Below, piece after piece: positions 1 through 64,000 of a stretch of DNA of 64,000 nucleotides (the stretch's first letter is position 1; each line of letters starts with the position of its first letter). The position numbers and the translations under genes are program-made. The notes beneath the pieces were generated by a model. The model was given only the letters and a program-made list of their open reading frames with translations, was not told the origin of the DNA and searched no databases. The DNA comes from Natrinema salinisoli (lineage in GTDB: Archaea > Halobacteriota > Halobacteria > Halobacteriales > Natrialbaceae): assembly GCF_020405205.1 (NCBI RefSeq), contig NZ_CP084469.1, positions 1,426,001-1,490,000 of the forward strand, written 5' to 3'.

Positions 1-953
1 GCCGTCGAACCGTACCGGTCGACGCGGTCCCAGAACTGCGGCGGGAGGAAGACGAGCAGGACCGCGACCATGACGAACGGAAAGGCCCCCAGCCGCATCG
101 TGACCGCCATACCGAGGTGTGCCGCGACGAACGCAGCGACCGTCGCGGTCCGGAGCCAGCCGGTCGCGAGCACGAGCAGTACCGACGCAGCGAGGGTGGC
201 GGTCCAGAGCCAGTTGATCGCGACTAGGACGGCGGGAACCTCCGCCATCGCCGGCCCCAACAGATAGACGAAATCCTCGAGCTGCAAGATCCGCTGAGCT
301 CCGACGCCGGCCATCCAGGCCTCGCTCTGGAACTTGAGGATCGCGTTGATCGCGTAGATGACGACGACGTGCAGGAGGAGGATCGCAGTCGCGACCGAAA
401 CGACGCGGTCGTCATCACGACGTGAATCGCTGGTACCCCGGGTCCCGGAGCGACGCGGACGAAGCGACCACCGCATCTCGAGCGGGAGGAGTGCCGCGAA
501 AGCGAGCAGCGAGAGGAGAATCGTGTCCCCTCCGTTGACCAGATACGGGTTGCGCGCGTGCAGCGACGCGAGGAGGAGCGCCGTGCCGAGAGCCGCGAGT
601 CGGTGCCTGTAGCCGACGAGCACGCAGGCCGCGAGGACACCGGTCGCCCCGAGCAACAGGGCCTGTATCCAGACCGAGCCCGACAGGGCGTGGAGCGACC
701 ACCGGGCGAGTACCGGCGTCGTCTCCGCGAGTGTGGATCGGGGGAGGACACCCTCGTCCGTGTAGAACGCCACCAGACCCGGAGCCCGGAGGAAAAGCAG
801 ATCGAACAGGACGACGAGTCCGAGTCCGATTCGGAACGCAGCGAGCGCTCGCGGGTCGATCCCGAAACGCGACCGAACACGCGTTCGAAACGATGCGAGC
901 CTCGACGCGTCAGCGTCGGTCGCGGTCGTCGATTCGGATGATGCCGCTGTCAT
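1..953 (-). CDS. HTTM-domain membrane protein (partial, C-terminus outside window)
   Basis: Reading the minus strand from the ATG at 953 gives 317 uninterrupted codons running off the window edge. After a Ser/Thr/Asp-rich N-terminus of about 35 residues come several hydrophobic segments, with the motifs FRIGLGLVVLFDLL, GGDTILL and LPPQFW. These are typical of HTTM proteins, the membrane family related to vitamin K-dependent gamma-carboxylase. Haloarchaea encode several; their substrate is not established. A TATA-like box (991-1000, minus) lies about 40 nt before the ATG, so the leader should be short. Other frames here are arginine-rich shadows. The family call is confident; the function is unknown. 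Confidence 0.8.
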   Translation of the reverse strand, partial: MTAASSESTTATDADASRLASFRTRVRSRFGIDPRALAAFRIGLGLVVLFDLLFLRAPGLVAFYTDEGVLPRSTLAETTPVLARWSLHALSGSVWIQALLLGATGVLAACVLVGYRHRLAALGTALLLASLHARNPYLVNGGDTILLSLLAFAALLPLEMRWSLRPRRSGTRGTSDSRRDDDRVVSVATAILLLHVVVIYAINAILKFQSEAWMAGVGAQRILQLEDFVYLLGPAMAEVPAVLVAINWLWTATLAASVLLVLATGWLRTATVAAFVAAHLGMAVTMRLGAFPFVMVAVLLVFLPPQFWDRVDRYGST

Positions 954-990
954 GGGGAGGGACGAAGTCGCTCCTCGGTTGTCAGCCGGT

Positions 991-1000
991 ATATAAGTAT
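991..1000 (-). promoter_or_regulatory. TATA-like promoter of the HTTM gene
   Basis: The minus strand reads ACTTATAT in an otherwise GC-rich stretch, about 40 nt upstream of the ATG at 953. This is the typical composition of a haloarchaeal TATA box and predicts a TSS near 965-970. Confidence 0.5.
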
Positions 1001-1133
1001 TTTCTCCCGAATCCCGGCCCTGGAAATCGGCGCGGGACGTCGGTGGAGCACTCGCGCGGCCACCGTTCCGGACGGCGGCACCGTTCGAGCGCGGACACAA
1101 CGCCGAAACCTCTCCGCCCACTACTGGACCCAC

Positions 1134-1793
1134 ATGGGAGCTCGGACCACGTACGATGCAGTAATCTTCGACAACGACGGCGTGCTGACGACGCCGACTG
1201 ATCGCGACGTGCTGATCGACGCCATGCGCGACGCGTTCGAGACCGTCGGCGTCGTGGATCCGTCTCCGGACGACGTCGATACGCTTCTCAGCCCCGACGT
1301 GCCGTCGCTCCGACGAGTCGCGGCCGACCACGGTATCGATCCCGACGAGCTCTGGACTGCCCGCGAAAACGCCGCGATCGCGGCCCAGCTCGCGGAGCTT
1401 CGGACCGGGCGGAAACGCCACTACGACGACGTCACGGCGCTCGAGTCGCTGTCGGTACCCACGGCGATCGTCAGTAACAACCAACACGAGACGATCGGCA
1501 ACGTGCTCGAGCACTGCGCACTCGCGGCGTTCGACGTCTGGTACGGCCGCGAGCCGACGCTCGAGGGGATCGAGCGGAAGAAACCGAGGCCGTACTACCT
1601 CGAGCGGGCGCTCGCGGACCTCGGGGTCGAGAACCCGCTGTTCGTGGGCGATAGTCGGGTCGATATCGCCGCGGCCGACGCGGCCGGGATCGACGCGGCG
1701 TTCATCCGTCGCGATCACCGCACCGGCTACGAACTCTCCGCGGAGCCGACGCACGAAATCGAGTCGCTGGCGGCGCTTCCCGAGTTCGTCTGA
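1134..1793 (+). CDS. HAD-superfamily hydrolase (phosphoglycolate phosphatase-like)
   Basis: A 219-residue protein with all four HAD motifs. The nucleophile motif FDNDGVL is near residues 11-17, the Ser motif VSNN near 115, and the Lys region is RKKPRPYY. The acidic motif GDSRVDIAAADAAG is near 175. The cap (residues 20-100) is helical, as in the Gph/beta-phosphoglucomutase group, so it probably dephosphorylates a small phosphorylated metabolite in the cytoplasm. The substrate cannot be read from the sequence. It stands alone, divergent from the HTTM gene and convergent with the SRPBCC gene. The ATG at 1134 puts the DxD motif at the normal distance from the N-terminus. Confidence 0.88.
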   Translation: MGARTTYDAVIFDNDGVLTTPTDRDVLIDAMRDAFETVGVVDPSPDDVDTLLSPDVPSLRRVAADHGIDPDELWTARENAAIAAQLAELRTGRKRHYDDVTALESLSVPTAIVSNNQHETIGNVLEHCALAAFDVWYGREPTLEGIERKKPRPYYLERALADLGVENPLFVGDSRVDIAAADAAGIDAAFIRRDHRTGYELSAEPTHEIESLAALPEFV

Positions 1794-1835
1794 TCGGGTA
1801 TTCGACCGATCTCTCGAGATCAGCGGTGAGCGCGC

Positions 1836-2345
1836 TCAGGCGGTCGCGCTCGCACGTCGTTCCGCACGGGCCGCGATGGCCTCGTTCATTTCGATGAACG
1901 CACCTTCCACGCGAACCTCGTCGAACATGAACGGAACGAACGCACCGCGGACGGTCTCCCGCTGGAGCAACCGCGTCCGCCGACCGTCTTCGGACCGCGA
2001 TTCCGACGTGGATTGCGGTCCGTCGGATCCGTCACCGTCGATCGGCTCGAGGTGGAACTCGTGGTAGCGATCGAGCGCGAAGGGAACCACAAGTCGAGCG
2101 AGCCAGGCGAGCCGTCTGTGTGGTTCGACGGTGATGGCCGTGGGTCCGTCGATGAGCCGACTGAACTCGGACGCGACATCCCTGCTTCGACGGGTTTCGG
2201 TATCGACCACGACCCCCTCGATCGTCCGGCCGATCGGATCCCATTCGGGATAGGTGTCGAAGGAGAGGAGGGCCTCCCAGACGACCGCCGGTGGTGCATC
2301 GATCTCGACGAAGACCTCGACCTGGTTCAGGTGGTCAAATACCAT
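1836..2345 (-). CDS. SRPBCC (START-like) domain protein
   Basis: The protein has the helix-grip pattern of the SRPBCC/polyketide-cyclase family: an N-terminal beta strand ending VEVFVEIDAPPAVVWE, then FDTYPEWDP, and a C-terminal helix FIEMNEAIAARAERR. These proteins bind hydrophobic ligands in a deep cavity; the ligand here is unknown. The ATG at 2345 (protein beginning MVFDHLNQ) is preferred over the ATG at 2381, because homologous domains start directly with the ligand-cavity strand. An acidic low-complexity loop (GDGSDGPQSTSESRSEDG) interrupts the domain. The gene lies downstream of the ferritin-like gene on the same strand with a gap of about 110 nt, so co-transcription is possible but unproven. 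Confidence 0.8.
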   Translation of the reverse strand: MVFDHLNQVEVFVEIDAPPAVVWEALLSFDTYPEWDPIGRTIEGVVVDTETRRSRDVASEFSRLIDGPTAITVEPHRRLAWLARLVVPFALDRYHEFHLEPIDGDGSDGPQSTSESRSEDGRRTRLLQRETVRGAFVPFMFDEVRVEGAFIEMNEAIAARAERRASATA

Positions 2346-2453
2346 GCGTTGGACGGGGAGCCGTGACCGATCGTGACGCACCGGATCCGACGGTGACCGA
2401 CCTGCGTCCGACGCTCACGTGTCCGTTCGAAGGTTCCGAGCGCTGGTGGCCGC

Positions 2454-3116
2454 TCACGCGCTGTCGTTGAACCGGCGGTTCGTCGAGTACGGCGCGTCGC
2501 CGGGTTCGCCCCGGACGAAGTGGCCGGCGGGGTTGATCTCGCCGTCCCGTTCCATCGAGAGGAGTTCGACGAACCACGCCTCGTGTTCGATCTCCTCCTG
2601 CAGGATGCGCGAAGCCATGTCGTAAGTCCGCGGGTCCTTCCCGTGGGTCATGTCGCAGATCTCCGACCACGTCCGAATCGCACAGCGCTCGGCCTCGAGC
2701 AGGACCTCGAGGACGTCCTCGGCCGTGAGGTCGGTGATGTCGAGACGACCGCCCTCGTCGTCGTACGGGACGGGTACTTCCGCGTCCGGACAGGACGCCC
2801 GGTCGGCGAAGTCGCGGATGTCGTTGGGCAGATGGCCGCCGAGTTCGTACACCCGCGGCGCGACGAGTTCGAAGTGCGCCCGGTCCTCGAGACGGGCGTC
2901 CTCGGTGATCTCCTTGTAATCCTCGTGCCCGGCGAGGTGCATTCGGAGGTTCGTGTAGTAGTAATAGGTGGTGAACTCGGCGCCGATCGCATCGATCAGT
3001 TTCTCGCGCAGTTCCTCGGGGTCGAGCCCGCGTTCGCGAAGTACCGCCATTCCGACCCGTTCGCTCGTGTCCCCTGCATCGACGTTGCCTCCGGCGTGTG
3101 GTTTGTCGTCGGACAT
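2454..3116 (-). CDS. Ferritin-like Dps-like (DPSL/thioferritin-type) protein
   Basis: A 220-residue four-helix ferritin-like protein. Metal-ligand candidates are E47 in AEFTTYYYY, the ED-RAH motif at 77-81, the EAER stretch near 141-144 and E175-x-x-H178 in EEIEHEAWF. Two cysteines, C145 and C154, sit on the third helix next to the predicted di-iron site. Such a pair is described for Dps-like 'thioferritins' of archaea, which have a bacterioferritin-type di-iron centre and use peroxide as oxidant. It should protect against peroxide and free iron. The first 25 residues are a flexible acidic tail. It is transcribed divergently from the DyP-like peroxidase gene across a 190-bp spacer, which suggests a shared oxidative-stress role. 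Confidence 0.85.
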
Positions 3117-3306
3117 TCACCGGGTCACTCCCATAACTCGAGGCATCAATCTTTGCTTGCAACTGCCGACGGCCACTCGTAACCAGAAGCCCGCTTGACG
3201 GCGATTCTAGAACCGCGACTCCAGCAAAAGTCGCGACCGACTGCGCCGACTCCGGTCGATCGGTACGACCGCAATATCCTTACTCGTCAGCCCCCGAGGG
3301 TCGTGT

Positions 3307-4587
3307 ATGAACGGTTCGGATCGCGGGCTCTCCCGTCGCGCGTTCGTCCGCAGTGCAGTCGCCATCGGCGGTTCGAGCGCACTCTCCGCTTGCCTCCAGC
3401 GCGAAGACGTCGAGGACGTCCCACAGGCCTCGCTCGCCCCCGACGAACTTCCCAGTCGGCAACACGCCTGGAACGACTACCTCTCGACGGACGACCACGG
3501 CAACGTCGAGCCGCCCGAACACCACCTCCTGCTCGCCCTCGACTACGTCGGCGACGGCCCGGCAGCCGCCGACGGCGAACGCGAACAACTCGAGGCCGCC
3601 TTCCGAACCCTCGAGCGGGCGTACGAGCGCGGAAACGGAGGACTGGCGTTCGCGATCGGCTACGGTCCCACGTACTTCGATCGCTTCGACGCCAGCCTTC
3701 CCGAGGACGTCGACCTCCCTCACCCCGAAGCGCTCGCGCCGATCGAGGACCCGAAAATCGACGAGTACGACGCGCTCGTCCACCTGGCGAGCGACTACGG
3801 CCACGTGACGCTGAGCGCGGAGGAAGCTCTGAAAGGGGAACTCGAGGACCTGAACGGGATCGAGGTTGAGGGCACGTTCGACGGCGTCTTCGACGTCGCG
3901 GAGCGCCGAACGGGATTCATCGGTCCCGGCCTCCCCGCAGAACGCCAGTCCGGCGTCAGCGGTATTCCGGACGGCGACCCCGTCCCGGAAGACGCGCCGC
4001 TGTTCATGGGGTTCAAATCGGGATTCAGGAAGACGCAGGCTAGCGAAGACCGGGTAACGATTCGGGACGGGCCCTTCGCCGGCGGGACGACGATCCACCT
4101 CTCGAAGATCGAGCTTCACCTCCACCAGTGGTACGAACAGGACAGCCGCGAGCAGCGCGTCGCAAAGATGTTCTCACCGACCCACGCCAAGGAGGACCTC
4201 GTCGAGGGCGTCGGGAACAACCTCGGGGACTCGAGCCGCGTCGCCGAGGTCGGTGGCAGTGCGGCCGAGGACGCCCGGAGCGAGGGAACGGTCGGCCACG
4301 CCCAGAAGGCAGCTCGAGCGCGCGAGGACGGCGAGCCGATCGTCCTGCGGCGAGACTTCGACTCCACCGACGACGATCGAGCGGCCGTCCACTTCCTCTC
4401 CCTCCAGCGCTCGATCGCGGACTTCGTGAAGACGCGGCGGGCGATGACCGGAACCGACCTCACCGAAGGTTCGGTCGGGTCGCGGACGAACAACGGGATC
4501 CTCCAGTACATCAGCGTTCGCAACCGGGCGAACTACCTCGTGCCGCCGCGGAACCGTCGCGCCTTGCCCGAGCCGAACCCGGCGTAG
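3307..4587 (+). CDS. DyP-type peroxidase-like Tat lipoprotein (degenerate GxxDG motif)
   Basis: A 426-residue protein that begins with a Tat signal (SRRAFV, residues 9-14) followed by a lipobox LSAC with C29, so it is predicted to be exported folded and lipid-anchored. The C-terminal half matches DyP peroxidases: a GHAQKAAR motif with candidate haem ligand H331, VLRRDF with R348/R349, and FLSLQRSIADFV. The GxxDG motif, however, reads G235-F-K-S238-G239, so the distal Asp is replaced by Ser. This matches haloarchaeal DyP-like proteins of a DUF7405-type family (family number from memory). It may bind haem with altered or no peroxidase activity. A weak TATA-like CAATATCC lies about 35 nt upstream. 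The neighbour is a peroxide-protecting ferritin-like gene. Confidence 0.78.
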   Translation: MNGSDRGLSRRAFVRSAVAIGGSSALSACLQREDVEDVPQASLAPDELPSRQHAWNDYLSTDDHGNVEPPEHHLLLALDYVGDGPAAADGEREQLEAAFRTLERAYERGNGGLAFAIGYGPTYFDRFDASLPEDVDLPHPEALAPIEDPKIDEYDALVHLASDYGHVTLSAEEALKGELEDLNGIEVEGTFDGVFDVAERRTGFIGPGLPAERQSGVSGIPDGDPVPEDAPLFMGFKSGFRKTQASEDRVTIRDGPFAGGTTIHLSKIELHLHQWYEQDSREQRVAKMFSPTHAKEDLVEGVGNNLGDSSRVAEVGGSAAEDARSEGTVGHAQKAARAREDGEPIVLRRDFDSTDDDRAAVHFLSLQRSIADFVKTRRAMTGTDLTEGSVGSRTNNGILQYISVRNRANYLVPPRNRRALPEPNPA

Positions 4588-4709
4588 CGGACCGGGCCGA
4601 TATCGACGCCATCGCGTGGTGGTTTCTCGGCGGTAACGCGATCGGCATCTACGGCGTGTCGCTCGAGCGGACCGCTCGGTCACTCGAGTGAGATCCCTCT
4701 CGTTTCGAC

Positions 4710-5144
4710 TCAGGCACCCGGCACGTGCGTCCGATTCCCGGTAGCTGCAAGGTCGTCGAACAGCGCCGCTGCGTCGTCGGCCAGCGGATATGCGTCGTGA
4801 TAGGGGTCGATCTCCCGATCAGTGCTCGAGACGAATCTGATCGCATCCGCGACCCGTTCGTAGTTCTCGTCGACGATATCCCGAACGAGCACCGGCATCC
4901 CGGCCCGCTCGCACAGTTCGGTCGCGGCGGCCCGGCCCGCCCAGACGGTCTCCGCCTCGATATCGACGAAGAACAGCGCGAAGGGAATCTCGCCGAACTG
5001 CGCCTCGAGGAAGGCCTGTGCAGCCGGCTCGTCCCAGGGGACGGCGCCGACGCCCTCGAGTTGCCGCATCGCGGTCGACGCGGCCGAACAGAAGGGACAG
5101 TCGCCGTCGTGAATCAGGATGCCGGTGAACCGCGGCTCGGTCAT
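4710..5144 (-). CDS. DCC-family thiol-disulfide oxidoreductase (DUF393)
   Basis: A 144-residue protein starting MTEPRFTG with the DCC signature DGDCPFC near residues 13-19, a thioredoxin-like CxxC motif close to the N-terminus. The family is predicted to carry out thiol-disulfide exchange; partners are unknown. The open frame extends upstream past the ATG at 5144, but that extension is arginine-rich, non-halophilic in composition and overlaps the ferredoxin gene, so 5144 is chosen. The [2Fe-2S] ferredoxin gene ends at 5225 on the same strand 80 nt upstream, so the two may form a small redox operon. Confidence 0.85.
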   Translation of the reverse strand: MTEPRFTGILIHDGDCPFCSAASTAMRQLEGVGAVPWDEPAAQAFLEAQFGEIPFALFFVDIEAETVWAGRAAATELCERAGMPVLVRDIVDENYERVADAIRFVSSTDREIDPYHDAYPLADDAAALFDDLAATGNRTHVPGA

Positions 5145-5224
5145 ATCGGCTCCTACGTCGCGGTGCCGGAAAACGTTCCGTGGGGCAAGTGCTGGTGGCA
5201 GTTTCTCCGGACCGGTACCGACCG

Positions 5225-5599
5225 TTAGCCGAGCTTCGACCGACCTGGCGGCCTGTCGTGGTCGGCCCGGTGCCGGAGCAGTTCGTCGTACCGTTCGACT
5301 TCGATGACGCAATCGGCGCGGGGGCGAGCGACGCAGGTGAGGACGAAGTTCGCTGCGTCGTCCTCCGGGTAGTAGCGCTTGGCCTGACTGTGATCGACCT
5401 CGCCGGAGATGAGTTTCGCGCCGCAGGTGATACACCAGCCCTGCTGACAGTCCGCCGAAAGCCAGATATCCGCAGCGCGGGCTGCCGCGAGGATGGATTC
5501 GTCCTCGCTGACCTCGATCGTCCTGGACTCGCCGGCGGCGTCCATATCGGCACCCTCGGGGACGCGAAGTTCGACGTCCCACGTAGTGGGGTCCGTCAC
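5225..5599 (-). CDS. Plant-type [2Fe-2S] ferredoxin
   Basis: About 124 residues. The cluster ligands are visible as DCQQGWCITC (Cx4Cx2C) with the fourth Cys in VLTCVARP about 30 residues later, the order of plant/halobacterial-type [2Fe-2S] ferredoxins. The tail RHRADHDRPPGRSK is a typical conserved C-terminus of this haloarchaeal subfamily. It probably carries electrons between cytoplasmic oxidoreductases. I chose the GTG at 5599 (protein V/M-TDPTTWDV); a TTG at 5626 would add nine residues. It is upstream of the DCC oxidoreductase on the same strand and divergent from the dehydrogenase gene at 5765. Confidence 0.88.
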   Translation of the reverse strand: MTDPTTWDVELRVPEGADMDAAGESRTIEVSEDESILAAARAADIWLSADCQQGWCITCGAKLISGEVDHSQAKRYYPEDDAANFVLTCVARPRADCVIEVERYDELLRHRADHDRPPGRSKLG

Positions 5600-5764
5600 G
5601 ACGACACCTACGAGTCCCCGAGCCAAAGACCTGGGCTGGACAGGTGCAAGCCGAGCGGCGACCGGTGCTGGTCGCTGCGGACGACGTATCGAGGGGGCGT
5701 CTCGCCGACGGGACGAGTGCCGGCTTCCCTAGGGTCTTTGCCCTCGAGACCGACCGAGAAAACG

Positions 5765-6778
5765 ATGCGAGCAGCAGCCTTCACCGACCTGATCGGCCCC
5801 GAGGGAGTGAGCCTCATCGACCGACCCGACCCCAAGCCCGGTCCCGGCGAGGCGGTGGTCGACGTCGACGCGTGCGGTATCAATCGCCACGACCTCTTCA
5901 TCCTCGAGGGGGACTCGGCGATGGTCGACGCCGACGACCTGCCGTTCGTTACGGGACTCGACGTGGCCGGCGTCGTCGGCGAGGTCGGCGCCGACGTTCG
6001 CGGTATAGAGCCCGGCGACAGGGTGGTCCTCTGTCCGAACCAGACCTGTGGAACCTGTCGGTTCTGTCGCGAAGGCCCGGAGAACACCTGTGAACGGTTC
6101 TCCCTGTATCACGGCGGGCTCGCGGAGTCCGCCCGCGTCCGGGCCGATCGCCTGATTCCGTTACCGGACGGCGTCGACACGACGACCGCCGCAGCGATTC
6201 CGACGGCGTACATGACCGCGTTCCACATGCTCCGGCGGGCCGAGGTCGGGCCGGGCGACCTGGTCTTCGTCCCCGGCGCGACGGGCGGCGTCGGCGTCGC
6301 CACCGTCCAGCTCGCGGCCGTCTTCGGTGCCGAGACGATCGGGACGTCCTCCTCGGCGACGAAACTCGAGCGCGTCCGCGAGCTCGGACTCGATCACGGG
6401 ATCGAATCGACGGCGATCGATGAGATCCGCACGGGAGTCGAGGCGATCGGAACGCCGGACGCAGTCATCAATCACCTCGGTGGCGAGTTCACCGAACTCG
6501 GTCAGTCGGTACTGCGCCGCGGCGGGACGATGGCGATCTGCGGTCGCACGGCCGGCAACGAGTCGACGATCGACATCTCGAACCTCTTCCTCGGCCACAA
6601 GCGCGTCGTCGGCTCCACGATGGGCACCCAGGACGACCTCCGGCGGCTCGTCGATCTCGTAGGCGACGGCGAGGTGGCGCCCGAAATCGATCGGACGTAC
6701 GCGCTCGAGGACACCGGCGACGCCTTCGCGGCGATGCAAGACCGGGAGAGCGTCGGCAAGATCGTCGTGGAGCCGTAA
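5765..6778 (+). CDS. Zinc-type alcohol dehydrogenase / quinone oxidoreductase family (MDR)
   Basis: A 337-residue medium-chain dehydrogenase with GroES-like N-domain and Rossmann C-domain. The nucleotide-binding motif is GATGGVGVATVQLA near residue 160. The structural-zinc lobe is complete: C-x5-C-x2-C-x2-C-x7-C in the stretch starting LCPNQTCGTC. At the catalytic zinc site the usual GHE is replaced by GLD (TGLDVAGVV), so the catalytic metal is probably missing and the enzyme is likely an NAD(P)H-dependent quinone/enone reductase type. The substrate is unknown. The ATG at 5765 gives a family-typical N-terminus (MRAAAF); the frame remains open further upstream only because it lies opposite the ferredoxin gene. 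Confidence 0.88.
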   Translation: MRAAAFTDLIGPEGVSLIDRPDPKPGPGEAVVDVDACGINRHDLFILEGDSAMVDADDLPFVTGLDVAGVVGEVGADVRGIEPGDRVVLCPNQTCGTCRFCREGPENTCERFSLYHGGLAESARVRADRLIPLPDGVDTTTAAAIPTAYMTAFHMLRRAEVGPGDLVFVPGATGGVGVATVQLAAVFGAETIGTSSSATKLERVRELGLDHGIESTAIDEIRTGVEAIGTPDAVINHLGGEFTELGQSVLRRGGTMAICGRTAGNESTIDISNLFLGHKRVVGSTMGTQDDLRRLVDLVGDGEVAPEIDRTYALEDTGDAFAAMQDRESVGKIVVEP

Positions 6779-6827
6779 CCAGCGCGTTCCGCTGTCAGTA
6801 TGTATCAGCCAACCGCATTTCCACTAT

Positions 6828-6960
6828 CGGGTGGGAATGAAAGGGGCTTCCGGTCCGGGCGAACCCGGACGACGCAAGCACTACAGGGAGTGAGCCTGGC
6901 GAACGACCGAAGCGCACAGCGAGGCCCGGGAGTCCGGACCGGAAGGGGCTTTCAGGGTAT
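6828..6960 (+). repeat. Structured intergenic repeat element (candidate IS1341/TnpB-end relic or ncRNA)
   Basis: A 12-bp perfect inverted repeat (CTTCCGGTCCGG at 6847-6858, CCGGACCGGAAG at 6934-6945) encloses 75 nt. Both arms are bordered by the same direct word, AAGGGGCTT at 6841-6849 and AAGGGGCTTT at 6943-6952. A local hairpin, GTCCGGG-CGAA-CCCGGAC (6853-6870), competes with the long-range stem. The block is preceded by GGGTGGGAATGAAAGG. From memory, similar GGTGGGAATGAAAGGGGC sequences recur in haloarchaea near the 3' ends of IS200/IS605-type tnpB genes, where guide-like RNAs are made, but I could not check this. No tnpB remains here. Confidence 0.5.
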
Positions 6961-6982
6961 TGCCGTCGACGTCGAAAAGACG

Positions 6983-7045
6983 GGGCCGAAATACAGCGGT
7001 TCAGACGACTAGGCCGGAAGGCGCTGGGCCGAGCTATTTCGGCCC
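6983..7045 (+). repeat. 11-bp inverted repeat upstream of the SDR gene
   Basis: GGGCCGAAATA at 6983-6993 is the exact reverse complement of TATTTCGGCCC at 7035-7045, with a 41-nt spacer. A second pairing, GGGCCGA (7026-7032) with TCGGCCC (7039-7045), would form a local 7-bp hairpin using the same right arm. The right arm ends 18 nt before the ATG at 7064. It could be a 5'-UTR structure or the terminator of an RNA from the preceding element. Confidence 0.45.
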
Positions 7046-7063
7046 GATTATCGTCTATCCCGT

Positions 7064-7870
7064 ATGACGAATATCGCCATTACCGGCGCGGCAGGGAACG
7101 TCGGCAGGGAAGCCGTCGACGCGTTTCCGTCCGACGACCACGAGCTCGCGCTCTTCTCCCACAGCGAAACCGAGGACCTCGATGCAACGCCCCTCGAGAT
7201 CACCGACAGAGAGGAATTTCTGGACGCCCTCGAGGACCAAGACGTGCTCATTCACCTCGCGGCTAACCCGTCTCCACGAGCCGAGTGGGACGAGGTTCGA
7301 GGGCCGAACGTCGACGGCGTCTACAACGCCTTCGCGGCCGCGGCGGAGAACGGGCTCGAGCGGGTGGTCTTCGCGAGTTCGAACCACGCGGTCAATATGA
7401 AAAACACCGTCTCGGGGATCCGGCCGGAGTCGACCGTCGGCAGTCCCGAGATCGTCCGGCCGGACGAGCCGACCGATCCCGACACCTACTACGGCGTCAC
7501 GAAGGTCTTCGGCGAGGCGATGGGATCGTACTACGCGAAGCGACACGGGTTCGAAGTGGTGACCCTGCGGATCGGCTGGCTGCTCACCCGGGACGAACTC
7601 CGGCAGGAGTGTGCGGACCGGGACGGTGCCGGCGAGCGCTACGCCCGCGCGATGTGGCTCAGTCCCGGTGACTGCCGACGAGTGCTCAACGCCGCCGCGA
7701 CGGCTACCATCGGGGGATCGCCGCTGATCGCACACGGCATCTCGGATAACTCCGAACGGTTCCTCTCGCTCGCCGAGACTATGCGCAACCTCAACTATCG
7801 GCCGCGGGACGACGCCGAAGCCGTGTTAGGCGACGAATCGGACGGTCGGGACGGCCTCGAAACGACCTGA
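7064..7870 (+). CDS. Azf-like NAD-dependent SDR (glucose-6-phosphate / uronate dehydrogenase type)
   Basis: A 268-residue extended SDR with nucleotide motif TGAAGNVG at the N-terminus, the Ser motif FASSNHAV near 105, the catalytic YxxxK as YYGVTK near 142, and AMWLSPGDC and HGISDN further on. The SSNHAV and AMWLS motifs resemble haloarchaeal Azf, the NAD-dependent glucose-6-phosphate dehydrogenase of the oxidative pentose phosphate pathway, and the related uronate dehydrogenases. I infer sugar or sugar-acid oxidation; the exact substrate is uncertain because these paralogues are numerous. It stands alone on the plus strand after a 285-nt structured intergenic region. Confidence 0.8.
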   Translation: MTNIAITGAAGNVGREAVDAFPSDDHELALFSHSETEDLDATPLEITDREEFLDALEDQDVLIHLAANPSPRAEWDEVRGPNVDGVYNAFAAAAENGLERVVFASSNHAVNMKNTVSGIRPESTVGSPEIVRPDEPTDPDTYYGVTKVFGEAMGSYYAKRHGFEVVTLRIGWLLTRDELRQECADRDGAGERYARAMWLSPGDCRRVLNAAATATIGGSPLIAHGISDNSERFLSLAETMRNLNYRPRDDAEAVLGDESDGRDGLETT

Positions 7871-7978
7871 TTTCCTCGTTCACGATCCGGCTCTTTCTCG
7901 GGAATGCGGTCGTCTCGAGGAGCACGGATCACCTGCGGGATCGAAAGACGGAATACCGACACGTTCGTACCGTCGCAC

Positions 7979-8344
7979 ATGTCAGTCAAGGTGTCCGAGT
8001 CGACGGGCTACGGGCCGAACACGCAGATGTCGTTGTTCGGTTATATCATGGCCGCGATACTCGTTATCGTCTTGCTCCCAGTGTTGCCCGTCATCGCCGT
8101 CGTGTGGCTTCTCTGGAAGGTATTCGTCGCGGACGAAGAGATCGAACACAGCTTCGAGGACTGGCGTCGCGAATCCGGCCGGAGCAGGTCCGACCGGCTC
8201 GAGGCCGCAGCGACCGAGGACGCCGAGACCGATGCTGAAGACGCCGAGACCGATGGCGAAGAATCCGATCCCGAAGAAGCCGACGCCGAAGACGTCGACG
8301 CTGGCGGTGAAAACGGCGCAGATCAGAAGACGGCGGAATCGTAA
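7979..8344 (+). CDS. Small membrane protein with acidic tail (DUF7535-like)
   Basis: A 121-residue protein: a short polar N-terminus, one or two tightly spaced membrane segments (about residues 20-45, FGYIMAAILVIVLLPVLP then VIAVVWLLWKVF), then a very acidic, repetitive C-terminus built on EDAETD-type units. The layout fits a small haloarchaeal membrane family (DUF7535-like; number from memory). Function unknown. The ATG at 7979 is chosen over the upstream ATG at 7904, because the first 25 residues of the longer form are basic and unlike the rest. Confidence 0.7.
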   Translation: MSVKVSESTGYGPNTQMSLFGYIMAAILVIVLLPVLPVIAVVWLLWKVFVADEEIEHSFEDWRRESGRSRSDRLEAAATEDAETDAEDAETDGEESDPEEADAEDVDAGGENGADQKTAES

Positions 8345-8365
8345 GATCGCGGCTCTGTTGCTTCC

Positions 8366-9376
8366 TTAATCGTCGGCGTTGGCCGCCCGACCGACGTCCG
8401 AGGGCGGGCCGCCGGACAGCTCGTCACGGCCGTGAGGCGCTTCGAAGTCCAGATCGGGGCCGCGGGCGACGATCCGGTGGGGGTTCACGTCGGGGTGGGT
8501 CGTGTAGTAGTGTTCCCTGATGTGGTCCATATCCACGGTCCCAGCCACGCCCGGCGTCTGATACAGGTCGCGCAGGTACGGCCAGAGATTGTCGTACTCG
8601 CGGACGTACTGGACGTTGCACATGAAGTGAGTGTGGTAGACGTTGTCGAACCGGACGAGCGTCGTGAACATCGCGATGTCGGCCTCGGTCAGCCGATCGC
8701 CCGCGAGGTAACGCTGGTCGGCCAGCACCTCGTCCCAGTGGTCGAGCGCCGAAAAGAGGTCGTCGATCGCCGCGTCGTACGGAGCCTGCTTCGTGGCGAA
8801 CCCGGCGCGGTAGACGCCGTTGTTGATCGGCTCGTAGATCTCGTCGATGATTCGGTCGACGTCCTCCCGATAGCCCTCGGGGTAGAGATCCACGTCTCGA
8901 GAGGCGACGTCATCGAATTCGGTGTCGAGCATCCGCATGATCTCCCTGGACTCGTTGTTGACGATGGTCTCCTCGTGCGTGTCCCAGAGGACCGGCACCG
9001 TCACCCGACAGGTCGCGTCCGGATCCGCCGCCACGTACAGTTCCCGCAGGTAGTCGGCGTCACGGATGTGATCCCGCGTACAGCCCTCCTTTTCGGGCGT
9101 GAACTGCCAGCCGTCGTCGTCGCGGTACGGATCGACGATCGAGACGGAGATCGCGTCCTCGAGCCCTTTCAGCGCCCGCGTCACGAGCGTCCGGTGTGCC
9201 CAGGGGCACGCGTAGGAGACGTAGAGGTGGTATCGTCCCGACTCGGGTTGGAACCGAGCGTCGGGGTCGTCCCGGATTTCGTCCCGGAAGGGGGTCGTCT
9301 GGCGTTCGAACGAGCCGTCGTCGTCAGTCGATTCGTACGCGTCGGTCCGCCATTCGCCGTTGACGAGCATATTCAT
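8366..9376 (-). CDS. Glutathionyl-hydroquinone reductase-like GST family protein
   Basis: About 336 residues. The N-terminal thioredoxin-like domain has YVSYACPWAHRT, the catalytic-Cys motif of the Xi-class (ECM4/YqjG) S-glutathionyl-hydroquinone reductases. The C-terminal helical GST domain carries AGDRLTEADIAMFTTL and the Tyr-rich end of the family. Bacterial relatives remove a thiol adduct from quinones. Haloarchaea use gamma-glutamylcysteine as their main thiol, so that is the probable co-substrate here (inference). The ATG at 9376 (MNMLVNGEWR) matches the usual N-terminus; the longer form from 9403 adds nine unlikely residues. A glutaredoxin is encoded 5 kb away. Confidence 0.88.
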   Translation of the reverse strand: MNMLVNGEWRTDAYESTDDDGSFERQTTPFRDEIRDDPDARFQPESGRYHLYVSYACPWAHRTLVTRALKGLEDAISVSIVDPYRDDDGWQFTPEKEGCTRDHIRDADYLRELYVAADPDATCRVTVPVLWDTHEETIVNNESREIMRMLDTEFDDVASRDVDLYPEGYREDVDRIIDEIYEPINNGVYRAGFATKQAPYDAAIDDLFSALDHWDEVLADQRYLAGDRLTEADIAMFTTLVRFDNVYHTHFMCNVQYVREYDNLWPYLRDLYQTPGVAGTVDMDHIREHYYTTHPDVNPHRIVARGPDLDFEAPHGRDELSGGPPSDVGRAANADD

Positions 9377-9475
9377 AGGAAAACGAAGGGTCCGGACGGA
9401 CAAAGGCTCTCGCTAACCCTCGTGTCACCGGGTTCCCACGACGGCTCGCCGTCGGTCGATTTTTCGACTGTCGGC

Positions 9476-10450
9476 TCAACCCAGCAGGCTCACGGCCGAG
9501 TAGCCCGCGCCGAGGATCACGAGCAGAACGCCCTCGAGGCGAGTCAATCGTCGCCCGGTCGCGAGCACGGCCGTCGCGAACGCGGTCAGGACGCCCAGCC
9601 ACACCAACCCGACGAAAACGGCGGGGTCGACGGTCAGCGGCCGGGCGACTGCGGCGATCCCCAGTACGCCGAGGACGTTGAAGACGTTCGAGCCGACGAC
9701 GTTCCCTGCGGCAATACCCGTGTCACCGCGACGGGCGGCCACGACGGAGGTCACGAGCTCCGGAATCGAAGTGCCGGCCGCGACGACGGTCGCGCCGATC
9801 GCCCACTCCGAGACGCCGGCGGCGAGCGCGAGCCCGACCGCAGAATCGACCAATACGCGCCCCCCGACGATGACGAGGACGAGACCGGCGAGGACGCGTC
9901 CGCCCTCGAGCCCGAATCGGACCTCGGTTCGATCGCGGGCGTCGGGAGCGGACCCCGACCCGTCGGACGACTCGGACCCTCCGACGCCGTCGTTCTCCCG
10001 ACGAATCGCGACCCAGAGCGCACCGAGATAGCACCCCAGCAGTGCGAGGAGGATCGCTCCGTCGAGCCGCGAAACGATGCCGTCGGCGAGGACGACGGCC
10101 GCGACGACCGTCGACGCGGCCATCGCGAGCGCGTCGCGTCGGAGGAGCGTCTCCATCACGCGAAACGGCGCGATAACGGCGACGAGCCCGAGGATCACGC
10201 CGAGGTTGAAGACGTTCGAGCCGACGACGTTTCCCACCGAGACGTCGCCCTGGCCCTCGAGCGCGGCCCCGGTGGAGACGACGACCTCGGGCGCGGAGGT
10301 GCCGAAGGCGACGACGGTGAGGCCGATCACGAGCGCTGATATCCCGGCCGCGCTGGCGAGTCTCGAGGCGCCGGTGACGAGCGTCCGCGCACCGATCCAC
10401 AGCGCGATGACAGCGACACCGAGCAGGACGACGTCTCCGACGAGTACCAT
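9476..10450 (-). CDS. CaCA-family sodium/calcium antiporter (YrbG type)
   Basis: A 324-residue membrane protein made of two inverted repeats. Each carries the alpha-repeat ion-binding signature: AFGTSAPEVVVS...GNVVGSNVFN in the first half and AAGTSIPELVTS...GNVVGSNVFN in the second, separated by an acidic cytoplasmic loop around residues 150-180. About ten membrane helices are predicted by eye. The family exchanges Na+ (or H+) for Ca2+ across the membrane. A single gene, divergent from the methylase gene at 10568. The function class is clear; ion specificity is inferred from the family. Confidence 0.9.
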   Translation of the reverse strand: MVLVGDVVLLGVAVIALWIGARTLVTGASRLASAAGISALVIGLTVVAFGTSAPEVVVSTGAALEGQGDVSVGNVVGSNVFNLGVILGLVAVIAPFRVMETLLRRDALAMAASTVVAAVVLADGIVSRLDGAILLALLGCYLGALWVAIRRENDGVGGSESSDGSGSAPDARDRTEVRFGLEGGRVLAGLVLVIVGGRVLVDSAVGLALAAGVSEWAIGATVVAAGTSIPELVTSVVAARRGDTGIAAGNVVGSNVFNVLGVLGIAAVARPLTVDPAVFVGLVWLGVLTAFATAVLATGRRLTRLEGVLLVILGAGYSAVSLLG

Positions 10451-10567
10451 CGATAGCAGGGGTTTTCGCGGGCGACCGTCAAAAACGGCGGGTAACCGGA
10501 ACGGCGGCCGATCCGCGCCGCGCGGTCATGAACAAGCGTTTAAGCGACCGGCGTGAGCACACGAGGT

Positions 10568-11680
10568 ATGGCAGACGACGGGGATCGACACCGCCAGAGC
10601 CGCCTGTTCACGGACGACGACGGCGATTTCGACGCCGATCGGGCACGGGAGGAGTCCCTCCCGGTCGAGGACGGCGAGGTGATCGATACCGACGACCTGG
10701 CCGACCATCAGCGCTACGTCGAGGGACGCGGGATCTACGACGAGCGTAATCGAGTGAACGATCTCACGGGCAAGGAGTGGAAGTACGCCACGAAGTCCGT
10801 GATCGCCGAGAGCTATCCGCCCGCCGTCCAGCACGAGCTGCGCAGCGAGCACGGCGGCCAGAAACCGCCGCGACTCTGTGCGGAGCTGATCGGCCGGTTC
10901 AGCAAGGCCGGCGATACAGTCCTCGACCCCTTCGCGGGCGTCGGCGGCACCCTGCTGGGCGCGAGTTTCTGCGAACACGAGGGGACCGGCCGCCGGGACG
11001 CGATCGGCTTCGAACGTACGGAACGCTGGATCGAGATCTACCGGGAGGTCCTCGAGGCGGAAAACGAGGAGCGCCGCGCCCGCGGCGAGCCGCCGCTAGC
11101 CGAACAGGAGATGCGACACGGCGACTGTGCCGAGTTGATCGACGACGTGGCCGACGATTCCGTCGACCTCCTGCTGACCGACGTCCCCTACTGGCACATG
11201 GACGAACTCGAGCAGACGCGAAACGAGCGCGAGACGCGTGAGAGCAAGCTGGGGTCGTTCGACGGAGCTGCCGACGCCGACGGCGCTGCGACGGATATCG
11301 ACGACGCGGACTCCGGGCCCGATTCGGGCGAGGAGGCCGGCGAGCGGCAGACGAAAGCCGAGTGGCTCGCCGAGATGGGCGAAAAATTCGATCGCTTTAC
11401 CGACGCCGTTGCGCCGGACGGCCACGTCGTCGTCTTCATCGGCGACATGTATCGCGAACAGTCCTACGAGTTCCTCTCGGCCGATCTCGCGCGTGCGATC
11501 GAATCGAACGCACCGCTGACGCTCGCGGCGAACCTGATCTGGTACGATCCCTCGAAGGACCTCCACGTCTACGGCTACCCGTTCTCCTTCGTCCCCTCGA
11601 TGGTCCACCAGAACGTCCTCGTCTTTCGCCTCGAGGACGACGCTGCAGACGAGCAGGAGTCTCGATCGAGCCCCGTCTGA
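10568..11680 (+). CDS. DNA methyltransferase-like protein (beta-type order, DVPY motif IV)
   Basis: A 370-residue protein with the SAM-binding motif DPFAGVGG near residue 120 and a motif-IV position reading TD205-V-P-Y208-W in place of the usual (D/N/S)PPY. This is the layout of N6-adenine/N4-cytosine methylases. After motif IV comes an acidic insertion of about 45 residues. The C-terminus holds VVVFIGDMYR and SFVPSMVHQNVLVF, as in haloarchaeal DNA-methylase-like proteins. No restriction enzyme or specificity subunit is adjacent, so it would be an orphan modification enzyme, or possibly an RNA methylase. A TATA-like TTTAAG (10539-10544) lies 26 nt before the ATG at 10568, supporting that start over the GTG at 10553. 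Confidence 0.8.
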   Translation: MADDGDRHRQSRLFTDDDGDFDADRAREESLPVEDGEVIDTDDLADHQRYVEGRGIYDERNRVNDLTGKEWKYATKSVIAESYPPAVQHELRSEHGGQKPPRLCAELIGRFSKAGDTVLDPFAGVGGTLLGASFCEHEGTGRRDAIGFERTERWIEIYREVLEAENEERRARGEPPLAEQEMRHGDCAELIDDVADDSVDLLLTDVPYWHMDELEQTRNERETRESKLGSFDGAADADGAATDIDDADSGPDSGEEAGERQTKAEWLAEMGEKFDRFTDAVAPDGHVVVFIGDMYREQSYEFLSADLARAIESNAPLTLAANLIWYDPSKDLHVYGYPFSFVPSMVHQNVLVFRLEDDAADEQESRSSPV

Positions 11681-11864
11681 CTCCCGTCGGTCGATCGTCT
11701 GACGCGGTTTTATTTGCCAGCGGGAACACGGAACGGATAGGCGCGCAGACGGCCTCCCACCCCTCCCCCATCCAGCCGTTCGCGCGCCTGCTCCCGTTCC
11801 TCTCCACTTTTGATACCGGGGCCGGTGCCTCGAGCGACAGACGGTCCGATCGAGGGTCCCCCAG

Positions 11865-12527
11865 TCAGGCAGTCGCGGGCAATAGCGCCGATCGGACCTC
11901 CGCTGCGCGGTCCGTCTCGGTGATGACGGCGACCTCGTCGCCGACCTCGAGTTGGGTGCCCGGAAGCGGGATCGTCAGCGATTCGCGTGCGCGGCCGTGA
12001 GCGTAGATCCGCGCCGATTCCGGGAGTTCGAGTTCGCTCATCCGTTTACCGACCGCCGGGGACCCCTCCTGGATCTCGAGAACGGTCAACTGGAGGTTCG
12101 TGGCGAGGTCCGCGACGACGTTGAAGTCCCCGCCGAGGAGGGCGGTCTTCGCGCCCGCAGCACCGAGCCGTTCGGGGTAGATGATTTCGTCGACCTCCTC
12201 CGCGTACTTCTCGTAGATGTCCTCCCGGTAATCCTCGTCGATCCGCAGGACGGTCCGGCAGCCGTGGTGGGTGCCGACCATGCAGGCCGCGAAGTTGGCG
12301 TTGAGGTCCGGCGTGAACGCGCCGATCGCGTCGGCGGTCTCGATCCCGGCATCGACGAGCACGTCTTCGTCCGACCCGTCTCCCCGGACCGTCTCGAGGC
12401 CCGCGTTGGTGGCGCGCTCGACGCGGTCCGCGTCGTTGTCGACGATGACTACCTCGTGACCCTCCTCGTCGAGGATCGTCGCGGTCCGCGAGCCAACCCG
12501 ACCGTATCCCACGATGACAAACCTCAT
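11865..12527 (-). CDS. TrkA-type K+ transport regulatory protein (RCK-N + TrkA-C)
   Basis: About 220 residues. An N-terminal Rossmann RCK domain has the nucleotide motif VGYGRVGSRTA at residues 5-15 and the acidic strand end VIVDND. A C-terminal TrkA-C domain (about 135-220) has GKRMSELELP and LEVGDEVAVIT. Such subunits bind NAD(H) or nucleotides and gate TrkH or other K+ channels, important for a salt-in halophile. No transporter subunit is adjacent; the convergent neighbour is the DNA methylase. The ATG at 12527 places the Rossmann strand at the N-terminus; the longer form adds five residues. Confidence 0.88.
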   Translation of the reverse strand: MRFVIVGYGRVGSRTATILDEEGHEVVIVDNDADRVERATNAGLETVRGDGSDEDVLVDAGIETADAIGAFTPDLNANFAACMVGTHHGCRTVLRIDEDYREDIYEKYAEEVDEIIYPERLGAAGAKTALLGGDFNVVADLATNLQLTVLEIQEGSPAVGKRMSELELPESARIYAHGRARESLTIPLPGTQLEVGDEVAVITETDRAAEVRSALLPATA

Positions 12528-12662
12528 GGTATCGTGGTACACGCTCCGAGGTGAAATACGTTGGTCCGTCTCACCGCTCTGTTCCGTTCGACCCGAGTGG
12601 CCGAATCGAGCGGCTGCGCCCGCAGCGCCTCGCCCTCACTCGCAGCCCCGTCCCATCACCTA

Positions 12663-12716
12663 ATATACACGAATGTGCGTATACTACCCATCGAGGCGGA
12701 CAAGAATCTTTAACTA
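12663..12716 (+). promoter_or_regulatory. Promoter and operator-like imperfect palindrome of the purine permease gene
   Basis: TATACACGAA/TGTGCGTATA (12664-12683) is an imperfect inverted repeat (7 of 10 positions) in an AT-rich island. A TATA-like CTTTAACTA sits at 12708-12716, about 32 nt before the ATG at 12746. The palindrome lies just upstream of the TATA/BRE region, where an archaeal activator or repressor could act. Confidence 0.4.
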
Positions 12717-12745
12717 ACCGGTGTGGTTATGCTCGAACGTCCAAC

Positions 12746-14161
12746 ATGGGGATCGCCGATACGCTCGAGAATTACTTCGGACTCGCCGAACACGACTCCG
12801 ACGTCGGTACCGAAACCATCGCGGGGGTGACGACGTTCCTCGCGATGTCGTACATTATCTTGGTCAATCCGTTCATCCTGGCGGACGCGATCGAGATTTC
12901 CGGATACTCCTACTTGCAGGTCGTCCAGATGATCGCCATCGGGACGATCATCGCGTCGGCGGTCGCCATCTTCGTCATGGCGTTCTACGCGAACAGGCCG
13001 TTCGGACTCGCACCCGGCATGGGGTTGAACGTCTTCTTCGCGTACACCGTCGTCATCGGGATGGGGATCCCGTGGGAGACGGCCCTCGCAGCCGTCTTCG
13101 TCGAGGGGATCATTTTCATCGTGATCACGGCGATCGGCGCTCGGGAGTACGTCATCAGGCTGTTCCCGGAGCCGGTGAAGTTTTCCGTCGGCGCCGGGAT
13201 CGGGATCTTCCTGCTGTTCATCGGTCTGCAGGAGATGGGGGTCGTGGTTCCGGACGAAGCGACCGCCGTCGCGCTCGGTGACATCGCGACGAACCCGGCG
13301 GCCCTGCTCGGCCTGTTCGGGCTCTTCCTGACGTTCGTGCTCTGGGCGCGTGACGTCACCGGATCGATCATCCTCGGTATCCTCGGCACGTCCGTGGCCG
13401 GTTGGCTCGCGTACTACGCGGGGCTGGCCAGCCCGTCGTCAGTTCTGCCGACGGCGCTACTGAGCGACGAGGGCCAGTTGTCGTTTGCCGTCGTGACCTC
13501 CCCGCAGTACGATATCTCTCCGCTGCTGTTCGCGTTCGTCGACGGGCTCCGAGATATCGATCCGTTCACGTTCACGCTGGTCGTCTTCACGTTCTTCTTC
13601 GTGGACTTCTTCGACACCGCCGGGACGCTCATCGGCGTCTCGCAGTTCGGCGGCTTCCTCGACGAAGACGGAAACCTCCCCGACATCGACAAGCCACTGA
13701 TGGCGGACGCGATCGGGACGACTGTCGGCGCGATGGTCGGGACGTCAACCGTGACGACGTACGTCGAATCCTCGACCGGCGTCGAGGAAGGCGGCCGAAC
13801 GGGGCTGACTGCGCTCGTCGTCGGACTCCTGTTCCTCGCCACGCTCGTACTCATTCCGCTGATCGCGATGATTCCCGCGTACGCGTCGTTCATCGCGCTG
13901 GTCGTCGTCGGGATCATCATGCTCCAGGGCGTCCTCGACATCGACTGGGACGACCCGGCGTGGGCCGTCTCCGCGGGGCTGACGATCACGATCATGCCGC
14001 TGACCTACTCGATCGCTAACGGCCTCGCGGCCGGTATCATCGCGTTCCCGATACTCAAGGCCGCGATGGGCGAGTTCGACGACATCCGCCTCGGCCAGTG
14101 GCTCATGGCCGTCGTCCTCGTCGGCTACTTCTACGTCCACACGAGCGGCATCGTCGGCTGA
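12746..14161 (+). CDS. NCS2-family (AzgA-like) purine permease
   Basis: A 471-residue polytopic protein with about 12-14 membrane segments. AzgA-type motifs are visible: TFLAMSYIILVNP near 31-43, FGLAPGMGLNVFFAY near 92-106, FFFVDFFDTAGTLIGV near 285 and GTSTVTTYVESSTGVEEG near 335. Relatives import adenine, guanine or hypoxanthine by proton symport. The ATG at 12746 starts MGIADTLENYFGL, the standard N-terminus; upstream in-frame residues run through the promoter. Single gene; regulation is suggested by the upstream imperfect palindrome. Nucleobase specificity is inferred from family only. Confidence 0.9.
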   Translation: MGIADTLENYFGLAEHDSDVGTETIAGVTTFLAMSYIILVNPFILADAIEISGYSYLQVVQMIAIGTIIASAVAIFVMAFYANRPFGLAPGMGLNVFFAYTVVIGMGIPWETALAAVFVEGIIFIVITAIGAREYVIRLFPEPVKFSVGAGIGIFLLFIGLQEMGVVVPDEATAVALGDIATNPAALLGLFGLFLTFVLWARDVTGSIILGILGTSVAGWLAYYAGLASPSSVLPTALLSDEGQLSFAVVTSPQYDISPLLFAFVDGLRDIDPFTFTLVVFTFFFVDFFDTAGTLIGVSQFGGFLDEDGNLPDIDKPLMADAIGTTVGAMVGTSTVTTYVESSTGVEEGGRTGLTALVVGLLFLATLVLIPLIAMIPAYASFIALVVVGIIMLQGVLDIDWDDPAWAVSAGLTITIMPLTYSIANGLAAGIIAFPILKAAMGEFDDIRLGQWLMAVVLVGYFYVHTSGIVG

Positions 14162-14268
14162 GTCACGTCACGCATCGGTCCTTCGTCCGTTCGCAACCCG
14201 CCCGCTCGATGGCGGAGACCGCCGCTACCCTTGCGCTCTTACGCCTCGAGTCCCTTATTACAGATACA

Positions 14269-14526
14269 ATGGCAGACATCACTATGTACGAGCTCCCCGG
14301 CTGTCCGTACTGCGCGAAGGTCCGCTCGAAACTCGACGAACTCGAGCTCGAGTACGACACCATCGAGGTCCCCCGCTCGCACGGCGAGCGGACGGAAGTG
14401 GAGAAGGTCAGCGGCCAGACCGGCGTCCCGGTCATCGTCGACGAGGCCAACGGCATCGACGGCATGAACGAGAGCGACGACATCGTCGAGTACCTCGAGG
14501 AAACCTACGGCAGCGGCGCAGCGTAA
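14269..14526 (+). CDS. Glutaredoxin-family protein
   Basis: An 85-residue thioredoxin-fold protein with the dithiol site ELPGCPYCAKV at residues 8-18, the cis-Pro region TGVPVIVDE and a C-terminal helix DDIVEYLEETYG. It should reduce disulfides or mixed disulfides, most likely with gamma-glutamylcysteine as low-molecular-weight thiol in haloarchaea (inference). The ATG at 14269 (MADITMYE) gives the standard domain start; the frame is open further upstream but that part is non-conserved. Its promoter is not obvious, as the only AT-rich stretch (14252-14260) is too close to the ATG. Confidence 0.9.
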   Translation: MADITMYELPGCPYCAKVRSKLDELELEYDTIEVPRSHGERTEVEKVSGQTGVPVIVDEANGIDGMNESDDIVEYLEETYGSGAA

Positions 14527-14675
14527 GCGCTTCCCGTCTCTCGGCCGATTTCTCTCCGAAAATGTACCGGTCGCAGTGATTGCGACGAGCCGTCAGCCGG
14601 TGGCACCGGCCGACGGTGTCTCGACGCTGCTCGGACGGGTCGATATAGTTCGAAAACCGGGACCTCGTCGATCGC

Positions 14676-15641
14676 TCAGGCCGCCTCTTCGTGCTCCGAA
14701 CGCTCCCGGATGACGTCTCTGAGGTCGTCGGCGTTCCGAAGCTTCGCGAGTTCGTCCCGTTCGACCAGCGCGGTGCCGTCGACGGAGTCCTGTTTCGCGC
14801 GGTCGACGACGTAGACGGACCGCGTCCGCGTAACCTGCCCGATCGAACTCATGATCCGTGCGCGTTTCTCCGCGGCCTTCGTGAACTCCGAGTGACCGGT
14901 CAGGACGATGTCGCTGTCGTCTTCGTCCTCGCTGACGGCCGTAAACGGCGAGCGAACCGTCGGGTGAACGCTGTAGCCGGCTCGCGTGAGGACGGCGACC
15001 ACCTGTTCGTCGTCGGGATCCGCCTCGGGGTCGTCCGGCATCGCCTCGCTCTCGTGAACGTCGTCGGCCCCCTCGAGCACGTCGACGGGACTCGTCAGGG
15101 GCGCTTCGAACATCTCCTCGAGGTCCATCGCGACCTCGACGGAGGCGTTCATGCCGTCTTCGTACTTCGAGACCGTTCGTCGAGAGACGCCGAGTTCACT
15201 GGCGAGTTGGCCGAGACTCCAGTCGCGGTCCTCGCGTTCGTCGGCCAGCAGGTCGCCGTCGATGTTGACGTAGAGGCCGCCGGGGGCGGCGTAGATCAGC
15301 GGCGGGACCTCCTCGATGAACAGGTTGTACGCCGTGTCGGGACTGAACACCGGAACGCCGTGTCGGAAGTAGACGACGTCGGGTTTCAGGTCCTCGTCGC
15401 GGCTGCGCAGGCCGATGACCAGCGGCGTCGCGTCGAGGTAGGTTCCCAGCCGCCGCATCTCCTGGCCGGTCGCCTGGTTGAACGCGTCGATGTTGGCGAG
15501 GATCTTGACGAGGATGAGATCCTCGCCGCGTCTGGCGGCGATATCGAAGCTCTTCGGCCGAATCGCACACCGTTCACTCACCATGAATCCCGCGTCCTCT
15601 AACATCGCGGTCACGTTGCCGACTAGTGCGGAGCGGGACAT
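14676..15641 (-). CDS. Archaeal HTH-type transcriptional regulator (COG1395 / MF_00584 type)
   Basis: A 321-residue protein with three parts. The N-terminal domain (about 1-120; [19 protein letters not shown]) looks like an archaeal nuclease-fold/DUF domain. A central Cro/C1-type helix-turn-helix lies near 140-190 ([21 protein letters not shown]), followed by an acidic linker and a C-terminal DUF-like domain. This is the conserved archaeal 'putative HTH-type transcriptional regulatory protein' found as a core gene in Euryarchaeota. Its regulon is unknown. The TATA-like TATAAG (15664-15669, minus sense CTTATA) lies 25 nt before the ATG, so the mRNA is probably leaderless. Divergent from tiaS. 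Confidence 0.87.
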
Positions 15642-15661
15642 ACGGGGTTGTAAGCGATTCC

Positions 15662-15740
15662 TCCTATAAGACGTTTTCCCCGAGATGTCCGGGTGCCGTG
15701 TCCCGATTCGGCCCTGTATCAGGAGTATACTTATATACTG
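15662..15740. promoter_or_regulatory. Divergent promoter region, HTH regulator / tiaS
   Basis: Two AT-rich boxes face opposite ways: CTTATA on the minus strand (15664-15669), 25 nt from the regulator's ATG, and ACTTATATAC on the plus strand (15729-15738), about 75 nt from the tiaS ATG. The tiaS transcript should therefore carry a leader of roughly 45-50 nt. Confidence 0.5.
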
Positions 15741-15808
15741 GTTTCGGCCCCTCGAAACCCGACGCGAAATCCCGAAACTGTTAGCCGATCCCCTCCCAAG
15801 AGCCGACG

Positions 15809-17122
15809 ATGACCATCGTCGGGATCGACGATACCGACTCGCGCGAGCGGGGGATGTGCACGACCTACGTCGCCGCGACGATCGCCGAGCGACTGCGCCG
15901 CGAGGAATCGACCGTCGCCCGCCTGCTCCTCGTGCGACTCAACCCCGCCGTGGAGTACAAGACCCGGGGCAACGCGGCGCTGGCGATTCACACCGACTGC
16001 GATCCCGATCGCGCGTTCGCGGTCGCGCGCGACCGACTCGAGTCGCTGGCCGAAACCGAGGACGAACGGACGAACCCCGGACTGGTCGTGGCGGACCACG
16101 ACCCCGCTGAGAGGTCGATTCCGGACGAAATCGGTCGGTTCACGCGGACGGCGATCCGCGACCACCTCGAGCCGGCCGACGCCGCGGCGCTGATCGACCG
16201 CCACGGCTATCGGTCGTGGCACGCCGGCGACGGTCGCGGCCGGATCGGCGCGCTGGCCGCGATCGGGGCCTGGAGGGCGCTCGAGGAGTGGACTCACGAG
16301 TACATCTCCTATCGCGAGCCCGATCGCTGGGGGACGCCCCGCGACGTGGATCACGAGAGCGTCTTCGCCGCGGCGGAGTCGGGCTATCCAGCGGTCTGGG
16401 ATACGGTCGATCGCGGCGAGGACGAAACCGTCTGCGTCCCGCACACGCCCGGTCCGATCCTGCACGGAATCCGCGGCGACGATCCGGACGCGGTCCGGGC
16501 GGTCGCCGAGCGCATCGAGAGCGAGCCCGTCGCGACGAGTCGGCGCTTCGTGACCAATCAGGGGACGGACGTCCACCTTCGTGACGGCTCGATCGAGGAC
16601 GTCGAGGACGGACGCGCCTACCGACTCGAGGGCCGGGTAGCGAGCGAGCCCGAAACGCGCCGCGGCGGGCACGTGTTCGTCGATCTGGAGTCGCCGCGGG
16701 AGGCGGGTTCGGGAGACGGGAACTCGGAAAATTCGGACGAGCGCCTCACCTGCGCGGCGTTCGAGCCCACGAAACGGTTCCGCGATCGGGTGCGCGCGCT
16801 GCGAGTCGGCGATCGGATCACCGCCTGCGGCGAGATCTCCGAGGGGACGCTCAAACTCGAGAAGTTCGCCGTCCGCGACCTCGTGCGGACCGAGCGCGTG
16901 ACGCCGACCTGCCCCGACTGCGAGCGAACGATGAAAAGCGCCGGTCGGGACCAGGGGTATCGCTGTCGCGACTGCGGAACCGGGACGGACGGGAGGGTCG
17001 AACGCCCGCTCGAGCGCGACCTCGAGGAGGGCTGGTACGAGGTCCCACCGTGTGCGCGTCGACACATCGCGAAACCGCTCGTCAGAGGCGGGTTCGATGC
17101 GCGGACGCATCCGGAGCGGTAG
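15809..17122 (+). CDS. tiaS: tRNA(Ile2) 2-agmatinylcytidine synthetase TiaS
   Basis: A 437-residue enzyme that attaches agmatine to C34 of tRNA-Ile(CAU), using ATP, so that it reads AUA; specific to archaea. The sequence shows the N-terminal [10 protein letters not shown] motif, [15 protein letters not shown] near 45-60, the [14 protein letters not shown] segment near 135, an OB-fold (about 270-345) and a C-terminal zinc ribbon CPDC...CRDC near 367-387. All TiaS domains are in order at full length. The ATG at 15809 puts the GIDDTDS motif at residue 5, as in the family. Divergent from the HTH regulator. Confidence 0.96.
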
Positions 17123-17142
17123 CCTCGGTCGATCACCGATAC

Positions 17143-17346
17143 TCAGCGCACGGTGACGCCGTGACGCGTGAGGAACTCGCTCGCGTCCTTGATCTCGACG
17201 GGACTGCCGATGATCCGGCAACGGTCGTCCCCGTCCGGAACGATGGTGACCGTAAACTCCTCGTCGAGCTGCGACTCGAGTCCCTCGAGTGTCTCCCGCG
17301 GGAGGACGATCTGGGTGCTGTCACGCAGCTGCGACGCGGTTGGCAT
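17143..17346 (-). CDS. Small conserved haloarchaeal protein (VNG_1110C-like)
   Basis: A 67-residue protein starting MPTASQLRDS, with IVLPRETLEGL and RIIGSPVEIKDASEFLTRHGV. It resembles the haloarchaeal VNG_1110C-type family (recognised from memory). The IVLPRE/SPVEI pattern loosely recalls AbrB-type swapped-hairpin proteins, but I cannot assign a function. The TATA-like CATAAA (minus sense, 17371-17376) lies 27 nt before the ATG at 17346, which argues for that start rather than the ATG at 17361. It is convergent with tiaS, 20 nt away. Confidence 0.72.
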   Translation of the reverse strand: MPTASQLRDSTQIVLPRETLEGLESQLDEEFTVTIVPDGDDRCRIIGSPVEIKDASEFLTRHGVTVR

Positions 17347-17530
17347 AGCTAGTCGGTCCATAGCCCGTCGTTTATGTGTGTCGAAATCGAGTTAGTATCG
17401 GTAATTGAGTCGTGTCGTGGGGTTTCCTCCCGCGTCAGAACCTTCGGCCTGAAAGAGCAACCCGACAACCGGTTGTTCCAACGCTGTACCGTCCTCTGTT
17501 ACGGTGGCCGCAATCGCCCGTATACCGGCA

Positions 17531-19168
17531 TCAGCTCGTTCCGTGGACCGTCACCGTCCGCGTGTCGCTCGCATGCGGCGAGCGCACCGTTACCGGAAAC
17601 GTGTCGTCGTTTCGCACGGGATAGGTTTCGTACCCGAGCGAAACCGTCGTCGTCTCGCCGGGTGCGAGCGTCACGCTCGTGACATCGACGACCTCGGGCG
17701 TCCGGCCGACCACGAGTTCGACGTCGTGGGTCCCGGCGGCGTCTCCGACGTTCTCTACTGCGGCAGTGGCCGAAAGCCACTCACCGCCGGTCACCGGCGC
17801 GTTCGTCCCGGTTACCGAGACTGCGAACGTCACTTGACCGCTCTCTTCGTTCCCGTCCCCGCTACGGCCGTGAACGAGCACCGATTGCGAGGCAGTATCG
17901 TCGCCCGTCCGCACCCGAACGGGGAACTCGTCGTCGTTTTCCACGGGATACGTCTCGTACCCCAGCGAAACCGTCGTCGTATCCCCCTCATCGACGGTCA
18001 CCGACTGCGTATCCACCGTCGTCGGATCGTGGCCGACGACGAGTTCGACGTCGCGGCCGGCCGGTCCGTTACCCGTGTTCTCCAGCGTGGCCGTCACCTC
18101 GAGCCGCTCCCCGCCAGTCACCGGCGTATTCGTCTCGAGGCCCGTCACCTCGAGCTGTCCCTGTGAACCGGCGTCGTCTGTTCCGATGACGGTGACGTCC
18201 GTCTCCGAGGCGTCGGTTCGCGTCTCGACGCGAACGGGAAACGTCTGCGTGTTGCGGACGGTGGCAGTCGTGAACTCGAGCCGGACGGTCGCGGTGTTCC
18301 CCGCGAACACCTCGAGCGTTTCGCTGTCGACGTGCGTGGGATCGTGGCCGACGATCAGGTCGGCCGCCACGTCGACGAACCCGTGATACGTGGAGTTACC
18401 GTCGATTTCGATCTCGGCCTCGACGAGGAGGTCCTCGCCTGCCCGGACCGGCGCGTTCGTGCCGGTAATCGTGGCACCGCGCCACGCGATGACCGACGGG
18501 CCCTCGGTGCGGGCGGTCGATAGCCGGCCGTCGCGACACGCGACCCACCCCATCATCGGATACTCACCAATGAACCAGATGGCGTCCCCGCCGGTCGTCT
18601 CGTACGTCACCGTCGCCGTCGACCCCGACAGGTCAGCGTTATCGACGTACGTCGCGTTGCGGCCCTCCTGCCAGAAGAGCTGCTGGAGCGTCTCGTGATC
18701 GTCGGCCGCGGACGCGGACACCTCGATCTCGTCGCGGACGGTGATCGTGGCGTCCGGTCCCGGGTCAGGCGTCACGTCGACGCTCGGTGAGCCGGGGGCC
18801 GCCTCGGTGACCTCGACGGTCCAGGAGACGGACCGCCCGTCGACGGTCACGCTCACCTCGCAGAGCCCCGGCTCCTCGAACCGACCGTAAGCGGCCGGCT
18901 GTCCCGTTACGTGGGTATAACTGTAGAACGGCGCGCCCGGGTCGATCTCGTTCCCAGTGCTAGCATCGATTCGCCACTCCGTTGCAGTCGGTTCGACGCC
19001 GGGAGTCGCCGCGGCTTCGAAGAGGATCTCACCCCCCGGTCGAACTGTCGTCGCGTCGTCGACCGGGCAGACGCGCTCGAGCGAAACTGTCTGCGCGGTT
19101 CCGACCCTCGTCGGCGCGAGCGCGCCCATGCTACCCCCCACCGCCGTAACGTATTCTCGCCGCCGCAT
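17531..19168 (-). CDS. Secreted CARDB-domain protein
   Basis: A 545-residue protein with an N-terminal RRREYV sequence and hydrophobic stretch ending near GTAQT, resembling a Tat-type export signal. A beta-rich N-terminal part (30-225) contains a WFIGEYPMMGWVACRDG segment. Three CARDB-like Ig repeats follow at about 230-330, 345-440 and 455-545. The last two share TTTVSLGYETYPV almost word for word, which points to recent internal duplication or conversion. CARDB repeats are common in cell-surface adhesion proteins of haloarchaea. No C-terminal anchor is visible, so it is probably secreted or bound to the S-layer. The ligand is unknown. Confidence 0.82.
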   Translation of the reverse strand: MRRREYVTAVGGSMGALAPTRVGTAQTVSLERVCPVDDATTVRPGGEILFEAAATPGVEPTATEWRIDASTGNEIDPGAPFYSYTHVTGQPAAYGRFEEPGLCEVSVTVDGRSVSWTVEVTEAAPGSPSVDVTPDPGPDATITVRDEIEVSASAADDHETLQQLFWQEGRNATYVDNADLSGSTATVTYETTGGDAIWFIGEYPMMGWVACRDGRLSTARTEGPSVIAWRGATITGTNAPVRAGEDLLVEAEIEIDGNSTYHGFVDVAADLIVGHDPTHVDSETLEVFAGNTATVRLEFTTATVRNTQTFPVRVETRTDASETDVTVIGTDDAGSQGQLEVTGLETNTPVTGGERLEVTATLENTGNGPAGRDVELVVGHDPTTVDTQSVTVDEGDTTTVSLGYETYPVENDDEFPVRVRTGDDTASQSVLVHGRSGDGNEESGQVTFAVSVTGTNAPVTGGEWLSATAAVENVGDAAGTHDVELVVGRTPEVVDVTSVTLAPGETTTVSLGYETYPVRNDDTFPVTVRSPHASDTRTVTVHGTS

Positions 19169-19391
19169 ACGGTATCACTCGTCATACAGGGCGGTATAGC
19201 TAACACAACCTTGGCGATACGAACGCACTTGATGAAACGAGTATGTCGCTCACCGAGAGGTCGTGACTGACACGTTTGTCTCGCCAGGGCCGCTAAGACG
19301 AATCACGAGTTGGTTCGGTACCCCGTCGCTTCCCTTCCCTCAACGTGTGTCTCGAAAGGGTTTTTCGGCCCGGCCGGTTGCATACTGACAA

Positions 19392-20504
19392 ATGGGGCTC
19401 GAGGACGAAATCGAGGAAATCGAGGACGAAATAGCCAATACGCCCTACAACAAGTCGACGGAGGCCCACATCGGCCGGCTGAAGTCGAAGCTCGCGGAGA
19501 AGAAGGAGAAACTCGAGACCCAGCAGTCCGGGTCGGGTGGCGGCGGCGGCTACTCCGTCGAGAAACACGGCGATGCCACGGTCGCACTGGTCGGATTCCC
19601 GAGCGTCGGCAAGTCCTCGCTGCTGAACTCGCTGACCAACGCCGAAAGCGAGACGGGGTCCTACGAGTTCACGACGCTGGACGTCAATCCGGGGATGCTG
19701 AACCACCGCGGCGCGAACATCCAGTTGCTCGACGTGCCGGGACTGATCGAGGGCGCGGCGGCCGGGAAAGGCGGCGGCCAGCAGGTGCTCGCGGTCGTTC
19801 GGAACGCCGACCTCATCATCTTCATGCTCTCGGTGTTCGAACTCGAGCAGTACGACCGGCTCCAGGAAGAGCTGTACGACATCAATATCCGCGTCGATCA
19901 GGAGCCCCCGAAAGTCACGGTTCGCCCGAAGATCAAAGACGGCATCAAGATCACCTCGAGCACCGAGCAGGACCTCGACGAGGATACGATCAAGCAGGTC
20001 ATCCGCGAGCACGGCTACGTCAACGCCGTCGTCAACCTGCAAGAGAACGTCACCATCGACCGGCTGGTCGACGGGCTGATGGAGAACCGCGAGTACATCC
20101 CATCGATCACCTGCGTCAACAAGGTCGACCTGATCGATCCCGACTACAAGGAGACGGTCGACGAGCAGTTGCGCGAGCGCGACTTAGATCCCGAGGAGGT
20201 CACCTTCATCAGCGCCGAGGAGGAGAAGGGCCTCGACGTACTCAAAGACCGAATCTGGGAGCGACTGGGTCTCATCCGGGTTTACATGGACAAACCGGGC
20301 CGCGGGATCGACTGGGAGGAGCCGCTCGTCATCGAGCAGGGAACCACCGTCGGCGAGGCCATCGAAAAACTCGGCGGCGAGATGGAAGAGCGCTTCCGCT
20401 TCGCCCGCGTAACCGGTTCCAGCGCGGCCCACGACCAGCAACAGGTCGGGAAGGATCACGTGCTCGAGGACGAGGACGTGTTGAAGCTGATTCTGCGGCG
20501 ATAA
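19392..20504 (+). CDS. drg: DRG/Obg-family translation-associated GTPase
   Basis: A 370-residue GTPase. The N-terminal coiled region starts MGLEDEIEEIEDEI, followed by a Gly-rich linker. The G1 motif is GFPSVGKSS near 67-75, G3 is DVPGLIEG, and a late G4 NKVD sits near 243. The C-terminal TGS domain (about 295-370) includes GTTVGEAIEKLG. Length and order match the universal archaeal/eukaryotic DRG (developmentally regulated GTP-binding) family, thought to bind translating ribosomes. It is a core gene. The ATG at 19392 follows an AT-richer stretch. No operon partners; convergent to nothing nearby. Confidence 0.95.
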   Translation: MGLEDEIEEIEDEIANTPYNKSTEAHIGRLKSKLAEKKEKLETQQSGSGGGGGYSVEKHGDATVALVGFPSVGKSSLLNSLTNAESETGSYEFTTLDVNPGMLNHRGANIQLLDVPGLIEGAAAGKGGGQQVLAVVRNADLIIFMLSVFELEQYDRLQEELYDINIRVDQEPPKVTVRPKIKDGIKITSSTEQDLDEDTIKQVIREHGYVNAVVNLQENVTIDRLVDGLMENREYIPSITCVNKVDLIDPDYKETVDEQLRERDLDPEEVTFISAEEEKGLDVLKDRIWERLGLIRVYMDKPGRGIDWEEPLVIEQGTTVGEAIEKLGGEMEERFRFARVTGSSAAHDQQQVGKDHVLEDEDVLKLILRR

Positions 20505-20721
20505 CCGGGACGGCCCGGTCGCCCGCTCGTATCCGTCACCGCGCTCGCTTCGGAATAGTATTCGCGGAAAACGATTTAAATAATTACAGATATTCTGTAT
20601 GATAGAGTTTAGGCCACTAATACGGCCATTCACATATATCTCCTCAGTCTAAAATGATTGATTTGACAGTATTCGGATCGGAACGGTGAAGAATATACGA
20701 CAGCCCGAAGACTAGGTACGT
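20505..20721. other. AT-rich intergenic region with a palindrome, upstream of the NhaC gene
   Basis: This 217-bp stretch is much more AT-rich than its neighbours. It contains the palindrome TACAGA-TAT-TCTGTA (20585-20599) and a TATA-like ATATAC (20693-20698), 27 nt before the NhaC ATG, consistent with a leaderless mRNA. The palindrome could be an operator or part of a terminator region for the DRG gene. No coding potential was seen. Confidence 0.5.
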
Positions 20722-22437
20722 ATGGCTGAATTCGGCGCACTCTCGCTGGCTCCGCCGCTGCTCGCGATCGTCCTCGCGATCTGGACGCGGCGGCCGATCC
20801 TGTCGCTGTTCCTCGGGATCTGGTCGGGCGGAGTCATCGCGACCGGAAGCATCGGCATCGGACAAACGTTCGAGTGGATCACCGGAGCGATCGCGGACGT
20901 GTTCCACGCGAATATCCTAGTGTTCACCCTCCTGCTCGGATCGGGCGTGGCGCTGATCTGGCGACTCGGTGGCGCGAGCGCCGTCCGCAACTGGGCGACG
21001 AGCCGGCTCGAAACCCAGCGCAAGACCGGGTTGGCGACGTGGGGGCTGGGAATACTCCTGTTTTTCGACGATTACGCCAACACGGCGATCGTCGGCAGTA
21101 CGATGCGCGAGATTTCCGATCAGATGCGGATCTCCCGCGAAAAACTCTCCTACATCGTCGACTCGACTGCCGCGCCCGTCGCGACGATCGGGCTCTCGAG
21201 CTGGGTCGCGTTCCAGCTCTCGATGATCGACGAGGGATACACTGCCCTCGTCGACAGCGACGACTACGCCGTCACCGCGGCCGACACACCGGGCGTGTTC
21301 GAGACGTTCGTCGGCTCGATTCCGTTCAACACGTACTCCCTGCTCGCGATCGTCATGGTGGGGGTCATCGTCCTCTCACAGCGCGACTACGGGGAGATGC
21401 TCGACGCCGAGCACCGATCCTGGCAGACCGGGAAGGTAAACCGCGACGAGGCACAGCCCCTCCAGGAAGTCGAGAAGGATCTGGGCTCGCCGATCGAGGA
21501 TCGGCCGATGCTCCGGACGTTCTTCGCACCGATCGTCGTCCTGGTCGCGGTCACGCTCTCCGGGGCGTTCTGGACCGGCTATCAGTCGTGGCTCGACGAA
21601 CAGGCCGAGGCGGACGCGACGACGTCGCTCGAGACCGCCATCGGAAACGACGGCGTCATCCAGATACTGGTCGACGTCGTCGGCGCGGGGGATTTCGCCG
21701 CCGCGCTCGTCTGGGGCTCGTTCGCGATGGTCGCGACCCTGATCCTCATCGGACTGGCCTACGACCTCTTCGACCTCGGTGACAGTGTCGACACGATTCT
21801 AGACGGCTTCTCCCTGATGCTGACCGCGGTGACGATCCTGGTCCTCGCCTGGGCGATCAGCGCGGTCGCCGAGGAACTCGGCACGGGAAGATACGTCGCT
21901 GGCGTCGCGGAAGGGGTCGTCTCGCCGGCCGTCCTCCCGATCGTCGTGTTGCTCGTGTCCGCCTTCGTCGCGTTCACCATGGGCTCGTCGTGGGCGACGA
22001 TGGGCATCGTCACGCCGATCTCGATCCGCGTCGCCTACGAACTCACCGGCACGTTCGAACTCATGCCGGTGATGGTCGGGGCGGTGTTCTCGGGCGCGAT
22101 CTTCGGCGATCACTCGTCGCCGATCTCCGACACCTCGGTGCTCTCGGCGACGTTCACCGGGGCCGATCTCATCGATCACATCCGCACGCAGCTCTACTAC
22201 GCCGGAACCGTCCTGTTCGTCGTGGTCGTCTGTTACGCGCTTTACGGCTTCCTCGGCGTTCCGTGGATGGTCTTCCTTCCCCTCGGAGTCGTCCTGCTTG
22301 TCGGACTCGTCTACGGGCTCTCGGAGATCGACGCCCAGCGCAAGGGCCTCGCTCCCAGGGCCTCCTCGACCGACGTCGACCGCACCGGTCGAGAGCCCGA
22401 GGCCGAACCCGGATCCGCCCCGGAAGACCTCGATTAG
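20722..22437 (+). CDS. NhaC-family Na+/H+ antiporter
   Basis: A 571-residue polytopic protein with about 12 membrane segments. NhaC-type signatures are FLGIWSGGVIATG near 32-44, FFDDYANTAIVGSTMR near 115-130, and GAIFGDHSSPISDTSVLSA near 460-478, where the D/H/S residues belong to the ion pathway. It exchanges Na+ for H+ (or carries an organic substrate in some relatives). The C-terminus ends in a hydrophilic acidic tail. The start is supported by the TATA box 27 nt upstream. This window also contains a full Mrp antiporter, so Na+ extrusion is served by two systems. Confidence 0.9.
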   Translation: MAEFGALSLAPPLLAIVLAIWTRRPILSLFLGIWSGGVIATGSIGIGQTFEWITGAIADVFHANILVFTLLLGSGVALIWRLGGASAVRNWATSRLETQRKTGLATWGLGILLFFDDYANTAIVGSTMREISDQMRISREKLSYIVDSTAAPVATIGLSSWVAFQLSMIDEGYTALVDSDDYAVTAADTPGVFETFVGSIPFNTYSLLAIVMVGVIVLSQRDYGEMLDAEHRSWQTGKVNRDEAQPLQEVEKDLGSPIEDRPMLRTFFAPIVVLVAVTLSGAFWTGYQSWLDEQAEADATTSLETAIGNDGVIQILVDVVGAGDFAAALVWGSFAMVATLILIGLAYDLFDLGDSVDTILDGFSLMLTAVTILVLAWAISAVAEELGTGRYVAGVAEGVVSPAVLPIVVLLVSAFVAFTMGSSWATMGIVTPISIRVAYELTGTFELMPVMVGAVFSGAIFGDHSSPISDTSVLSATFTGADLIDHIRTQLYYAGTVLFVVVVCYALYGFLGVPWMVFLPLGVVLLVGLVYGLSEIDAQRKGLAPRASSTDVDRTGREPEAEPGSAPEDLD

Positions 22438-22485
22438 ACCGCCGTCTCCGCCATATTTTTGCCGTCCGCAAGACAGAGCTAGCGT

Positions 22486-23274
22486 ATGGACGGAACGCTC
22501 GACCACACGATGATCCGCGTCGCCGACCTCGAGGAATCGCTCGACTGGTATCGGACCCACCTCGAGTACGAGGAGAAGGATCGCCACGAGGGCGACGGCT
22601 TCACCATCGTCTATCTCGGGCCCGAGGAGATGCACGAGGAGGGAGCGATGCTCGAGATCACCCACAACGAGGGCGAGGAGCCCGAGGTGGGCGACGCCTG
22701 GGGACACATCGCGGTACGGGTCCCGGAGGGCGAACTCGAGGACTACTACCAGCAGCTCATGGACGAGGGCGTCGAGGACTACCGCGATCCCCAATCCTGT
22801 GGGGGCCGCTACGCCTTCGTCAAAGATCCCGACGGCCACGAGATCGAGATCGTCCAACGTGACGAGGGCGCGCTCTGGTCGCTCGATCACACCATGATCC
22901 GCGTCGAGGACGCCGACGAGGCGCTGGGCTTCTGGACGCGCAAGTTCGAGTACGACGAGGTCGGCCGCTGGGAGTCCGACACGTTCGCGAACTACTTCGT
23001 CGAGCCCACGGACGCCGCTGACGAGGCGATGTCCGTCGAACTCACCTACAATTACGACGGCCGGAGCTACGACATGGGCGACGCCTGGGGCCACCTCTGT
23101 GTCCGCCTCGACGACCTCCACGAGGACTGGGACCAGCTCCTGGTGCGCGAAGCCGCGGACTACCGCGATCCCGAGAGCTGTGACGACATGTACGCCTTCA
23201 CGAAGGATCAGGACGGCCACGAGATCGAACTCATCGAGCGCGACCTCGAGGCCGATTCGCTGTTCCCGTTCTAA
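22486..23274 (+). CDS. Duplicated VOC-family (glyoxalase/dioxygenase fold) protein
   Basis: A 262-residue protein made of two homologous VOC domains (about 1-125 and 126-255). Each begins LDHTMIRV and ends DPDGHEIEIVQRD or DQDGHEIELIERD, and each contains GDAWGH. The conserved His at the start, the internal Glu/His in EITHN or ELTYN with AWGH, and the terminal Glu form plausible metal sites in both halves. GDAWGH with SCGGRYAF and DGHEIE is reminiscent of glyoxalase I, but the substrate is not certain. A TATA-like CATATTTT (22452-22459) lies about 30 nt before the ATG. Tandem duplication in one chain is common for this fold. Confidence 0.88.
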   Translation: MDGTLDHTMIRVADLEESLDWYRTHLEYEEKDRHEGDGFTIVYLGPEEMHEEGAMLEITHNEGEEPEVGDAWGHIAVRVPEGELEDYYQQLMDEGVEDYRDPQSCGGRYAFVKDPDGHEIEIVQRDEGALWSLDHTMIRVEDADEALGFWTRKFEYDEVGRWESDTFANYFVEPTDAADEAMSVELTYNYDGRSYDMGDAWGHLCVRLDDLHEDWDQLLVREAADYRDPESCDDMYAFTKDQDGHEIELIERDLEADSLFPF

Positions 23275-23367
23275 ACCGGCCGCGTTCGGGTCTCGGCGGG
23301 AGCCTCGATCGCTCTCCGTCTCGTGCGAAGCGGACTGCTATTTCGGGCGCAATCCCCTCTCGAGGAG

Positions 23368-23751
23368 TTACAGGTCGGGTATCGGAACGACGACGACCGG
23401 CCGGTCCGCGTCGGCGAGAACCCGTCGCGCGGTCGATCCGAGCGTGCGCGTCGCGTCGGGATCACCGCTGTGCGTTCCGATGACGATTTCGTCGACGTCG
23501 GAGGCCGCCGCTGCCTCGCGGAGCGCCTCCGCAGGGGTCCCGGTTCGAAGTTCGGTCTCGACCTCGCCGACGGTCGCGAGCCGAACGGGGGCGACGTTGA
23601 GCGCTTCCTCGCCGTCTCGGCGGGCGGTCGGGTCGTCGGGCGATTCGACGGCGATCACGGTGACGGTGTCGTCGGGACCGGCCCGATCGACGAGGTAGTC
23701 ACAGATCGCTGCCGTCGTATGGACGGAGTCGGTTCCAGCGAGGTACTGCAC
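23368..23751 (-). CDS. Universal stress protein (UspA family)
   Basis: A 127-residue Rossmann-like protein with VIAVESPDD after strand 2, the variable helix region RTGTPAEALREAA, DVDEIVIGTHSGD and the ATP-loop-like pattern G-x2-G-x9-G-(S/T) in GTHSGDPDATRTLGST, ending DRPVVVVP. This indicates a nucleotide-binding Usp. I start at the GTG at 23751 (protein V/M-QYLAGTDS); no ATG fits and further upstream residues are basic. The N-terminus is slightly shorter than in typical Usp proteins. Function is stress-related and partner-dependent; nothing more specific can be said. Confidence 0.8.
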   Translation of the reverse strand: MQYLAGTDSVHTTAAICDYLVDRAGPDDTVTVIAVESPDDPTARRDGEEALNVAPVRLATVGEVETELRTGTPAEALREAAAASDVDEIVIGTHSGDPDATRTLGSTARRVLADADRPVVVVPIPDL

Positions 23752-23947
23752 AGCGGTACTTCGGTGAGGGCCTCGAAGAAACCTGCGGACCGCACGCGCG
23801 ACGCACCGGAACAGCGGTGGATTTTCCGACCCAGAAAACGCGCTCGTAGTACTAATACGACGGCACGAAACGACGCACACGGGGGACGAGAGATCATCCC
23901 CACATCCCGATCCCCCGAACTTCCCCGCATCCGATCATCCCAGGGCC

Positions 23948-24034
23948 GCGACGCGTGCCCGACACGTCCCCCCGACCGCCTCCTCGGGACGTGTCGCGTC
24001 GCTTGGCCCTCCTCACGTCACCGTCCCCGGTGAC
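23948..24034. other. Two adjacent strong hairpins in the Usp / DUF7521-type gene gap
   Basis: The 331-nt gap 23752-24082 has no gene. It contains an 11-bp stem CGACACGTCCC/GGGACGTGTCG (23960-23970 with 23986-23996), extended by GCGACG/CGTCGC (23948-23953 with 23997-24002), and a second stem GTCACCG-TCCC-CGGTGAC (24017-24034). They lie 50-135 nt downstream of the DUF7521-type gene, on its strand. They could be a terminator or mRNA-3'-end structure, or a small RNA. Confidence 0.45.
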
Positions 24035-24082
24035 ACTGGGATCGCTTCGGCCCGACACGGTTGCCGGTGAGCGACGAACCGA

Positions 24083-24394
24083 TCAATGATTGCCGTACAG
24101 GGAGTAGGTAATCGCGACGAGGCCACACAGTCGACTCACGTTCTCGAGGAATGCGATGACGATCCGATCCGGACTGACGACCGTCGTGAGCACGACGTTG
24201 ACGAGGAACGGACACAGCGTCAACAGGAGGAGTCCGATCGCGAGATAGAGCATCGACGAGGCATCGTTCCGTCGGTATCCCCGATAAGCCTGATAGGCGA
24301 TAATCGTCCCGAAGAGTGCGACGAGGAAGAGGCTCGCAACGGTCAACAGCTCAAACAGGCTCGCCTGATCGATCCTGACGACGGTCCGACTCAT
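24083..24394 (-). CDS. Small membrane protein (DUF7521-type), partner of the wHTH gene
   Basis: A 103-residue protein with three hydrophobic helices (about 13-34, 47-68 and 80-98), including FLVALFGTIIAYQAYRGYRRND and LAIGLLLLTLCPFL. This fits the haloarchaeal DUF7521-type membrane family, usually encoded after a winged-helix gene (family number from memory). The ATG at 24394 overlaps the stop of that gene in an ATGA arrangement, which fixes the start and suggests translational coupling. It may transmit or anchor a membrane signal for the regulator; this is inference from gene order. Confidence 0.78.
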   Translation of the reverse strand: MSRTVVRIDQASLFELLTVASLFLVALFGTIIAYQAYRGYRRNDASSMLYLAIGLLLLTLCPFLVNVVLTTVVSPDRIVIAFLENVSRLCGLVAITYSLYGNH

Positions 24395-24762
24395 CGCATC
24401 CCCTCCCACATGCGAGTGAACTTGTCGGCGACGTCTTCCTCACTGTAGGTCACGTCGAGCGAAAACGAGCCGTCGTCCAGCGAGAGCTCCAGTCTGTCGA
24501 GGTTCGCACTGTAGACGCTGTAGTGGTTGCCGTCGGGTGCGAGCTCCGTCTCTTCGGTAACGAGGTGACACTCCTCGAGGCGGTCGAGCCGCCGATAGAT
24601 CGTCGGGAGGGAGGCGTCACACCGTTCGCTCAGTGTACTGGCAGACATGGGTTCGACGCTGGTGTGGGTGAGGATATCTCGCGCATACTCGTCGTCGAGC
24701 ACTGCGAGCAGTGTCGATAGGTCGGTTTCCTCACTCACTGGTATAGCTGTTCGTTCCGGCAT
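24391..24762 (-). CDS. Winged-helix (ArsR-like) transcriptional regulator
   Basis: A 123-residue protein with a wHTH core: LLAVLDDEYARDILTH, then MSASTLSERCDASLPTIYRRLDRLEE (helix-turn-helix, about 35-65) and a beta wing ending SVYSANLDRLEL. It is a haloarchaeal ArsR-like regulator and is clearly related to the protein at 61260-61592, which shares the DD-AR-IL and YRR-DRLEE patterns. It overlaps the downstream DUF7521-type gene by 4 nt. The start is taken at the ATG 24762 (MPERTAIP); an alternative at 24771 adds three residues. Targets are unknown. Confidence 0.82.
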   Translation of the reverse strand: MPERTAIPVSEETDLSTLLAVLDDEYARDILTHTSVEPMSASTLSERCDASLPTIYRRLDRLEECHLVTEETELAPDGNHYSVYSANLDRLELSLDDGSFSLDVTYSEEDVADKFTRMWEGMR

Positions 24763-25043
24763 GGCTATCAAAAGCGGTCCGGTTTTTCTGGGCGAGAAAA
24801 TACGGTCCCCAATCCCGCGGGGTGGCGAATACGTGTACGAACGCGTTCAACAAGCGCTCCAGCAGACGTAGCGCCGGCTGTCGAGCCCCCTCATCCACAG
24901 GAGCCGATCTCCGATCCCCGTCCAGTCCGACGTTTCGGAAACTGGGTCGGTAGATTCCGTCTATCGATATGACGGACACGATCACGGAGTGGAGCGAGGG
25001 GCCGACGGACCGTCGTATCCGGCCGCGATCGGCCGGCTTCCGT

Positions 25044-25784
25044 TCAGTCTTGACCGTCTACCCACTCGAGCCAGCCGAACAGTCGCTCGAGCAGCCGTTC
25101 TTCGCCGGCAGCCGAAAACCGGTGCCCCTCGCCCGCGAAACGCTCGACGAGGACGTCGGTCTCGAGTCGCCGGGCGGCATCGAAGCTATCGACGGGGTCG
25201 ACGACGTCGTCGGCACCGCCGTGAAAGATCGCTACCGGAATCGCGAGCATTTCTACGACGTCCGCGAAGGGGTACCGCTCGAGGGCGTCGAAAAACCGGT
25301 GGTCGATTCGCTCCCCGGTATCGAACGTCCACTCACCCTCGCGGTCGACGATCGCTCGATACTCGTCGAACGTCTCGGTGGTAGACACGGGCGCACGTGT
25401 GGCGACCGCATCGACCCGGTCGTCCTCGGCGGCGGCGTGGAGCGCGACTTTGCCGCCGAAGCTCGAGCCGAACAGGACGTAGCTGCTCGGGTCGAAGTAG
25501 TCCACGACGTGGCGAAGATCAGCGAGCCGCGCCTCGAGCGTCGAGTCGACGAACTCACCGGCGGACTCGCCACAGCCCCTGGCGTCGAACCGGACGGCGT
25601 TGTACCCCGCCTCGCGAGCCCGCTGACACCGCCGTTCGTAGCTGCCGGACTTGTCACTGCGAAGGCCGTGGCAGAAGACGAGCCAGTCGTCGGAATCACT
25701 CTCGTGATGGACGGCCGCGAGCGTCGGAGTCGAATCCGTCCCAGTTGCCATCCCCTCGATCGGGATGCTGTGTGATTGGGGCAT
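25044..25784 (-). CDS. Alpha/beta-hydrolase
   Basis: A 246-residue alpha/beta hydrolase. The oxyanion region is VFCHGLRSDKSG, followed by FDARGCGESAGE. The nucleophile elbow FGSSFGGKVAL has its Ser near residue 106; the acid is in HGGADDVVDP and the His in FAGEGHRFS near the C-terminus, so the catalytic triad is complete. The layout is closest to the dienelactone-hydrolase/YheT-like peptidase S9-type group; the substrate is unknown. The ATG at 25784 is chosen; the longer open frame upstream crosses the divergent S49 promoter and gene. Single gene. Confidence 0.85.
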   Translation of the reverse strand: MPQSHSIPIEGMATGTDSTPTLAAVHHESDSDDWLVFCHGLRSDKSGSYERRCQRAREAGYNAVRFDARGCGESAGEFVDSTLEARLADLRHVVDYFDPSSYVLFGSSFGGKVALHAAAEDDRVDAVATRAPVSTTETFDEYRAIVDREGEWTFDTGERIDHRFFDALERYPFADVVEMLAIPVAIFHGGADDVVDPVDSFDAARRLETDVLVERFAGEGHRFSAAGEERLLERLFGWLEWVDGQD

Positions 25785-25944
25785 TCGTTTCTCGACGGAC
25801 GGTTCCGAACACCTTGACAGCGGTGGTCCGGCAAGCGGTGTCCGGCCGCTTCTGTCGACCGATGCGCTCCGGGGACCTGGTCTCGAAACGGCGACGGTCC
25901 CGACGACCATCAAGGCTTTTTCTGACCGAGAAAATGGCAGTACG

Positions 25945-25954
25945 TAATTATGTA
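25945..25954 (+). promoter_or_regulatory. TATA-like promoter of the S49 / DUF4350 operon
   Basis: TAATTATGTA at 25945-25954 is 28 nt before the ATG at 25978, giving a leaderless or nearly leaderless mRNA. It lies in the divergent spacer shared with the hydrolase gene. Confidence 0.5.
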
Positions 25955-25977
25955 TTGCTGCTACGAACCGCCGCCGC

Positions 25978-26940
25978 ATGGCAGTATGGCCACTCGAACG
26001 ACTTTCGCGGCGACAGCAAGTCGCTATCGCGGCAGCACTCGCTATCGCCACAGGGGCGCTCGTCGCCCCGCAGGTGTACGGAGAGACGACGGACGACGAC
26101 GGAACCGTCGCAGTGATCGAAGTAAACGGCATCATCACCTCGAACACGGCCCAGGAACTCGAGACGGAACTCAGGGACGCGCGACACAACGATTCGGTGA
26201 GCGCGGTCGTCCTCGACGTCAATAGCGGCGGTGGCTCGCCCGGCTCGAGCGAGCGAATGTACATGGCGGTCGAGCGAACGGCGCAAGAAATACCGGTTAT
26301 CGCGGCCGTCGACACGATCGGGGCCTCCGGCGCGTACTATACGATGCTGCCGGCCGACGAAATCTACGTTACCCCGACCGCCGAGGTCGGCAGCGTCGGC
26401 GTGATCGGACCCGCGCCACAGCCCACCGGACCGAACGAGGGCGCGAGCGCGCCCGACAAGGGCTCGTTCCACCCCGACGACCACCGGGAACAGACCGAGA
26501 CGATCAAACGATCGTTCCTCGAGAGCGTGATGGAACAGCGCGGTGACGAGATCGAACTGAGCCGCACGAAAGTGGCTCACGCACAGACCTATCCCGGTAT
26601 CGAAGCGGTCGAAAACGGGTACGCCGACGAAATCGGTACCGTCGACGACGCGATCGCCGATACCGCCGAGGAGGCCGGATTAGGATCGTACGACGTTGAA
26701 ATCCGCGAATCCGAACGACAACAGAACTTGCCGTTCGGGCTCGGAGCGTCCGACGGCGGTGACCGGACCGCCGGCGAGTCCGGGGACTCGGCGATAAACC
26801 CACACCGTTCGCTACTCGTGACGCCCGATCTCTGGAACGCACTATTCATCGGTAACAGGACGAACACGGCGACGGAGCAGGCGCGTACGAGCGTCGAACC
26901 GAACGAGGCGGCTACCGACGACGGGGGTGACGGGTCATGA
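25978..26940 (+). CDS. Signal peptide peptidase SppA-like S49 protease
   Basis: A 320-residue protein with an N-terminal membrane segment (about 12-32) and a single SppA catalytic domain facing outward: VIEVNGIITSN, VLDVNSGGGSPGSSERMY, and the nucleophile motif IGASGAYYTMLPAD. A downstream Lys lies in SRTKVAHAQTYPG before EAVENGYADEIGTVDDA. A Ser/Lys dyad is therefore possible. Related enzymes cleave remnant signal peptides or membrane proteins. The C-terminal 80 residues are disordered and acidic. Its stop overlaps the next gene's ATG by 4 nt (ATGA), so the DUF4350 protein is translationally coupled and probably a functional partner. Confidence 0.9.
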   Translation: MAVWPLERLSRRQQVAIAAALAIATGALVAPQVYGETTDDDGTVAVIEVNGIITSNTAQELETELRDARHNDSVSAVVLDVNSGGGSPGSSERMYMAVERTAQEIPVIAAVDTIGASGAYYTMLPADEIYVTPTAEVGSVGVIGPAPQPTGPNEGASAPDKGSFHPDDHREQTETIKRSFLESVMEQRGDEIELSRTKVAHAQTYPGIEAVENGYADEIGTVDDAIADTAEEAGLGSYDVEIRESERQQNLPFGLGASDGGDRTAGESGDSAINPHRSLLVTPDLWNALFIGNRTNTATEQARTSVEPNEAATDDGGDGS

Positions 26941-27968
26941 GTTCGACGACGACCCTCCTCGGAACGTTCGTCGCAGTCTTCGTCCTCATCGTCGGTGCAG
27001 TCTCCGTCGGTGGGCTGGTCGTCCACGACGGCACGCCAGAGCCAGCCGAGGTCGATACGGACCACTGGGACTCGGAGACGATCGTCCCGGAACAGGCCCC
27101 CGACGGCGGCGAGATCGAGATGGATAGCACCGAATCGGGGAAGACGATCGTGGTCAACGCGGGGAGTTCCTCGACATCCAGTTTCGGCATGGGACCGTCG
27201 CTTCCGATCAGAGACGATGGGCCCAATCACCGGCTCTCCGTCGGTTCGCTCGGCGGTGTGGACAGAGACGTGAACCCGCTCGTCTCAGCGCTCGTCGAAA
27301 ACGGCCACGAGGTCGTCTTCTACGACGGCGGTCCCACGTCGAACGTGAAGCTCAGTCAAACCCTCGAGGACGCCGACGCCTTCCTGACGGTCGGTTCCGC
27401 GACCTACACGCCGACGGAACGCAACACCCTCGAGCAGTTCATCGATTCCGGGGGTCGGACCCTCATCGTATCCAATCCCGGCAGTACGGGTGACACCGCC
27501 CAGATCGCTTCGGCGGGCGGAGTGTACACCCATTCCGGCTACCTGTACAACCTCGAGGAAAACGACAACAACCACCTCGGCGTCTACGCCGAACCGACCG
27601 GCGACTCCTCGTTGACTGAGGGCATCGATCGAGTCGTACTCCGCGGGGCCACTCCCGTCGGAGCCAGCAGCGGTGAAACTGCCCTCGAGACGAGCAACGG
27701 AACGACGCTCTCGACGACCAGAGAGGCGGGCACCTACGGCGTCGCCGCTCGAAACGACAACGTCGCCGTAATCGGGGACGAGAGCTTCCTGACGCCCGAG
27801 AACGTCTACCGAGTCGACAACAACGTCCTCGCGGGCAACCTCGCGGACTTCCTGGTGACGGGCGAAGAACCGAATACCGACTTCGGCAACGGTTCGGGCG
27901 TCGGCGGCCCCAATCAACCACCGATGACGCAGCCGCCACAATCGGGCCAGACGTCCGGCTCGTCCTGA
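26937..27968 (+). CDS. DUF4350-type exported protein, partner of the S49 protease
   Basis: A 343-residue protein with an N-terminal membrane anchor (about 9-29) and a Rossmann-like/GATase-type extracellular domain. Strands include GHEVVFYDGG and DAFLTVGSATYTP, with TERNTLEQFIDSGGRTLIVSNPG near 160-185, as in DUF4350 proteins. A Pro/Gln/Ser/Gly-rich tail ends the protein. The active-site residues of true glutamine amidotransferases are not evident. It overlaps the SppA-like gene by 4 nt. I infer a ligand-binding or chaperone-like role next to the membrane protease. Confidence 0.78.
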   Translation: MSSTTTLLGTFVAVFVLIVGAVSVGGLVVHDGTPEPAEVDTDHWDSETIVPEQAPDGGEIEMDSTESGKTIVVNAGSSSTSSFGMGPSLPIRDDGPNHRLSVGSLGGVDRDVNPLVSALVENGHEVVFYDGGPTSNVKLSQTLEDADAFLTVGSATYTPTERNTLEQFIDSGGRTLIVSNPGSTGDTAQIASAGGVYTHSGYLYNLEENDNNHLGVYAEPTGDSSLTEGIDRVVLRGATPVGASSGETALETSNGTTLSTTREAGTYGVAARNDNVAVIGDESFLTPENVYRVDNNVLAGNLADFLVTGEEPNTDFGNGSGVGGPNQPPMTQPPQSGQTSGSS

Positions 27969-28063
27969 CGGGGCACGTTCCCGTCAGTCGAGTGCGTCGA
28001 ACGGCTGTATTCTAGTTTACAGGTATCGAACCGTTTATTCTTCCACATCGGGTCGGTTCGTCC

Positions 28064-28228
28064 ATGACCCGCACGACCTATCAGTGTCCGTGTGGTGCAC
28101 GCCTCGAGTTCAAACAGGATCTGGACAAAGAACCGGGGACGGTGACGCCGAACTGGAAATGCAAAGACTGCGGGACGCCGGTGCCGGGGATGACCGCCGA
28201 GAAGATCAGCCACCAGCATCCGTCCTGA
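28064..28228 (+). CDS. Small zinc-ribbon protein (54 aa)
   Basis: A 54-residue ORF starting MTRTTYQCPCGARLEF, with the second knuckle WKCKDCGTPVPGM, giving a CxC-x-CxxC-type metal site, and ending in a His-containing tail. A TATA-like TTTATT (28034-28039) is 27 nt before the ATG, as in the leaderless genes around it. Single-domain zinc-finger proteins of this size are common and often conserved in haloarchaea. Function unknown; possible RNA- or protein-binding adaptor. Confidence 0.72.
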   Translation: MTRTTYQCPCGARLEFKQDLDKEPGTVTPNWKCKDCGTPVPGMTAEKISHQHPS

Positions 28229-28563
28229 CCGCGTTCGAACAGAGCGGTACTCAACGAGTACGAATCGGTTCGTCCCGGAGGAACCGCAACGAGAGACCGG
28301 CGGATCGTCCGTGATTGCAATCGGAGCCGCCCTCGCTACTCCGGCGCGTGCGACTCGAACGATTCGTCCGTTTCGGTCCCGGGGACCGAAACACAGATTT
28401 AGCATCGTGCAACAGAATGGAACGAACTGATGAGGCGTGACGCCATCCGCACGAGCCGCTCTTGTCGCCGTTGTACCTGCCTCGAGCGACCGAACAGCGG
28501 CTGGACCGGAGGCCAGCGATCGGTAGCGACGATCCGGACGGACGCCGACCGGGTGATCGCGCC
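28229..28563 (+). promoter_or_regulatory. Intergenic region with an 11-bp palindrome next to a TATA-like box
   Basis: This 335-nt gap holds a near-perfect palindrome: GTTTCGGTCCC at 28370-28380, a single central G at 28381, then GGGACCGAAAC at 28382-28392. It is followed after 4 nt by a TATA-like GATTTAGC (28396-28403). The palindrome covers the BRE position of the promoter, a natural place for a repressor or activator. The 45-codon ORF 28430-28567 would be nearly leaderless from this promoter, but I do not call it a gene. Confidence 0.5.
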
Positions 28564-29712
28564 GTGACCGAGGTGGCGATCACGGACGCGATCGACGCCT
28601 ACCTGCAGCGCAAGGCGGTCGGCGATCCGGACGGATCGGGCGCGGGAGCCTACGCGTCCAACGCGGAATCGATTCTCCGGCGGTGGGCCGACTGGCTCGA
28701 GGGCGAACACGGACTGACGTCGCTGTTCGCACTCGAGGTCGAACACATGCGCGCGTACGCCGGCGAACTCGATCGCCGAACCGGCCGGGGCGAGTACACG
28801 GCCTCGACCGCCAGCACCTACTACGCAGTGGTCCGGGCGTTCCTCTCGTGGTGTGTCCGCGGCGGGATTCTCGAGGCCAACCCCGCCGCGACCGACCGCG
28901 CGGAGGCCGCGCTGCCGACCGCCGAGCAGCGGCAGGGGAGCGACTTCTGGACGGCCGAGCAGCGTCGCGAGCTCGAACGCTACGTTCGCGAGCGTGCGCT
29001 CGAGGCCCCGTCCTCGGCGAGCGAACGCCGTAGCCGGTTGCGCGAGTACGCGATGGTCGCCGTCCTCGCCCACTCGACCGTCCGCGGTTCGGAGCTGTTC
29101 CGCGTCCCCGAGGACGATCGCCGGACGGGTGCGACCTGGGACGACGTGGACTTCTATACGGGAACGATCCGGGTGCTGGGGAAGTCCCAGCGACTCGAGG
29201 ACGTGCCGCTTCCCGCCCGCGCACGGACGCCGCTCCGGCGGTATCGCGTCGTCCTCGATCCCCCCGCGAACGACTGGCCGTTGTTTCCGACGGCACACGC
29301 GCCGTCGATCGCCAGGCAGGTCCGGTCGGTCCTGCGCGAGCGGGGGTACGACGAGGAAGAAATCGAGACGCTGCTCGAGGACGCGACGGCGACGGAACTC
29401 GCCCGCGAGCGGTCGATCGCGCCCCCGGCGATCACCACCGAGGGTGCCCGGTCGGTCCTCAAACGGCTCTGCGAGGCGGCCGTCGTCGACGTCGACGGGA
29501 ACTACCTGACCCCGCGGGGCATCCGTCAGGCACAGGAGGGTTCGGAGTACCGGCGCGAGGCGACGGCGTCGAAAGCGACGCTTCGCGCCACGGTCCCCGA
29601 GCGATCGATCGTCGTTCCCGAGGAGGAACCGACGTCGCTGGACATCGACCGAACCGTGATCGACATCGACGGGAGCGGCTCGGACGAGCCAGCGGACGAG
29701 TCCAGTACGTAG
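28564..29712 (+). CDS. Tyrosine-recombinase-like protein with degenerate active site
   Basis: A 382-residue protein with an N-terminal SAM-like core-binding domain (about 1-105; YASNAESILRRWADWLEGE, STYYAVVRAFLSWCVRGG) and a C-terminal catalytic-like domain. Counterparts of the catalytic Arg (STVRGSELFR, R174) and Lys (GKSQRLEDVPLP, K207) are present. The HxxR box reads P317-R318-G-I-R321, so His is replaced by Arg. No Tyr lies 25-40 residues after R321; the C-terminus is an acidic tail. It is therefore probably not an active recombinase. No attachment sites or phage genes flank it. I take the GTG at 28564 as start; a TTG at 28462 would add 34 residues. Confidence 0.75.
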   Translation: MTEVAITDAIDAYLQRKAVGDPDGSGAGAYASNAESILRRWADWLEGEHGLTSLFALEVEHMRAYAGELDRRTGRGEYTASTASTYYAVVRAFLSWCVRGGILEANPAATDRAEAALPTAEQRQGSDFWTAEQRRELERYVRERALEAPSSASERRSRLREYAMVAVLAHSTVRGSELFRVPEDDRRTGATWDDVDFYTGTIRVLGKSQRLEDVPLPARARTPLRRYRVVLDPPANDWPLFPTAHAPSIARQVRSVLRERGYDEEEIETLLEDATATELARERSIAPPAITTEGARSVLKRLCEAAVVDVDGNYLTPRGIRQAQEGSEYRREATASKATLRATVPERSIVVPEEEPTSLDIDRTVIDIDGSGSDEPADESST

Positions 29713-29794
29713 GGAAGGAGCGCGAATCGAGACGGACCTCCAGCACGTTCTGCAACAGCCGGATCGAAAATTCGTCGCGTGATACCCGCTGTCC

Positions 29795-31651
29795 TCAGAC
29801 GACGAGCAGCCACAGGATCACCGTCAGGACGAGCGTCAACAGCAAGACGGTCGTCCCGATGCCGGTCCGGAGATGGATCGTCGACGGGCGGCCGCCGTCG
29901 GTCGGCTGGCGCTCGTCGACGTCGACCAGCCAGTCCGGGAGTTGGGCCGCGGCCGCGTCGACCGCGAGGACCGGATTGTTCCCGATCCAGTAGCAGCGGG
30001 TGACCGCGCCGACGACGGCGGCGTCCACGGCGGCGTAGGTCTCGGTGACGGCCAGCATCGTCCAGCGGCTGACGCTGTAGGTCGCCGGGTAGACGACCAT
30101 CGCCGGATCGCCCAGATCGAGCTTCGAGAGCGGTTTGCGAACGACGGCGAACCCGACGAGGCCGATCGCCGTCAGGATTCCCGCGGTCTCGAGGTGACTG
30201 GTGCTGTAGGGATGGAGGTTGCTCTCGCCGCCGGGATACTCGAACGCGAAATCGGCCCCCTGGATCGTCGGCGCGAGATCGGCCAGCCCCTGCCACCAGA
30301 CGCCGAAGAGGAGGCAGGCGCCGCCCAGACCGAGCATCGCGACGGTCTGGCCGGGTTTGGCGTCGGCGACCTCGATGTCGCTCTCGCCGTGGAGGAAGAC
30401 GTAGTAGCCGAGCTTGATGAACGACAGCAGGGTTCCGATCGCGCCGAGGTAGAGCAGCCAGTACAGCGCCTGGAACTCCGGCTCGCCGTAATATTTGGGG
30501 CTTGGGTTGGCCGCGTCGAAAAGCATCCCCTTGCTCACGTAGCCGTTGAAGCCCGGAATCGCGGTGATCGAGAGCGCGCCGAGGCCGAACCCGATCGCGG
30601 TCAGGGGCATCTCGCGCCAGAGCCCGCCGAGTTTGTACAGGTCCTCCTCGCCGGTCCGGTAGATGACGACGCCGACGGCCATGAACAGCAGGCTCTTGAA
30701 CAGGATGTTGTTGAACAGGTGGCTCATCGCGCCGGCGACGGCGAGCTCGGAGTACACCGTCGTCCCCATCCCGATCCCGGCGACGATGTATCCGAGCTGG
30801 GCCTGGATGTGGTAGGACAACAGCGCCCGCATGTCGTGTTGTAACAGCGCGAAGGTCGCGCCGTAGACGGCCATCAGACCGCCCATGTACGCGATGTAGA
30901 TCCCGATGTCGCTCTGGGCATCGACCGGGAAGGCCCGGTAGAGGACGAACGCGCTCGTCTTCGTCGTGTACACCGAGAGGAAGACGGAGGCCGCGATGTG
31001 CGGTCGCGGGTACGTGTCGGGCAGCCAGGTGTGGAACCCGACGAAGGCGACGTTGACGCCCATTCCCAGCACCGCGAGTATCGCCGGGATCCCGTTTGCG
31101 ATTCCAGTATCACTGTAGACGAACGTTCCGACCTCGACGTAGTGGACGGCGACCGCCATCATCACCAGCACGCCGCCCGTGCCGTGGAAGAGCGCGTACC
31201 GGAAGCCGGCCCGGACCGCCTCGCCGCCGTAGTGCCAGACCACCAGCGTGCTGGTCACGGCCATCAGCTCCCACATGAACAGGAGGACGAGCCAGTCGCC
31301 GGCGAAGGCCGCCCCGATCGACGAGGAAACGTACACGAGCGCGAACGCGACCAGCGTCTTGCTCGCCTCGCTCGAGTAGGCGTAAATAACGCTGCAGACG
31401 CCGAGGAAGCCAAGCCCGAGGCCGACCATCCGGGAGAAGTCATCGACGTAGAACGGGACGACCCGCTCGAACCCGAGGAAGGTCCCCGCGAGATGCTGCC
31501 CTTCGGGCGCGACCAGCGAGATGGCCAGCACGGCGGCGAGACTGAGCGCGCCGACGGCGAAGCCGGCGAGGCGCGGCAGGACGAGCACGAGCAGCGCCGC
31601 GGCGAAGACCAGTAGCGGCGGGTACGCCAGCGACAGGAGTTGGGCTTCCAT
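29795..31651 (-). CDS. mnhD: Mrp antiporter MnhD-like subunit 3
   Basis: A 618-residue NuoL/M/N-type polytopic proton-conducting subunit with about 14-16 helices. Conserved motifs are VLLFMWELMAVTS near 125 (with the helix-5 Glu), HTWLPDTYPRPH near 210, QAQLGYIVAGIGMG near 290, AMSHLFNNILFKSLLFM and SITAIPGFNGYVSKGM. It is the last gene of the minus-strand mnh operon; its start overlaps the stop of the preceding gene by one base (31651). It probably forms part of the ion pathway. Whether it replaces the MrpA N-terminal half is inferred from the operon's composition. Confidence 0.9.
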   Translation of the reverse strand: MEAQLLSLAYPPLLVFAAALLVLVLPRLAGFAVGALSLAAVLAISLVAPEGQHLAGTFLGFERVVPFYVDDFSRMVGLGLGFLGVCSVIYAYSSEASKTLVAFALVYVSSSIGAAFAGDWLVLLFMWELMAVTSTLVVWHYGGEAVRAGFRYALFHGTGGVLVMMAVAVHYVEVGTFVYSDTGIANGIPAILAVLGMGVNVAFVGFHTWLPDTYPRPHIAASVFLSVYTTKTSAFVLYRAFPVDAQSDIGIYIAYMGGLMAVYGATFALLQHDMRALLSYHIQAQLGYIVAGIGMGTTVYSELAVAGAMSHLFNNILFKSLLFMAVGVVIYRTGEEDLYKLGGLWREMPLTAIGFGLGALSITAIPGFNGYVSKGMLFDAANPSPKYYGEPEFQALYWLLYLGAIGTLLSFIKLGYYVFLHGESDIEVADAKPGQTVAMLGLGGACLLFGVWWQGLADLAPTIQGADFAFEYPGGESNLHPYSTSHLETAGILTAIGLVGFAVVRKPLSKLDLGDPAMVVYPATYSVSRWTMLAVTETYAAVDAAVVGAVTRCYWIGNNPVLAVDAAAAQLPDWLVDVDERQPTDGGRPSTIHLRTGIGTTVLLLTLVLTVILWLLVV

Positions 31652-33564
31652 CAGTTGTTCACCTCCGTGAGTACCTCATCGAGCGGATCACCGATCAGGT
31701 CCTCGAACGGCATGCCGAAGACGTCCTCGACGATTCGGAAGGCCAACTCGAGGAAGACGGCGTAATCGGGGCCGATCCCGAGGACGATCGCACCCGTCGC
31801 GATCACGGCGATGGGCGCGAGCATGAGCCACGTACTCTCGGCGAACGGCGAGCGGCGTTGCCAGCCGGCAGCCGGGGGCCCGCCGGTGAGGTGGTCGTCG
31901 TGGTCGCCGTGGTGGTCGACGCTACTGACGTGATCCTCGGACTCGGTGTCTGCGTCGTCGGGGGCCGTGTGATCGCTCGGGTTCTGATCGACGGCGTACT
32001 CGAATTCTTCCTCCGTAGCGGGCTCCGAATCCGACGCGTCGGCCGCGTCGGTCCGGTCGGTCGGCTCCCCGCCGTCGGCGGCGACCGGTTCCTCGTCACC
32101 GCCGTAGGATCGGAACAGGCCGCCCCGCGGGAACTCGAGGACGGGTTTCGCGTCGTGGCGGTCCTCGCTCTCGAAGAAGGCGGTATAGACGACCGGCCAG
32201 AGGTATCCGATGTTGAGCACGGCCGAGAGCAACAGCGCCGCGGCGAAGAGCCAGTAGCTGCCGCCGACGACGCCGGCGCCGATCAGCATGTAGAACTTGC
32301 TGACGAAGCCGGCGATCGGCGGGAGTCCGGCCATACCGGCCGCGCCGACTGTGAACGCGGTCATCGTCAGCGGCATCCGTTTGCCGATGCCGGCCATCTC
32401 GCTGATGTAGTCGGTGTGGGTTTCGACGTGGATCGCGCCCGCACAGAAGAACAGCGTGAGCTTCGCGAACGCGTGTGCGGGGATGTGGAACAGCGCCCCG
32501 GCCATCGCGGCTGGGTGCAGCATCGAGAGCCCGAGGACGATGTACGAGAGCTGTGCCGTGGTTGAGTACGCGAGCCGGCGCTTGAGGTGATCTTTCCGCA
32601 TCGCGATGATACTCGCCGCGGTCAGCGTGAACGCAGCGACGATGGCAACTGGGATGTTCAGCCCGACCTCGCCGATACCGGGCACGTCCAGCGGCAGGTC
32701 GTGGATCAGTCCGGGCCCGTGTACCTCGAGAATGACCCGGGCGACGCCGAACGCGCCGGACTTGACGACCGCGACGGCGTGGAGCAGCCCGGAAACCGGC
32801 GTCGGCGCGACCATCGCGTCGGCGAGCCAGGAGTGCAACGGCATCAGCGCCGCCTTGACGCCGAAACCGGCGATGAGCAGGAAGAAGGCGGCCTGCGCGT
32901 AGACCGGTTCGGCCTGGGCGGCCGTCGCGAGGGCTTCCATCCCGCCCGCTTCGAAGGCGGTCGTCGGTGTGCCGACCTGGTTCGTCAGCCAGTAGACCAT
33001 GACCGTGCCGGCGAGCAGGAAGACCCCGCCGCCGAAGAACGTGTACGTGAGGTACTTCCGGCCGGCGATGCGGGCTTCGTTGTCCTCGTTGTGAGCGACC
33101 AGCGGGTAGGTGACGAGCGACAGGAGTTCGTAAAAGACGAAGATCGTCACCAGATTCGCCGCGAACGCGATCCCGACGGCGGCCGAGAGGCTGGCCGCGA
33201 AGGAGGCGAAGAAACGCGTCTGGGAGTGTTCGTCGAGCCCGCGCATGTACCCCGTGGCGTAGAAGGACGTGAAGATCCAGAGGAAGCTCGCGAGCAGCGC
33301 GAAGAAGATCCCCAGCGGATCGGCCCGCAGGGCGAAGTCGATTCCCTCGAGGAACTGGATCCCCGTAGACTCCTTGAGACTCCATTTGAAGACGTCGCCA
33401 CCCATGACCGCCGGGAGCATGCTGGCGACGATCCCGAACTTCGCGAGGGCGGCCAGTACGGACCACCCCTCCCGGAGGTTCGGACGGCGATGCGACGCGA
33501 CGATCAGAGCGATTGCGACCGCCGACACCAACACGGCGGCGAGCGGTCGGATGTCTTCGACCAT
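31651..33564 (-). CDS. mnhD: Mrp antiporter MnhD-like subunit 2 with His/Asp-rich loop
   Basis: A 637-residue NuoL/M/N-type subunit. Signatures are FYELLSLVTYPLVAHNED near 150 (helix-5 Glu), MPLHSWLADAMVAPTPVS near 245-265, AQLSYIVLGLSMLHPAA near 340 and AGMAGLPPIAGFVSK near 410. Between the last helices lies a long hydrophilic acidic stretch (about 490-570) with several His in DHVSSVDHHGDHDDH, which could bind metal. The gene overlaps neighbours at both ends by one base. Member of the mnh operon; transports H+/Na+ with the other D-type subunits. Confidence 0.9.
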   Translation of the reverse strand: MVEDIRPLAAVLVSAVAIALIVASHRRPNLREGWSVLAALAKFGIVASMLPAVMGGDVFKWSLKESTGIQFLEGIDFALRADPLGIFFALLASFLWIFTSFYATGYMRGLDEHSQTRFFASFAASLSAAVGIAFAANLVTIFVFYELLSLVTYPLVAHNEDNEARIAGRKYLTYTFFGGGVFLLAGTVMVYWLTNQVGTPTTAFEAGGMEALATAAQAEPVYAQAAFFLLIAGFGVKAALMPLHSWLADAMVAPTPVSGLLHAVAVVKSGAFGVARVILEVHGPGLIHDLPLDVPGIGEVGLNIPVAIVAAFTLTAASIIAMRKDHLKRRLAYSTTAQLSYIVLGLSMLHPAAMAGALFHIPAHAFAKLTLFFCAGAIHVETHTDYISEMAGIGKRMPLTMTAFTVGAAGMAGLPPIAGFVSKFYMLIGAGVVGGSYWLFAAALLLSAVLNIGYLWPVVYTAFFESEDRHDAKPVLEFPRGGLFRSYGGDEEPVAADGGEPTDRTDAADASDSEPATEEEFEYAVDQNPSDHTAPDDADTESEDHVSSVDHHGDHDDHLTGGPPAAGWQRRSPFAESTWLMLAPIAVIATGAIVLGIGPDYAVFLELAFRIVEDVFGMPFEDLIGDPLDEVLTEVNN

Positions 33565-35153
33565 TAGTTGAACACCTCCGTCAGGAACGGATCGAGCAGG
33601 TCGGCGAACGTCCCACCGGCGAAGCCGAGCGCGATGGAGCCGAGCGCGGCGACGACGACGATCGCGACCATGCCGACGGAGACCGCGTCGTGGGTATTCG
33701 CCCCGCGGATGGCAGCGGCGGCCTCCGTATCGTCGACGGTGCGTTCGCCGGACTCATCGTCATCAGTGTCGCCGCCGTCGGTCGCGACCGATCCGGGTGC
33801 GTGAGGCGAATCGACCACGGCCGGCGGGGTGAAGTACATCTTCTCGAGCAGGCGGGCGGCGTAGGCGAGGGTGAGCATGGTACTGAGGAAGATCACGGCG
33901 GCGACGGGCCAGAGCTGGGATTCGACGGCACCGAGGGCGATGTACCATTTGCCGACGAAGCCGACGCCCGGCGGGACGCCGACCAGCGAGAACAGGAGGA
34001 CGGCCATCGAACCGGCGACGAACGGCCGCTCTTTCGCGAGGCCGGCGTACTCGTCGACGGTGCGTGCGCCGTAGCTCGCTGCGACGAGTGCGACCCCGAG
34101 GAAGAGGCCGGCTTTCAGGAGCCCGTGCCCGACGAGGTGGATCGCGGCCCCGATAAACGCCGTCTCGGAGCTACCGGCGATGACGACTCCGTAGGCGGCG
34201 ATGACCAGGCCGAACTGCGAGACCGACGAGTAGGCCAGCATCCGTTTGACTTCGGTCTGGATCACGGCGAGCGCAGTGCCCGCGAGGACGCTCACGCAGC
34301 CGACGGTGAGGACGATCGCGGCCGCGTTCGGCATGGCGGCGAGGTAGTCGACCTCGAAGACGGTGACGATCAGCCGGCCGAACGCGTACGCGGAGGCCGT
34401 CGAGACCAGCGCCGCGATCAGCGGCGTCACGCCGTCGGGGGCCTGCTGGTAGGCGCTGGGCTGCCAGGTGTGCAGCGGCCACTGGGCGACCTTGACGGCG
34501 AAGCCGACGACGATGAAGCCGAACCCGGTCCGAACTAACGTGGTATTCGCGTCTGGAATCGCCGTCGCGAGTTCGACCATGTTGAGCGTCCCCGTCGCCA
34601 TGAAGACGAACGCGACGCCGATCAGGTACATCGACGCGGCGACGGTTCCCAGGATCAGGTACTTCAGGGACGCGACCGCCGCTTCGGGACCGTCGCCGCT
34701 CGCGACGAGCGCGTAGGTCGCGATGCTCGTGATCTCGAGGAAGACGAACAGGTTGAACACGTCGCCGGTCAGCGAGATGCCGAGCAAGCCGCCGACCAGC
34801 AGGAGGTAGGCGGTGTAGAACGTGTTCCCGCGGGGACCGCCGCGTCGGGTGTACGCGAGGACACCGGTTGCGACGGCCGTAATGAGCAGGACGATCAGCA
34901 TCGAGAACTCGTCAGCGACGAGCTGGATTCCGAACTCGGGGGAGTAGCCGCCGAGCTTGTGGGTTTCCTTCCCGCCGGTGTAGACGACGGTCGCGAGATA
35001 GCCGGCCGCGCCGAACAGGCCGAGCGTCGTGAGTCCGGCGACGGGCCAGCCCGTTCGGTCGAACCGGAGGCCCAGCGCGATCGGGAGCGTCGCGGCGAGG
35101 ATCGGGGCGACGATCAGCAATGGGAGGATCAGATCGACGTTACTCATCGGCAC
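33564..35153 (-). CDS. mnhD: Mrp antiporter MnhD-like subunit 1
   Basis: A 529-residue NuoM/N-type subunit with about 14 helices and the D-type motifs FVFLEITSIATYALVA near 135, QWPLHTWQPSAYQQAPDG near 225, YSSVSQFGLVIAAYG near 310, HLVGHGLLKAGLF and SLVGVPPGVGFVGKWY near 395. A short acidic cytosolic insertion lies near 460-480. It is the closest of the three to canonical MnhD and follows mnhC, whose 3' end it overlaps by 14 nt. Part of the antiporter's ion channel core. Confidence 0.92.
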   Translation of the reverse strand: MPMSNVDLILPLLIVAPILAATLPIALGLRFDRTGWPVAGLTTLGLFGAAGYLATVVYTGGKETHKLGGYSPEFGIQLVADEFSMLIVLLITAVATGVLAYTRRGGPRGNTFYTAYLLLVGGLLGISLTGDVFNLFVFLEITSIATYALVASGDGPEAAVASLKYLILGTVAASMYLIGVAFVFMATGTLNMVELATAIPDANTTLVRTGFGFIVVGFAVKVAQWPLHTWQPSAYQQAPDGVTPLIAALVSTASAYAFGRLIVTVFEVDYLAAMPNAAAIVLTVGCVSVLAGTALAVIQTEVKRMLAYSSVSQFGLVIAAYGVVIAGSSETAFIGAAIHLVGHGLLKAGLFLGVALVAASYGARTVDEYAGLAKERPFVAGSMAVLLFSLVGVPPGVGFVGKWYIALGAVESQLWPVAAVIFLSTMLTLAYAARLLEKMYFTPPAVVDSPHAPGSVATDGGDTDDDESGERTVDDTEAAAAIRGANTHDAVSVGMVAIVVVAALGSIALGFAGGTFADLLDPFLTEVFN

Positions 35154-35517
35154 GCACCTCCCTGAGGGTGTCCTCGCGGAGCGTGCCGTACTCCGCGTAG
35201 ATGCGGATGATCAGCGCCAGCCCGACCGCGGTCAGTGCGATCCCGACGACGATGGCGGTCAGCACGATGACCTGTGGGAGTGGACTGGCGACCATGAGTT
35301 TTCCGGGGTCTTTCGTAGCGGGGACGATCGGTGCGGATGCACCCTCGACGTCGATGTAGGCCATCGAGACGAAAAACAGGAAGATGGCCGTCTGGAAGAG
35401 GTTGACGCCGATCAGCTTCTTGACGAGGTTCTCGCTGGCGATCACCATGTAGATCCCGATTCCCAGGATGACGAACATCAGCACGTACGTGTAGTGACTG
35501 AAGAGGTACTCAATCAT
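35140..35517 (-). CDS. mnhC: Mrp antiporter subunit C (MnhC)
   Basis: A 125-residue NuoK-like membrane protein with three helices: about 10-28 (YVLMFVILGIGIYMVIASENL), 34-55 (KKLIGVNLFQTAIFLFFVSMAY) and 75-105 (LPQVIVLTAIVVGIALTAVGLAL). GVNLFQTAIFLF is the family motif with the conserved helix-2 region. Length and order match MnhC. It overlaps mnhB upstream by 8 nt and the first mnhD downstream by 14 nt. Confidence 0.93.
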   Translation of the reverse strand: MIEYLFSHYTYVLMFVILGIGIYMVIASENLVKKLIGVNLFQTAIFLFFVSMAYIDVEGASAPIVPATKDPGKLMVASPLPQVIVLTAIVVGIALTAVGLALIIRIYAEYGTLREDTLREVRADE

Positions 35518-36028
35518 CGTCGCTCACCTCTCCCTCGGTCGGTTCGTCGTTCTCCTCGAGGCCGCCGGTCCCGCTCGGCCGATCCGGCGAGAAGCCCGCC
35601 GCCATCGTGAAGAAGAGACTGATGATGGTCCCCGTGACGATCAGCGAAATACCGCCGATCTCGACTGCCTCGAGCCCCCACTTGGGTTTCTGGCCGAAGA
35701 CCTCGTAGAGCCGGTAGAACTCGAGGAAGTCCCCGCCGAGGGCGACCATCGCGAGGCCGACCGCGCCGAAGATGACGACGCCGCCGGTGATGATCCCGAC
35801 GAGGAAGGTGTTGCGAAGCCACTGTCGGGTCGGTTCGATCCCGAAGGCGAAGGCGAGCATCAGCACCGTCACGCCGACGATAGTGCCGCCCTGGAAGCCG
35901 CCTCCGGGGGCGTCGCCCCCGTGGAAGGTCATGAACAGCCCGTAGGTGAGCGTAAACGGTGCGATGATCTTGACCGCGGTCATGATCACCTGACTCTCGG
36001 TGTACGTGTCGTCGATGGAGCCGGACAT
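35510..36028 (-). CDS. mnhB: Mrp antiporter subunit B (MnhB)
   Basis: A 172-residue MnhB-type subunit with four helices and the signature FTLTYGLFMTFHGGDAPGGGFQGG near 27-50, the glycine-rich loop of the family. It ends in an acidic hydrophilic tail. In many haloarchaea the MrpB domain is a separate protein, as here, while the MrpA C-terminal domain (DUF4040) is encoded just upstream. Its ATG overlaps that gene's stop by one base (36028). Confidence 0.92.
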   Translation of the reverse strand: MSGSIDDTYTESQVIMTAVKIIAPFTLTYGLFMTFHGGDAPGGGFQGGTIVGVTVLMLAFAFGIEPTRQWLRNTFLVGIITGGVVIFGAVGLAMVALGGDFLEFYRLYEVFGQKPKWGLEAVEIGGISLIVTGTIISLFFTMAAGFSPDRPSGTGGLEENDEPTEGEVSDDD

Positions 36029-36567
36029 TAGGCGAACACCTCGCGTTTCAGGACGAGCAGGGTCGAGACGCCGGCGGCGAAGACGACGACCGCCTCGCCG
36101 AAGGTGTCGAACCCACGGTAGGCGGCGAGGACGGACGTGACTGCGTTCTGTACCTTCGTGTCGTTATACGTGTTCTGGATGTAGTACTGGGTTACGTCGC
36201 CGTTATCCCAGACCGGCGCATCCGTGACACCGACCTCGTACATCTCGGGCAGAACTGCGACGCAGAGCAGGACCACGAACGCGCCGACGACGGCGACCGC
36301 CGGCAGGTGGATCCGCTCTCTGAGCCGGTCGGTCGTGGGCCGGGTCGTGCGTGCGATCGTCAGCAACAGCAAGAGCGTGGTCACGCCGGCTCCGATCGCG
36401 GCCTCGGTCATCGCCACGTCGGGAGCCAGCAAGAAGGTGTAGAGAATCGCCATTCCGAGGCTGTACGCCCCGAAGACGATGATTACCGACAGGACGTCGC
36501 GAAACAGCGCCGTCGCGACGGCGGTCGCGAGGATGAACACCGCGAGGGAGTAGGCGAACAGACTCAT
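36028..36567 (-). CDS. DUF4040 subunit (stand-alone C-terminal part of MrpA)
   Basis: A 179-residue membrane protein with about five helices. The DUF4040 motif is FGAYSLGMAILYTFLLAPDVAMTEAAIGAG near 33-62, where the Asp/Glu-Ala pattern is conserved in MrpA/NuoJ-like segments. It then resembles the MrpA C-terminal/MrpB N-terminal region: AYRGFDTFGEAVVVFAAG near 150. Full-length MrpA is usually near 800 residues; here this C-terminal portion stands alone, and the extra MnhD-like subunits probably supply the rest. It overlaps mnhG upstream by 4 nt. Confidence 0.88.
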   Translation of the reverse strand: MSLFAYSLAVFILATAVATALFRDVLSVIIVFGAYSLGMAILYTFLLAPDVAMTEAAIGAGVTTLLLLLTIARTTRPTTDRLRERIHLPAVAVVGAFVVLLCVAVLPEMYEVGVTDAPVWDNGDVTQYYIQNTYNDTKVQNAVTSVLAAYRGFDTFGEAVVVFAAGVSTLLVLKREVFA

Positions 36568-36929
36568 GTCGTCTCACCGTCCGTTTCCGCGGGGCCGTCG
36601 GTTTCGTCCGCGTCCGTCCCCTCGTCGGCGAGGAGCGGTTCGACGCCCGTCTCCGCCGCGGACCGGGCGATCGCGTGGGCCGCCGTCGGGTTCGTGATGA
36701 ACACGAAAAACAACAACAGGACGGTGTAGACCGCCGCCTGTTCCCAGCCGAAGGCCAGGGCGACGCCGGCGAGTGCGAAGCCCGCACCGAGCGTGTCCGT
36801 CTGCGAGGCGGTGTGCGCACGGGCGTAGATGTCCGGAAGGCGGATGACGCCGATCGTCGAGACGAGCGTGAAGAACACGCCCAGTCCCAGCAGGACCGCG
36901 ATCAGCCAGAACCGGATCGTCTCGATCAC
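36564..36929 (-). CDS. mnhG: Mrp antiporter subunit G (MnhG)
   Basis: A 121-residue MnhG protein with three helices and the signature VSTIGVIRLPDIYARAHTASQTDTLG near 23-48. The C-terminal 35 residues form an acidic tail. The GTG at 36929 (protein V/M-IETIRFWL) overlaps the mnhF stop in a GTGA arrangement, which fixes the start; the longer open frame upstream is a shadow of mnhF. MnhG is a small accessory subunit of the antiporter. Confidence 0.92.
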   Translation of the reverse strand: MIETIRFWLIAVLLGLGVFFTLVSTIGVIRLPDIYARAHTASQTDTLGAGFALAGVALAFGWEQAAVYTVLLLFFVFITNPTAAHAIARSAAETGVEPLLADEGTDADETDGPAETDGETT

Positions 36930-37204
36930 AGCACACCACCCCGCTCGACGGTGAACTTCGAGATGGCGATCGACATCAGGAAGTTGAGCAGGGCGTAGAT
37001 CAACGCGACGTCGAGGAACCACGCCTGATCGAGCCCCGCCGCGAGCAGCGCGAGGATGACCACTGTGTTCGTTCCGAGAACGTTTACGGCCAGCAGCCGA
37101 TCCTGCGTCGTCGGGCCGACGACGGCCCGATAAAACACTGCGATCGCCAGAACGACGAACAATGCGGCCGCGACGAGGAAGACGTCCTCGAGCGACGCCG
37201 GCAT
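36926..37204 (-). CDS. mnhF: Mrp antiporter subunit F (MnhF)
   Basis: A 92-residue protein with three helices and the motif RAVVGPTTQDRLLAVNVLGTN near 26-46, the (GP-T--DR) signature of MnhF/PhaF. It has a typical length. The ATG at 37204 overlaps the mnhE stop (TGATG arrangement); a GTG one codon earlier is possible. A small accessory subunit needed for Mrp complex assembly. Confidence 0.92.
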   Translation of the reverse strand: MPASLEDVFLVAAALFVVLAIAVFYRAVVGPTTQDRLLAVNVLGTNTVVILALLAAGLDQAWFLDVALIYALLNFLMSIAISKFTVERGGVL

Positions 37205-38238
37205 CACAGCTCGTCACCCCCGACGATTTCCGCATCGTCGCGCTCGCGCGGCGAGGGAATCGCCGCCGAATCGCGGCCGTAGAAGACGTACCGGATGCCG
37301 CGCTCGAGGCCGCCGTCGAAGAGGTCCTCCTGGGCGGCGGGAATCAGCGTGTGGACGAGCAGTTGCTGGTTGTTCGCCCGCACGGTCAGCGTCCCCGGCG
37401 TGAGGGTGATGCTGTTGGCCAGCGCGGTCAGCGGCAGTCCGCTTCGGACCCGAGAGTTGACCCGCGTCAGCGTGGGCTCGATCGGCATCGACGGCCGGAG
37501 GATCACGGCCGATACCGCGATGTTGGCCTTGAGGATTTCCCAGAGCAGGTACGGTACGTAAATGGCGAACCGAACGATTCGGAGCGGCGACTGGACGCGA
37601 TCAAGGGGCACGGTAAACGTCACCCGTGCGAGCGAGACGGCGACGATACCGGCGACCGCCGCCCCCGTGACCAGATCGAACCAGTAGGTGGGGTCGCCGA
37701 GTAGGAGATAGAAGCCGTAAGAAATCAGGAAGGCCGCGAACAGGCGGTCGAAGTCCTCGGTCCCGCCGGCGAGTCGTCCGCGCCGAGCCGATCGCTCGAC
37801 CGGGGCTTCGTCGTAGGCCAGCCCGATGCGCTCGAGTTCGCGCTCGAGGGGCTGGAGCATCTGTGCGGTGACGCCGGGCTGGTACTCCGGATCGAGGATG
37901 ACCCGGTCGATCCCGTGTTCGTCGGCGTAAGCGTCGAAGATTTCGGCGTAGTCCCGGGGACCGAAGAGGTACTCGTCCGCGCCGAGTCTGGCCGTTTCGA
38001 TCGTCACGTCGGCCCCACCCGCGTCTTCCTCGACCCAGTTTCGCGCTCGCGAAAGCAGTCCGTCGGCGTCCTCGTCGTACTGGTCGCTCTCGGGGACGTC
38101 CGCGTCGTACGGCATCGCGACGACGAGGTGGCATTCGAGCGAGTCGGCCCCCTCGAGCCCCGATCGGACGGCGTATCCGACCGTTTGCCGGACGGTCACC
38201 GTGTCCGACAGCGGGACGAGCAGGCGTTCAACCGCCAC
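37204..38238 (-). CDS. mnhE: UspA-MnhE fusion, first gene of the Mrp operon
   Basis: A 344-residue protein in two parts. Residues 1-150 are a Usp-like domain (MAVERLLVPLSDTVTVRQTV, AYADEHGIDRVILDPEYQPG); residues about 165-330 are MnhE, with helices FAAFLISYGFYLLLG and LLWEILKANIAVSAVIL, then LTALANSITLTPGTLTV, the family signature. The cytosolic Usp domain could sense nucleotides or stress for the antiporter (inference). The GTG at 38238 has a good ribosome site, GGAGGGAG on the minus strand (38244-38251), 5 nt upstream. This gene leads the nine-gene operon running to 29795. Confidence 0.9.
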   Translation of the reverse strand: MAVERLLVPLSDTVTVRQTVGYAVRSGLEGADSLECHLVVAMPYDADVPESDQYDEDADGLLSRARNWVEEDAGGADVTIETARLGADEYLFGPRDYAEIFDAYADEHGIDRVILDPEYQPGVTAQMLQPLERELERIGLAYDEAPVERSARRGRLAGGTEDFDRLFAAFLISYGFYLLLGDPTYWFDLVTGAAVAGIVAVSLARVTFTVPLDRVQSPLRIVRFAIYVPYLLWEILKANIAVSAVILRPSMPIEPTLTRVNSRVRSGLPLTALANSITLTPGTLTVRANNQQLLVHTLIPAAQEDLFDGGLERGIRYVFYGRDSAAIPSPRERDDAEIVGGDEL

Positions 38239-38243
38239 GGCGT

Positions 38244-38251
38244 CTCCCTCC
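38244..38251 (-). promoter_or_regulatory. Shine-Dalgarno site of the Mrp operon
   Basis: GGAGGGAG on the minus strand, 5 nt before the GTG start of the UspA-MnhE gene. Strong SD sites are rare among the first genes of transcripts in this window, most of which look leaderless, so this mRNA probably has a true 5' leader. Confidence 0.55.
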
Positions 38252-38478
38252 GGGTGACCGTCGTTGGATACTCATGGCTCTCGTTGGTATCCGAATCAAG
38301 CGGTAGCCGTAGGAAAACGATTTCGTTATTCGCCAGCAGCAACTCGATCCGCGGATTCTCGCGACCCGCTCGTCGCAGTCGGATCGGAACGACACCACCG
38401 GAGGGAGTGAAACCCGCAGACCCTGCTGGCCGATCGGTAGTTTTACAAACACAGTTTCAGTAGGGAAAGCTGATTTGC

Positions 38479-38664
38479 ATGACGACGACTGAAACCGTTC
38501 ACGATCGAATCGGGACCGCACGCGACGAACTATCGACCGGTCAGCTGCTGGCCGTTTTCGCGTTCGTCGCGGCGGCGACGTTCGCGCTGCTCTTCCTCCA
38601 GGACCCCCTAGCTCACGACTCGATGCACAACTTCCGGCACGCGGCCGGTGTCATCTGTCACTGA
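38479..38664 (+). CDS. cbtB: CbtB-type putative cobalt transporter subunit
   Basis: A 61-residue single-span protein: helix about 22-42 (LLAVFAFVAAATFALLFLQ) followed by the metal-binding end HDSMHNFRHAAGVICH, whose His/Cys residues are the CbtB hallmark. CbtA/CbtB proteins are predicted cobalt transporters associated with cobalamin genes. Its stop overlaps cbtA by one base. A TTTTAC-type AT-rich box lies about 40 nt upstream. No cobalamin biosynthesis genes are in the window. Confidence 0.9.
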   Translation: MTTTETVHDRIGTARDELSTGQLLAVFAFVAAATFALLFLQDPLAHDSMHNFRHAAGVICH

Positions 38665-39449
38665 TGCTGGTCGACTACCTCGAGCGGGGCGTGCTCGCCG
38701 GTGCGATCGCGGGAATCGCGTACGGCGTCTATATGGCGATCGTCGCGAACCCGCTGATCGGCTACATGGAGGGGCTCGCCGAGGGCGGTGAACACGGCGA
38801 CCACTCCCACGAAAGCGGATCCCACACTCACGGAGCCGGTGAGCACACCCACGAGGCCGCCGAACACGCTCACGCGGTCAGTGAGGCGACGACCGCCGTC
38901 GTGAGCGTCGGCAGCGGCGTCCTCTGGGGGATCCTGCTCGGAGGCGTCTTCGCACTGGCGTTCTACTTCCTCGAGCCGGCGCTGCCCGGCCGCGGGCGGC
39001 TGAAGACCTACGTGCTGGCCGGCGCAGGGTTGCTCACCGTTTCGATCGCGCCGTGGCTGGTGCTTCCGCCGGCGACGCCGGGTGCCGAACTGGCGTTCGA
39101 TCCCACGGTCCGGAGCGCGATCTACGCGGGAATGATGGTCGTCGGCGCAGCCGCGGCCGCAGCGTCGATCTACGGGTACAGACGTGGTTCGACCAGAAGC
39201 GACCTGCTCGGGGTAGTCACAGCGGCAGTCCCGATCGTTTCGCTCGTCGCGATCACCGCAGTTGCGGCGCCGACGGTCGTCGAATCCGGTTCGACGCCGA
39301 CCGCCCTCGTGACCGCGTTCCGCGGCCTGACCGCGCTCAGTCAGGCCGCACTCTGGACGCTCGTCGCCGGCTCGTTCGGCTGGCTCCAGGCTCGAGCCGG
39401 CGTGCGGTCGGCGACCGACCGACGCGAAGATCTGCTGACCAGTCCATGA
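38664..39449 (+). CDS. cbtA: CbtA-type putative cobalt transporter
   Basis: A 261-residue protein with about six helices. The start LERGVLAGAIAGIAYGVYMAIVANPLIGYMEGL is typical of CbtA. Residues 40-72 form a His-rich extramembrane loop (HGDHSHES, HTHGAGEHTHEAAEHAH) suited to Co2+/Ni2+/Zn2+ capture. It overlaps cbtB upstream by one base and the ferredoxin-like gene downstream in ATGA. Co2+ is expected from the family; specificity is not shown by sequence. Confidence 0.88.
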   Translation: MLVDYLERGVLAGAIAGIAYGVYMAIVANPLIGYMEGLAEGGEHGDHSHESGSHTHGAGEHTHEAAEHAHAVSEATTAVVSVGSGVLWGILLGGVFALAFYFLEPALPGRGRLKTYVLAGAGLLTVSIAPWLVLPPATPGAELAFDPTVRSAIYAGMMVVGAAAAAASIYGYRRGSTRSDLLGVVTAAVPIVSLVAITAVAAPTVVESGSTPTALVTAFRGLTALSQAALWTLVAGSFGWLQARAGVRSATDRREDLLTSP

Positions 39450-39778
39450 AGGATCGAACCGAAGAACACCGCGAGCGCCTCGACGCACACGTCTTCGTCT
39501 GTACCAACGACCGCGATTCGGAATACGCGAGCTGCGGTGCGGTCGGTGCCGAGGAGACGGTCACGGCGGTCAAAGACTGGCTGCGAGAACGCGACGCGTT
39601 CTGGACGGCGGTCTCCGTCAGCGAAACCTCGTGTCTCGGGCTGTGCAGCGAGGGCGGTACCGCGATCTCGATTCAGCCGCGAAACACCTGGTACTCGGAC
39701 GTAACTCCCGAAACCGTTCCCGAGTTACTCGAGTCCGAGTTCGGCCCGAACGCGGAACGGATCGGCAACGGGGACTGA
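39446..39778 (+). CDS. Thioredoxin-like (2Fe-2S) ferredoxin
   Basis: A 110-residue protein with four cysteines in the order of thioredoxin-like [2Fe-2S] ferredoxins: VFVCTNDR, then ASCGAVG, then SETSCLGLCSEG. Such ferredoxins accompany CbtA/CbtB and cobalamin genes in haloarchaea. It could supply electrons for Co2+/cobalamin reduction (inference). The ATG at 39446 overlaps the cbtA stop by 4 nt, so the three genes form an operon. Confidence 0.85.
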   Translation: MKDRTEEHRERLDAHVFVCTNDRDSEYASCGAVGAEETVTAVKDWLRERDAFWTAVSVSETSCLGLCSEGGTAISIQPRNTWYSDVTPETVPELLESEFGPNAERIGNGD

Positions 39779-39845
39779 ATCAGCGACCGAGTCGAGGGCC
39801 ACACAACGGTTTTACCTGTGGTCTTCGATACCATACCCGTTACAG

Positions 39846-41528
39846 ATGCTCACGTGGCCGGAAGAGACGATATACGAGGGGATCGCGACGATCGCGAGGG
39901 ACCGACCCGACAGCCGGGCCGTCGTCTCCGACGAAACGGTGTGGAGCTACGGCGACTTGCTGGACGAGAGCCGTGCGCTCGCCCGCGGCCTCGCCGACCT
40001 CGGCGTCTCGGACGGCGACGTCGTCGCGGTCTGGCTCGGCAACCGCCCCGAGTGGATCGCTTGCCAGCTCGCGACCTCGTATCTGGGCGCAGCGATGGTC
40101 GCGGTCAACACGCGCTATCGGACCCACGAACTCGAGTACATGCTCGCGGATTCGGGCGCGAGCGTTCTCGTCACCGAAAGAGCGCTGCTCGATCGCGACT
40201 ACCACGAGATGCTCGGGACGGCCGTTCCCGAACTCGAGGAACAGTCGCCCGACGAGTTCGATCCCGACTCGGTCCCGGGGCTCGAGGCGGTCGTGAGTCT
40301 CGAGCCGTCACCGGACCTGCCGGCGCTTCGCGGCTACGACGACGTGCTCGAGGCGGGGCGGTCACTGGACCGAGACGGCTTCGAGCCGGCGACCGACCCA
40401 GACGCGCCGGCGGCGATCTTCTACACGAGCGGCACCACGAGCGATCCGAAGGGGTGTCTCCAGTCGAGTCGATCGCTACTGAACCACTCCGCCCACGTCG
40501 CGGAGTACCTCGGCGTAACCGAAGCCGACGTCGGCGTCGCGACGCTCCCGTTCTGTGGCATCTGGGGGTACAACACGCTTTTCAGCGTCCTCGCGACGGG
40601 CGGAACGCTCGTCGCCCAGACCTACTTCGATCCCGGCGAGACGATCCGGCTGGTCGACGCACACGACGCCACCTACCTCACGGGACTCGGCGTGATGTTC
40701 GAACGGATGCTCGAGCACGACGTCTTCGAACCCTCGCGAGTCGAAACCGTCGACACGGGCGTCGTCGGCTTCATCAGCAAGGGGTTCGACGATGACCTGT
40801 TCGATCGGATCGAGTCGACGTTCGGCTTCCCGGTGGTCCAGCCCTACGGCCTCTCGGAGGCAAACAGCCAGATCTTCGTCGGCGAGCCGTCGGACCCGGC
40901 CGAGCGACGAAAGCGGGTCGGCGGGCCGCCGATCCACCCGGCTATCGACGCGAAAATCGTCGATCCCGAGACCCGCGAGGAACTTCCAGTTGGTGAGGAA
41001 GGGGAACTCGCGATTCGAGGGTATCTCCTCGCGGACGGCTACCTCGGAAAGCCCGAGGCGACCGCCGAGGCGTTCGACGAGGACGTCCCCGGGAGCGGAG
41101 CGACCGGGGAGCCGGAAGACTCGTCTTCCGGACGGTGGTTCTACACCGGTGATCTCGCGGAGATCGACGCCGACGGGTACGTCTACTATCGCTCGCGGCT
41201 CGACGACGCGCTCCGGGTTCGCGGCTTTCTGGTCGCGCCGCGGGAGATCCAGACCGCGATCGAGGACCATCCCGGCGTGCGATCGTGCGAGGTCGTCGGC
41301 GCACCGCATCCGCGCCACGGCGAGGTACCGGTCGCGTTCGTCGTCTCCGACGCCGGGGACGTGACGGCCGAGGGGATCGAGCGCTTCCTCGAGCCGCGCG
41401 TCGCGGATTACAAAGTTCCCGAGGCGGTCGAGTTCGTCGACGCGTTCCCGACGACGGAGGGACCGAACGGGGAGAAGGTCCAGAAGACGGCGCTCCGAGA
41501 GCGAGTCCGGGATCGATTCGAACCGTAG
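39846..41528 (+). CDS. Acyl-CoA synthetase (class I adenylate-forming enzyme)
   Basis: A 560-residue AMP-binding enzyme with the P-loop-like motif FYTSGTTSDPKGC near 192-204, QPYGLSEANSQIF (A5-like) near 335, GELAIRG (A6-like), WFYTGDLAEIDADGY (A7) near 435 and YRSRLDDALRVRGF (A8); the A10 Lys is in NGEKVQKTAL. The set indicates ATP-dependent CoA ligation of a carboxylic acid. It opens the catabolic block with an acyl-CoA dehydrogenase, MaoC and CoA-transferase downstream on the same strand. The acid is unknown; a short or branched acid fits the context. A TATA-like TTTACC is at 39811-39816. Confidence 0.9.
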   Translation: MLTWPEETIYEGIATIARDRPDSRAVVSDETVWSYGDLLDESRALARGLADLGVSDGDVVAVWLGNRPEWIACQLATSYLGAAMVAVNTRYRTHELEYMLADSGASVLVTERALLDRDYHEMLGTAVPELEEQSPDEFDPDSVPGLEAVVSLEPSPDLPALRGYDDVLEAGRSLDRDGFEPATDPDAPAAIFYTSGTTSDPKGCLQSSRSLLNHSAHVAEYLGVTEADVGVATLPFCGIWGYNTLFSVLATGGTLVAQTYFDPGETIRLVDAHDATYLTGLGVMFERMLEHDVFEPSRVETVDTGVVGFISKGFDDDLFDRIESTFGFPVVQPYGLSEANSQIFVGEPSDPAERRKRVGGPPIHPAIDAKIVDPETREELPVGEEGELAIRGYLLADGYLGKPEATAEAFDEDVPGSGATGEPEDSSSGRWFYTGDLAEIDADGYVYYRSRLDDALRVRGFLVAPREIQTAIEDHPGVRSCEVVGAPHPRHGEVPVAFVVSDAGDVTAEGIERFLEPRVADYKVPEAVEFVDAFPTTEGPNGEKVQKTALRERVRDRFEP

Positions 41529-41603
41529 CGAAGGGGTCCGCAGTTCCGGAAATCGACGGGTGACGACGCAACGTTTTTCTCCCGACTAGATGAGGATAAC
41601 CCG

Positions 41604-42809
41604 ATGGCCCGACTCCTGCGCGACGCGGTCGAGTTGACGGAGAGCCAACGACTCGTCCGCTCGAGCGTCCACGACGTCTGTTCGGACTTCGACCGCGAGT
41701 ACTGGCGCCAGCGGGCCGACGAGGGGGAGTATCCCCACGAATTCGTCGACGCGCTGGCAGACCACGGATGGATGGGAATCTTGCTTCCCGAGGAGTACGG
41801 CGGCGCGGGGATGGGAACCCGGGAAACGGTCGTCATGATGGAAGAGATCGCGGCGAACGGCGGCGGGTTCAGCGCCGCCCAGGCGGTCCACGGCGGCGTC
41901 TACAACTCCGTCCCGATCGTCGAATACGCGAGCGACGACATCAAGCGTGACCTGCTTCCCGACGTCGCGGCCGGCGACAAATCGATCCAGGCGTTCGGCC
42001 TCACCGAGCCCAACGCGGGCTCGAACTCGACGGCGATCGAGACGCGCGCGGAGCGAGACGGGGACGAGTACGTCGTCAACGGCCAGAAGATCTGGACGTC
42101 TCGCGTCGACGTCTCCGATTACATCGTCCTCGTCGCGCGGACGACCCCGCTCGAGGACGTCGACAAGCGCACGCGCGGCATCTCGATGTTCCTCGTCGAT
42201 CTCGAGGACGCCCACAAGCAGGGCGCACTCGAGATGGAAGCGATCCCCAAGTCGGCCAGCGACTTCGTCCACTCGTTCGAGCTCTGGTTCGACGACCTTC
42301 GGGTGCCCGCGGAGAACCTGATCGGCGTCGAGGGCGAGGGGTTCTATCAGGTGCTGGACGGCCTCAACGAGGAGCGACTCGTCATCGCCGCCGAGTGCAT
42401 CGGGCTGGGACGGCTGGCGCTCAAGCGGGCGGTCGAGTACGCGAACGACCGAGTGGTCTTCGACAGCCCTATCGGCTCGAATCAGGCGATCCAGCACCCG
42501 CTGGCGGAGGCCTACGCGCGGCTGCAGGCGGCAAAGCAGTTGACGTACAACGCGGCCGAGCGGGCCGCGTCGGACGAGGACGTCGACCTCGGCGCGTACG
42601 CGAACGCGGCGAAGTTCCTCGCGGCGGACGCGGCCTACGAGGCGGCCGACGCGGCCGTCCAGACCCACGGCGGTTTCGGGGTCGCGACGGAGTACGACGT
42701 CGAGCGCTACTTCCGCGAGGCCAGACTGACCCGGCTGGTACCGATCACGCAGGAACTCGCCCTGAACTACATCGGCGAGAACGTCCTCGGACTGCCCCGC
42801 TCGTACTGA
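41604..42809 (+). CDS. Acyl-CoA dehydrogenase
   Basis: A 401-residue flavoprotein with all three ACAD domains. Motifs are LLPEEYGGAGMG near 60, QAFGLTEPNAGSNSTAIET near 128-146, GQKIWTSRVDVSDYIVLVART and the C-terminal QTHGGFGVATEYDVERYFREARL near 352-375. It should oxidise an acyl-CoA to an enoyl-CoA with FAD and pass electrons to ETF. The catalytic Glu position cannot be assigned by eye, since it differs among subfamilies. It is 75 nt after the ligase and 34 nt before MaoC, so probably co-transcribed. Confidence 0.92.
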   Translation: MARLLRDAVELTESQRLVRSSVHDVCSDFDREYWRQRADEGEYPHEFVDALADHGWMGILLPEEYGGAGMGTRETVVMMEEIAANGGGFSAAQAVHGGVYNSVPIVEYASDDIKRDLLPDVAAGDKSIQAFGLTEPNAGSNSTAIETRAERDGDEYVVNGQKIWTSRVDVSDYIVLVARTTPLEDVDKRTRGISMFLVDLEDAHKQGALEMEAIPKSASDFVHSFELWFDDLRVPAENLIGVEGEGFYQVLDGLNEERLVIAAECIGLGRLALKRAVEYANDRVVFDSPIGSNQAIQHPLAEAYARLQAAKQLTYNAAERAASDEDVDLGAYANAAKFLAADAAYEAADAAVQTHGGFGVATEYDVERYFREARLTRLVPITQELALNYIGENVLGLPRSY

Positions 42810-42843
42810 CGACGATACGGTCACCGATCCGCGACTCACAGCC

Positions 42844-43425
42844 ATGACGGACGACACTACCGAACCCGACGACACGACGGAATCGCACGACAAACGGCTC
42901 GTCGACGGCTGGCACGGCCGCTACTACGAGGACTTCGAGGTCGGCGACATCTACAAGCATCCCTTCGGCCGCACCGTCACGGAGACGGACAACGTCTGGA
43001 TGACGAACGTGACGATGAACCTCAACCCGATGCACTTCAACGAGGCCTACGCCGAGGAGACGGAGTTCGGCGAGCGCCTCGTCGACGGCACCTTCGTCAT
43101 CGCCCTGGCCGTCGGGATGAGCGTCATCGACGTCTCGGTCAACGCCACCGCGAACCTCGGCTACGACGACATCCGCCACCACGCTCCGGTCTTCCACGGC
43201 GACACCATCTTCGCCGAGAGCGAAGTGCTCTCCAAGCGGGAACTCGAGTCCCGGGATCACGTCGGCATCGTCGAGACCGAGCTTCGGGCGTACAACCAGG
43301 ACGGCGATCTCGTCCTGAGCCTCGAGCGGACGCCGATGGTGCTGAAACGCGAGCACGCCCAGCCCTCGGCGGCGAAACCGCCGGGCTGGCTCGAGGGGAT
43401 CGGCACGCAGCCGGAGGACCTGTAG
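42844..43425 (+). CDS. MaoC-family enoyl-CoA hydratase (itaconyl-CoA hydratase-like)
   Basis: A 193-residue hot-dog protein with the hydratase start GRYYEDFEVGDIY, then GRTVTETDNVWMTNVTMN, NPMHFNEAYA and FHGDTIFAESEVLSKRE. This pattern closely follows the Rv2499c/Ich-type MaoC hydratases that hydrate itaconyl-CoA to citramalyl-CoA (comparison from memory). The catalytic Asp/His pair lies around TETDN...NPMH. Flanked by an acyl-CoA dehydrogenase upstream and a CaiB/BaiF CoA-transferase downstream on the same strand. A general enoyl-CoA hydratase remains possible. Confidence 0.85.
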   Translation: MTDDTTEPDDTTESHDKRLVDGWHGRYYEDFEVGDIYKHPFGRTVTETDNVWMTNVTMNLNPMHFNEAYAEETEFGERLVDGTFVIALAVGMSVIDVSVNATANLGYDDIRHHAPVFHGDTIFAESEVLSKRELESRDHVGIVETELRAYNQDGDLVLSLERTPMVLKREHAQPSAAKPPGWLEGIGTQPEDL

Positions 43426-43468
43426 CGATGACGCTCGCCGTCGATCGAACGGGGGACAGCTACCCGTG

Positions 43469-44644
43469 ATGGCACTCGACGACATCACGGTCCTCAGCCT
43501 CGAGAGCGGGATCAGCGCGCCGCTTTGCACCCGGATGCTGGGCGACTTCGGCGCGGAAGTGATCAAGGTCGAGCGGCCGGGCGTGGGCGACGTCAACCGC
43601 CACTGGGATTCGGTCGTGTACGGCGATTCCTCGGCTCACGTCTGGGTCGATCGTAACAAGTTGAGCGTCGAACTGAACTTGAAGACCGACGAGGGCCTCG
43701 AGGTATTCCACGAATTGGCGAAAGAAGCGGACGTGGTCGTCCAGAACTATTCGCCGGGCGTGGTCGAACGACTCGGCGTCGGCTACGAGGATATCGCGGC
43801 GGTCAACGACGACATCATCTACCTGAACATCTCGGGATACGGGCGAACGGGCCCCTACAGCGACCGGAAGGCATACGACATGGTCATGCAGGGCGAGACC
43901 GGCCTCATCCTCATGAACGGCTCGCCGGACGCACCGGCGAAGATCCCGCTGAGCGTCTGCGACATCAACGCCGCGACCTACGGCACTATTTCGGCGCTGC
44001 TCGCGCTCTTTCACCGCGAACGGACCGGAGAGGGCCAGAACCTCGACGTCACCATGTTCGGCGGGATGCTCTCCTGGCTCGGCTACTTCCCGCAGAAGTA
44101 CTGGCACGCCGACGAGATACCAGAGCGCATCGGGATGCGCCACCACCTGTTGACTCCGTACGGACCCCACGAGACGGCCGACGACCAGTACGTCAACTTC
44201 GCGATCCTCAGCGAGGCCCACTGGGAACTGCTCTGCGACGCCGTCCTCGAGCGACCCGACCTGCTCGAGGACGAACGTTTCGAGACCAACGAGAAGCGCG
44301 TCGAAAACCGCGAGACGCTCGAGCCGATGCTCGAGTCGCTCATCGCGGAGCGCCCGCGCGACTACTGGGCCGAGCGGCTCGCCGAAGCGGGCATTCCGTG
44401 GGGCGACGTCAACCGACTCGACGAGGTGCTCGACCATCCCCAGACGGACCACCTCGATCTCGTGAAGGAGCTCGAGACCGAGGACGGCCCGGTGCCGTAC
44501 GTCGACACGCCGATCGACTCCGATTCCCTCGAGTTCGCCGCCGAACCGATGCCCGACCTCGGCGAACACACCGACGACGTGCTCGAAGCACTGGGGTACT
44601 CGAGCGAGGAAATCGAGGCGCTGCGCGAGTCGAACGCGATCTGA
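43469..44644 (+). CDS. CaiB/BaiF-family (class III) CoA-transferase
   Basis: A 391-residue class III CoA-transferase. The N-terminal Rossmann part has ISAPLCTRMLGDFGAEVIKVERP near 10-32, then WVDRNKLSVELNL, VVVQNYSPGVVERLG and GYGRTGPYSDRKAYDMVMQGETG near 125-150, where the Asp of AYDM is the catalytic residue. The enzyme moves CoA between carboxylic acids, often succinyl-CoA to a dicarboxylic acid. With the MaoC and PrpD-like genes this fits an itaconate-, mesaconate- or citramalate-type CoA-transferase. The ATG at 43469 (MALDDITV) follows a GTG at 43466. Confidence 0.9.
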   Translation: MALDDITVLSLESGISAPLCTRMLGDFGAEVIKVERPGVGDVNRHWDSVVYGDSSAHVWVDRNKLSVELNLKTDEGLEVFHELAKEADVVVQNYSPGVVERLGVGYEDIAAVNDDIIYLNISGYGRTGPYSDRKAYDMVMQGETGLILMNGSPDAPAKIPLSVCDINAATYGTISALLALFHRERTGEGQNLDVTMFGGMLSWLGYFPQKYWHADEIPERIGMRHHLLTPYGPHETADDQYVNFAILSEAHWELLCDAVLERPDLLEDERFETNEKRVENRETLEPMLESLIAERPRDYWAERLAEAGIPWGDVNRLDEVLDHPQTDHLDLVKELETEDGPVPYVDTPIDSDSLEFAAEPMPDLGEHTDDVLEALGYSSEEIEALRESNAI

Positions 44645-44669
44645 GTCGACGAGTGCGTTCGGTCGGCAG

Positions 44670-45875
44670 TCATTCCTCCTCTGAAAAAGACAGTTCTTCG
44701 TCGTCCTGACCATCCGCGCTCGCGCCCTGATTTTGACTCGTCCCGGCGGCCGGCCGATCGCTGAGTTGTCGCTGCGGGTAGGGGATCGCGATCCCCTCCC
44801 GGTCGTAGGCCGTCTTGACCGCGTGGACGACCGCCCGCTTGGCCTGCCACTTCCTGCGCACGTTCGGCGGCTGGATCCAGAACCGACACTCGAGTGTGAC
44901 CGCGGAGTCGCCGAAGCCGGTCGGGATCACCTCCGGTTTCGGGGCCGGGGCCACCTGTTCGACGGCCTCGATCGCCTCGAGGGCGACGGCTTCCGCGCGC
45001 TCGAGGTCGGTGTCGTAGTCGACTCCCACCTCCTGTTGGAGTCGCAACCGCTTGCGCTTGGTGCGATTGATGATCGTGCTGCTCGAGACGCGGTCGTTGG
45101 GAAGGACCACGGTCTCGCCGTCGAAACTCCGCAGACGCGTGTTGATGATCGTGATGTCCATGACGATCCCCTCGTGCTCCTCGATCTGAACCCAATCGCC
45201 GATCTCGAACGGCTGGGAAAACATCAGGACGAATCCGGCGATCAGCGAGCCGAGCGTCTGTCGCGCCGCCAGCCCGAGGACGATTCCCAGAAACCCCGCG
45301 CCGACGAGCAGGCCGCCGAGGTCGACGTTCCACAGCGAGAGGGAGGCCAACCCGACGGCAATCAGGATGCAGACCTGCATCACCCGAAAGACGACGCCCT
45401 CCTGGTGTGCGGTCACGTAGTTCGCGTCGGCGAGCCACGCGTCGAGGCGCTGCTCGAGGTATCTGGTGCCGGCAACCGCGCCGACCAGGAGTCCCACGGT
45501 GACGAGTATTCGCAGGAAGGTCGGAATCGCGGCAGTGATCAGCGACAGCGCGAACGCCGCGAGCCAGACGTGCCCCCAGATGACCAGTAAGACGAGGGCC
45601 GTCCCGCTCAGAACGATCGACTGAAGGGTCCGAATGACCGCACGGGCCGGAAACGGAACGTCGAGCAGCTCGTCGACCGCCTCGAGTCGGCCCTCGACAT
45701 CGTGGTCCTCGATCAGCCCACGGGCGACGGCCACGGTCCGTCGAACGGCGATGGGCGTAACCACGAACCCGATGAGGACGGCGAGGACGGCCACGCCGAC
45801 GCTGACCGCCAGCCGTGCTTCGGGGGTGGCGATCGTTTCGAGGGACGTCTGTACCGTCTCGGTGACTCGGGCCAC
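44670..45875 (-). CDS. MscS-family mechanosensitive ion channel
   Basis: A 401-residue channel with about four N-terminal helices, the pore-lining region GLAARQTLGSLIAGFVLMFSQPFEIGDWV near 205-233 (TM3 and the start of the MscS beta domain), EGIVMDITIINTRLRSFDGETVVLPND, and a soluble C-terminal part with an acidic tail. It protects against hypoosmotic shock. It is on the strand opposite the surrounding catabolic genes and splits that block. The GTG at 45875 is the only plausible start before the helices; the longer open frame crosses the thiolase promoter. Confidence 0.87.
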   Translation of the reverse strand: MARVTETVQTSLETIATPEARLAVSVGVAVLAVLIGFVVTPIAVRRTVAVARGLIEDHDVEGRLEAVDELLDVPFPARAVIRTLQSIVLSGTALVLLVIWGHVWLAAFALSLITAAIPTFLRILVTVGLLVGAVAGTRYLEQRLDAWLADANYVTAHQEGVVFRVMQVCILIAVGLASLSLWNVDLGGLLVGAGFLGIVLGLAARQTLGSLIAGFVLMFSQPFEIGDWVQIEEHEGIVMDITIINTRLRSFDGETVVLPNDRVSSSTIINRTKRKRLRLQQEVGVDYDTDLERAEAVALEAIEAVEQVAPAPKPEVIPTGFGDSAVTLECRFWIQPPNVRRKWQAKRAVVHAVKTAYDREGIAIPYPQRQLSDRPAAGTSQNQGASADGQDDEELSFSEEE

Positions 45876-45956
45876 GTTCGTACACGAGTCTCCCCGTCCC
45901 GGTAAAGAAGGTGCCGGCCGCCCGGACAGTCTCGAAAAGTGAAACGCGGAGGGGCC

Positions 45957-45962
45957 TTTAAT
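45957..45962 (+). promoter_or_regulatory. TATA-like promoter of the thiolase gene
   Basis: TTTAAT at 45957-45962 is 28 nt before the ATG at 45988. The position supports a leaderless mRNA starting at that ATG and not at the upstream GTG codons at 45976 and 45979. Confidence 0.5.
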
Positions 45963-45987
45963 TTCCCTCCTCGCCGTGGTGGAACCT

Positions 45988-47175
45988 ATGTCACCGACCG
46001 AACCGAACGGGGAAATCGTCCTCGTCGATGGTGCTCGAACGACCCATGGAACTCTGCTCGGCTCGCTGGCGAGCGTCCAGGCGGTCGAATTGGGTCGAAC
46101 GGCCCTCGACGGCCTGCTCGAGCGCGTCGACGTCGCGCCGGGTGACGTCGACTGGGTCGGCCTCGGTAACGCCATTCAGGCCGGCATCGGTCAGGTCCCG
46201 GGCCGACAGGTCGTCGTCGAGTCGGGGCTGCCCAACGAAACCGAAGCGACGACCGTGAACGAAGCATCGGGATCGGGGCTACGTGCGATCGCGCTCGCCG
46301 CAGATCGCATCAGGGCCGGCCGTGCGGAGCTGGCGGTCGCCGGCGGTTTCGAGTCCATGTCGAACGCGCCGTGGATCCTCCCGGATTACCGAACGGGGCG
46401 TCGGTACGGCGACGTCGAACTCAAGGACTCGATGCTCCTCGATTCGCTCTGGGACGTCAATCTCGACGTCCACATGGGCGAGATCACCGAGCGACTGGTC
46501 GACCGCGAAAACGTTTCTCGGGAAGCGCAGGACGAGTACGCGCTCGAGAGCCATCGGCTGGCCGCCGAGGCGATCGAATCGGGCGCGTTCGACGACGAAA
46601 TCGTTCCGGTTGGGATCGACGGCGCAACCGTCGACCGAGATCAGGGTCCGCGACCGAAATCGACGCTGTCGGATCTGGCCGAGTTGCCGGCGTCGTTCCG
46701 CGAGGACGGAACGATCACGGCGGGGAACGCCTCGAAGCTCAGCGACGGTGCGGGCGTCGTCCTGCTCGCGGACGGCGACGCGGCCGCCGAGCGCGACCTC
46801 GAGCCGCTGGCGACCCTGGTCGACTACGACCTCGTCTATCGGAATCCCGACGAGTTCAACGAAGCCGTCGGCGACGTCGTCGAGGGGCTGCTCGAGCGCA
46901 ACGAACTCGCGGTCGCGGACGTCGACGCCTTCTGGATCAACGAAGCGTTCGCGGCCCAATCGGTGTACGTCATGGACCGCATCGGGATTCCGCGCGAGAA
47001 AATGAACCCCTGCGGCGGCGCTGTCGCGTTCGGCCACCCGATCGGCGCCTCCGGCGGGATGCTCGCCGCGAGCCTCAGCTACCAGTTGCGAGACGATCCC
47101 GACGTGACCCGCGGCCTCGTCGGGATGAGCGTCGGTGGCGGCGGCGCGATCATGGCGTTGCTCGAGGAGTACTGA
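45988..47175 (+). CDS. Thiolase-family protein with Cys-to-Ser active site
   Basis: A 395-residue thiolase-fold protein. The usual first-Cys motif VNxxCGSGL reads VNEAS94GSGL; the His box AFGHPIGASGGM is kept (H350), with NEAFAAQ before it; the late CxGGG motif reads MS381VGGGG. Both Cys that normally form the acyl-enzyme and act as base are Ser. Haloarchaeal beta-ketothiolases with a Ser-based triad are known from memory, so activity is possible, but this one differs at both positions. The chain length is full. It lies in the catabolic block, upstream of the PrpD-like gene. Confidence 0.85.
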   Translation: MSPTEPNGEIVLVDGARTTHGTLLGSLASVQAVELGRTALDGLLERVDVAPGDVDWVGLGNAIQAGIGQVPGRQVVVESGLPNETEATTVNEASGSGLRAIALAADRIRAGRAELAVAGGFESMSNAPWILPDYRTGRRYGDVELKDSMLLDSLWDVNLDVHMGEITERLVDRENVSREAQDEYALESHRLAAEAIESGAFDDEIVPVGIDGATVDRDQGPRPKSTLSDLAELPASFREDGTITAGNASKLSDGAGVVLLADGDAAAERDLEPLATLVDYDLVYRNPDEFNEAVGDVVEGLLERNELAVADVDAFWINEAFAAQSVYVMDRIGIPREKMNPCGGAVAFGHPIGASGGMLAASLSYQLRDDPDVTRGLVGMSVGGGGAIMALLEEY

Positions 47176-47252
47176 TCGGCGCGTCTCCGAACCGATCAGA
47201 CCGTCGAAACGTGGGGAGCACGATTATACCGCTCCCTGAGAGACGAACGGAT

Positions 47253-48611
47253 ATGAGAGACGCAGACGCGGCCGGAGTCGCTGGTGAGCTCGCGACGTTC
47301 GTGGCGTCGCTCGCCGACGACGACGTGCCGGACGAAGCGCATCGACTGGCGGAGCGTGCGATCCTCGACACCGTCGGCGTGACGATCGCGGGCGCGGGTG
47401 CCGACGCCGGGGAGATAGCAGCCGGTGCGGTCGGCACCGAAAGCGGCGCGACGACGGTCCTCGGCCGAGACGACCGACTCCCCCTGTCGGACGCCGTCTT
47501 CGCGAACGCGACGGCGGGCCACGCGCTGGACTTCGACGACGTCGCCCTGGCGGCGATGGACGGTCATCCGAGCGTCCCGATGGTCGCCCCGCTGCTCGCG
47601 ATCGGCGACCGAGAGGCCGCAACCGGTCGGGAGCTGCTGACCGCCTACGTCGCCGGATTCGAGGCGCAGAACTTCCTCTCGAGACCGATCAGTCCCGGCC
47701 ACTACGAGGCCGGGTGGCACGCCACCTCGACGATCGGCCTCTTCGGGGCCGCCGCGGCCGTCGCGAAGGTGCTCGAGTTGTCCGCGGAGCGGACGGAAAA
47801 CGCGCTCTCGATCGCCGCCTCGATGCCGGCCGGCCTCAAGCGCAACTTCGGGACGACGACCAAGCCGATCCACGCGGGACAGGCCGCCCGCTCCGGGACG
47901 ACCGCAACCCTGCTCGCCGCCGACGGCGCGACCGCCGACTCGATGGCGATCGACGGCGACCGCGGCTTCTTCGATCTCTACTGCGGCGACGGCGAACCCG
48001 CCCTCGAGCGACTCCCGGAACTCGGCTCGCGGTGGGCGATACTCGAAGACGGCATCGACGTCAAGAAGTATCCGTGTTGCTACTACACCCACGCCGCGAT
48101 CTACGCCGCGATCGAACTCGCGGACGAACACGACCTCTCGGTCGCGGAGATCGACGACGTCGCCGTGACGGCCTCGCAGGGAGCGGCCGACGCGCTCGCT
48201 CACGACGACCCCGAGACGGGGCTCGAGGCGAAGTTCTCGATGCCGTACCTGATCGGGAGTGCGATCGCCCGCAGGCGGGTCGATCTGTCCGCGTTCGACG
48301 AGGATCGGATCGACGACCCTGACGTCCAGACCGTTCGCGAACGAGTCTCGGTGACCGTCGACGAGGCGCTTCCCTACGACTCGAACGCCGCCCGCGTCGC
48401 GGTGACGACCCGGGCCGGCGAGGAGTACGAGCGCATGCGAGAGCGGCCGCCCGGGACCCACGACGACCCGCTCTCAGACGACGAACTCCGCGCGAAGTTC
48501 CGAATGTGCGCCGCGCAGGCACCGGGGTCGGTCGCCACCGACGACGCGCTGGCGGCGCTGGACGACCTCCGGTCGGTGACGGACGTCGGTGACGTTCTAG
48601 AGTTGCTCTGA
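47253..48611 (+). CDS. MmgE/PrpD-family protein
   Basis: A 452-residue protein with the PrpD core: AERAILDTVGVTIAGA near 30, NATAGHALDFDDVA near 88, HATSTIGLFGAAAAVAKVL near 158, MPAGLKRNFGTTTKPIHAGQAARSG near 190 and KKYPCCYYTHAAI near 275. The family includes 2-methylcitrate dehydratase (PrpD/MmgE) and cis-aconitate decarboxylase. Which reaction applies is not decided by sequence. TTATAC at 47224-47229 is 27 nt before the ATG, so a separate leaderless transcript is likely; the frame open upstream inside the thiolase gene is a shadow. Confidence 0.88.
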   Translation: MRDADAAGVAGELATFVASLADDDVPDEAHRLAERAILDTVGVTIAGAGADAGEIAAGAVGTESGATTVLGRDDRLPLSDAVFANATAGHALDFDDVALAAMDGHPSVPMVAPLLAIGDREAATGRELLTAYVAGFEAQNFLSRPISPGHYEAGWHATSTIGLFGAAAAVAKVLELSAERTENALSIAASMPAGLKRNFGTTTKPIHAGQAARSGTTATLLAADGATADSMAIDGDRGFFDLYCGDGEPALERLPELGSRWAILEDGIDVKKYPCCYYTHAAIYAAIELADEHDLSVAEIDDVAVTASQGAADALAHDDPETGLEAKFSMPYLIGSAIARRRVDLSAFDEDRIDDPDVQTVRERVSVTVDEALPYDSNAARVAVTTRAGEEYERMRERPPGTHDDPLSDDELRAKFRMCAAQAPGSVATDDALAALDDLRSVTDVGDVLELL

Positions 48612-48685
48612 GCCGCCGGCCCGCGGGACCGTCGGGTTCGCGGGCTTCGAGACGTTTACCTGTGAGCCCTCCCCACGTACCGGCA

Positions 48686-49756
48686 ATGACGCTGTATTCG
48701 CGGGTGCGCCCCCTCGCGTTCACACTCCCGGCCGAGACGGCACACGATCTCGGCAAACTGACGCTCCGGGCGGCCCAGTCGACCCGGCCGATGCGGACGG
48801 CGCTCTCGTATGCGTATCAGTACGACGATCCGGCCCTCGAGGTCGACCTGTTCGGCGCCACGTTTCCGAACCCGGTCGGCGTCGCCGCCGGCTTCGACAA
48901 GAACGCAGAAGTGACCCACGCCCTCGAGGCGCTGGGCTTCGGTTTCGTCGAAATCGGAACCGTCACGCCCTATCCACAGGAGGGGAACGATCGACCCAGA
49001 CTCTTCCGCCTCCGCGAGGACGAGGCGATGGTCAACCGGATGGGATTCAACGGCCAGGGGATGGAACGGGTCAAGTCCCGACTCGAGGACGACGGTACTC
49101 CGAACATCCCGCTCGGCGTCAACGTCGGGAAAATGAACGCCTCGACCGAGCGCGAGGCGATCGAGGACTACCGGCGCGTCTTCGACCGGCTCTCGCCGTT
49201 CGCCGACTACGTCGTCGTGAACGTCTCCTGTCCGAACACGCCCGACGAGTTCGACGAGGGCTCGCCCGAGCATCTCCGGGCGATCTTCGAGACGCTCGAG
49301 GCCGAAAACGACCGAAATGTGCCGATTCTCGTGAAGATCGGTCCCGACTCCCCCGACGATTCCGTCTTCGATCTCGTCGACATCGTCCAGGAGTTCGGTC
49401 TCGACGGCATCGTCGCGACGAACACGTCGACGAGTCGGGAGGGACTCGAGTCGCCCCGTCAGGACGAGTGGGGCGGCCTCAGCGGCAAGCCGCTCGAGAA
49501 TCGGTCGACGGACGTGATCCGCACCCTCGCGGAGTACACCGACGGCGAGCTCCCGATTATCGGCGTCGGCGGCGTCGATTCGGCCGAAAGCGCCTACGAA
49601 AAGATCCGAGCCGGTGCCTCGCTCGTCCAGCTCTACACCGGGTTCGTCTACGAGGGGCCGTCGACCGCGAAGCGGATCAACCGGGGACTCTCGACGCTGC
49701 TCGAGCGCGACGGCTTTTCGTCGGTCGAGGACGCGGTCGGTGCGGACCTCGAGTGA
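48686..49756 (+). CDS. pyrD: Quinone-dependent dihydroorotate dehydrogenase (class 2 PyrD)
   Basis: A 356-residue FMN enzyme of the TIM-barrel class-2 type. The N-terminal membrane-associating helices precede NPVGVAAGFDKNAE near 60, followed by VNRMGFNGQGM, LGVNVGKM, VVVNVSCPNTP near 175 (catalytic Ser of class 2), IVATNTSTSREG and LPIIGVGGVDS near 290. It oxidises dihydroorotate to orotate, giving electrons to the membrane quinone pool, in UMP synthesis. A TATA-like TTTACC (48655-48660) is about 28 nt before the ATG at 48686. A dihydroorotase-like gene lies 3 kb away on the other strand. Confidence 0.94.
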   Translation: MTLYSRVRPLAFTLPAETAHDLGKLTLRAAQSTRPMRTALSYAYQYDDPALEVDLFGATFPNPVGVAAGFDKNAEVTHALEALGFGFVEIGTVTPYPQEGNDRPRLFRLREDEAMVNRMGFNGQGMERVKSRLEDDGTPNIPLGVNVGKMNASTEREAIEDYRRVFDRLSPFADYVVVNVSCPNTPDEFDEGSPEHLRAIFETLEAENDRNVPILVKIGPDSPDDSVFDLVDIVQEFGLDGIVATNTSTSREGLESPRQDEWGGLSGKPLENRSTDVIRTLAEYTDGELPIIGVGGVDSAESAYEKIRAGASLVQLYTGFVYEGPSTAKRINRGLSTLLERDGFSSVEDAVGADLE

Positions 49757-49803
49757 TCCGCCCGCCGTCGAATTTCGCGGTATACTGTGCCTGAGTGGTC
49801 CGA

Positions 49804-51411
49804 TCAATCGAAGTGGAACCGCTCGACGGAGCGGACGGCGTAGGCTGCGGAGAACGACCCGACGGTCACTGAGAGGGCACACGACGCGACCGTTCCGACG
49901 ATGCGGACGACCGCCTGAGATGGGCCGATCGCCGACGCGATCGCGTGGCCAACGATCGAACTGTGGGCGGCGAGCGTCGGGATCGCGACGAGGAAGACGA
50001 CCAGCGAGAAGCCGGTAAACGCCAGCTTGCTCGGGACGATCGCTTCGGTGCTCCGGGAGACGCTGACCGCCTCGAAGCGGGGGAATAGCGCGCCGATTCC
50101 GGTGGCGATCGGGGCCGCAGCGACGGCGAGCACGAGGGCGCTCACGGCGAGGGTGAGGACTGCCCCCATCGAGTGGGGGCTCGCTATCCCGAGTCCGACG
50201 ACCGCTACGAGGGTCACCGGCACCACGAGGAGGACACTGGCCACGGCGTGTCCGGCGACGAGCGCGCGGCCGGGAGCGTCGCTCAGGAGCGTCGCCGGGA
50301 GCGCGGCCCCTTCGTTCCCCACGACGTTGAGTGCGAACAGTGCGCCGGCGATCCAGGGACCGAAGCAGACGATCCAGATCGGGAGCCCCTGGCCGATCGT
50401 TCCGGTCTGGACAGCGTGCATAATCGGGGAGAATAACAGAAAGAGCGGGTAGACCGCGAACGTGAGCGTGATCGGAGCCCGCCGTGCCCGTTTCCAATCC
50501 GTCGCCACAACACCCACTACCGGCTGTGGAAGGATGCCCGACAGTCGACCCGCCGCGGACGAGGACGCGGGCTCGACTTCGTGCTCGATGTGAACGCCGT
50601 CAGCGTACCAGACCCCGGCCGCGAGTCGCGGGAGCACGGCGGCGCTGGCGAGCAGGAACGCGACACTCGCCAGCACCGCTCCGACGCTTCGACCGATCGA
50701 CCCCGAAGGCACCGACCCGACGAGCGCGAGGTCTGCGTACCAGCCGATCGGCGTCGGGGCGAGGAGGCGATACACCGGCTCGAGCACGGACGCGAACGAC
50801 TGCGTGAAGAGAACACCGAAGTAGCCGACAGCGAGCACCCCGACCAGCACCGACCGGAGTCGCGTCAGCAGTCTCGAGCGAACGCCGGCGCTTCTGACGA
50901 CCAGTGAGACGAGGAATCCAGTCGTGATCGCCGTCGCCAGCGTAATGCAGACGGTGAGAAAGAGGACGGGTACCGACAGCACCGAGCCGGTTCCCGCGGC
51001 GAACAGGAGCGAGCCAGCGATGGCGAGCAGGACGGTCGGGACGCCCCACAGGACGAGCTCCGCGAATATGAACCCGGCCAGCAGTTCGCGGTGGGAGACG
51101 GTTGTCAGATAGCCGTCCAGTCGATCCGGACGGAGCGCCGTCGCGTACGCTCGATACCCGCCGAAGCCGGCGACGAATAGCCACGCGTAGACGAACCCGG
51201 GCCGAACCAGCGCCAGCGGCGTCTCGATGTCCCCGGACGCGATTCCCGCACCGAACAGGTAGGTCCCGACGATCCCGCCGAGTCCGACCGGAACGAGGAA
51301 CAGCGCCGCAATCGCGAGCGCGATCACCTGAACCGGGTTTCCGGTCACTACCCGCCAGCGGCGGCTGAGTTCGAGGCGAGCGATCGTGACGACGTGGTCT
51401 CGTGCGAGCAT
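49804..51411 (-). CDS. ABC transporter permease
   Basis: A 535-residue membrane protein with about 12 hydrophobic segments arranged as two similar halves: an N-terminal run with VIALAIAALFLVPVGLGGIVGTYLFG and a C-terminal run after the polar segment around 300-320. It has the look of ABC-2-type exporter permeases and ends at RFHFD. It lies directly downstream of the ATPase gene (2-nt gap), so the pair forms an exporter. The ATG at 51411 (MLARDHVV) is chosen; the longer open frame overlaps the ATPase gene. Substrate unknown. Confidence 0.85.
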   Translation of the reverse strand: MLARDHVVTIARLELSRRWRVVTGNPVQVIALAIAALFLVPVGLGGIVGTYLFGAGIASGDIETPLALVRPGFVYAWLFVAGFGGYRAYATALRPDRLDGYLTTVSHRELLAGFIFAELVLWGVPTVLLAIAGSLLFAAGTGSVLSVPVLFLTVCITLATAITTGFLVSLVVRSAGVRSRLLTRLRSVLVGVLAVGYFGVLFTQSFASVLEPVYRLLAPTPIGWYADLALVGSVPSGSIGRSVGAVLASVAFLLASAAVLPRLAAGVWYADGVHIEHEVEPASSSAAGRLSGILPQPVVGVVATDWKRARRAPITLTFAVYPLFLLFSPIMHAVQTGTIGQGLPIWIVCFGPWIAGALFALNVVGNEGAALPATLLSDAPGRALVAGHAVASVLLVVPVTLVAVVGLGIASPHSMGAVLTLAVSALVLAVAAAPIATGIGALFPRFEAVSVSRSTEAIVPSKLAFTGFSLVVFLVAIPTLAAHSSIVGHAIASAIGPSQAVVRIVGTVASCALSVTVGSFSAAYAVRSVERFHFD

Positions 51412-51413
51412 CG

Positions 51414-52172
51414 TCACTGCACCGTCGCACCGTGGTCGGTCGTGACCGCGAGGAACACGTCCTCGAGCGTCGAGTCGGACTCGCTTTCGACCTGCCGAGT
51501 CAGGGTCTCGGGAGCCCCCTCGGCGACGATTCGCCCATCCGAGAGGACGCCGACGGTATCCGCGAGCTCCTCGACGACGGGAAGGATGTGCGTCGAGAGG
51601 AAGATCGTGTGGCCCTCCGATGCCATCTCCGCGATGGCGTCGATGACAGTTCGTGCGGCTCGGGGGTCGAGGCCGCTCGTCGGCTCGTCGAGGAAGAGCA
51701 CGTCGGGTTCGTGCAACAGCGCCTGAACGAGTCCGACCTTCTGGCGCATCCCCTTCGAGTACTCCTCGATCCGTTTCCCGGCATCGCCGGCCAGATCGAA
51801 GCGCTCGAGCCACGCGTCGATCCGTCGTTCCGCCGTCGACGCGGGGATATCACGGAGCCGCGCGAAGTACTCGAGCTGTTCGTACCCGGTCAACTCGTCG
51901 AAGACCGGCGGCTCCTCGGGGAGGTAGCCGATCGCGTCCCGGACGGCGTCGCGGTCGCCGACGGAGGTACCGAGAATTCGCGCCTCTCCGGCGGACGGGC
52001 GAGTGAGCGTCGTCAGCATCCGCATCGTGGTCGTCTTTCCCGCCCCGTTCGGGCCGAGAAAGCCGTAAACTGTGCCGCGCTCGACGGCGAAGTCGATGCT
52101 ATCGACGGCGACCGTGTCGCCGAATCGCTTCCGCAAACCGGTCGCCTCGATCGCGAATTGAGTGGCGGACAT
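51414..52172 (-). CDS. ABC transporter ATP-binding protein
   Basis: A 252-residue ATPase with Walker A FLGPNGAGKTTTMRML, Q-loop region YLPEEPPVF, the signature YSKGMRQKVGLVQAL, Walker B VLFLDEPTSGLDP and the switch His in LSTHILP. All are intact. The C-terminal extension after EGAPETL resembles CcmA/NodI-type exporter ATPases. The ATG at 52172 (MSATQF) has an AGGAGA ribosome site just upstream. It is the first gene of the pair with the permease; AT-rich sequence about 30-60 nt before may hold the promoter. Confidence 0.93.
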   Translation of the reverse strand: MSATQFAIEATGLRKRFGDTVAVDSIDFAVERGTVYGFLGPNGAGKTTTMRMLTTLTRPSAGEARILGTSVGDRDAVRDAIGYLPEEPPVFDELTGYEQLEYFARLRDIPASTAERRIDAWLERFDLAGDAGKRIEEYSKGMRQKVGLVQALLHEPDVLFLDEPTSGLDPRAARTVIDAIAEMASEGHTIFLSTHILPVVEELADTVGVLSDGRIVAEGAPETLTRQVESESDSTLEDVFLAVTTDHGATVQ

Positions 52173-52281
52173 CGAAGTCTCTCCTGACACACTTGTTTTC
52201 TGCGCAACTTTTTAGTATCGAATCGAACCTCAATCGCAAAACAGAGACGTCGAAGCGACGATAGTGTCGCCGACGCTCCGA

Positions 52282-52518
52282 TCAACCCACCTCGGGATCG
52301 TCGATCGCGTCGTCGAGTCCGTGGTGTTCCGCGGGGCCGACGACTTCGTCGGTTCGTTCCTCGAGGATTTCCCGGGTACTGGAGTCATCCCACTGCGATT
52401 CGACCATCGGCTCCGCCTCACCCCCGGTCACGGAGAGGTACACCGATCTGAGCTGTTCCGTCTTGTCCGCGCCGTCCGACTCGTCGCTCGCGTCGGCCGC
52501 GTGGTCTGCTTCGGTCAT
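52282..52518 (-). CDS. Small acidic haloarchaeal protein
   Basis: A 78-residue, strongly acidic, probably partly disordered protein with TEQLRSVYLSVTGGE in the middle and a charged tail (GLDDAIDDPEVG). No known domain is seen, though similar small acidic proteins occur in haloarchaeal genomes. The promoter-like TTTATATTC on the minus strand (52555-52563) is about 40 nt before the ATG, giving a 10-15-nt leader. Function unknown. Confidence 0.62.
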   Translation of the reverse strand: MTEADHAADASDESDGADKTEQLRSVYLSVTGGEAEPMVESQWDDSSTREILEERTDEVVGPAEHHGLDDAIDDPEVG

Positions 52519-52706
52519 GTTCAGTCGTCATCGAATTTGGAAGTATCGGGAGTGAATATAAATCGGCCGCTACTTTCAGATCCTGAGAATCGTCACGCGG
52601 AACGACCCGTCGACGAGTCTCCTTGGTGGGCGAAATTCGAAAACAAACGCCCCAATGGTGTGATAAACAGATTCTCGGCGTATCCGATTCCGTGGGGAAG
52701 CGGTGT

Positions 52707-54074
52707 TCAGTCGACGTCCACGCGCGTTCCGTGTCCCGAGTCGCCGACGACTGCTCCGTCTTCGGCGACGATCGCACCGCGGACGACCGTCGCGACCGCT
52801 TTCCCGGTAAAGGACTCGCCCTCGAACGGCGTCACGCAGTTCTTCGAGTGCAGGTCCGTCCGGTCCTCGAGCGTCCACTCGCGGTCGGGATCCACGACGG
52901 TGAAATCGGCGTCGGTACCGACCTGCAGCGACCCCTTCTGCGGGTACATCCCCCAGACCTGCGCCGGGCACGTCGAGTGGCGGCGGACCCACTCCTCGAG
53001 CGTGAACCGACCCTGATCGACGAAGGTGAGCATGGCCGGGACTTCGGTCTCGAGCCCGACGAAGCCCGAGATCGCGTCCCAGGTGTTCCCGAAGGGGTCG
53101 TCGACCATCTTTTCCTCGGGCGTGTGGGGTGCGTGATCGGTGGCGATGCAGTCGATCGCGCCGTCGTCGATACCCACGTCCCAGAGTCGCTCGCGTTCGT
53201 CGGCGTTTCGGATCGGCGGCTGGACGCGGGCGACGTTGCCCTTCTCGCGCATGACGTCCTCGGTGAACCAGAGGTAATGAGGCGTCGTCTCGGCGGTGAC
53301 ATCGATCCCGCGAGACTTTCCGCGGGCGACGGCTTCAGCGGCCGAACCCGACGAGACATGGAACATGTGGATCTTCGCGCCCGTCTCCTCGGCGAAGGTG
53401 ATCATCCGCTCGACCGCTTCCTGTTCGGCGATCACGGGCCGCGAGTGGGAGTGATCGATCGGCTCGTTTCGCCCCGCCGCCTGAAACCGCTCCGTGTAGT
53501 GGTCGATGATCTCGCCGTTCTCCTCGTGGAAGCCGAGTCGCTTGCCCGTCTCTCGGATCTTCTCCATCGCCTCGAGGATCTCGCCGTCGTTCGGCGGGGG
53601 GACGTCGCCGACCGTCGAGCCGAGGAAGATCTTGAATCCGAGCGGGCCGGTCTCGGCGATCTCGGGAATGAGATCGAGGTTCTCCGACGTAACGACGGCA
53701 TAGCTCTGGAAGTCGACGTGGGCCGAGGCCTCGCCGCGCTCGAACTTGAGCTCGAGGTGTTCGGGCCGATCGATGACCGGGTCCGTGTTCGGCATCCCGA
53801 CGACGGTCGTCACGCCGCCGGCGGCCGCCGCCCGCGTCGCGGACTCCCAGTCTTCCTTGTACTCGAGGCCGGGTTCGCGGTTGTGGATGTGGCAGTCGAC
53901 GATACCCGGCACGAGGACGTTCCCCTCGGCGTCGAGGACGCGATCCGCGTCGGGAAGCCGGTCGCTCCGGCCGACGGCGACGATGGTTCCGTCCTCGACG
54001 GCGACGCCCGAATCGGGCGAGCGACCCGCGGGCGTGACGACGGTACAGTTGCGCACGACGAGATCGACGCTCAT
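52707..54074 (-). CDS. Dihydroorotase / allantoinase-family amidohydrolase
   Basis: A 455-residue cyclic amidohydrolase with the HxH metal motif VDCHIHNREPG near 58-68, the carbamylated-Lys region GPLGFKIFLGST near 143, HMFHVSSG, and the Asp motif CIATDHAPHTPEEK near 300. N- and C-terminal beta segments form the composite urease-like sandwich (VVRNCTVVTPAG; VVRGAIVAEDG). All binuclear-metal ligands appear present. Family members include dihydroorotase type I, allantoinase and hydantoinase. Closeness to pyrD supports dihydroorotase weakly; allantoinase is the main alternative. The ATG at 54074 starts at the standard beta strand. Confidence 0.85.
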   Translation of the reverse strand: MSVDLVVRNCTVVTPAGRSPDSGVAVEDGTIVAVGRSDRLPDADRVLDAEGNVLVPGIVDCHIHNREPGLEYKEDWESATRAAAAGGVTTVVGMPNTDPVIDRPEHLELKFERGEASAHVDFQSYAVVTSENLDLIPEIAETGPLGFKIFLGSTVGDVPPPNDGEILEAMEKIRETGKRLGFHEENGEIIDHYTERFQAAGRNEPIDHSHSRPVIAEQEAVERMITFAEETGAKIHMFHVSSGSAAEAVARGKSRGIDVTAETTPHYLWFTEDVMREKGNVARVQPPIRNADERERLWDVGIDDGAIDCIATDHAPHTPEEKMVDDPFGNTWDAISGFVGLETEVPAMLTFVDQGRFTLEEWVRRHSTCPAQVWGMYPQKGSLQVGTDADFTVVDPDREWTLEDRTDLHSKNCVTPFEGESFTGKAVATVVRGAIVAEDGAVVGDSGHGTRVDVD

Positions 54075-54163
54075 TGGCGAGGACTTGCCGAGGGCGGCGC
54101 ATATAGCTTCCCCAAACGGGTCGCGGACCTCGGTCGACGAATCGACTTCGGAGTGTCCCGGCG

Positions 54164-54412
54164 CTAACTCGGAGTCGGCCGTCGCTCGAGCTTCCCGCCG
54201 ACGAGCGCGGCGAGTGCCAGGATCACGAGATCGAACGCGAGCGTCAAAAACAGACCCACTGCAAACAGGGAAACGAAACCGAATCCGACCGCGGCACCGC
54301 CAGTGATCGCCGCAGCGACTCGCCCTTTCTCGGCGAGAAACTGATACACGCCGAATCCGACACAGAGTTGAGGAATGAGCGCGGTGACACTGAGGAGGGC
54401 TATCCCAGGCAT
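54164..54412 (-). CDS. Small two-helix membrane protein
   Basis: An 82-residue hydrophobic protein with two to three membrane segments (about 3-22, 33-52 and 53-73) and a short basic end. No family recognised. TATATA on the minus strand (54436-54441) lies 26 nt before the ATG at 54412, typical of a leaderless mRNA, which supports a real gene. Confidence 0.62.
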   Translation of the reverse strand: MPGIALLSVTALIPQLCVGFGVYQFLAEKGRVAAAITGGAAVGFGFVSLFAVGLFLTLAFDLVILALAALVGGKLERRPTPS

Positions 54413-54634
54413 TTATTACACACCATACATCCGAATATATACTGATGTCGGATCTCGTTTAGAAGTGTTCCAGACGAGATAGCCAAGCCGAGACCGGACC
54501 GACGACGCACTCGAGCCCTCGATTCCGACCCAGCCGGCCGACGAGTGATGTCGACGGCAAGTGGTGTGTGATGATCTCGACTGGCCGTGTCGACCGACCG
54601 GGTGACCGCCGAGGGCTCGAGTCCGAGCCCTCTC

Positions 54635-54802
54635 CTACTCCTCCCGCAACTCCGCGAACAGGTCCGGCGGCACGGAGCAGCCACAGGGCTCGACGGTCCC
54701 GGTAGTCGGACCGGTGACGACGGCGAACAGGACCGGATCCCCACAGCGCGAACAGTCGGGGAACGCTGCGGATCCGTCGTCTCCCTCGGGCTCGCTAGAC
54801 AC
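54635..54802 (-). CDS. Small zinc-ribbon protein (about 55 aa)
   Basis: On the minus strand a GTG at 54802 (or 54811) opens a 55-residue protein ending ELREE. It contains PDCSRCGDPVLF and, 20 residues later, EPCGCSVPP, giving a CxxC...CxC four-Cys metal site. The composition is acidic and typical of haloarchaea, unlike other frames here. It belongs to the group of tiny haloarchaeal zinc-finger proteins; function unknown. A bidirectional-looking TATA (GATATAAAC in minus sense, 54884-54892) lies about 75-80 nt upstream, implying a leader. Confidence 0.65.
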   Translation of the reverse strand: MSSEPEGDDGSAAFPDCSRCGDPVLFAVVTGPTTGTVEPCGCSVPPDLFAELREE

Positions 54803-54811
54803 GGCGATCAC

Positions 54812-55161
54812 TCCACATCCGTGGAGACCCCGAAACCGGACTCGAGGCTGGTCGCGTCAGGCGATTCCGCTGGCGTGCGAGACGTTTATATCCCGGTAGA
54901 ATGAACGTAATCATGGCATCCGAAGCCGCGTGCTTTGGAAGCCAAGTCTCGGGTGGTGTGCACACCCGGGACGTTTGCGGACCGTCCCCGACGGAGACCG
55001 ACTTCCGTTCTAATCGTTGACCTGTTGTAACTCATATCTACTGCTAATTGTCCGAAACCAGCGCGAGATCGAGAGGGCCAAGCGGCGACAATCAAACGAA
55101 ACGGGCAACGAGACACTCGATCACCCACCGCAGAACGGAGCGCTCGAGACTGGTCGAACCG
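54812..55161. other. Intergenic region with two-way TATA-like box and a hairpin
   Basis: TTTATATC (54885-54892) reads as a plausible TATA on both strands. Downstream on the plus strand is a 9-bp hairpin TCTCGGGTG/CACCCGGGA (54947-54955 with 54963-54971, one G-T pair). A 39-codon ORF (54901-55020) lies over it but has no recognisable features. A short plus-strand RNA is possible. Nothing else was seen up to the next gene. Confidence 0.35.
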
Positions 55162-55341
55162 CTACCGGTTTTTGAAATCGTGGTCGTCGCTCAGTTCGCC
55201 GAGCCGCTCGAGTTCCCGTTCGGCCTCGGCGGATCGCCTGTGCTGGGGTGAGACGATCGCCTCGCCGGATCCCTCGATCCGGTCCTCGGGGTCGTCGACG
55301 GCGATCCACTCGCGGAGCCGCGAAAGGACGTTCCGGAGCAT
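55162..55341 (-). CDS. Small charged hypothetical protein
   Basis: A 59-residue protein starting MLRNVLSRLREWIAV, with an amphipathic N-terminal helix and a charged C-terminal helix (RRSAEAERELERLGELSDD). High acidic content and codon use match its neighbours. The ATG at 55341 is chosen; the longer open frame upstream is basic and crosses an AT-rich promoter-like area. No domain recognised. Divergent from the epimerase gene. Confidence 0.55.
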   Translation of the reverse strand: MLRNVLSRLREWIAVDDPEDRIEGSGEAIVSPQHRRSAEAERELERLGELSDDHDFKNR

Positions 55342-55553
55342 ACGTGAACGATGCGGGGCTACGCTCAAAAGTGTACTTCGAATCGGATTTTCGAATGATA
55401 TGTCGGTCGCCGTCACGACACGGCAGTGTCCCGCGCTGGTCGTCCGATAGCCACGATCGACGCCGTAGGCACCGCCTATCGGTCGAGTAGACACCGGCTA
55501 CGCGGCGGTACGAGCGCGATACTAAACAGCGAGCGCCTGATCGAGTCGGAACG

Positions 55554-56543
55554 ATGGACTCGCCAGCGATCCGCGACAGGACGATCCTCGTGACCGGGGG
55601 CGGGGGCTTCATCGGGAGCCACCTCGTCGACGCCCTCTGTCCCCACAACGAGGTCAGAGTGCTCGACGACTTTTCGACCGGCGACCGAGCACACCTCCCG
55701 GAGGACGTGACAGTAATCGACGGCGACGTTCGCGATCCGATCGCCCTGCAGAAAGCGGCCCGCGGCGTCGACCTGATCTTCCACCACGCCGCGCTCGTCA
55801 GCGTCTCCCAGAGCGTCGACGAGCCCCGGCAGAGCAATCGGACGAACCTCGATGCGAGCCTACTAGTCCTCGAGCAAGCCCGCCGGGAAGACGCCCGGGT
55901 CGTCGTCGCCTCGAGCGCGGCCGTCTACGGCCATCCCGACGAGCTCCCGGTACCGGAGACGGCGCGGACCAATCCGACCTCGCCGTACGGCGTCCAGAAA
56001 CTCGCGCTGGACCAGTACACTCGACTCTACGAGGAGTTATACGGGCTCGAGACCGTCGCGTTGCGATACTTCAACGTCTACGGCCCGCGCCAGCAGGGAC
56101 CCTACAGCGGCGTCATATCGACGTTCCTCGAGCAGGCGCGGGCGGGGGACCCGATCACCGTCGAGGGCGACGGCCGCCAGAGTCGCGATTTCGTCCACGT
56201 CAGCGACGTAATCCGGGCGAACCTGCACGCGGCGACGACCGATGCGGTCGGCGAGGCGTTCAACATCGGCACGGGCGATCGAACGTCGATTCTGGACCTC
56301 GCCGAGACGGTCCGCGACGCGACCGGGTCGTCCTCGTCGATCGTCCACCGCGCCCCTCGTTCCGGCGACATCAGACACAGCGGTGCCGACACGTCCAAAA
56401 CGGCCCGCGAGCTCGGATTCGAGGCTCGCGTCGGGCTCGAGTCCGGAATCCGGTCGCTGATCGGCGACGGACGGAACGGCGGAACCGGTGCCGACGCCGG
56501 GGTATCGCTCGGACCGAATCGGGAGGGAAGCTCGTATAGCTGA
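55554..56543 (+). CDS. NAD-dependent epimerase/dehydratase (GalE-like extended SDR)
   Basis: A 329-residue sugar-nucleotide epimerase type enzyme. TGGGGFIGSHLVDAL near 14-28 binds NAD; HHAALVSVSQSV (near 78), ASSAAVYGHPDELP with the catalytic Ser, and SPYGVQKLALDQY with YxxxK near 145 complete the active site; RYFNVYGPRQ follows. It should act on a UDP- or other NDP-sugar, for example as a 4-epimerase or glucuronate epimerase, probably for surface glycans or N-glycosylation. ATACTAAAC (55519-55527) lies about 30 nt before the ATG. No glycosyltransferases are adjacent. Confidence 0.87.
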   Translation: MDSPAIRDRTILVTGGGGFIGSHLVDALCPHNEVRVLDDFSTGDRAHLPEDVTVIDGDVRDPIALQKAARGVDLIFHHAALVSVSQSVDEPRQSNRTNLDASLLVLEQARREDARVVVASSAAVYGHPDELPVPETARTNPTSPYGVQKLALDQYTRLYEELYGLETVALRYFNVYGPRQQGPYSGVISTFLEQARAGDPITVEGDGRQSRDFVHVSDVIRANLHAATTDAVGEAFNIGTGDRTSILDLAETVRDATGSSSSIVHRAPRSGDIRHSGADTSKTARELGFEARVGLESGIRSLIGDGRNGGTGADAGVSLGPNREGSSYS

Positions 56544-56997
56544 CTCGACTTCCGTTCACTCCTGCTCTCGATTCTCCCATCGGATTGAATGGGACGACGT
56601 TCGAACCCGGCTCCGACGGCCTCGACGAGCCCGTTTTTCGCTCGTGTCCGATCGAAAGAGTGTCGCACCAACAGGGTATTACTGACTGAATCCGGAGGGA
56701 ATCCGCGCTAACCGTCCGAACGTCCAGTCGTGTTTATTCAGTCGGTCGATCAAAGACCGCCTATACCATGACTGGCGAGTGTTCCAGCAGGACGACCGTG
56801 CGCGGGAGCGCCCACGCTCCCCATCACCGACCGCCGGCCACTCGCCGGACTCGTGATAGTCGGTCGCGCGCACCGAAACCACAGTGACCGTGATATACAG
56901 ATGGAACGGTATCAGAATATGTGTTATAAAAAACAATTTGTAGAGCGGTCACGAGGGTATAGGACATGAATTACGCGACGACAACCCTTCCCCAGCC
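56544..56997 (+). other. 454-bp intergenic region with candidate structured RNA
   Basis: No convincing gene is present. A TATA-like GTTTATTC lies at 56732-56739, followed from about 56760 by a structured block, described separately, and then a strongly AT-rich stretch (about 56900-56960, TTATAAAAAACAATTTG) that contains the promoter region of the next gene. Confidence 0.5.
56772..56848 (+). ncRNA. Candidate small structured RNA
   Basis: A 10-bp stem CTGGCGAGTG (56772-56781) pairs with CACTCGCCGG (56839-56848; one G-T pair). Inside it is a perfect hairpin GGGAGCG-CCCA-CGCTCCC (56804-56821). A TATA-like box about 30 nt upstream would start an RNA near 56760. No protein-coding frame fits. This is prediction by eye; a chance structure in GC-rich DNA is possible. 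Confidence 0.35.
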
Positions 56998-57498
56998 ATG
57001 AGCAACCGACGACACGGTTTCACGCTACTCGCCGGGCACAGGTCGTCGATTACTGGTGTGGCCGCGTCGACAGTTACCACGAGCTCGTGGGCAGGCGTTC
57101 TTCCCGAGTCCACCCGACCGCTGCAACTGGCCGGAAACGCACACCTCGCGGCTCTCGCGGGCATCGTCGCGCTCGCAGTACTCGGTGGCGTACTCGTCGC
57201 ACGTAACCGATACGAGCGACCGGACTCGCACCGGAACGGGACGGAGTCCGAACGCGAGGAGTTCGTGACCGATCGGGAGCGGGTGCGCCGACTTCTCAGG
57301 GAAAACGGCGGGCGAATGAAGCAATCGAACATCGTCGATTCCGTGGACTGGTCCAAAGCGAAAGTAAGCCGACTGCTCGCCGACCTCGAGGAGGACGGCC
57401 AGATCACCAAGCTTCGGCTCGGGCGGGAAAACCTGGTCTGTTTACCGGGCCACGAACCGACGGCCTCGAAATCGCCCGAACAGGCCAACGACGACTAG
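56998..57498 (+). CDS. Membrane-anchored winged-helix regulator
   Basis: A 166-residue protein with one membrane segment near 46-68 (AHLAALAGIVALAVLGGVLVARN), then a wHTH domain (about 88-150) with TDRERVRRLLRENGGRMKQSNIVDSV and WSKAKVSRLLADLEEDGQI as recognition helix and turn. This is the layout of haloarchaeal membrane-bound transcription regulators with DUF7343-like wHTH domains. The N-terminal 45 residues would face outside. It may couple an envelope signal to transcription of the adjacent surface-protein gene (57693), which is inference. Preceded by an AT-rich region. Confidence 0.78.
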   Translation: MSNRRHGFTLLAGHRSSITGVAASTVTTSSWAGVLPESTRPLQLAGNAHLAALAGIVALAVLGGVLVARNRYERPDSHRNGTESEREEFVTDRERVRRLLRENGGRMKQSNIVDSVDWSKAKVSRLLADLEEDGQITKLRLGRENLVCLPGHEPTASKSPEQANDD

Positions 57499-57692
57499 CA
57501 CTGCCGAGTAGCTCCGCCGGTTCCCTGGCGGCTTGATCCACCTCGAGCGAGACGGAATACGGTCAGCCGATCGTTCCTATCAGCAATCGTTGTTTTCTAC
57601 CATCGAGTCCGCCACTGAACACCCACTGCTGTGCCGTAGTATTCGGTTTCTTAGCGTAATGGTTCTGCCTGTTTATCCGCCGAAACCCCGAC

Positions 57693-59456
57693 ATGATGGA
57701 TGCCTTCACGGCAACTATGAACGCACGCAAACAGTTACTCGTCGTACTAGTCGCGCTGCTGGTCGTTTGCTCGGGCGGGGCGATGGCCATAGCCGGAGCG
57801 TCCGGCAGTGGCGTCGACCAGAGCACCGACAGCAGCGAGGACGAGTACGACTCGGCGGACGCGGATTCGACAGACGAAACGGATACCGAACAAGAAGAGA
57901 CGGACACAGCGACCGGGCTCCAGGAAGACAACGCGACACCGATAGAGCCCGACGACGGAGAGAACGAAACGGACGCCCAACAGGGCGCGTACGTGACGTT
58001 CAACGATCAGACGACCGAGGGCGATACGGTCGTCGTCGAGAACGTCTCGCTCGCGAGCCCCGGCTTCGTGACGATCCACAATAGCAGTCTCCTCGTGGGG
58101 AACGTCTTTGAGAGCGTCATCGGGACGTCGGCATACCTCGAGGCGGGAACGCACGAGAACGTCGAAATCACGCTCGACGAACCGCTCGAGGAAGACGAGA
58201 CCCTGATCGCGATGCCGCATCGCGACACGAATGACAACGAGACGTACGACTTCGTCGAAACCGAGGGTGCGGCCGATGGCCCGTTCCTCACTCCCGACGA
58301 TGAACCGGTGACCGACGACGCGGTAGTCACCGTCGATGGGATGGCCGACGAAGAACCGGTTGAGGAAGAGCCGGTCGACGACAACGAAACTGAGGATAAC
58401 GTCACCGACGAACCTGTCGAGGAAGAGCCGGTCGACGACAATGAAACCGACGACGTCACTGACGAACCGGTCGACGACAACGAAACCGACGACGTCACTG
58501 ACGAACCGGTCGACGACAACGAAACCGACGACGTCACTGATGAACCGGTCGAAGAAGAACCGGTCGAGGAAGAGCCGGTCGATGACGACGAAACCGAGGA
58601 CGACGTCACTGACGAACCGGTCGACGACAACGAAACCGACGACAACGTCACTGACGAACCGGTCGAAGAAGATCCATTCGAGGAAGAGCCAACCGATGAT
58701 GACAACGTCACCGAAGAACCGATAGACGAGCTCCCCGTCGATGGTGAGCAACAGCCCGTCTTCGTCACCGTCGAAGAGCTAACTGTCGAAGATCTGACTG
58801 TTGAGAACGCCACCGTGTACGTTCTCGTCGTTGGCGAAAACGTGACATCCGACAACATCTCGGACGAACTCGACAACGTAACCGAGGACGAAATGCCGGT
58901 CGAGGAAGACCCGTTCGAGGACAACGAAACCGACGACAACGTCACTGACGATCCGTTCGAGGACAACGAAACCGACGACAACGTCACTGACGATCCGTTC
59001 GAGGACAACGAAACAGACGACAACGTCACTGACGATCCGTTCGAGGACAACGAAACAGACGACAACGTCACTGACGAACCGACCGAGGAGGTGACGGCTG
59101 AATCCTTCACCGTCAGCAATCTCGAGGCTCCCGAAAGCGCTACTGTCGGTGAGGACATCACCGTCACGGCGGACATCGAGAACCCGACCGACGAGGAACG
59201 GACGGAGGCCGTCCAGTTCCGTCTCGAGGGTGACCTCCTCGCCCAGGAAGACGTGACCCTCGAAAGCGGTGCGAGCACCGAGATCGAGTTCGAGGTCGAT
59301 ACGAGCAACCTCGCGGCTGGCACCTACACCCACATGGTGCTGACCGACGAAGCCGGTGAGCTCGCAACCCTGGAGCTGACGGAAGAGACCGACGACGGTC
59401 TCAACGAAACCACTGACACGGACACCGAATCCGCGCTCGGATTCATCGCGGCCTAA
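57693..59456 (+). CDS. Secreted DUF7282-type surface protein with acidic repeats
   Basis: A 587-residue protein: signal peptide near 12-35 (KQLLVVLVALLVVCSGGAMA), an acidic Thr/Ser-rich segment (to about 95), a DUF7282-type beta domain (about 95-215), two acidic repeat blocks (about 222-340 and 407-462; units of EPVDDNETDDVTD and DPFEDNETDDNVTD), and a C-terminal CARDB-like domain (about 475-570). The many N-x-T sequons suggest N-glycosylation. It is probably an S-layer-associated or cell-surface protein. TTTATC (57672-57677) lies about 20-25 nt before the starts; ATG 57693 is used, with ATG 57717 possible. Confidence 0.82.
   Translation: MMDAFTATMNARKQLLVVLVALLVVCSGGAMAIAGASGSGVDQSTDSSEDEYDSADADSTDETDTEQEETDTATGLQEDNATPIEPDDGENETDAQQGAYVTFNDQTTEGDTVVVENVSLASPGFVTIHNSSLLVGNVFESVIGTSAYLEAGTHENVEITLDEPLEEDETLIAMPHRDTNDNETYDFVETEGAADGPFLTPDDEPVTDDAVVTVDGMADEEPVEEEPVDDNETEDNVTDEPVEEEPVDDNETDDVTDEPVDDNETDDVTDEPVDDNETDDVTDEPVEEEPVEEEPVDDDETEDDVTDEPVDDNETDDNVTDEPVEEDPFEEEPTDDDNVTEEPIDELPVDGEQQPVFVTVEELTVEDLTVENATVYVLVVGENVTSDNISDELDNVTEDEMPVEEDPFEDNETDDNVTDDPFEDNETDDNVTDDPFEDNETDDNVTDDPFEDNETDDNVTDEPTEEVTAESFTVSNLEAPESATVGEDITVTADIENPTDEERTEAVQFRLEGDLLAQEDVTLESGASTEIEFEVDTSNLAAGTYTHMVLTDEAGELATLELTEETDDGLNETTDTDTESALGFIAA
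58461..58538 (+). repeat. 39-bp tandem repeat in the surface-protein gene
   Basis: Two identical in-frame 39-bp units (starts 58461 and 58500), each coding for 13 residues of the form DEPVDDNETDDVT. Degenerate versions extend from about 58355 to 58700. Such units change copy number easily. Confidence 0.85.
58911..59078 (+). repeat. 42-bp tandem repeat (4 units) in the surface-protein gene
   Basis: Four in-frame 42-bp units starting at 58911, 58953, 58995 and 59037, each coding for 14 residues of the form PFEDNETDDNVTDD. Units 3 and 4 share an ACC-to-ACA change, showing stepwise duplication. Confidence 0.9.
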
Positions 59457-59482
59457 CCGAGGAGCAATCCAGAGGCAACACG

Positions 59483-59488
59483 TTTTTT
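59483..59488 (+). terminator. T-run terminator after the surface-protein gene
   Basis: Six T residues follow the stop codon at 59456 by 27 nt in a GC-rich context, consistent with archaeal oligo-T termination. Confidence 0.45.
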
Positions 59489-59648
59489 CTCGCCGTCGAA
59501 GCGAACACACTGCTGACTGACCAGCCTGTAGCTGGTCCAGTCGAACGACGGACGGATCGTGACCGGCCGGACTCGAGATCGACGGCCGTCGACCACGCCA
59601 GCAGTTCGGAAGACAGCTGGGCGAGCCGACGGGCTGTGCCGGCCTCGT

Positions 59649-60152
59649 CTATTCGAGCAGTCGGTACAGACTGCTCGCTGCGACGGCGAGAAACACGAGC
59701 ACGCTCGAGAGAACCGGATCGATACTCGAAAGGAGCGGGACCTCGAGCCCGGCAAGTGCGATGATGGCGAGACCGAGAATGCAAAGCCCGAGATGGACTT
59801 GCAGGACTCGCGAGTGATCGTCGGTGTGGCCGTCGACGTACTGGAAGACCTCCTCGAAATGCTGCCCGGATTGAATCGTCTTCGAGTCGGAATCGTACTC
59901 GATGACGGCGTCTTCCTCGAGTTGGGGGAGATGGGTCTGCTGGAGGGAGACGTAGACGCTCTTGTAGAGGTTGTTCGGAACGGGCGTGGTATCGGATTCG
60001 GTCGCGGCGATCTCACTCGCCACGTCGGAGACGTCGATCTGTCCGCCCTCCGAAGCGAGCAGCTGTACGATAGCCCGCCGTCTATCGTTGCCGAGGATGT
60101 GAAACACCTCGCTCTCTTCGAGCGGGTCAGTTCTGTCCGTTTGAACTGACAT
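59649..60152 (-). CDS. DUF7344-type wHTH protein with two membrane helices
   Basis: A 167-residue protein. The N-terminal wHTH domain (about 10-90) has FHILGNDRRRAIVQLLASEGG, then VSDVASEIAA and NLYKSVYVSLQQTHLPQLEEDAVIEYD. Two C-terminal membrane segments follow (about 120-140 and 145-163). It is a haloarchaeal DUF7344-type regulator (family name from memory). The partial protein at 63592-64000 is a clear paralogue (SLYQTHLPMLED). The ATG at 60152 (MSVQTDRT) is chosen over 60197. AT-rich AAAGTTAAAGTTAG on the minus strand near 60230 may be its promoter. Targets unknown. Confidence 0.85.
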   Translation of the reverse strand: MSVQTDRTDPLEESEVFHILGNDRRRAIVQLLASEGGQIDVSDVASEIAATESDTTPVPNNLYKSVYVSLQQTHLPQLEEDAVIEYDSDSKTIQSGQHFEEVFQYVDGHTDDHSRVLQVHLGLCILGLAIIALAGLEVPLLSSIDPVLSSVLVFLAVAASSLYRLLE

Positions 60153-60502
60153 CGATTGGAGAGAAGGGGAAGCGGCACTCGGCTGACAATCCACCACCAG
60201 TGGGCATATCTCCCCACTTCACGCACCACTAACTTTAACTTTTGCAGAGTACGGTGTCGTTTGGTCCCCCGGACGAAAGCGACGGATCTGTGAGCGGTGG
60301 TAAGCAGATGGTACGATCGTCTCTCCCTCGGACCATCGCTCGCGTACGGGACAGTGTGCTGACTGGACGCCGTCGGAACGAGCGTGAAGACGAATAGAGG
60401 ACGAGAGCCGGCGTCAGGATCCGTTCGATCGCGTCGTCGGATCAGTCTGGGCAGTACTCGGGGATCGGCGTCGGAGACGCGGGCGACAAAAGGGAATCGA
60501 AC
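60153..60502. other. 350-bp intergenic region
   Basis: Apart from the probable promoter of the DUF7344-type gene (minus strand, about 60228-60242), I see no gene, RNA motif or strong repeat. A 29-codon plus-strand ORF (60308-60397) was considered and rejected. Confidence 0.4.
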
Positions 60503-60694
60503 TCAGTCGCCGGGAAGGTGACCACCGGATTGCATCTCCCGATAGGTCGTACAGGACGGACAGCCGTGGACGATATCGCCGTTGTCACCGAAGACGCGAG
60601 CGAACTGCTGTGTCACGTGCGTTCCGCAGTTTCGACATCGGGCGCCGGCTGTCGACGATTCCATGGGCTTCCAGTCGTGTTGTGTGGAGTTCAT
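60503..60694 (-). CDS. Small DUF7563-type zinc-finger protein
   Basis: About 63 residues on the minus strand, with ARCRNCGTHVTQQFARVFGDNGD and HGCPSCTTYREM: two CxxC knuckles, typical of the tiny haloarchaeal DUF7563-type family (from memory). The ATG at 60694 is used, and an ATG at 60664 would give 53 residues. A TATA-like TTTATTC on the minus strand (60834-60840) is much further away, so either the mRNA has a leader of about 120 nt or another start is used. Function unknown; probably a nucleic-acid or protein adaptor. Confidence 0.7.
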   Translation of the reverse strand: MNSTQHDWKPMESSTAGARCRNCGTHVTQQFARVFGDNGDIVHGCPSCTTYREMQSGGHLPGD

Positions 60695-61259
60695 GGTTTG
60701 TGGGGTGTACTCGGACGAGTCTCTCGACCTCGCTGGCGGGGTCGTCGCCTCACTGAGACGGACTCGACCCCATCGGGATATCGCGATCCGCAGCGGTACC
60801 GGTCCGAGCATCATGGTATCGAGGGGAGCAAACCCGAATAAAGGACGGAGAACGTTCACCGGGGAAGCGGGGGTGAGAACCGGGAAACAGGGTCTTTCCG
60901 ACCGATAACGGACGTGAGGGAGTTCTAAACTGCAGATCGAGTCACGAGTCGCCGAGAGACCTCAAGCCGAGTTAAGTCGTGTTGGGCCGCATTCGGCGCT
61001 CAAACCGAATATTGATCGACCCGCCGTTTCGCCGAAACATGTAGTTTCCGAGTCGAAATACGATCTTACCTCGCGGAACGAAATGGCGACACGGTGTAAG
61101 GTACATCGTTATAAAATACCACTATCGCTTACCGATTTCCGTGCCGGAACATACTGGTGGTGCCTCCGACAGTGGTGGCCCGACTACCGACTCTCTCGAA
61201 TCGCCGCCTCTTCCGAAGAGCGAACGGACCCTGTCCGCCCAGAACGAATGACCAGGCCA
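60695..61259. other. 565-bp intergenic region with two TATA-like boxes
   Basis: No gene seen. TTTATTC in minus sense (60834-60840) probably serves the zinc-finger gene, and GTTATAAAAT on the plus strand (61108-61117) probably serves the wHTH gene at 61260, which would then have a leader of about 110 nt. The region is more AT-rich than average. Confidence 0.45.
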
Positions 61260-61592
61260 ATGTCAACGCACGCGAGCAACACGCGATCGGAATCGACTGC
61301 CAATCCATCGGCCCAGCTCGACGTCCTCGGGGACGACTGCGCTCGAACGATCCTCGTCGCGACGAGCGACGGCCCGAAGACGGCGAAGGAACTGACCGAA
61401 CGAACGGATAGTTCGTCGGCGACGGTCTACCGACGAATCAACAACCTCCTCGAGAGCGATCTCCTGGCGGAGTGTGTGCGGTTCGACGACGACGGCTCAC
61501 ACACGACGGCCTACGAGGCGACTGTCGACCTCCTCCAGGTTCGGATCGCCGCGGATGGGATCGACGTTGCGGTTTCGGACGGCGAGGAGTGA
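61260..61592 (+). CDS. Winged-helix (ArsR-like) transcriptional regulator
   Basis: A 110-residue wHTH protein: LDVLGDDCARTILVATSDGP, then KTAKELTERTDSSSATVYRRINNLLESDLL (HTH, about 45-75) and a wing ending AYEATVDLLQVRI. It is a paralogue of the regulator at 24391-24762, but no membrane-protein partner follows. I use the ATG at 61260 (MSTHASN); one at 61248 adds four residues, and the ATG at 61083 is upstream of the TATA box (61108-61117) and so is unlikely. Target genes unknown. Confidence 0.8.
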   Translation: MSTHASNTRSESTANPSAQLDVLGDDCARTILVATSDGPKTAKELTERTDSSSATVYRRINNLLESDLLAECVRFDDDGSHTTAYEATVDLLQVRIAADGIDVAVSDGEE

Positions 61593-61824
61593 TCCCGTCC
61601 GAACGTGTTCGAATCAAGAGTTGTTTCCGGTCGGTGTGAAACCGACTCGGGTGCACCGGATGATGACCGACTCGAGCACGTCGACGACAGTTCGTTTCGA
61701 TTCGGGAGACTGCTAGAAGAATAGCCGCTTTCGATCGAGTAAAATCGTATAAACGTGGGAGAAAGCGGCTGTATGATACGGATAACAAATATCCACTCAG
61801 TGGAACGGTCAGTGTGATTGAGCA

Positions 61825-62100
61825 ATGCACGATCTGACCGGCTTCCAGCGCGACCTGTTGTACGTGATCGCAGGTGCCGATCGGCCGTCGGGACAGACTG
61901 TCAAAGACGAGGTCGAGAAGTACTACAGTTCGGAGATCAATCACGGACGGCTGTATCCGAACCTGGACACGCTCGTCAACAAGGAGTTGGTCGAAAAGGG
62001 CCAGCTCGATAGGCGAACGAACTACTACGCGATCACCGAATCCGGTCGACAGCAGATCGAAGAGCGACGGGAGTGGGAGGCACAGTACGTCGAATTTTAG
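61825..62100 (+). CDS. PadR-family transcriptional regulator
   Basis: A 91-residue PadR-type wHTH protein: LTGFQRDLLYVIAGADRPSGQTVKDEVEKYY, SSEINHGRLYPNLDTLVNKELVEKGQLD and RTNYYAITESGRQQIEER. Such small PadR proteins are frequent in haloarchaea and their viruses (repressor-like). A 230-nt gap with AT-rich patches (AAAATCGTATAAACGTGGG, about 61740) precedes it. It may be autoregulatory, as the family often is. Effector unknown. Confidence 0.88.
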   Translation: MHDLTGFQRDLLYVIAGADRPSGQTVKDEVEKYYSSEINHGRLYPNLDTLVNKELVEKGQLDRRTNYYAITESGRQQIEERREWEAQYVEF

Positions 62101-62327
62101 CGCTGCGAACGCGACGGACTGACCTCCAGCGATCGGTGGCTCGCGTTCGTCTCCCCGTCTGCACGTCCGTCGAGCAGCCGCCGGTTCCTGTCGGTAACAC
62201 GACCATAACAAAGAACGCGAGAGTACACCGATGGACCGAGAATGACAGTCGCTCTGTTCGCACGGAGATCGAACGCTGACCAGCGAGCGTCGGTGTATAA
62301 TCGATGAGCCATCGGCGAAATACCTGG

Positions 62328-63293
62328 ATGGGGTTGAGCCTCGTTCGGCGGTATCCGATCGATCTCGCGGCCGTCTCGATCGGTGCGGTACTCGCGTACC
62401 TGATCGTGACGTCGGTCGGACGTGAGAGCGGCCTCCGGCTCTTCGTGACGTTTCCGCTCGCCCTCTTTCTTCCCGGTTACGCACTCGTGTCGGCGCTGTT
62501 CCCGGCAGGCGCACGCGATCCGGCGGAGACGCCGACCACGACTGCTGAGGGCCGCCCACGAGGAATCGACGTCACCGAGCGCGCCGGACTGGGGTTCGTT
62601 CTGTCACTGGCGGTCATCCCTCTGGTCGTCATACTGCTGCCCCTCGCCGGAGTCGGGTTGACTGCGACGTCGATCGTAACGGTACTCAGCGTCGGGACGA
62701 TCGTCGTCGCACAGGTCGGCGTCGTTCGACGGCTCCGAACGCCGGACAGCGAACGGTTTTCCGTCTCACCGGCCGTGGCTCTCGAGCGGCTCGTCGGCGA
62801 CGACAACGCGCTCGCGACCGCGTCGACGGTGTTCCTCGTCCTGGCGATCGGGGCGGCGATCAGTGCGTTGTTCGTAGCCGTCCTGTTTCCCGTGTCGGCC
62901 GGCGGGTTCAGCGAACTCGCGCTCTACAGCGAAAACGAGGCCGGCGAGGTCGTCGCCGGCGAACTTCCCAGCGAGATCGAGTCCGGGGAATCGATCCCCC
63001 TGACGATCGCGATCGAAAACCAGGAGGGGACCGACCGGGAGTACACGGTCGTCGTCCAGGAGCAGTTCCTCGAGGACGGGACGGTCGTCGAGCGCACGGA
63101 GTTACGGCGCATCGACGCGACGGTGTCGGACGGCGCGACGGGGACCGGAGAGCGATCGGTGACGCCGACGGCGGAGCCGGGTGACACGGTTCGGATCAGC
63201 GTGTTGCTCTACGACGGCGATCCGCCGACTTCCCCGACGAACGAGAACGCAGCCGAGGAGACCCATTTCTGGGTCACGGTGACCGAGGAGTGA
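62328..63293 (+). CDS. DUF1616-type membrane protein
   Basis: About 321 residues with four to five membrane helices: VSIGAVLAYLIVTSV near 15, FVTFPLALFLPGYALVSALFPAG near 40-62 (the DUF1616 hallmark), AGLGFVLSLAVIPLVVILLPLAG near 90 and FLVLAIGAAISALFVAVLFP near 170. An extracellular beta domain follows (residues about 205-320). Such proteins occur near surface-glycan and S-layer genes of haloarchaea; function unknown. TGTATAAT (62294-62301) leaves only 2 nt before the ATG at 62304 but about 27 nt before the ATG at 62328, so I start at 62328. Confidence 0.82.
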   Translation: MGLSLVRRYPIDLAAVSIGAVLAYLIVTSVGRESGLRLFVTFPLALFLPGYALVSALFPAGARDPAETPTTTAEGRPRGIDVTERAGLGFVLSLAVIPLVVILLPLAGVGLTATSIVTVLSVGTIVVAQVGVVRRLRTPDSERFSVSPAVALERLVGDDNALATASTVFLVLAIGAAISALFVAVLFPVSAGGFSELALYSENEAGEVVAGELPSEIESGESIPLTIAIENQEGTDREYTVVVQEQFLEDGTVVERTELRRIDATVSDGATGTGERSVTPTAEPGDTVRISVLLYDGDPPTSPTNENAAEETHFWVTVTEE

Positions 63294-63591
63294 GAGCGGG
63301 TCGCGACTCGCCAGCCGGAGTTCGTTCGACGGAGTCCGATTTCTTTCGCCCGCCACGGTGATCCTGTTCTCGAGGAGACGGCGGCGAACGTCGCGTTGTG
63401 GAGAGCGGTATCGGAATCACCGACAGTCAGTGCGAACCCGATCACACGGACGCGTCGGCGACGTGGAAACGGGTCGACCGAACGGAGCGGTCGCCAGACC
63501 GCTCGCACGGAACGGTGTCGAGGGATACCTCGGGAGGAGAGCGCCGGCTGCGGCAGGGAACAGGAGCGGCAGAACGCGGGAATCCGGTCGG

Positions 63592-64000
63592 CTATCGGCT
63601 CGCACGCTGGAACGGAAGCTGTAGCTCCGGACGCCGTGAGACGTGCTGTGCGACCGAGAGACCGAGGACGACGACACAGAGTGCGAGTGCAATGATCGGA
63701 GCCATGGCCGTCGTCAACGGTCCGATCGCGAACGCCGCCAGTCCGAACGCGACGCACCCGAGGACCGTCACGGCCGCGTACCGCCGATGCCACTGCGTTT
63801 GATCCTCGAGGTGGCGATCGAGATACGGTTCGAAGCGCTCCGTGCTCGGCAACAGCTCGATCTCGTGACCGTCCGGGTCCCAGTCGACGATACCGTGGTC
63901 CTCGAGCATGGGCAGGTGGGTCTGGTACAGCGAGATGTAGACCCGCCGTCGCTGTGTTCGGGTCACGTCGTCGATATCGGTGTCGTTCTCCCAGGCGGCG
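63592..64000 (-). CDS. DUF7344-type wHTH membrane protein (partial, N-terminus outside window)
   Basis: At least 135 residues on the minus strand, open to the window edge. It reads AAWENDTDIDDVTRTQRRRVY, ISLYQTHLPMLEDHGIVDWD, and then two membrane segments (about AAVTVLGCVAFGLAAFAIGP and MAPIIALALCVVVLGLS). It matches the DUF7344-type wHTH plus two-helix layout seen at 59649-60152, so the two are paralogues. The N-terminal helix-turn-helix start lies beyond 64000. The intergenic gap 63294-63591 before it shows no gene. Confidence 0.82.
   Translation of the reverse strand, partial: AAWENDTDIDDVTRTQRRRVYISLYQTHLPMLEDHGIVDWDPDGHEIELLPSTERFEPYLDRHLEDQTQWHRRYAAVTVLGCVAFGLAAFAIGPLTTAMAPIIALALCVVVLGLSVAQHVSRRPELQLPFQRASR

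Follow-up and report, generated by a model that had tools for sequence, protein, structure and literature searches.

A class-wide family of structured mobile elements in haloarchaea with a candidate quadruplex-duplex fold

Introduction

The window, that is, the whole 64,000-nucleotide stretch of DNA that was analysed, holds a spacer between a zinc alcohol dehydrogenase gene and an epimerase gene that contains an inverted repeat, which raises the question of what such a structure is and how it came to stand there. A preliminary description saw in it nested alternative hairpins and offered three readings: a relic of an IS1341/TnpB 3' end, a non-coding RNA or a miniature mobile element. Here, positions 6829-6954 of the plus strand are identified as one member of a family of structured elements that recurs between genes, and its distribution, fold, movement and position relative to genes are considered in turn.

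The repeat and its parts

The perfect 12-nt inverted repeat first noticed at this site (6847-6858, CTTCCGGTCCGG, and 6934-6945, CCGGACCGGAAG, with 75 nt between the arms) is confirmed, as is the word AAGGGGCTT at both of its borders (6841-6849 and 6943-6951), though the repeat makes up just the inner portion of a more extended stem. The full stem has 21-nt arms (6838-6858 and 6934-6954) that are 86% complementary, because TGAAAG at 6838-6843 also pairs with CTTTCA at 6949-6954. The region 6838-6954 folds at -61.6 kcal/mol, compared with -43.7 +/- 3.4 for shuffled sequences (z = -5.4), and the tag at 6829-6848 is found in none of the shuffles of the window. The parts of the element and its surroundings are as follows.

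5765-6778, plus strand: neighbouring zinc alcohol dehydrogenase gene, outside the element (Pfam PF08240/PF00107)
6829-6835, plus strand: G tracts 1 and 2, GGG-T-GGG, with a one-base linker (T or C among copies); 97-100% G in alignment A2 and 96-99% in A3
6838-6843, plus strand: outer helix, 5' arm TGAAAG, pairing with 6949-6954; other families have the compensated forms TCAAAG/CTTTGA and TCGAAG/CTTCGA
6844-6846, plus strand: G tract 3, forming one strand of the internal GGG/GGG loop; 98-100% G
6847-6860, plus strand: proximal helix, 5' arm; compensatory changes in 13 of 14 pairs
6870-6885, plus strand: 5' half of the conserved core, CGACGCAAGCACTACA; invariant alignment columns
6886-6911, plus strand: distal hairpin of 2-bp steps split by tandem G.A, varying in length by module
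6912-6923, plus strand: 3' half of the conserved core, GCGCACAGCGAG, from the alignment
6932-6945, plus strand: proximal helix, 3' arm, from folding and covariation
6946-6948, plus strand: G tract 4; 95-100% G
6949-6954, plus strand: outer helix, 3' arm CTTTCA, from covariation and alignment
6955-6965, plus strand: 3' extension, the local version of a class-wide nGGTGTTCnC
7034-7039, plus strand: putative TATA-like CTATTT that would serve the downstream gene from 30 nt ahead of the ATG, on the downstream side of the element; conserved in orthologues with and without the element
7064-7870, plus strand: neighbouring NAD-dependent epimerase gene, outside the element (Pfam PF01370)

Distribution across haloarchaea

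The preliminary description had proposed a search of haloarchaeal genomes and a covariance-model analysis, and had set its own reading against the outcome that no other copies exist; many copies were found. BLAST with 191 nt recovers three copies in the window's genome and matches in 25 of the 29 congeners, while the covariance model R1, built from an alignment of elements (A1), identifies eight in the window's genome and up to 16 in one congener. With the best candidates per genome scored, R1 matches 337 of 391 genomes of the class, in 76 of its 86 genera, and in a phylum-wide draw all 48 of the 48 genomes with matches belong to the window's order. The segment GGGTGGGAATGAAAGG, previously singled out as a conserved element, is indeed a 5' tag kept across the class: the exact 19-nt tag occurs in 160 of 242 class genomes, with a maximum of 165 in one genome, and the reversed pattern used as a control has zero matches in every genome listed. 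Phage records and viral contigs contain no match to the element, and a viral origin was rejected on this ground; plasmids account for 12 records. Rfam 15 has no match at the gathering score, the tag is not found in the searchable literature, and the list of structured RNAs of Weinberg 2010 is without a haloarchaeal motif. This is a real, class-wide family of structured mobile elements, and it appears to be undescribed in Rfam and the searchable literature.

These searches also bear on descent from the 3' end of an IS1341/TnpB element, with its guide-RNA-type transcript. Both are small GC-rich hairpins near a GGTGGGA-like sequence, but all eight tnpB genes of the genome end in other hairpins (e.g. 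CCCACGACTTCAGTCGTGGG..GGATGTCA), none of them carrying the tag or followed by a copy of the element, and Rfam gives no match; this origin is rejected.

Two variants were observed within the family. A subfamily of 176-178 nt (L440, L441, L442, L446 and L449), 85-92% alike over about 310 bp in differing surroundings, is frequent on secondary replicons and looks recently mobile. In the window's own genome, a short copy (G000:C1:2614090-2614162, L458) keeps the tags and the G tracts while its whole core is replaced by a perfect palindrome.

Conservation of the fold

The structure shows strong covariation. In A1, 96% of cells are paired and 26 of 38 pairs have changed on both sides, a figure that none of 500 shuffles reaches, and the pairing signal collapses when the partner is slid by one column. 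The compensation is also seen at orthologous sites: upstream of endA (the Pfam tRNA intron endonuclease), where the element is retained across several genera of the family, 12 species preserve the fold and 19 of its 43 pairs are compensated, and at the window locus eight compensated pairs are found among seven species. Gene conversion between copies could be an alternative source of apparent compensatory changes. Judged from these comparisons, the fold is under selection and strongly conserved. The same cannot be said of the seven-pair tetraloop hairpin once thought to compete with the long stem: its sequence, GTCCGGG-CGAA-CCCGGAC, is present at 6853-6870, but among 28 copies it pairs 49% of cells, like shuffles, and is attributed to chance.

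The wobble pairs indicate which strand folds. On the G-rich strand, G.T exceeds A.C by 217 to 39 on alignments, which themselves lean towards structure, and by 81 to 21 (p = 2e-9) in an alignment-free count with the arms paired outward from the G tracts. The G-rich strand therefore folds single-stranded, as RNA or ssDNA; a cruciform, with both strands folding, would not yield such an excess. The earlier suggestion of a non-coding RNA thus pointed in the right direction insofar as a one-strand fold is under selection, with RNA the presumed form of that strand and ssDNA its alternative.

The G-tract frame and its swappable hairpin

The family has an invariant frame, GGG-Y-GGG-ANTGAAAG-GGG-C[hairpin]G-GGG-CTTTCA. 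In A2, which comprises 73 copies picked by model score rather than by the tag, the columns GGG-Y-GGG and GGG...GGG are 97-100% G, with T or C between tracts 1 and 2; since the copy-finding model rewards Gs, these figures are somewhat inflated. The outer helix TGAAAG/CTTTCA becomes TCAAAG/CTTTGA or TCGAAG/CTTCGA between families, both sides changing together. The insert between tracts 3 and 4 is interchangeable, with a length between 4 and about 300 nt. A common core is shared by 234 of the 292 distinct inserts and is inverted in a few, inserts of 4-8 nt exist with the frame kept, and a second, unrelated core (GACCCCTATC..GATATGTCG) recurs. At L115:+, L291:- and L356:- the core is flipped relative to the tags, as if inverted between its own arms. 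Copies with the second core (GACCCCTATC...GATATGTCGCTGAGCGACC; L348, L349, L342, L273 and L343) share the G-tract frame, and their CCCC could pair with the G tracts.

There are exactly four GGG tracts. Two of them make up a 3x3 internal loop, the other two stand a short way upstream, and this arrangement suggests a three-tetrad quadruplex between two helices. The conserved tracts and their variable linkers are those expected of a G-quadruplex, and folding with quadruplex energies predicts a G4 in five of the five shortest natural versions compared with 7-30% of shuffles. Thus, the element is probably a G-quadruplex fused to a hairpin (quadruplex-duplex), as far as such predictions can tell.

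Movement and retention

Direct traces of movement come from a Halorubrum-like genome (G169), which has 31 copies in 400 kb within larger conserved units whose flanks contain TATA and sometimes 57-bp tandem arrays. At an agmatinase locus, 26 of the 28 relatives that could be read have an empty spacer; G169 has an insertion of about 600 bp that contains the element, with inverted-repeat ends GGCTCTGTTGAA../..TTTCACCAAAGC and flanks TCGATCCC/TCGAACCC that form an 8-bp target duplication of a site present once in relatives; G273 has an independent insertion in the opposite orientation at the same locus. Terminal inverted repeats together with target duplication, the hallmarks of a MITE, are demonstrated only for some copies in G169, outside the window's own genus. 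On the evidence of these insertion sites, the element is mobile in at least one genus (Halorubrum-like), and the idea of a miniature mobile element has held up to that extent. No insertion sequence with ends matching the element units was found in the DNA examined.

Several observations accompany these copies. In G169 (L370-L389, e.g. L388:10200-10623), 57-bp tandem units, 7.4 copies in this example, lie directly beside the element; every unit repeats the 3' tag of the element, GGCTGGGGCTTTGG, and contains a TTTATAA box, so that these could be stacked promoters. The 58-bp repeats of halovirus HF2 were compared with these arrays and do not match. In a congener of the window's genome (G016, L123:6285-7283), an IS110-type transposase gene (MFIGIDVHKRYSQIAVLDQNG..), identified by eye, lies near the element.

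At the window locus the element is retained in seven of 29 species of the genus. G025 is missing exactly the hairpin, GGGCGGGAAT being joined to CGAGG, and G026, G018 and G013 keep fragments of the element; loss is therefore common, and retention in so few species, the remnants and the precise loss together indicate that the element is dispensable at this locus.

One may argue that the copies are inactive MITE remnants and the fold a fossil palindromic transposon end, given their inverted repeats, the remnants at orthologous sites and the MITE-like unit in G169. Dead copies, however, would not retain 96% pairing with compensation at orthologous sites, nor would they favour G.T over A.C, which makes this improbable. 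A similarly slim chance attaches to a REP/BIME-like ssDNA hairpin copied by a Y1 (IS200/RAYT-type) transposase. The 5' tag followed by an imperfect hairpin, the inverted pairs and the intergenic location all fit, and the single-strand asymmetry suits a transposase that reads one strand; yet no Y1 transposase (PF01797) is present in the copy-rich genomes G032, G035 and G037 (68-80 exact tags each), and the inverted repeats and 8-bp duplication of the demonstrated insertion are unlike Y1 products.

Genomic context

Not one of 273 copies from outside the Halorubrum-like genus (single loci apart) falls within a gene; the genes in this and the next count are those of a simple purpose-made caller. 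Among 202 independent downstream genes, the next gene is on the same strand in 120 cases and on the opposite strand in 82 (p = 0.009). Where the strand is shared, the start codon mostly lies 85-120 nt beyond the element's 3' end. Alignments of orthologous loci place a predicted promoter of the leaderless type some 30 nt ahead of the start codon, with about 50 unconserved bases between it and the element; copies thus stand upstream of promoters and outside leader regions. A riboswitch or 5' UTR leader was rejected on the same ground, the promoter-like motif (predicted start) being downstream of the element, and because the genes are unrelated. The neighbours share no common theme: they encode the epimerase, EndA, thymidylate synthase, a PALP enzyme, a HAD hydrolase, uracil-DNA glycosylase, DUF5804 and DUF5812.

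Copies also occur as 26 distinct head-to-head pairs with their 5' tags facing, mostly 25-30 nt apart. A weak A/T signal at -36, taken for a promoter of single copies, was traced to such head-to-head partners, and outside the Halorubrum-like genus the sequence that precedes single copies has no clear TATA signal. Inverted (+...-) pairs with a spacing of 1.5-4 kb were considered as composite transposons and rejected, each copy being upstream of its own gene.

This arrangement could indicate a host regulatory or small-RNA gene family, in which a cis-acting structured RNA or an ncRNA of about 130 nt serves the downstream gene and mobility has only spread the copies. The orientation bias and tight spacing to the next start codon would fit, head-to-head pairs give each divergent gene an element, the endA locus is kept with compensatory changes across several genera, and the wobble asymmetry is equally in line. 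Against this, the downstream genes are unrelated housekeeping genes, the intervening leaderless-type promoter places the element outside any 5' UTR, Halorubrum-like genomes have no orientation preference of this kind (15 same, 27 opposite), and the element is lost or decayed in relatives. A primary role in host regulation is thus possible, if unlikely.

Model and implications

The explanation towards which we lean, from comparative sequence evidence, is that the copies form a new family in haloarchaea: short interspersed elements, mobile but non-autonomous, and selected for the fold of one strand, a candidate quadruplex-duplex. The four GGG tracts would stack as a three-tetrad quadruplex bridging both helices, and the resulting quadruplex-duplex rod may be stabilised by multi-molar intracellular K+. 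Selection on the family would act on the folded strand, most likely as RNA from the element itself or from read-through, or otherwise as ssDNA recognised by a mobilising enzyme. Insertions presumably persist only in intergenic sites that precede promoters, and there the fold may modulate the transcription of neighbours. A bolder version, in which a class-wide mobile RNA or ssDNA with an invariant K+-stabilised three-tetrad quadruplex between two helices and a swappable hairpin would both spread and control neighbouring promoters, is offered only tentatively.

A structured repeat family that fills the intergenic space of most haloarchaea, with more than 100 copies in some genomes, provides a natural, evolution-tested quadruplex-duplex candidate in cells with extreme K+. 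It is also a candidate source of the as yet unexplained peak of quadruplexes upstream of Haloferax promoters, and makes tractable the question of how non-coding mobile DNA shapes archaeal promoters.

Relation to known systems

The closest described systems are the small mobile repeats (SMR) of Haloquadratum, MITEs and REP/BIME repeats. Apparently none of them has been described with the combination found here: a G-tract frame present throughout the class, a covarying hairpin that can be exchanged, and selection on a single strand. The SMR of Haloquadratum walsbyi are about 110 bp long with prominent inverted repeats, lack a transposase gene and occur in tens of copies per genome, their mover being unknown; SMR-A prefer IS605/PATE targets and make no target duplication (PMC3119063). 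Like them, the element is haloarchaeal, multi-copy, has inverted repeats and carries no transposase gene, but it is class-wide, intergenic and covarying with a GGG-tract frame, differences drawn from the description of SMR and not from their sequence. The units of about 600 bp in G169, with terminal inverted repeats and 8-bp duplications, resemble MITEs, including the haloarchaeal ones of IS families, whereas most copies elsewhere are about 125-140 nt and lack recognised IS ends. Conservation of the internal fold also goes far beyond the ends. Like RAYT-associated REP/BIME repeats, the element has a sequence tag on the 5' side of its imperfect hairpin, occurs in inverted pairs and is extragenic; in contrast, its tag is a G-tract, it is several times longer, and some copy-rich genomes have no Y1 transposase. 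TnpB omega/re-RNAs are likewise small structured RNAs tied to mobile DNA (here a candidate RNA), but the element has neither tnpB linkage nor a guide, and its hairpins differ. Finally, a 2026 paper reports that G4 motifs of Haloferax volcanii peak near -100 from transcription starts (PMC12873603). Although those motifs, compared here by description, are not described as a homologous family (PMC12873603), the element resembles these promoter-upstream G4s in its position, with its 3' end about 100 nt before start codons.
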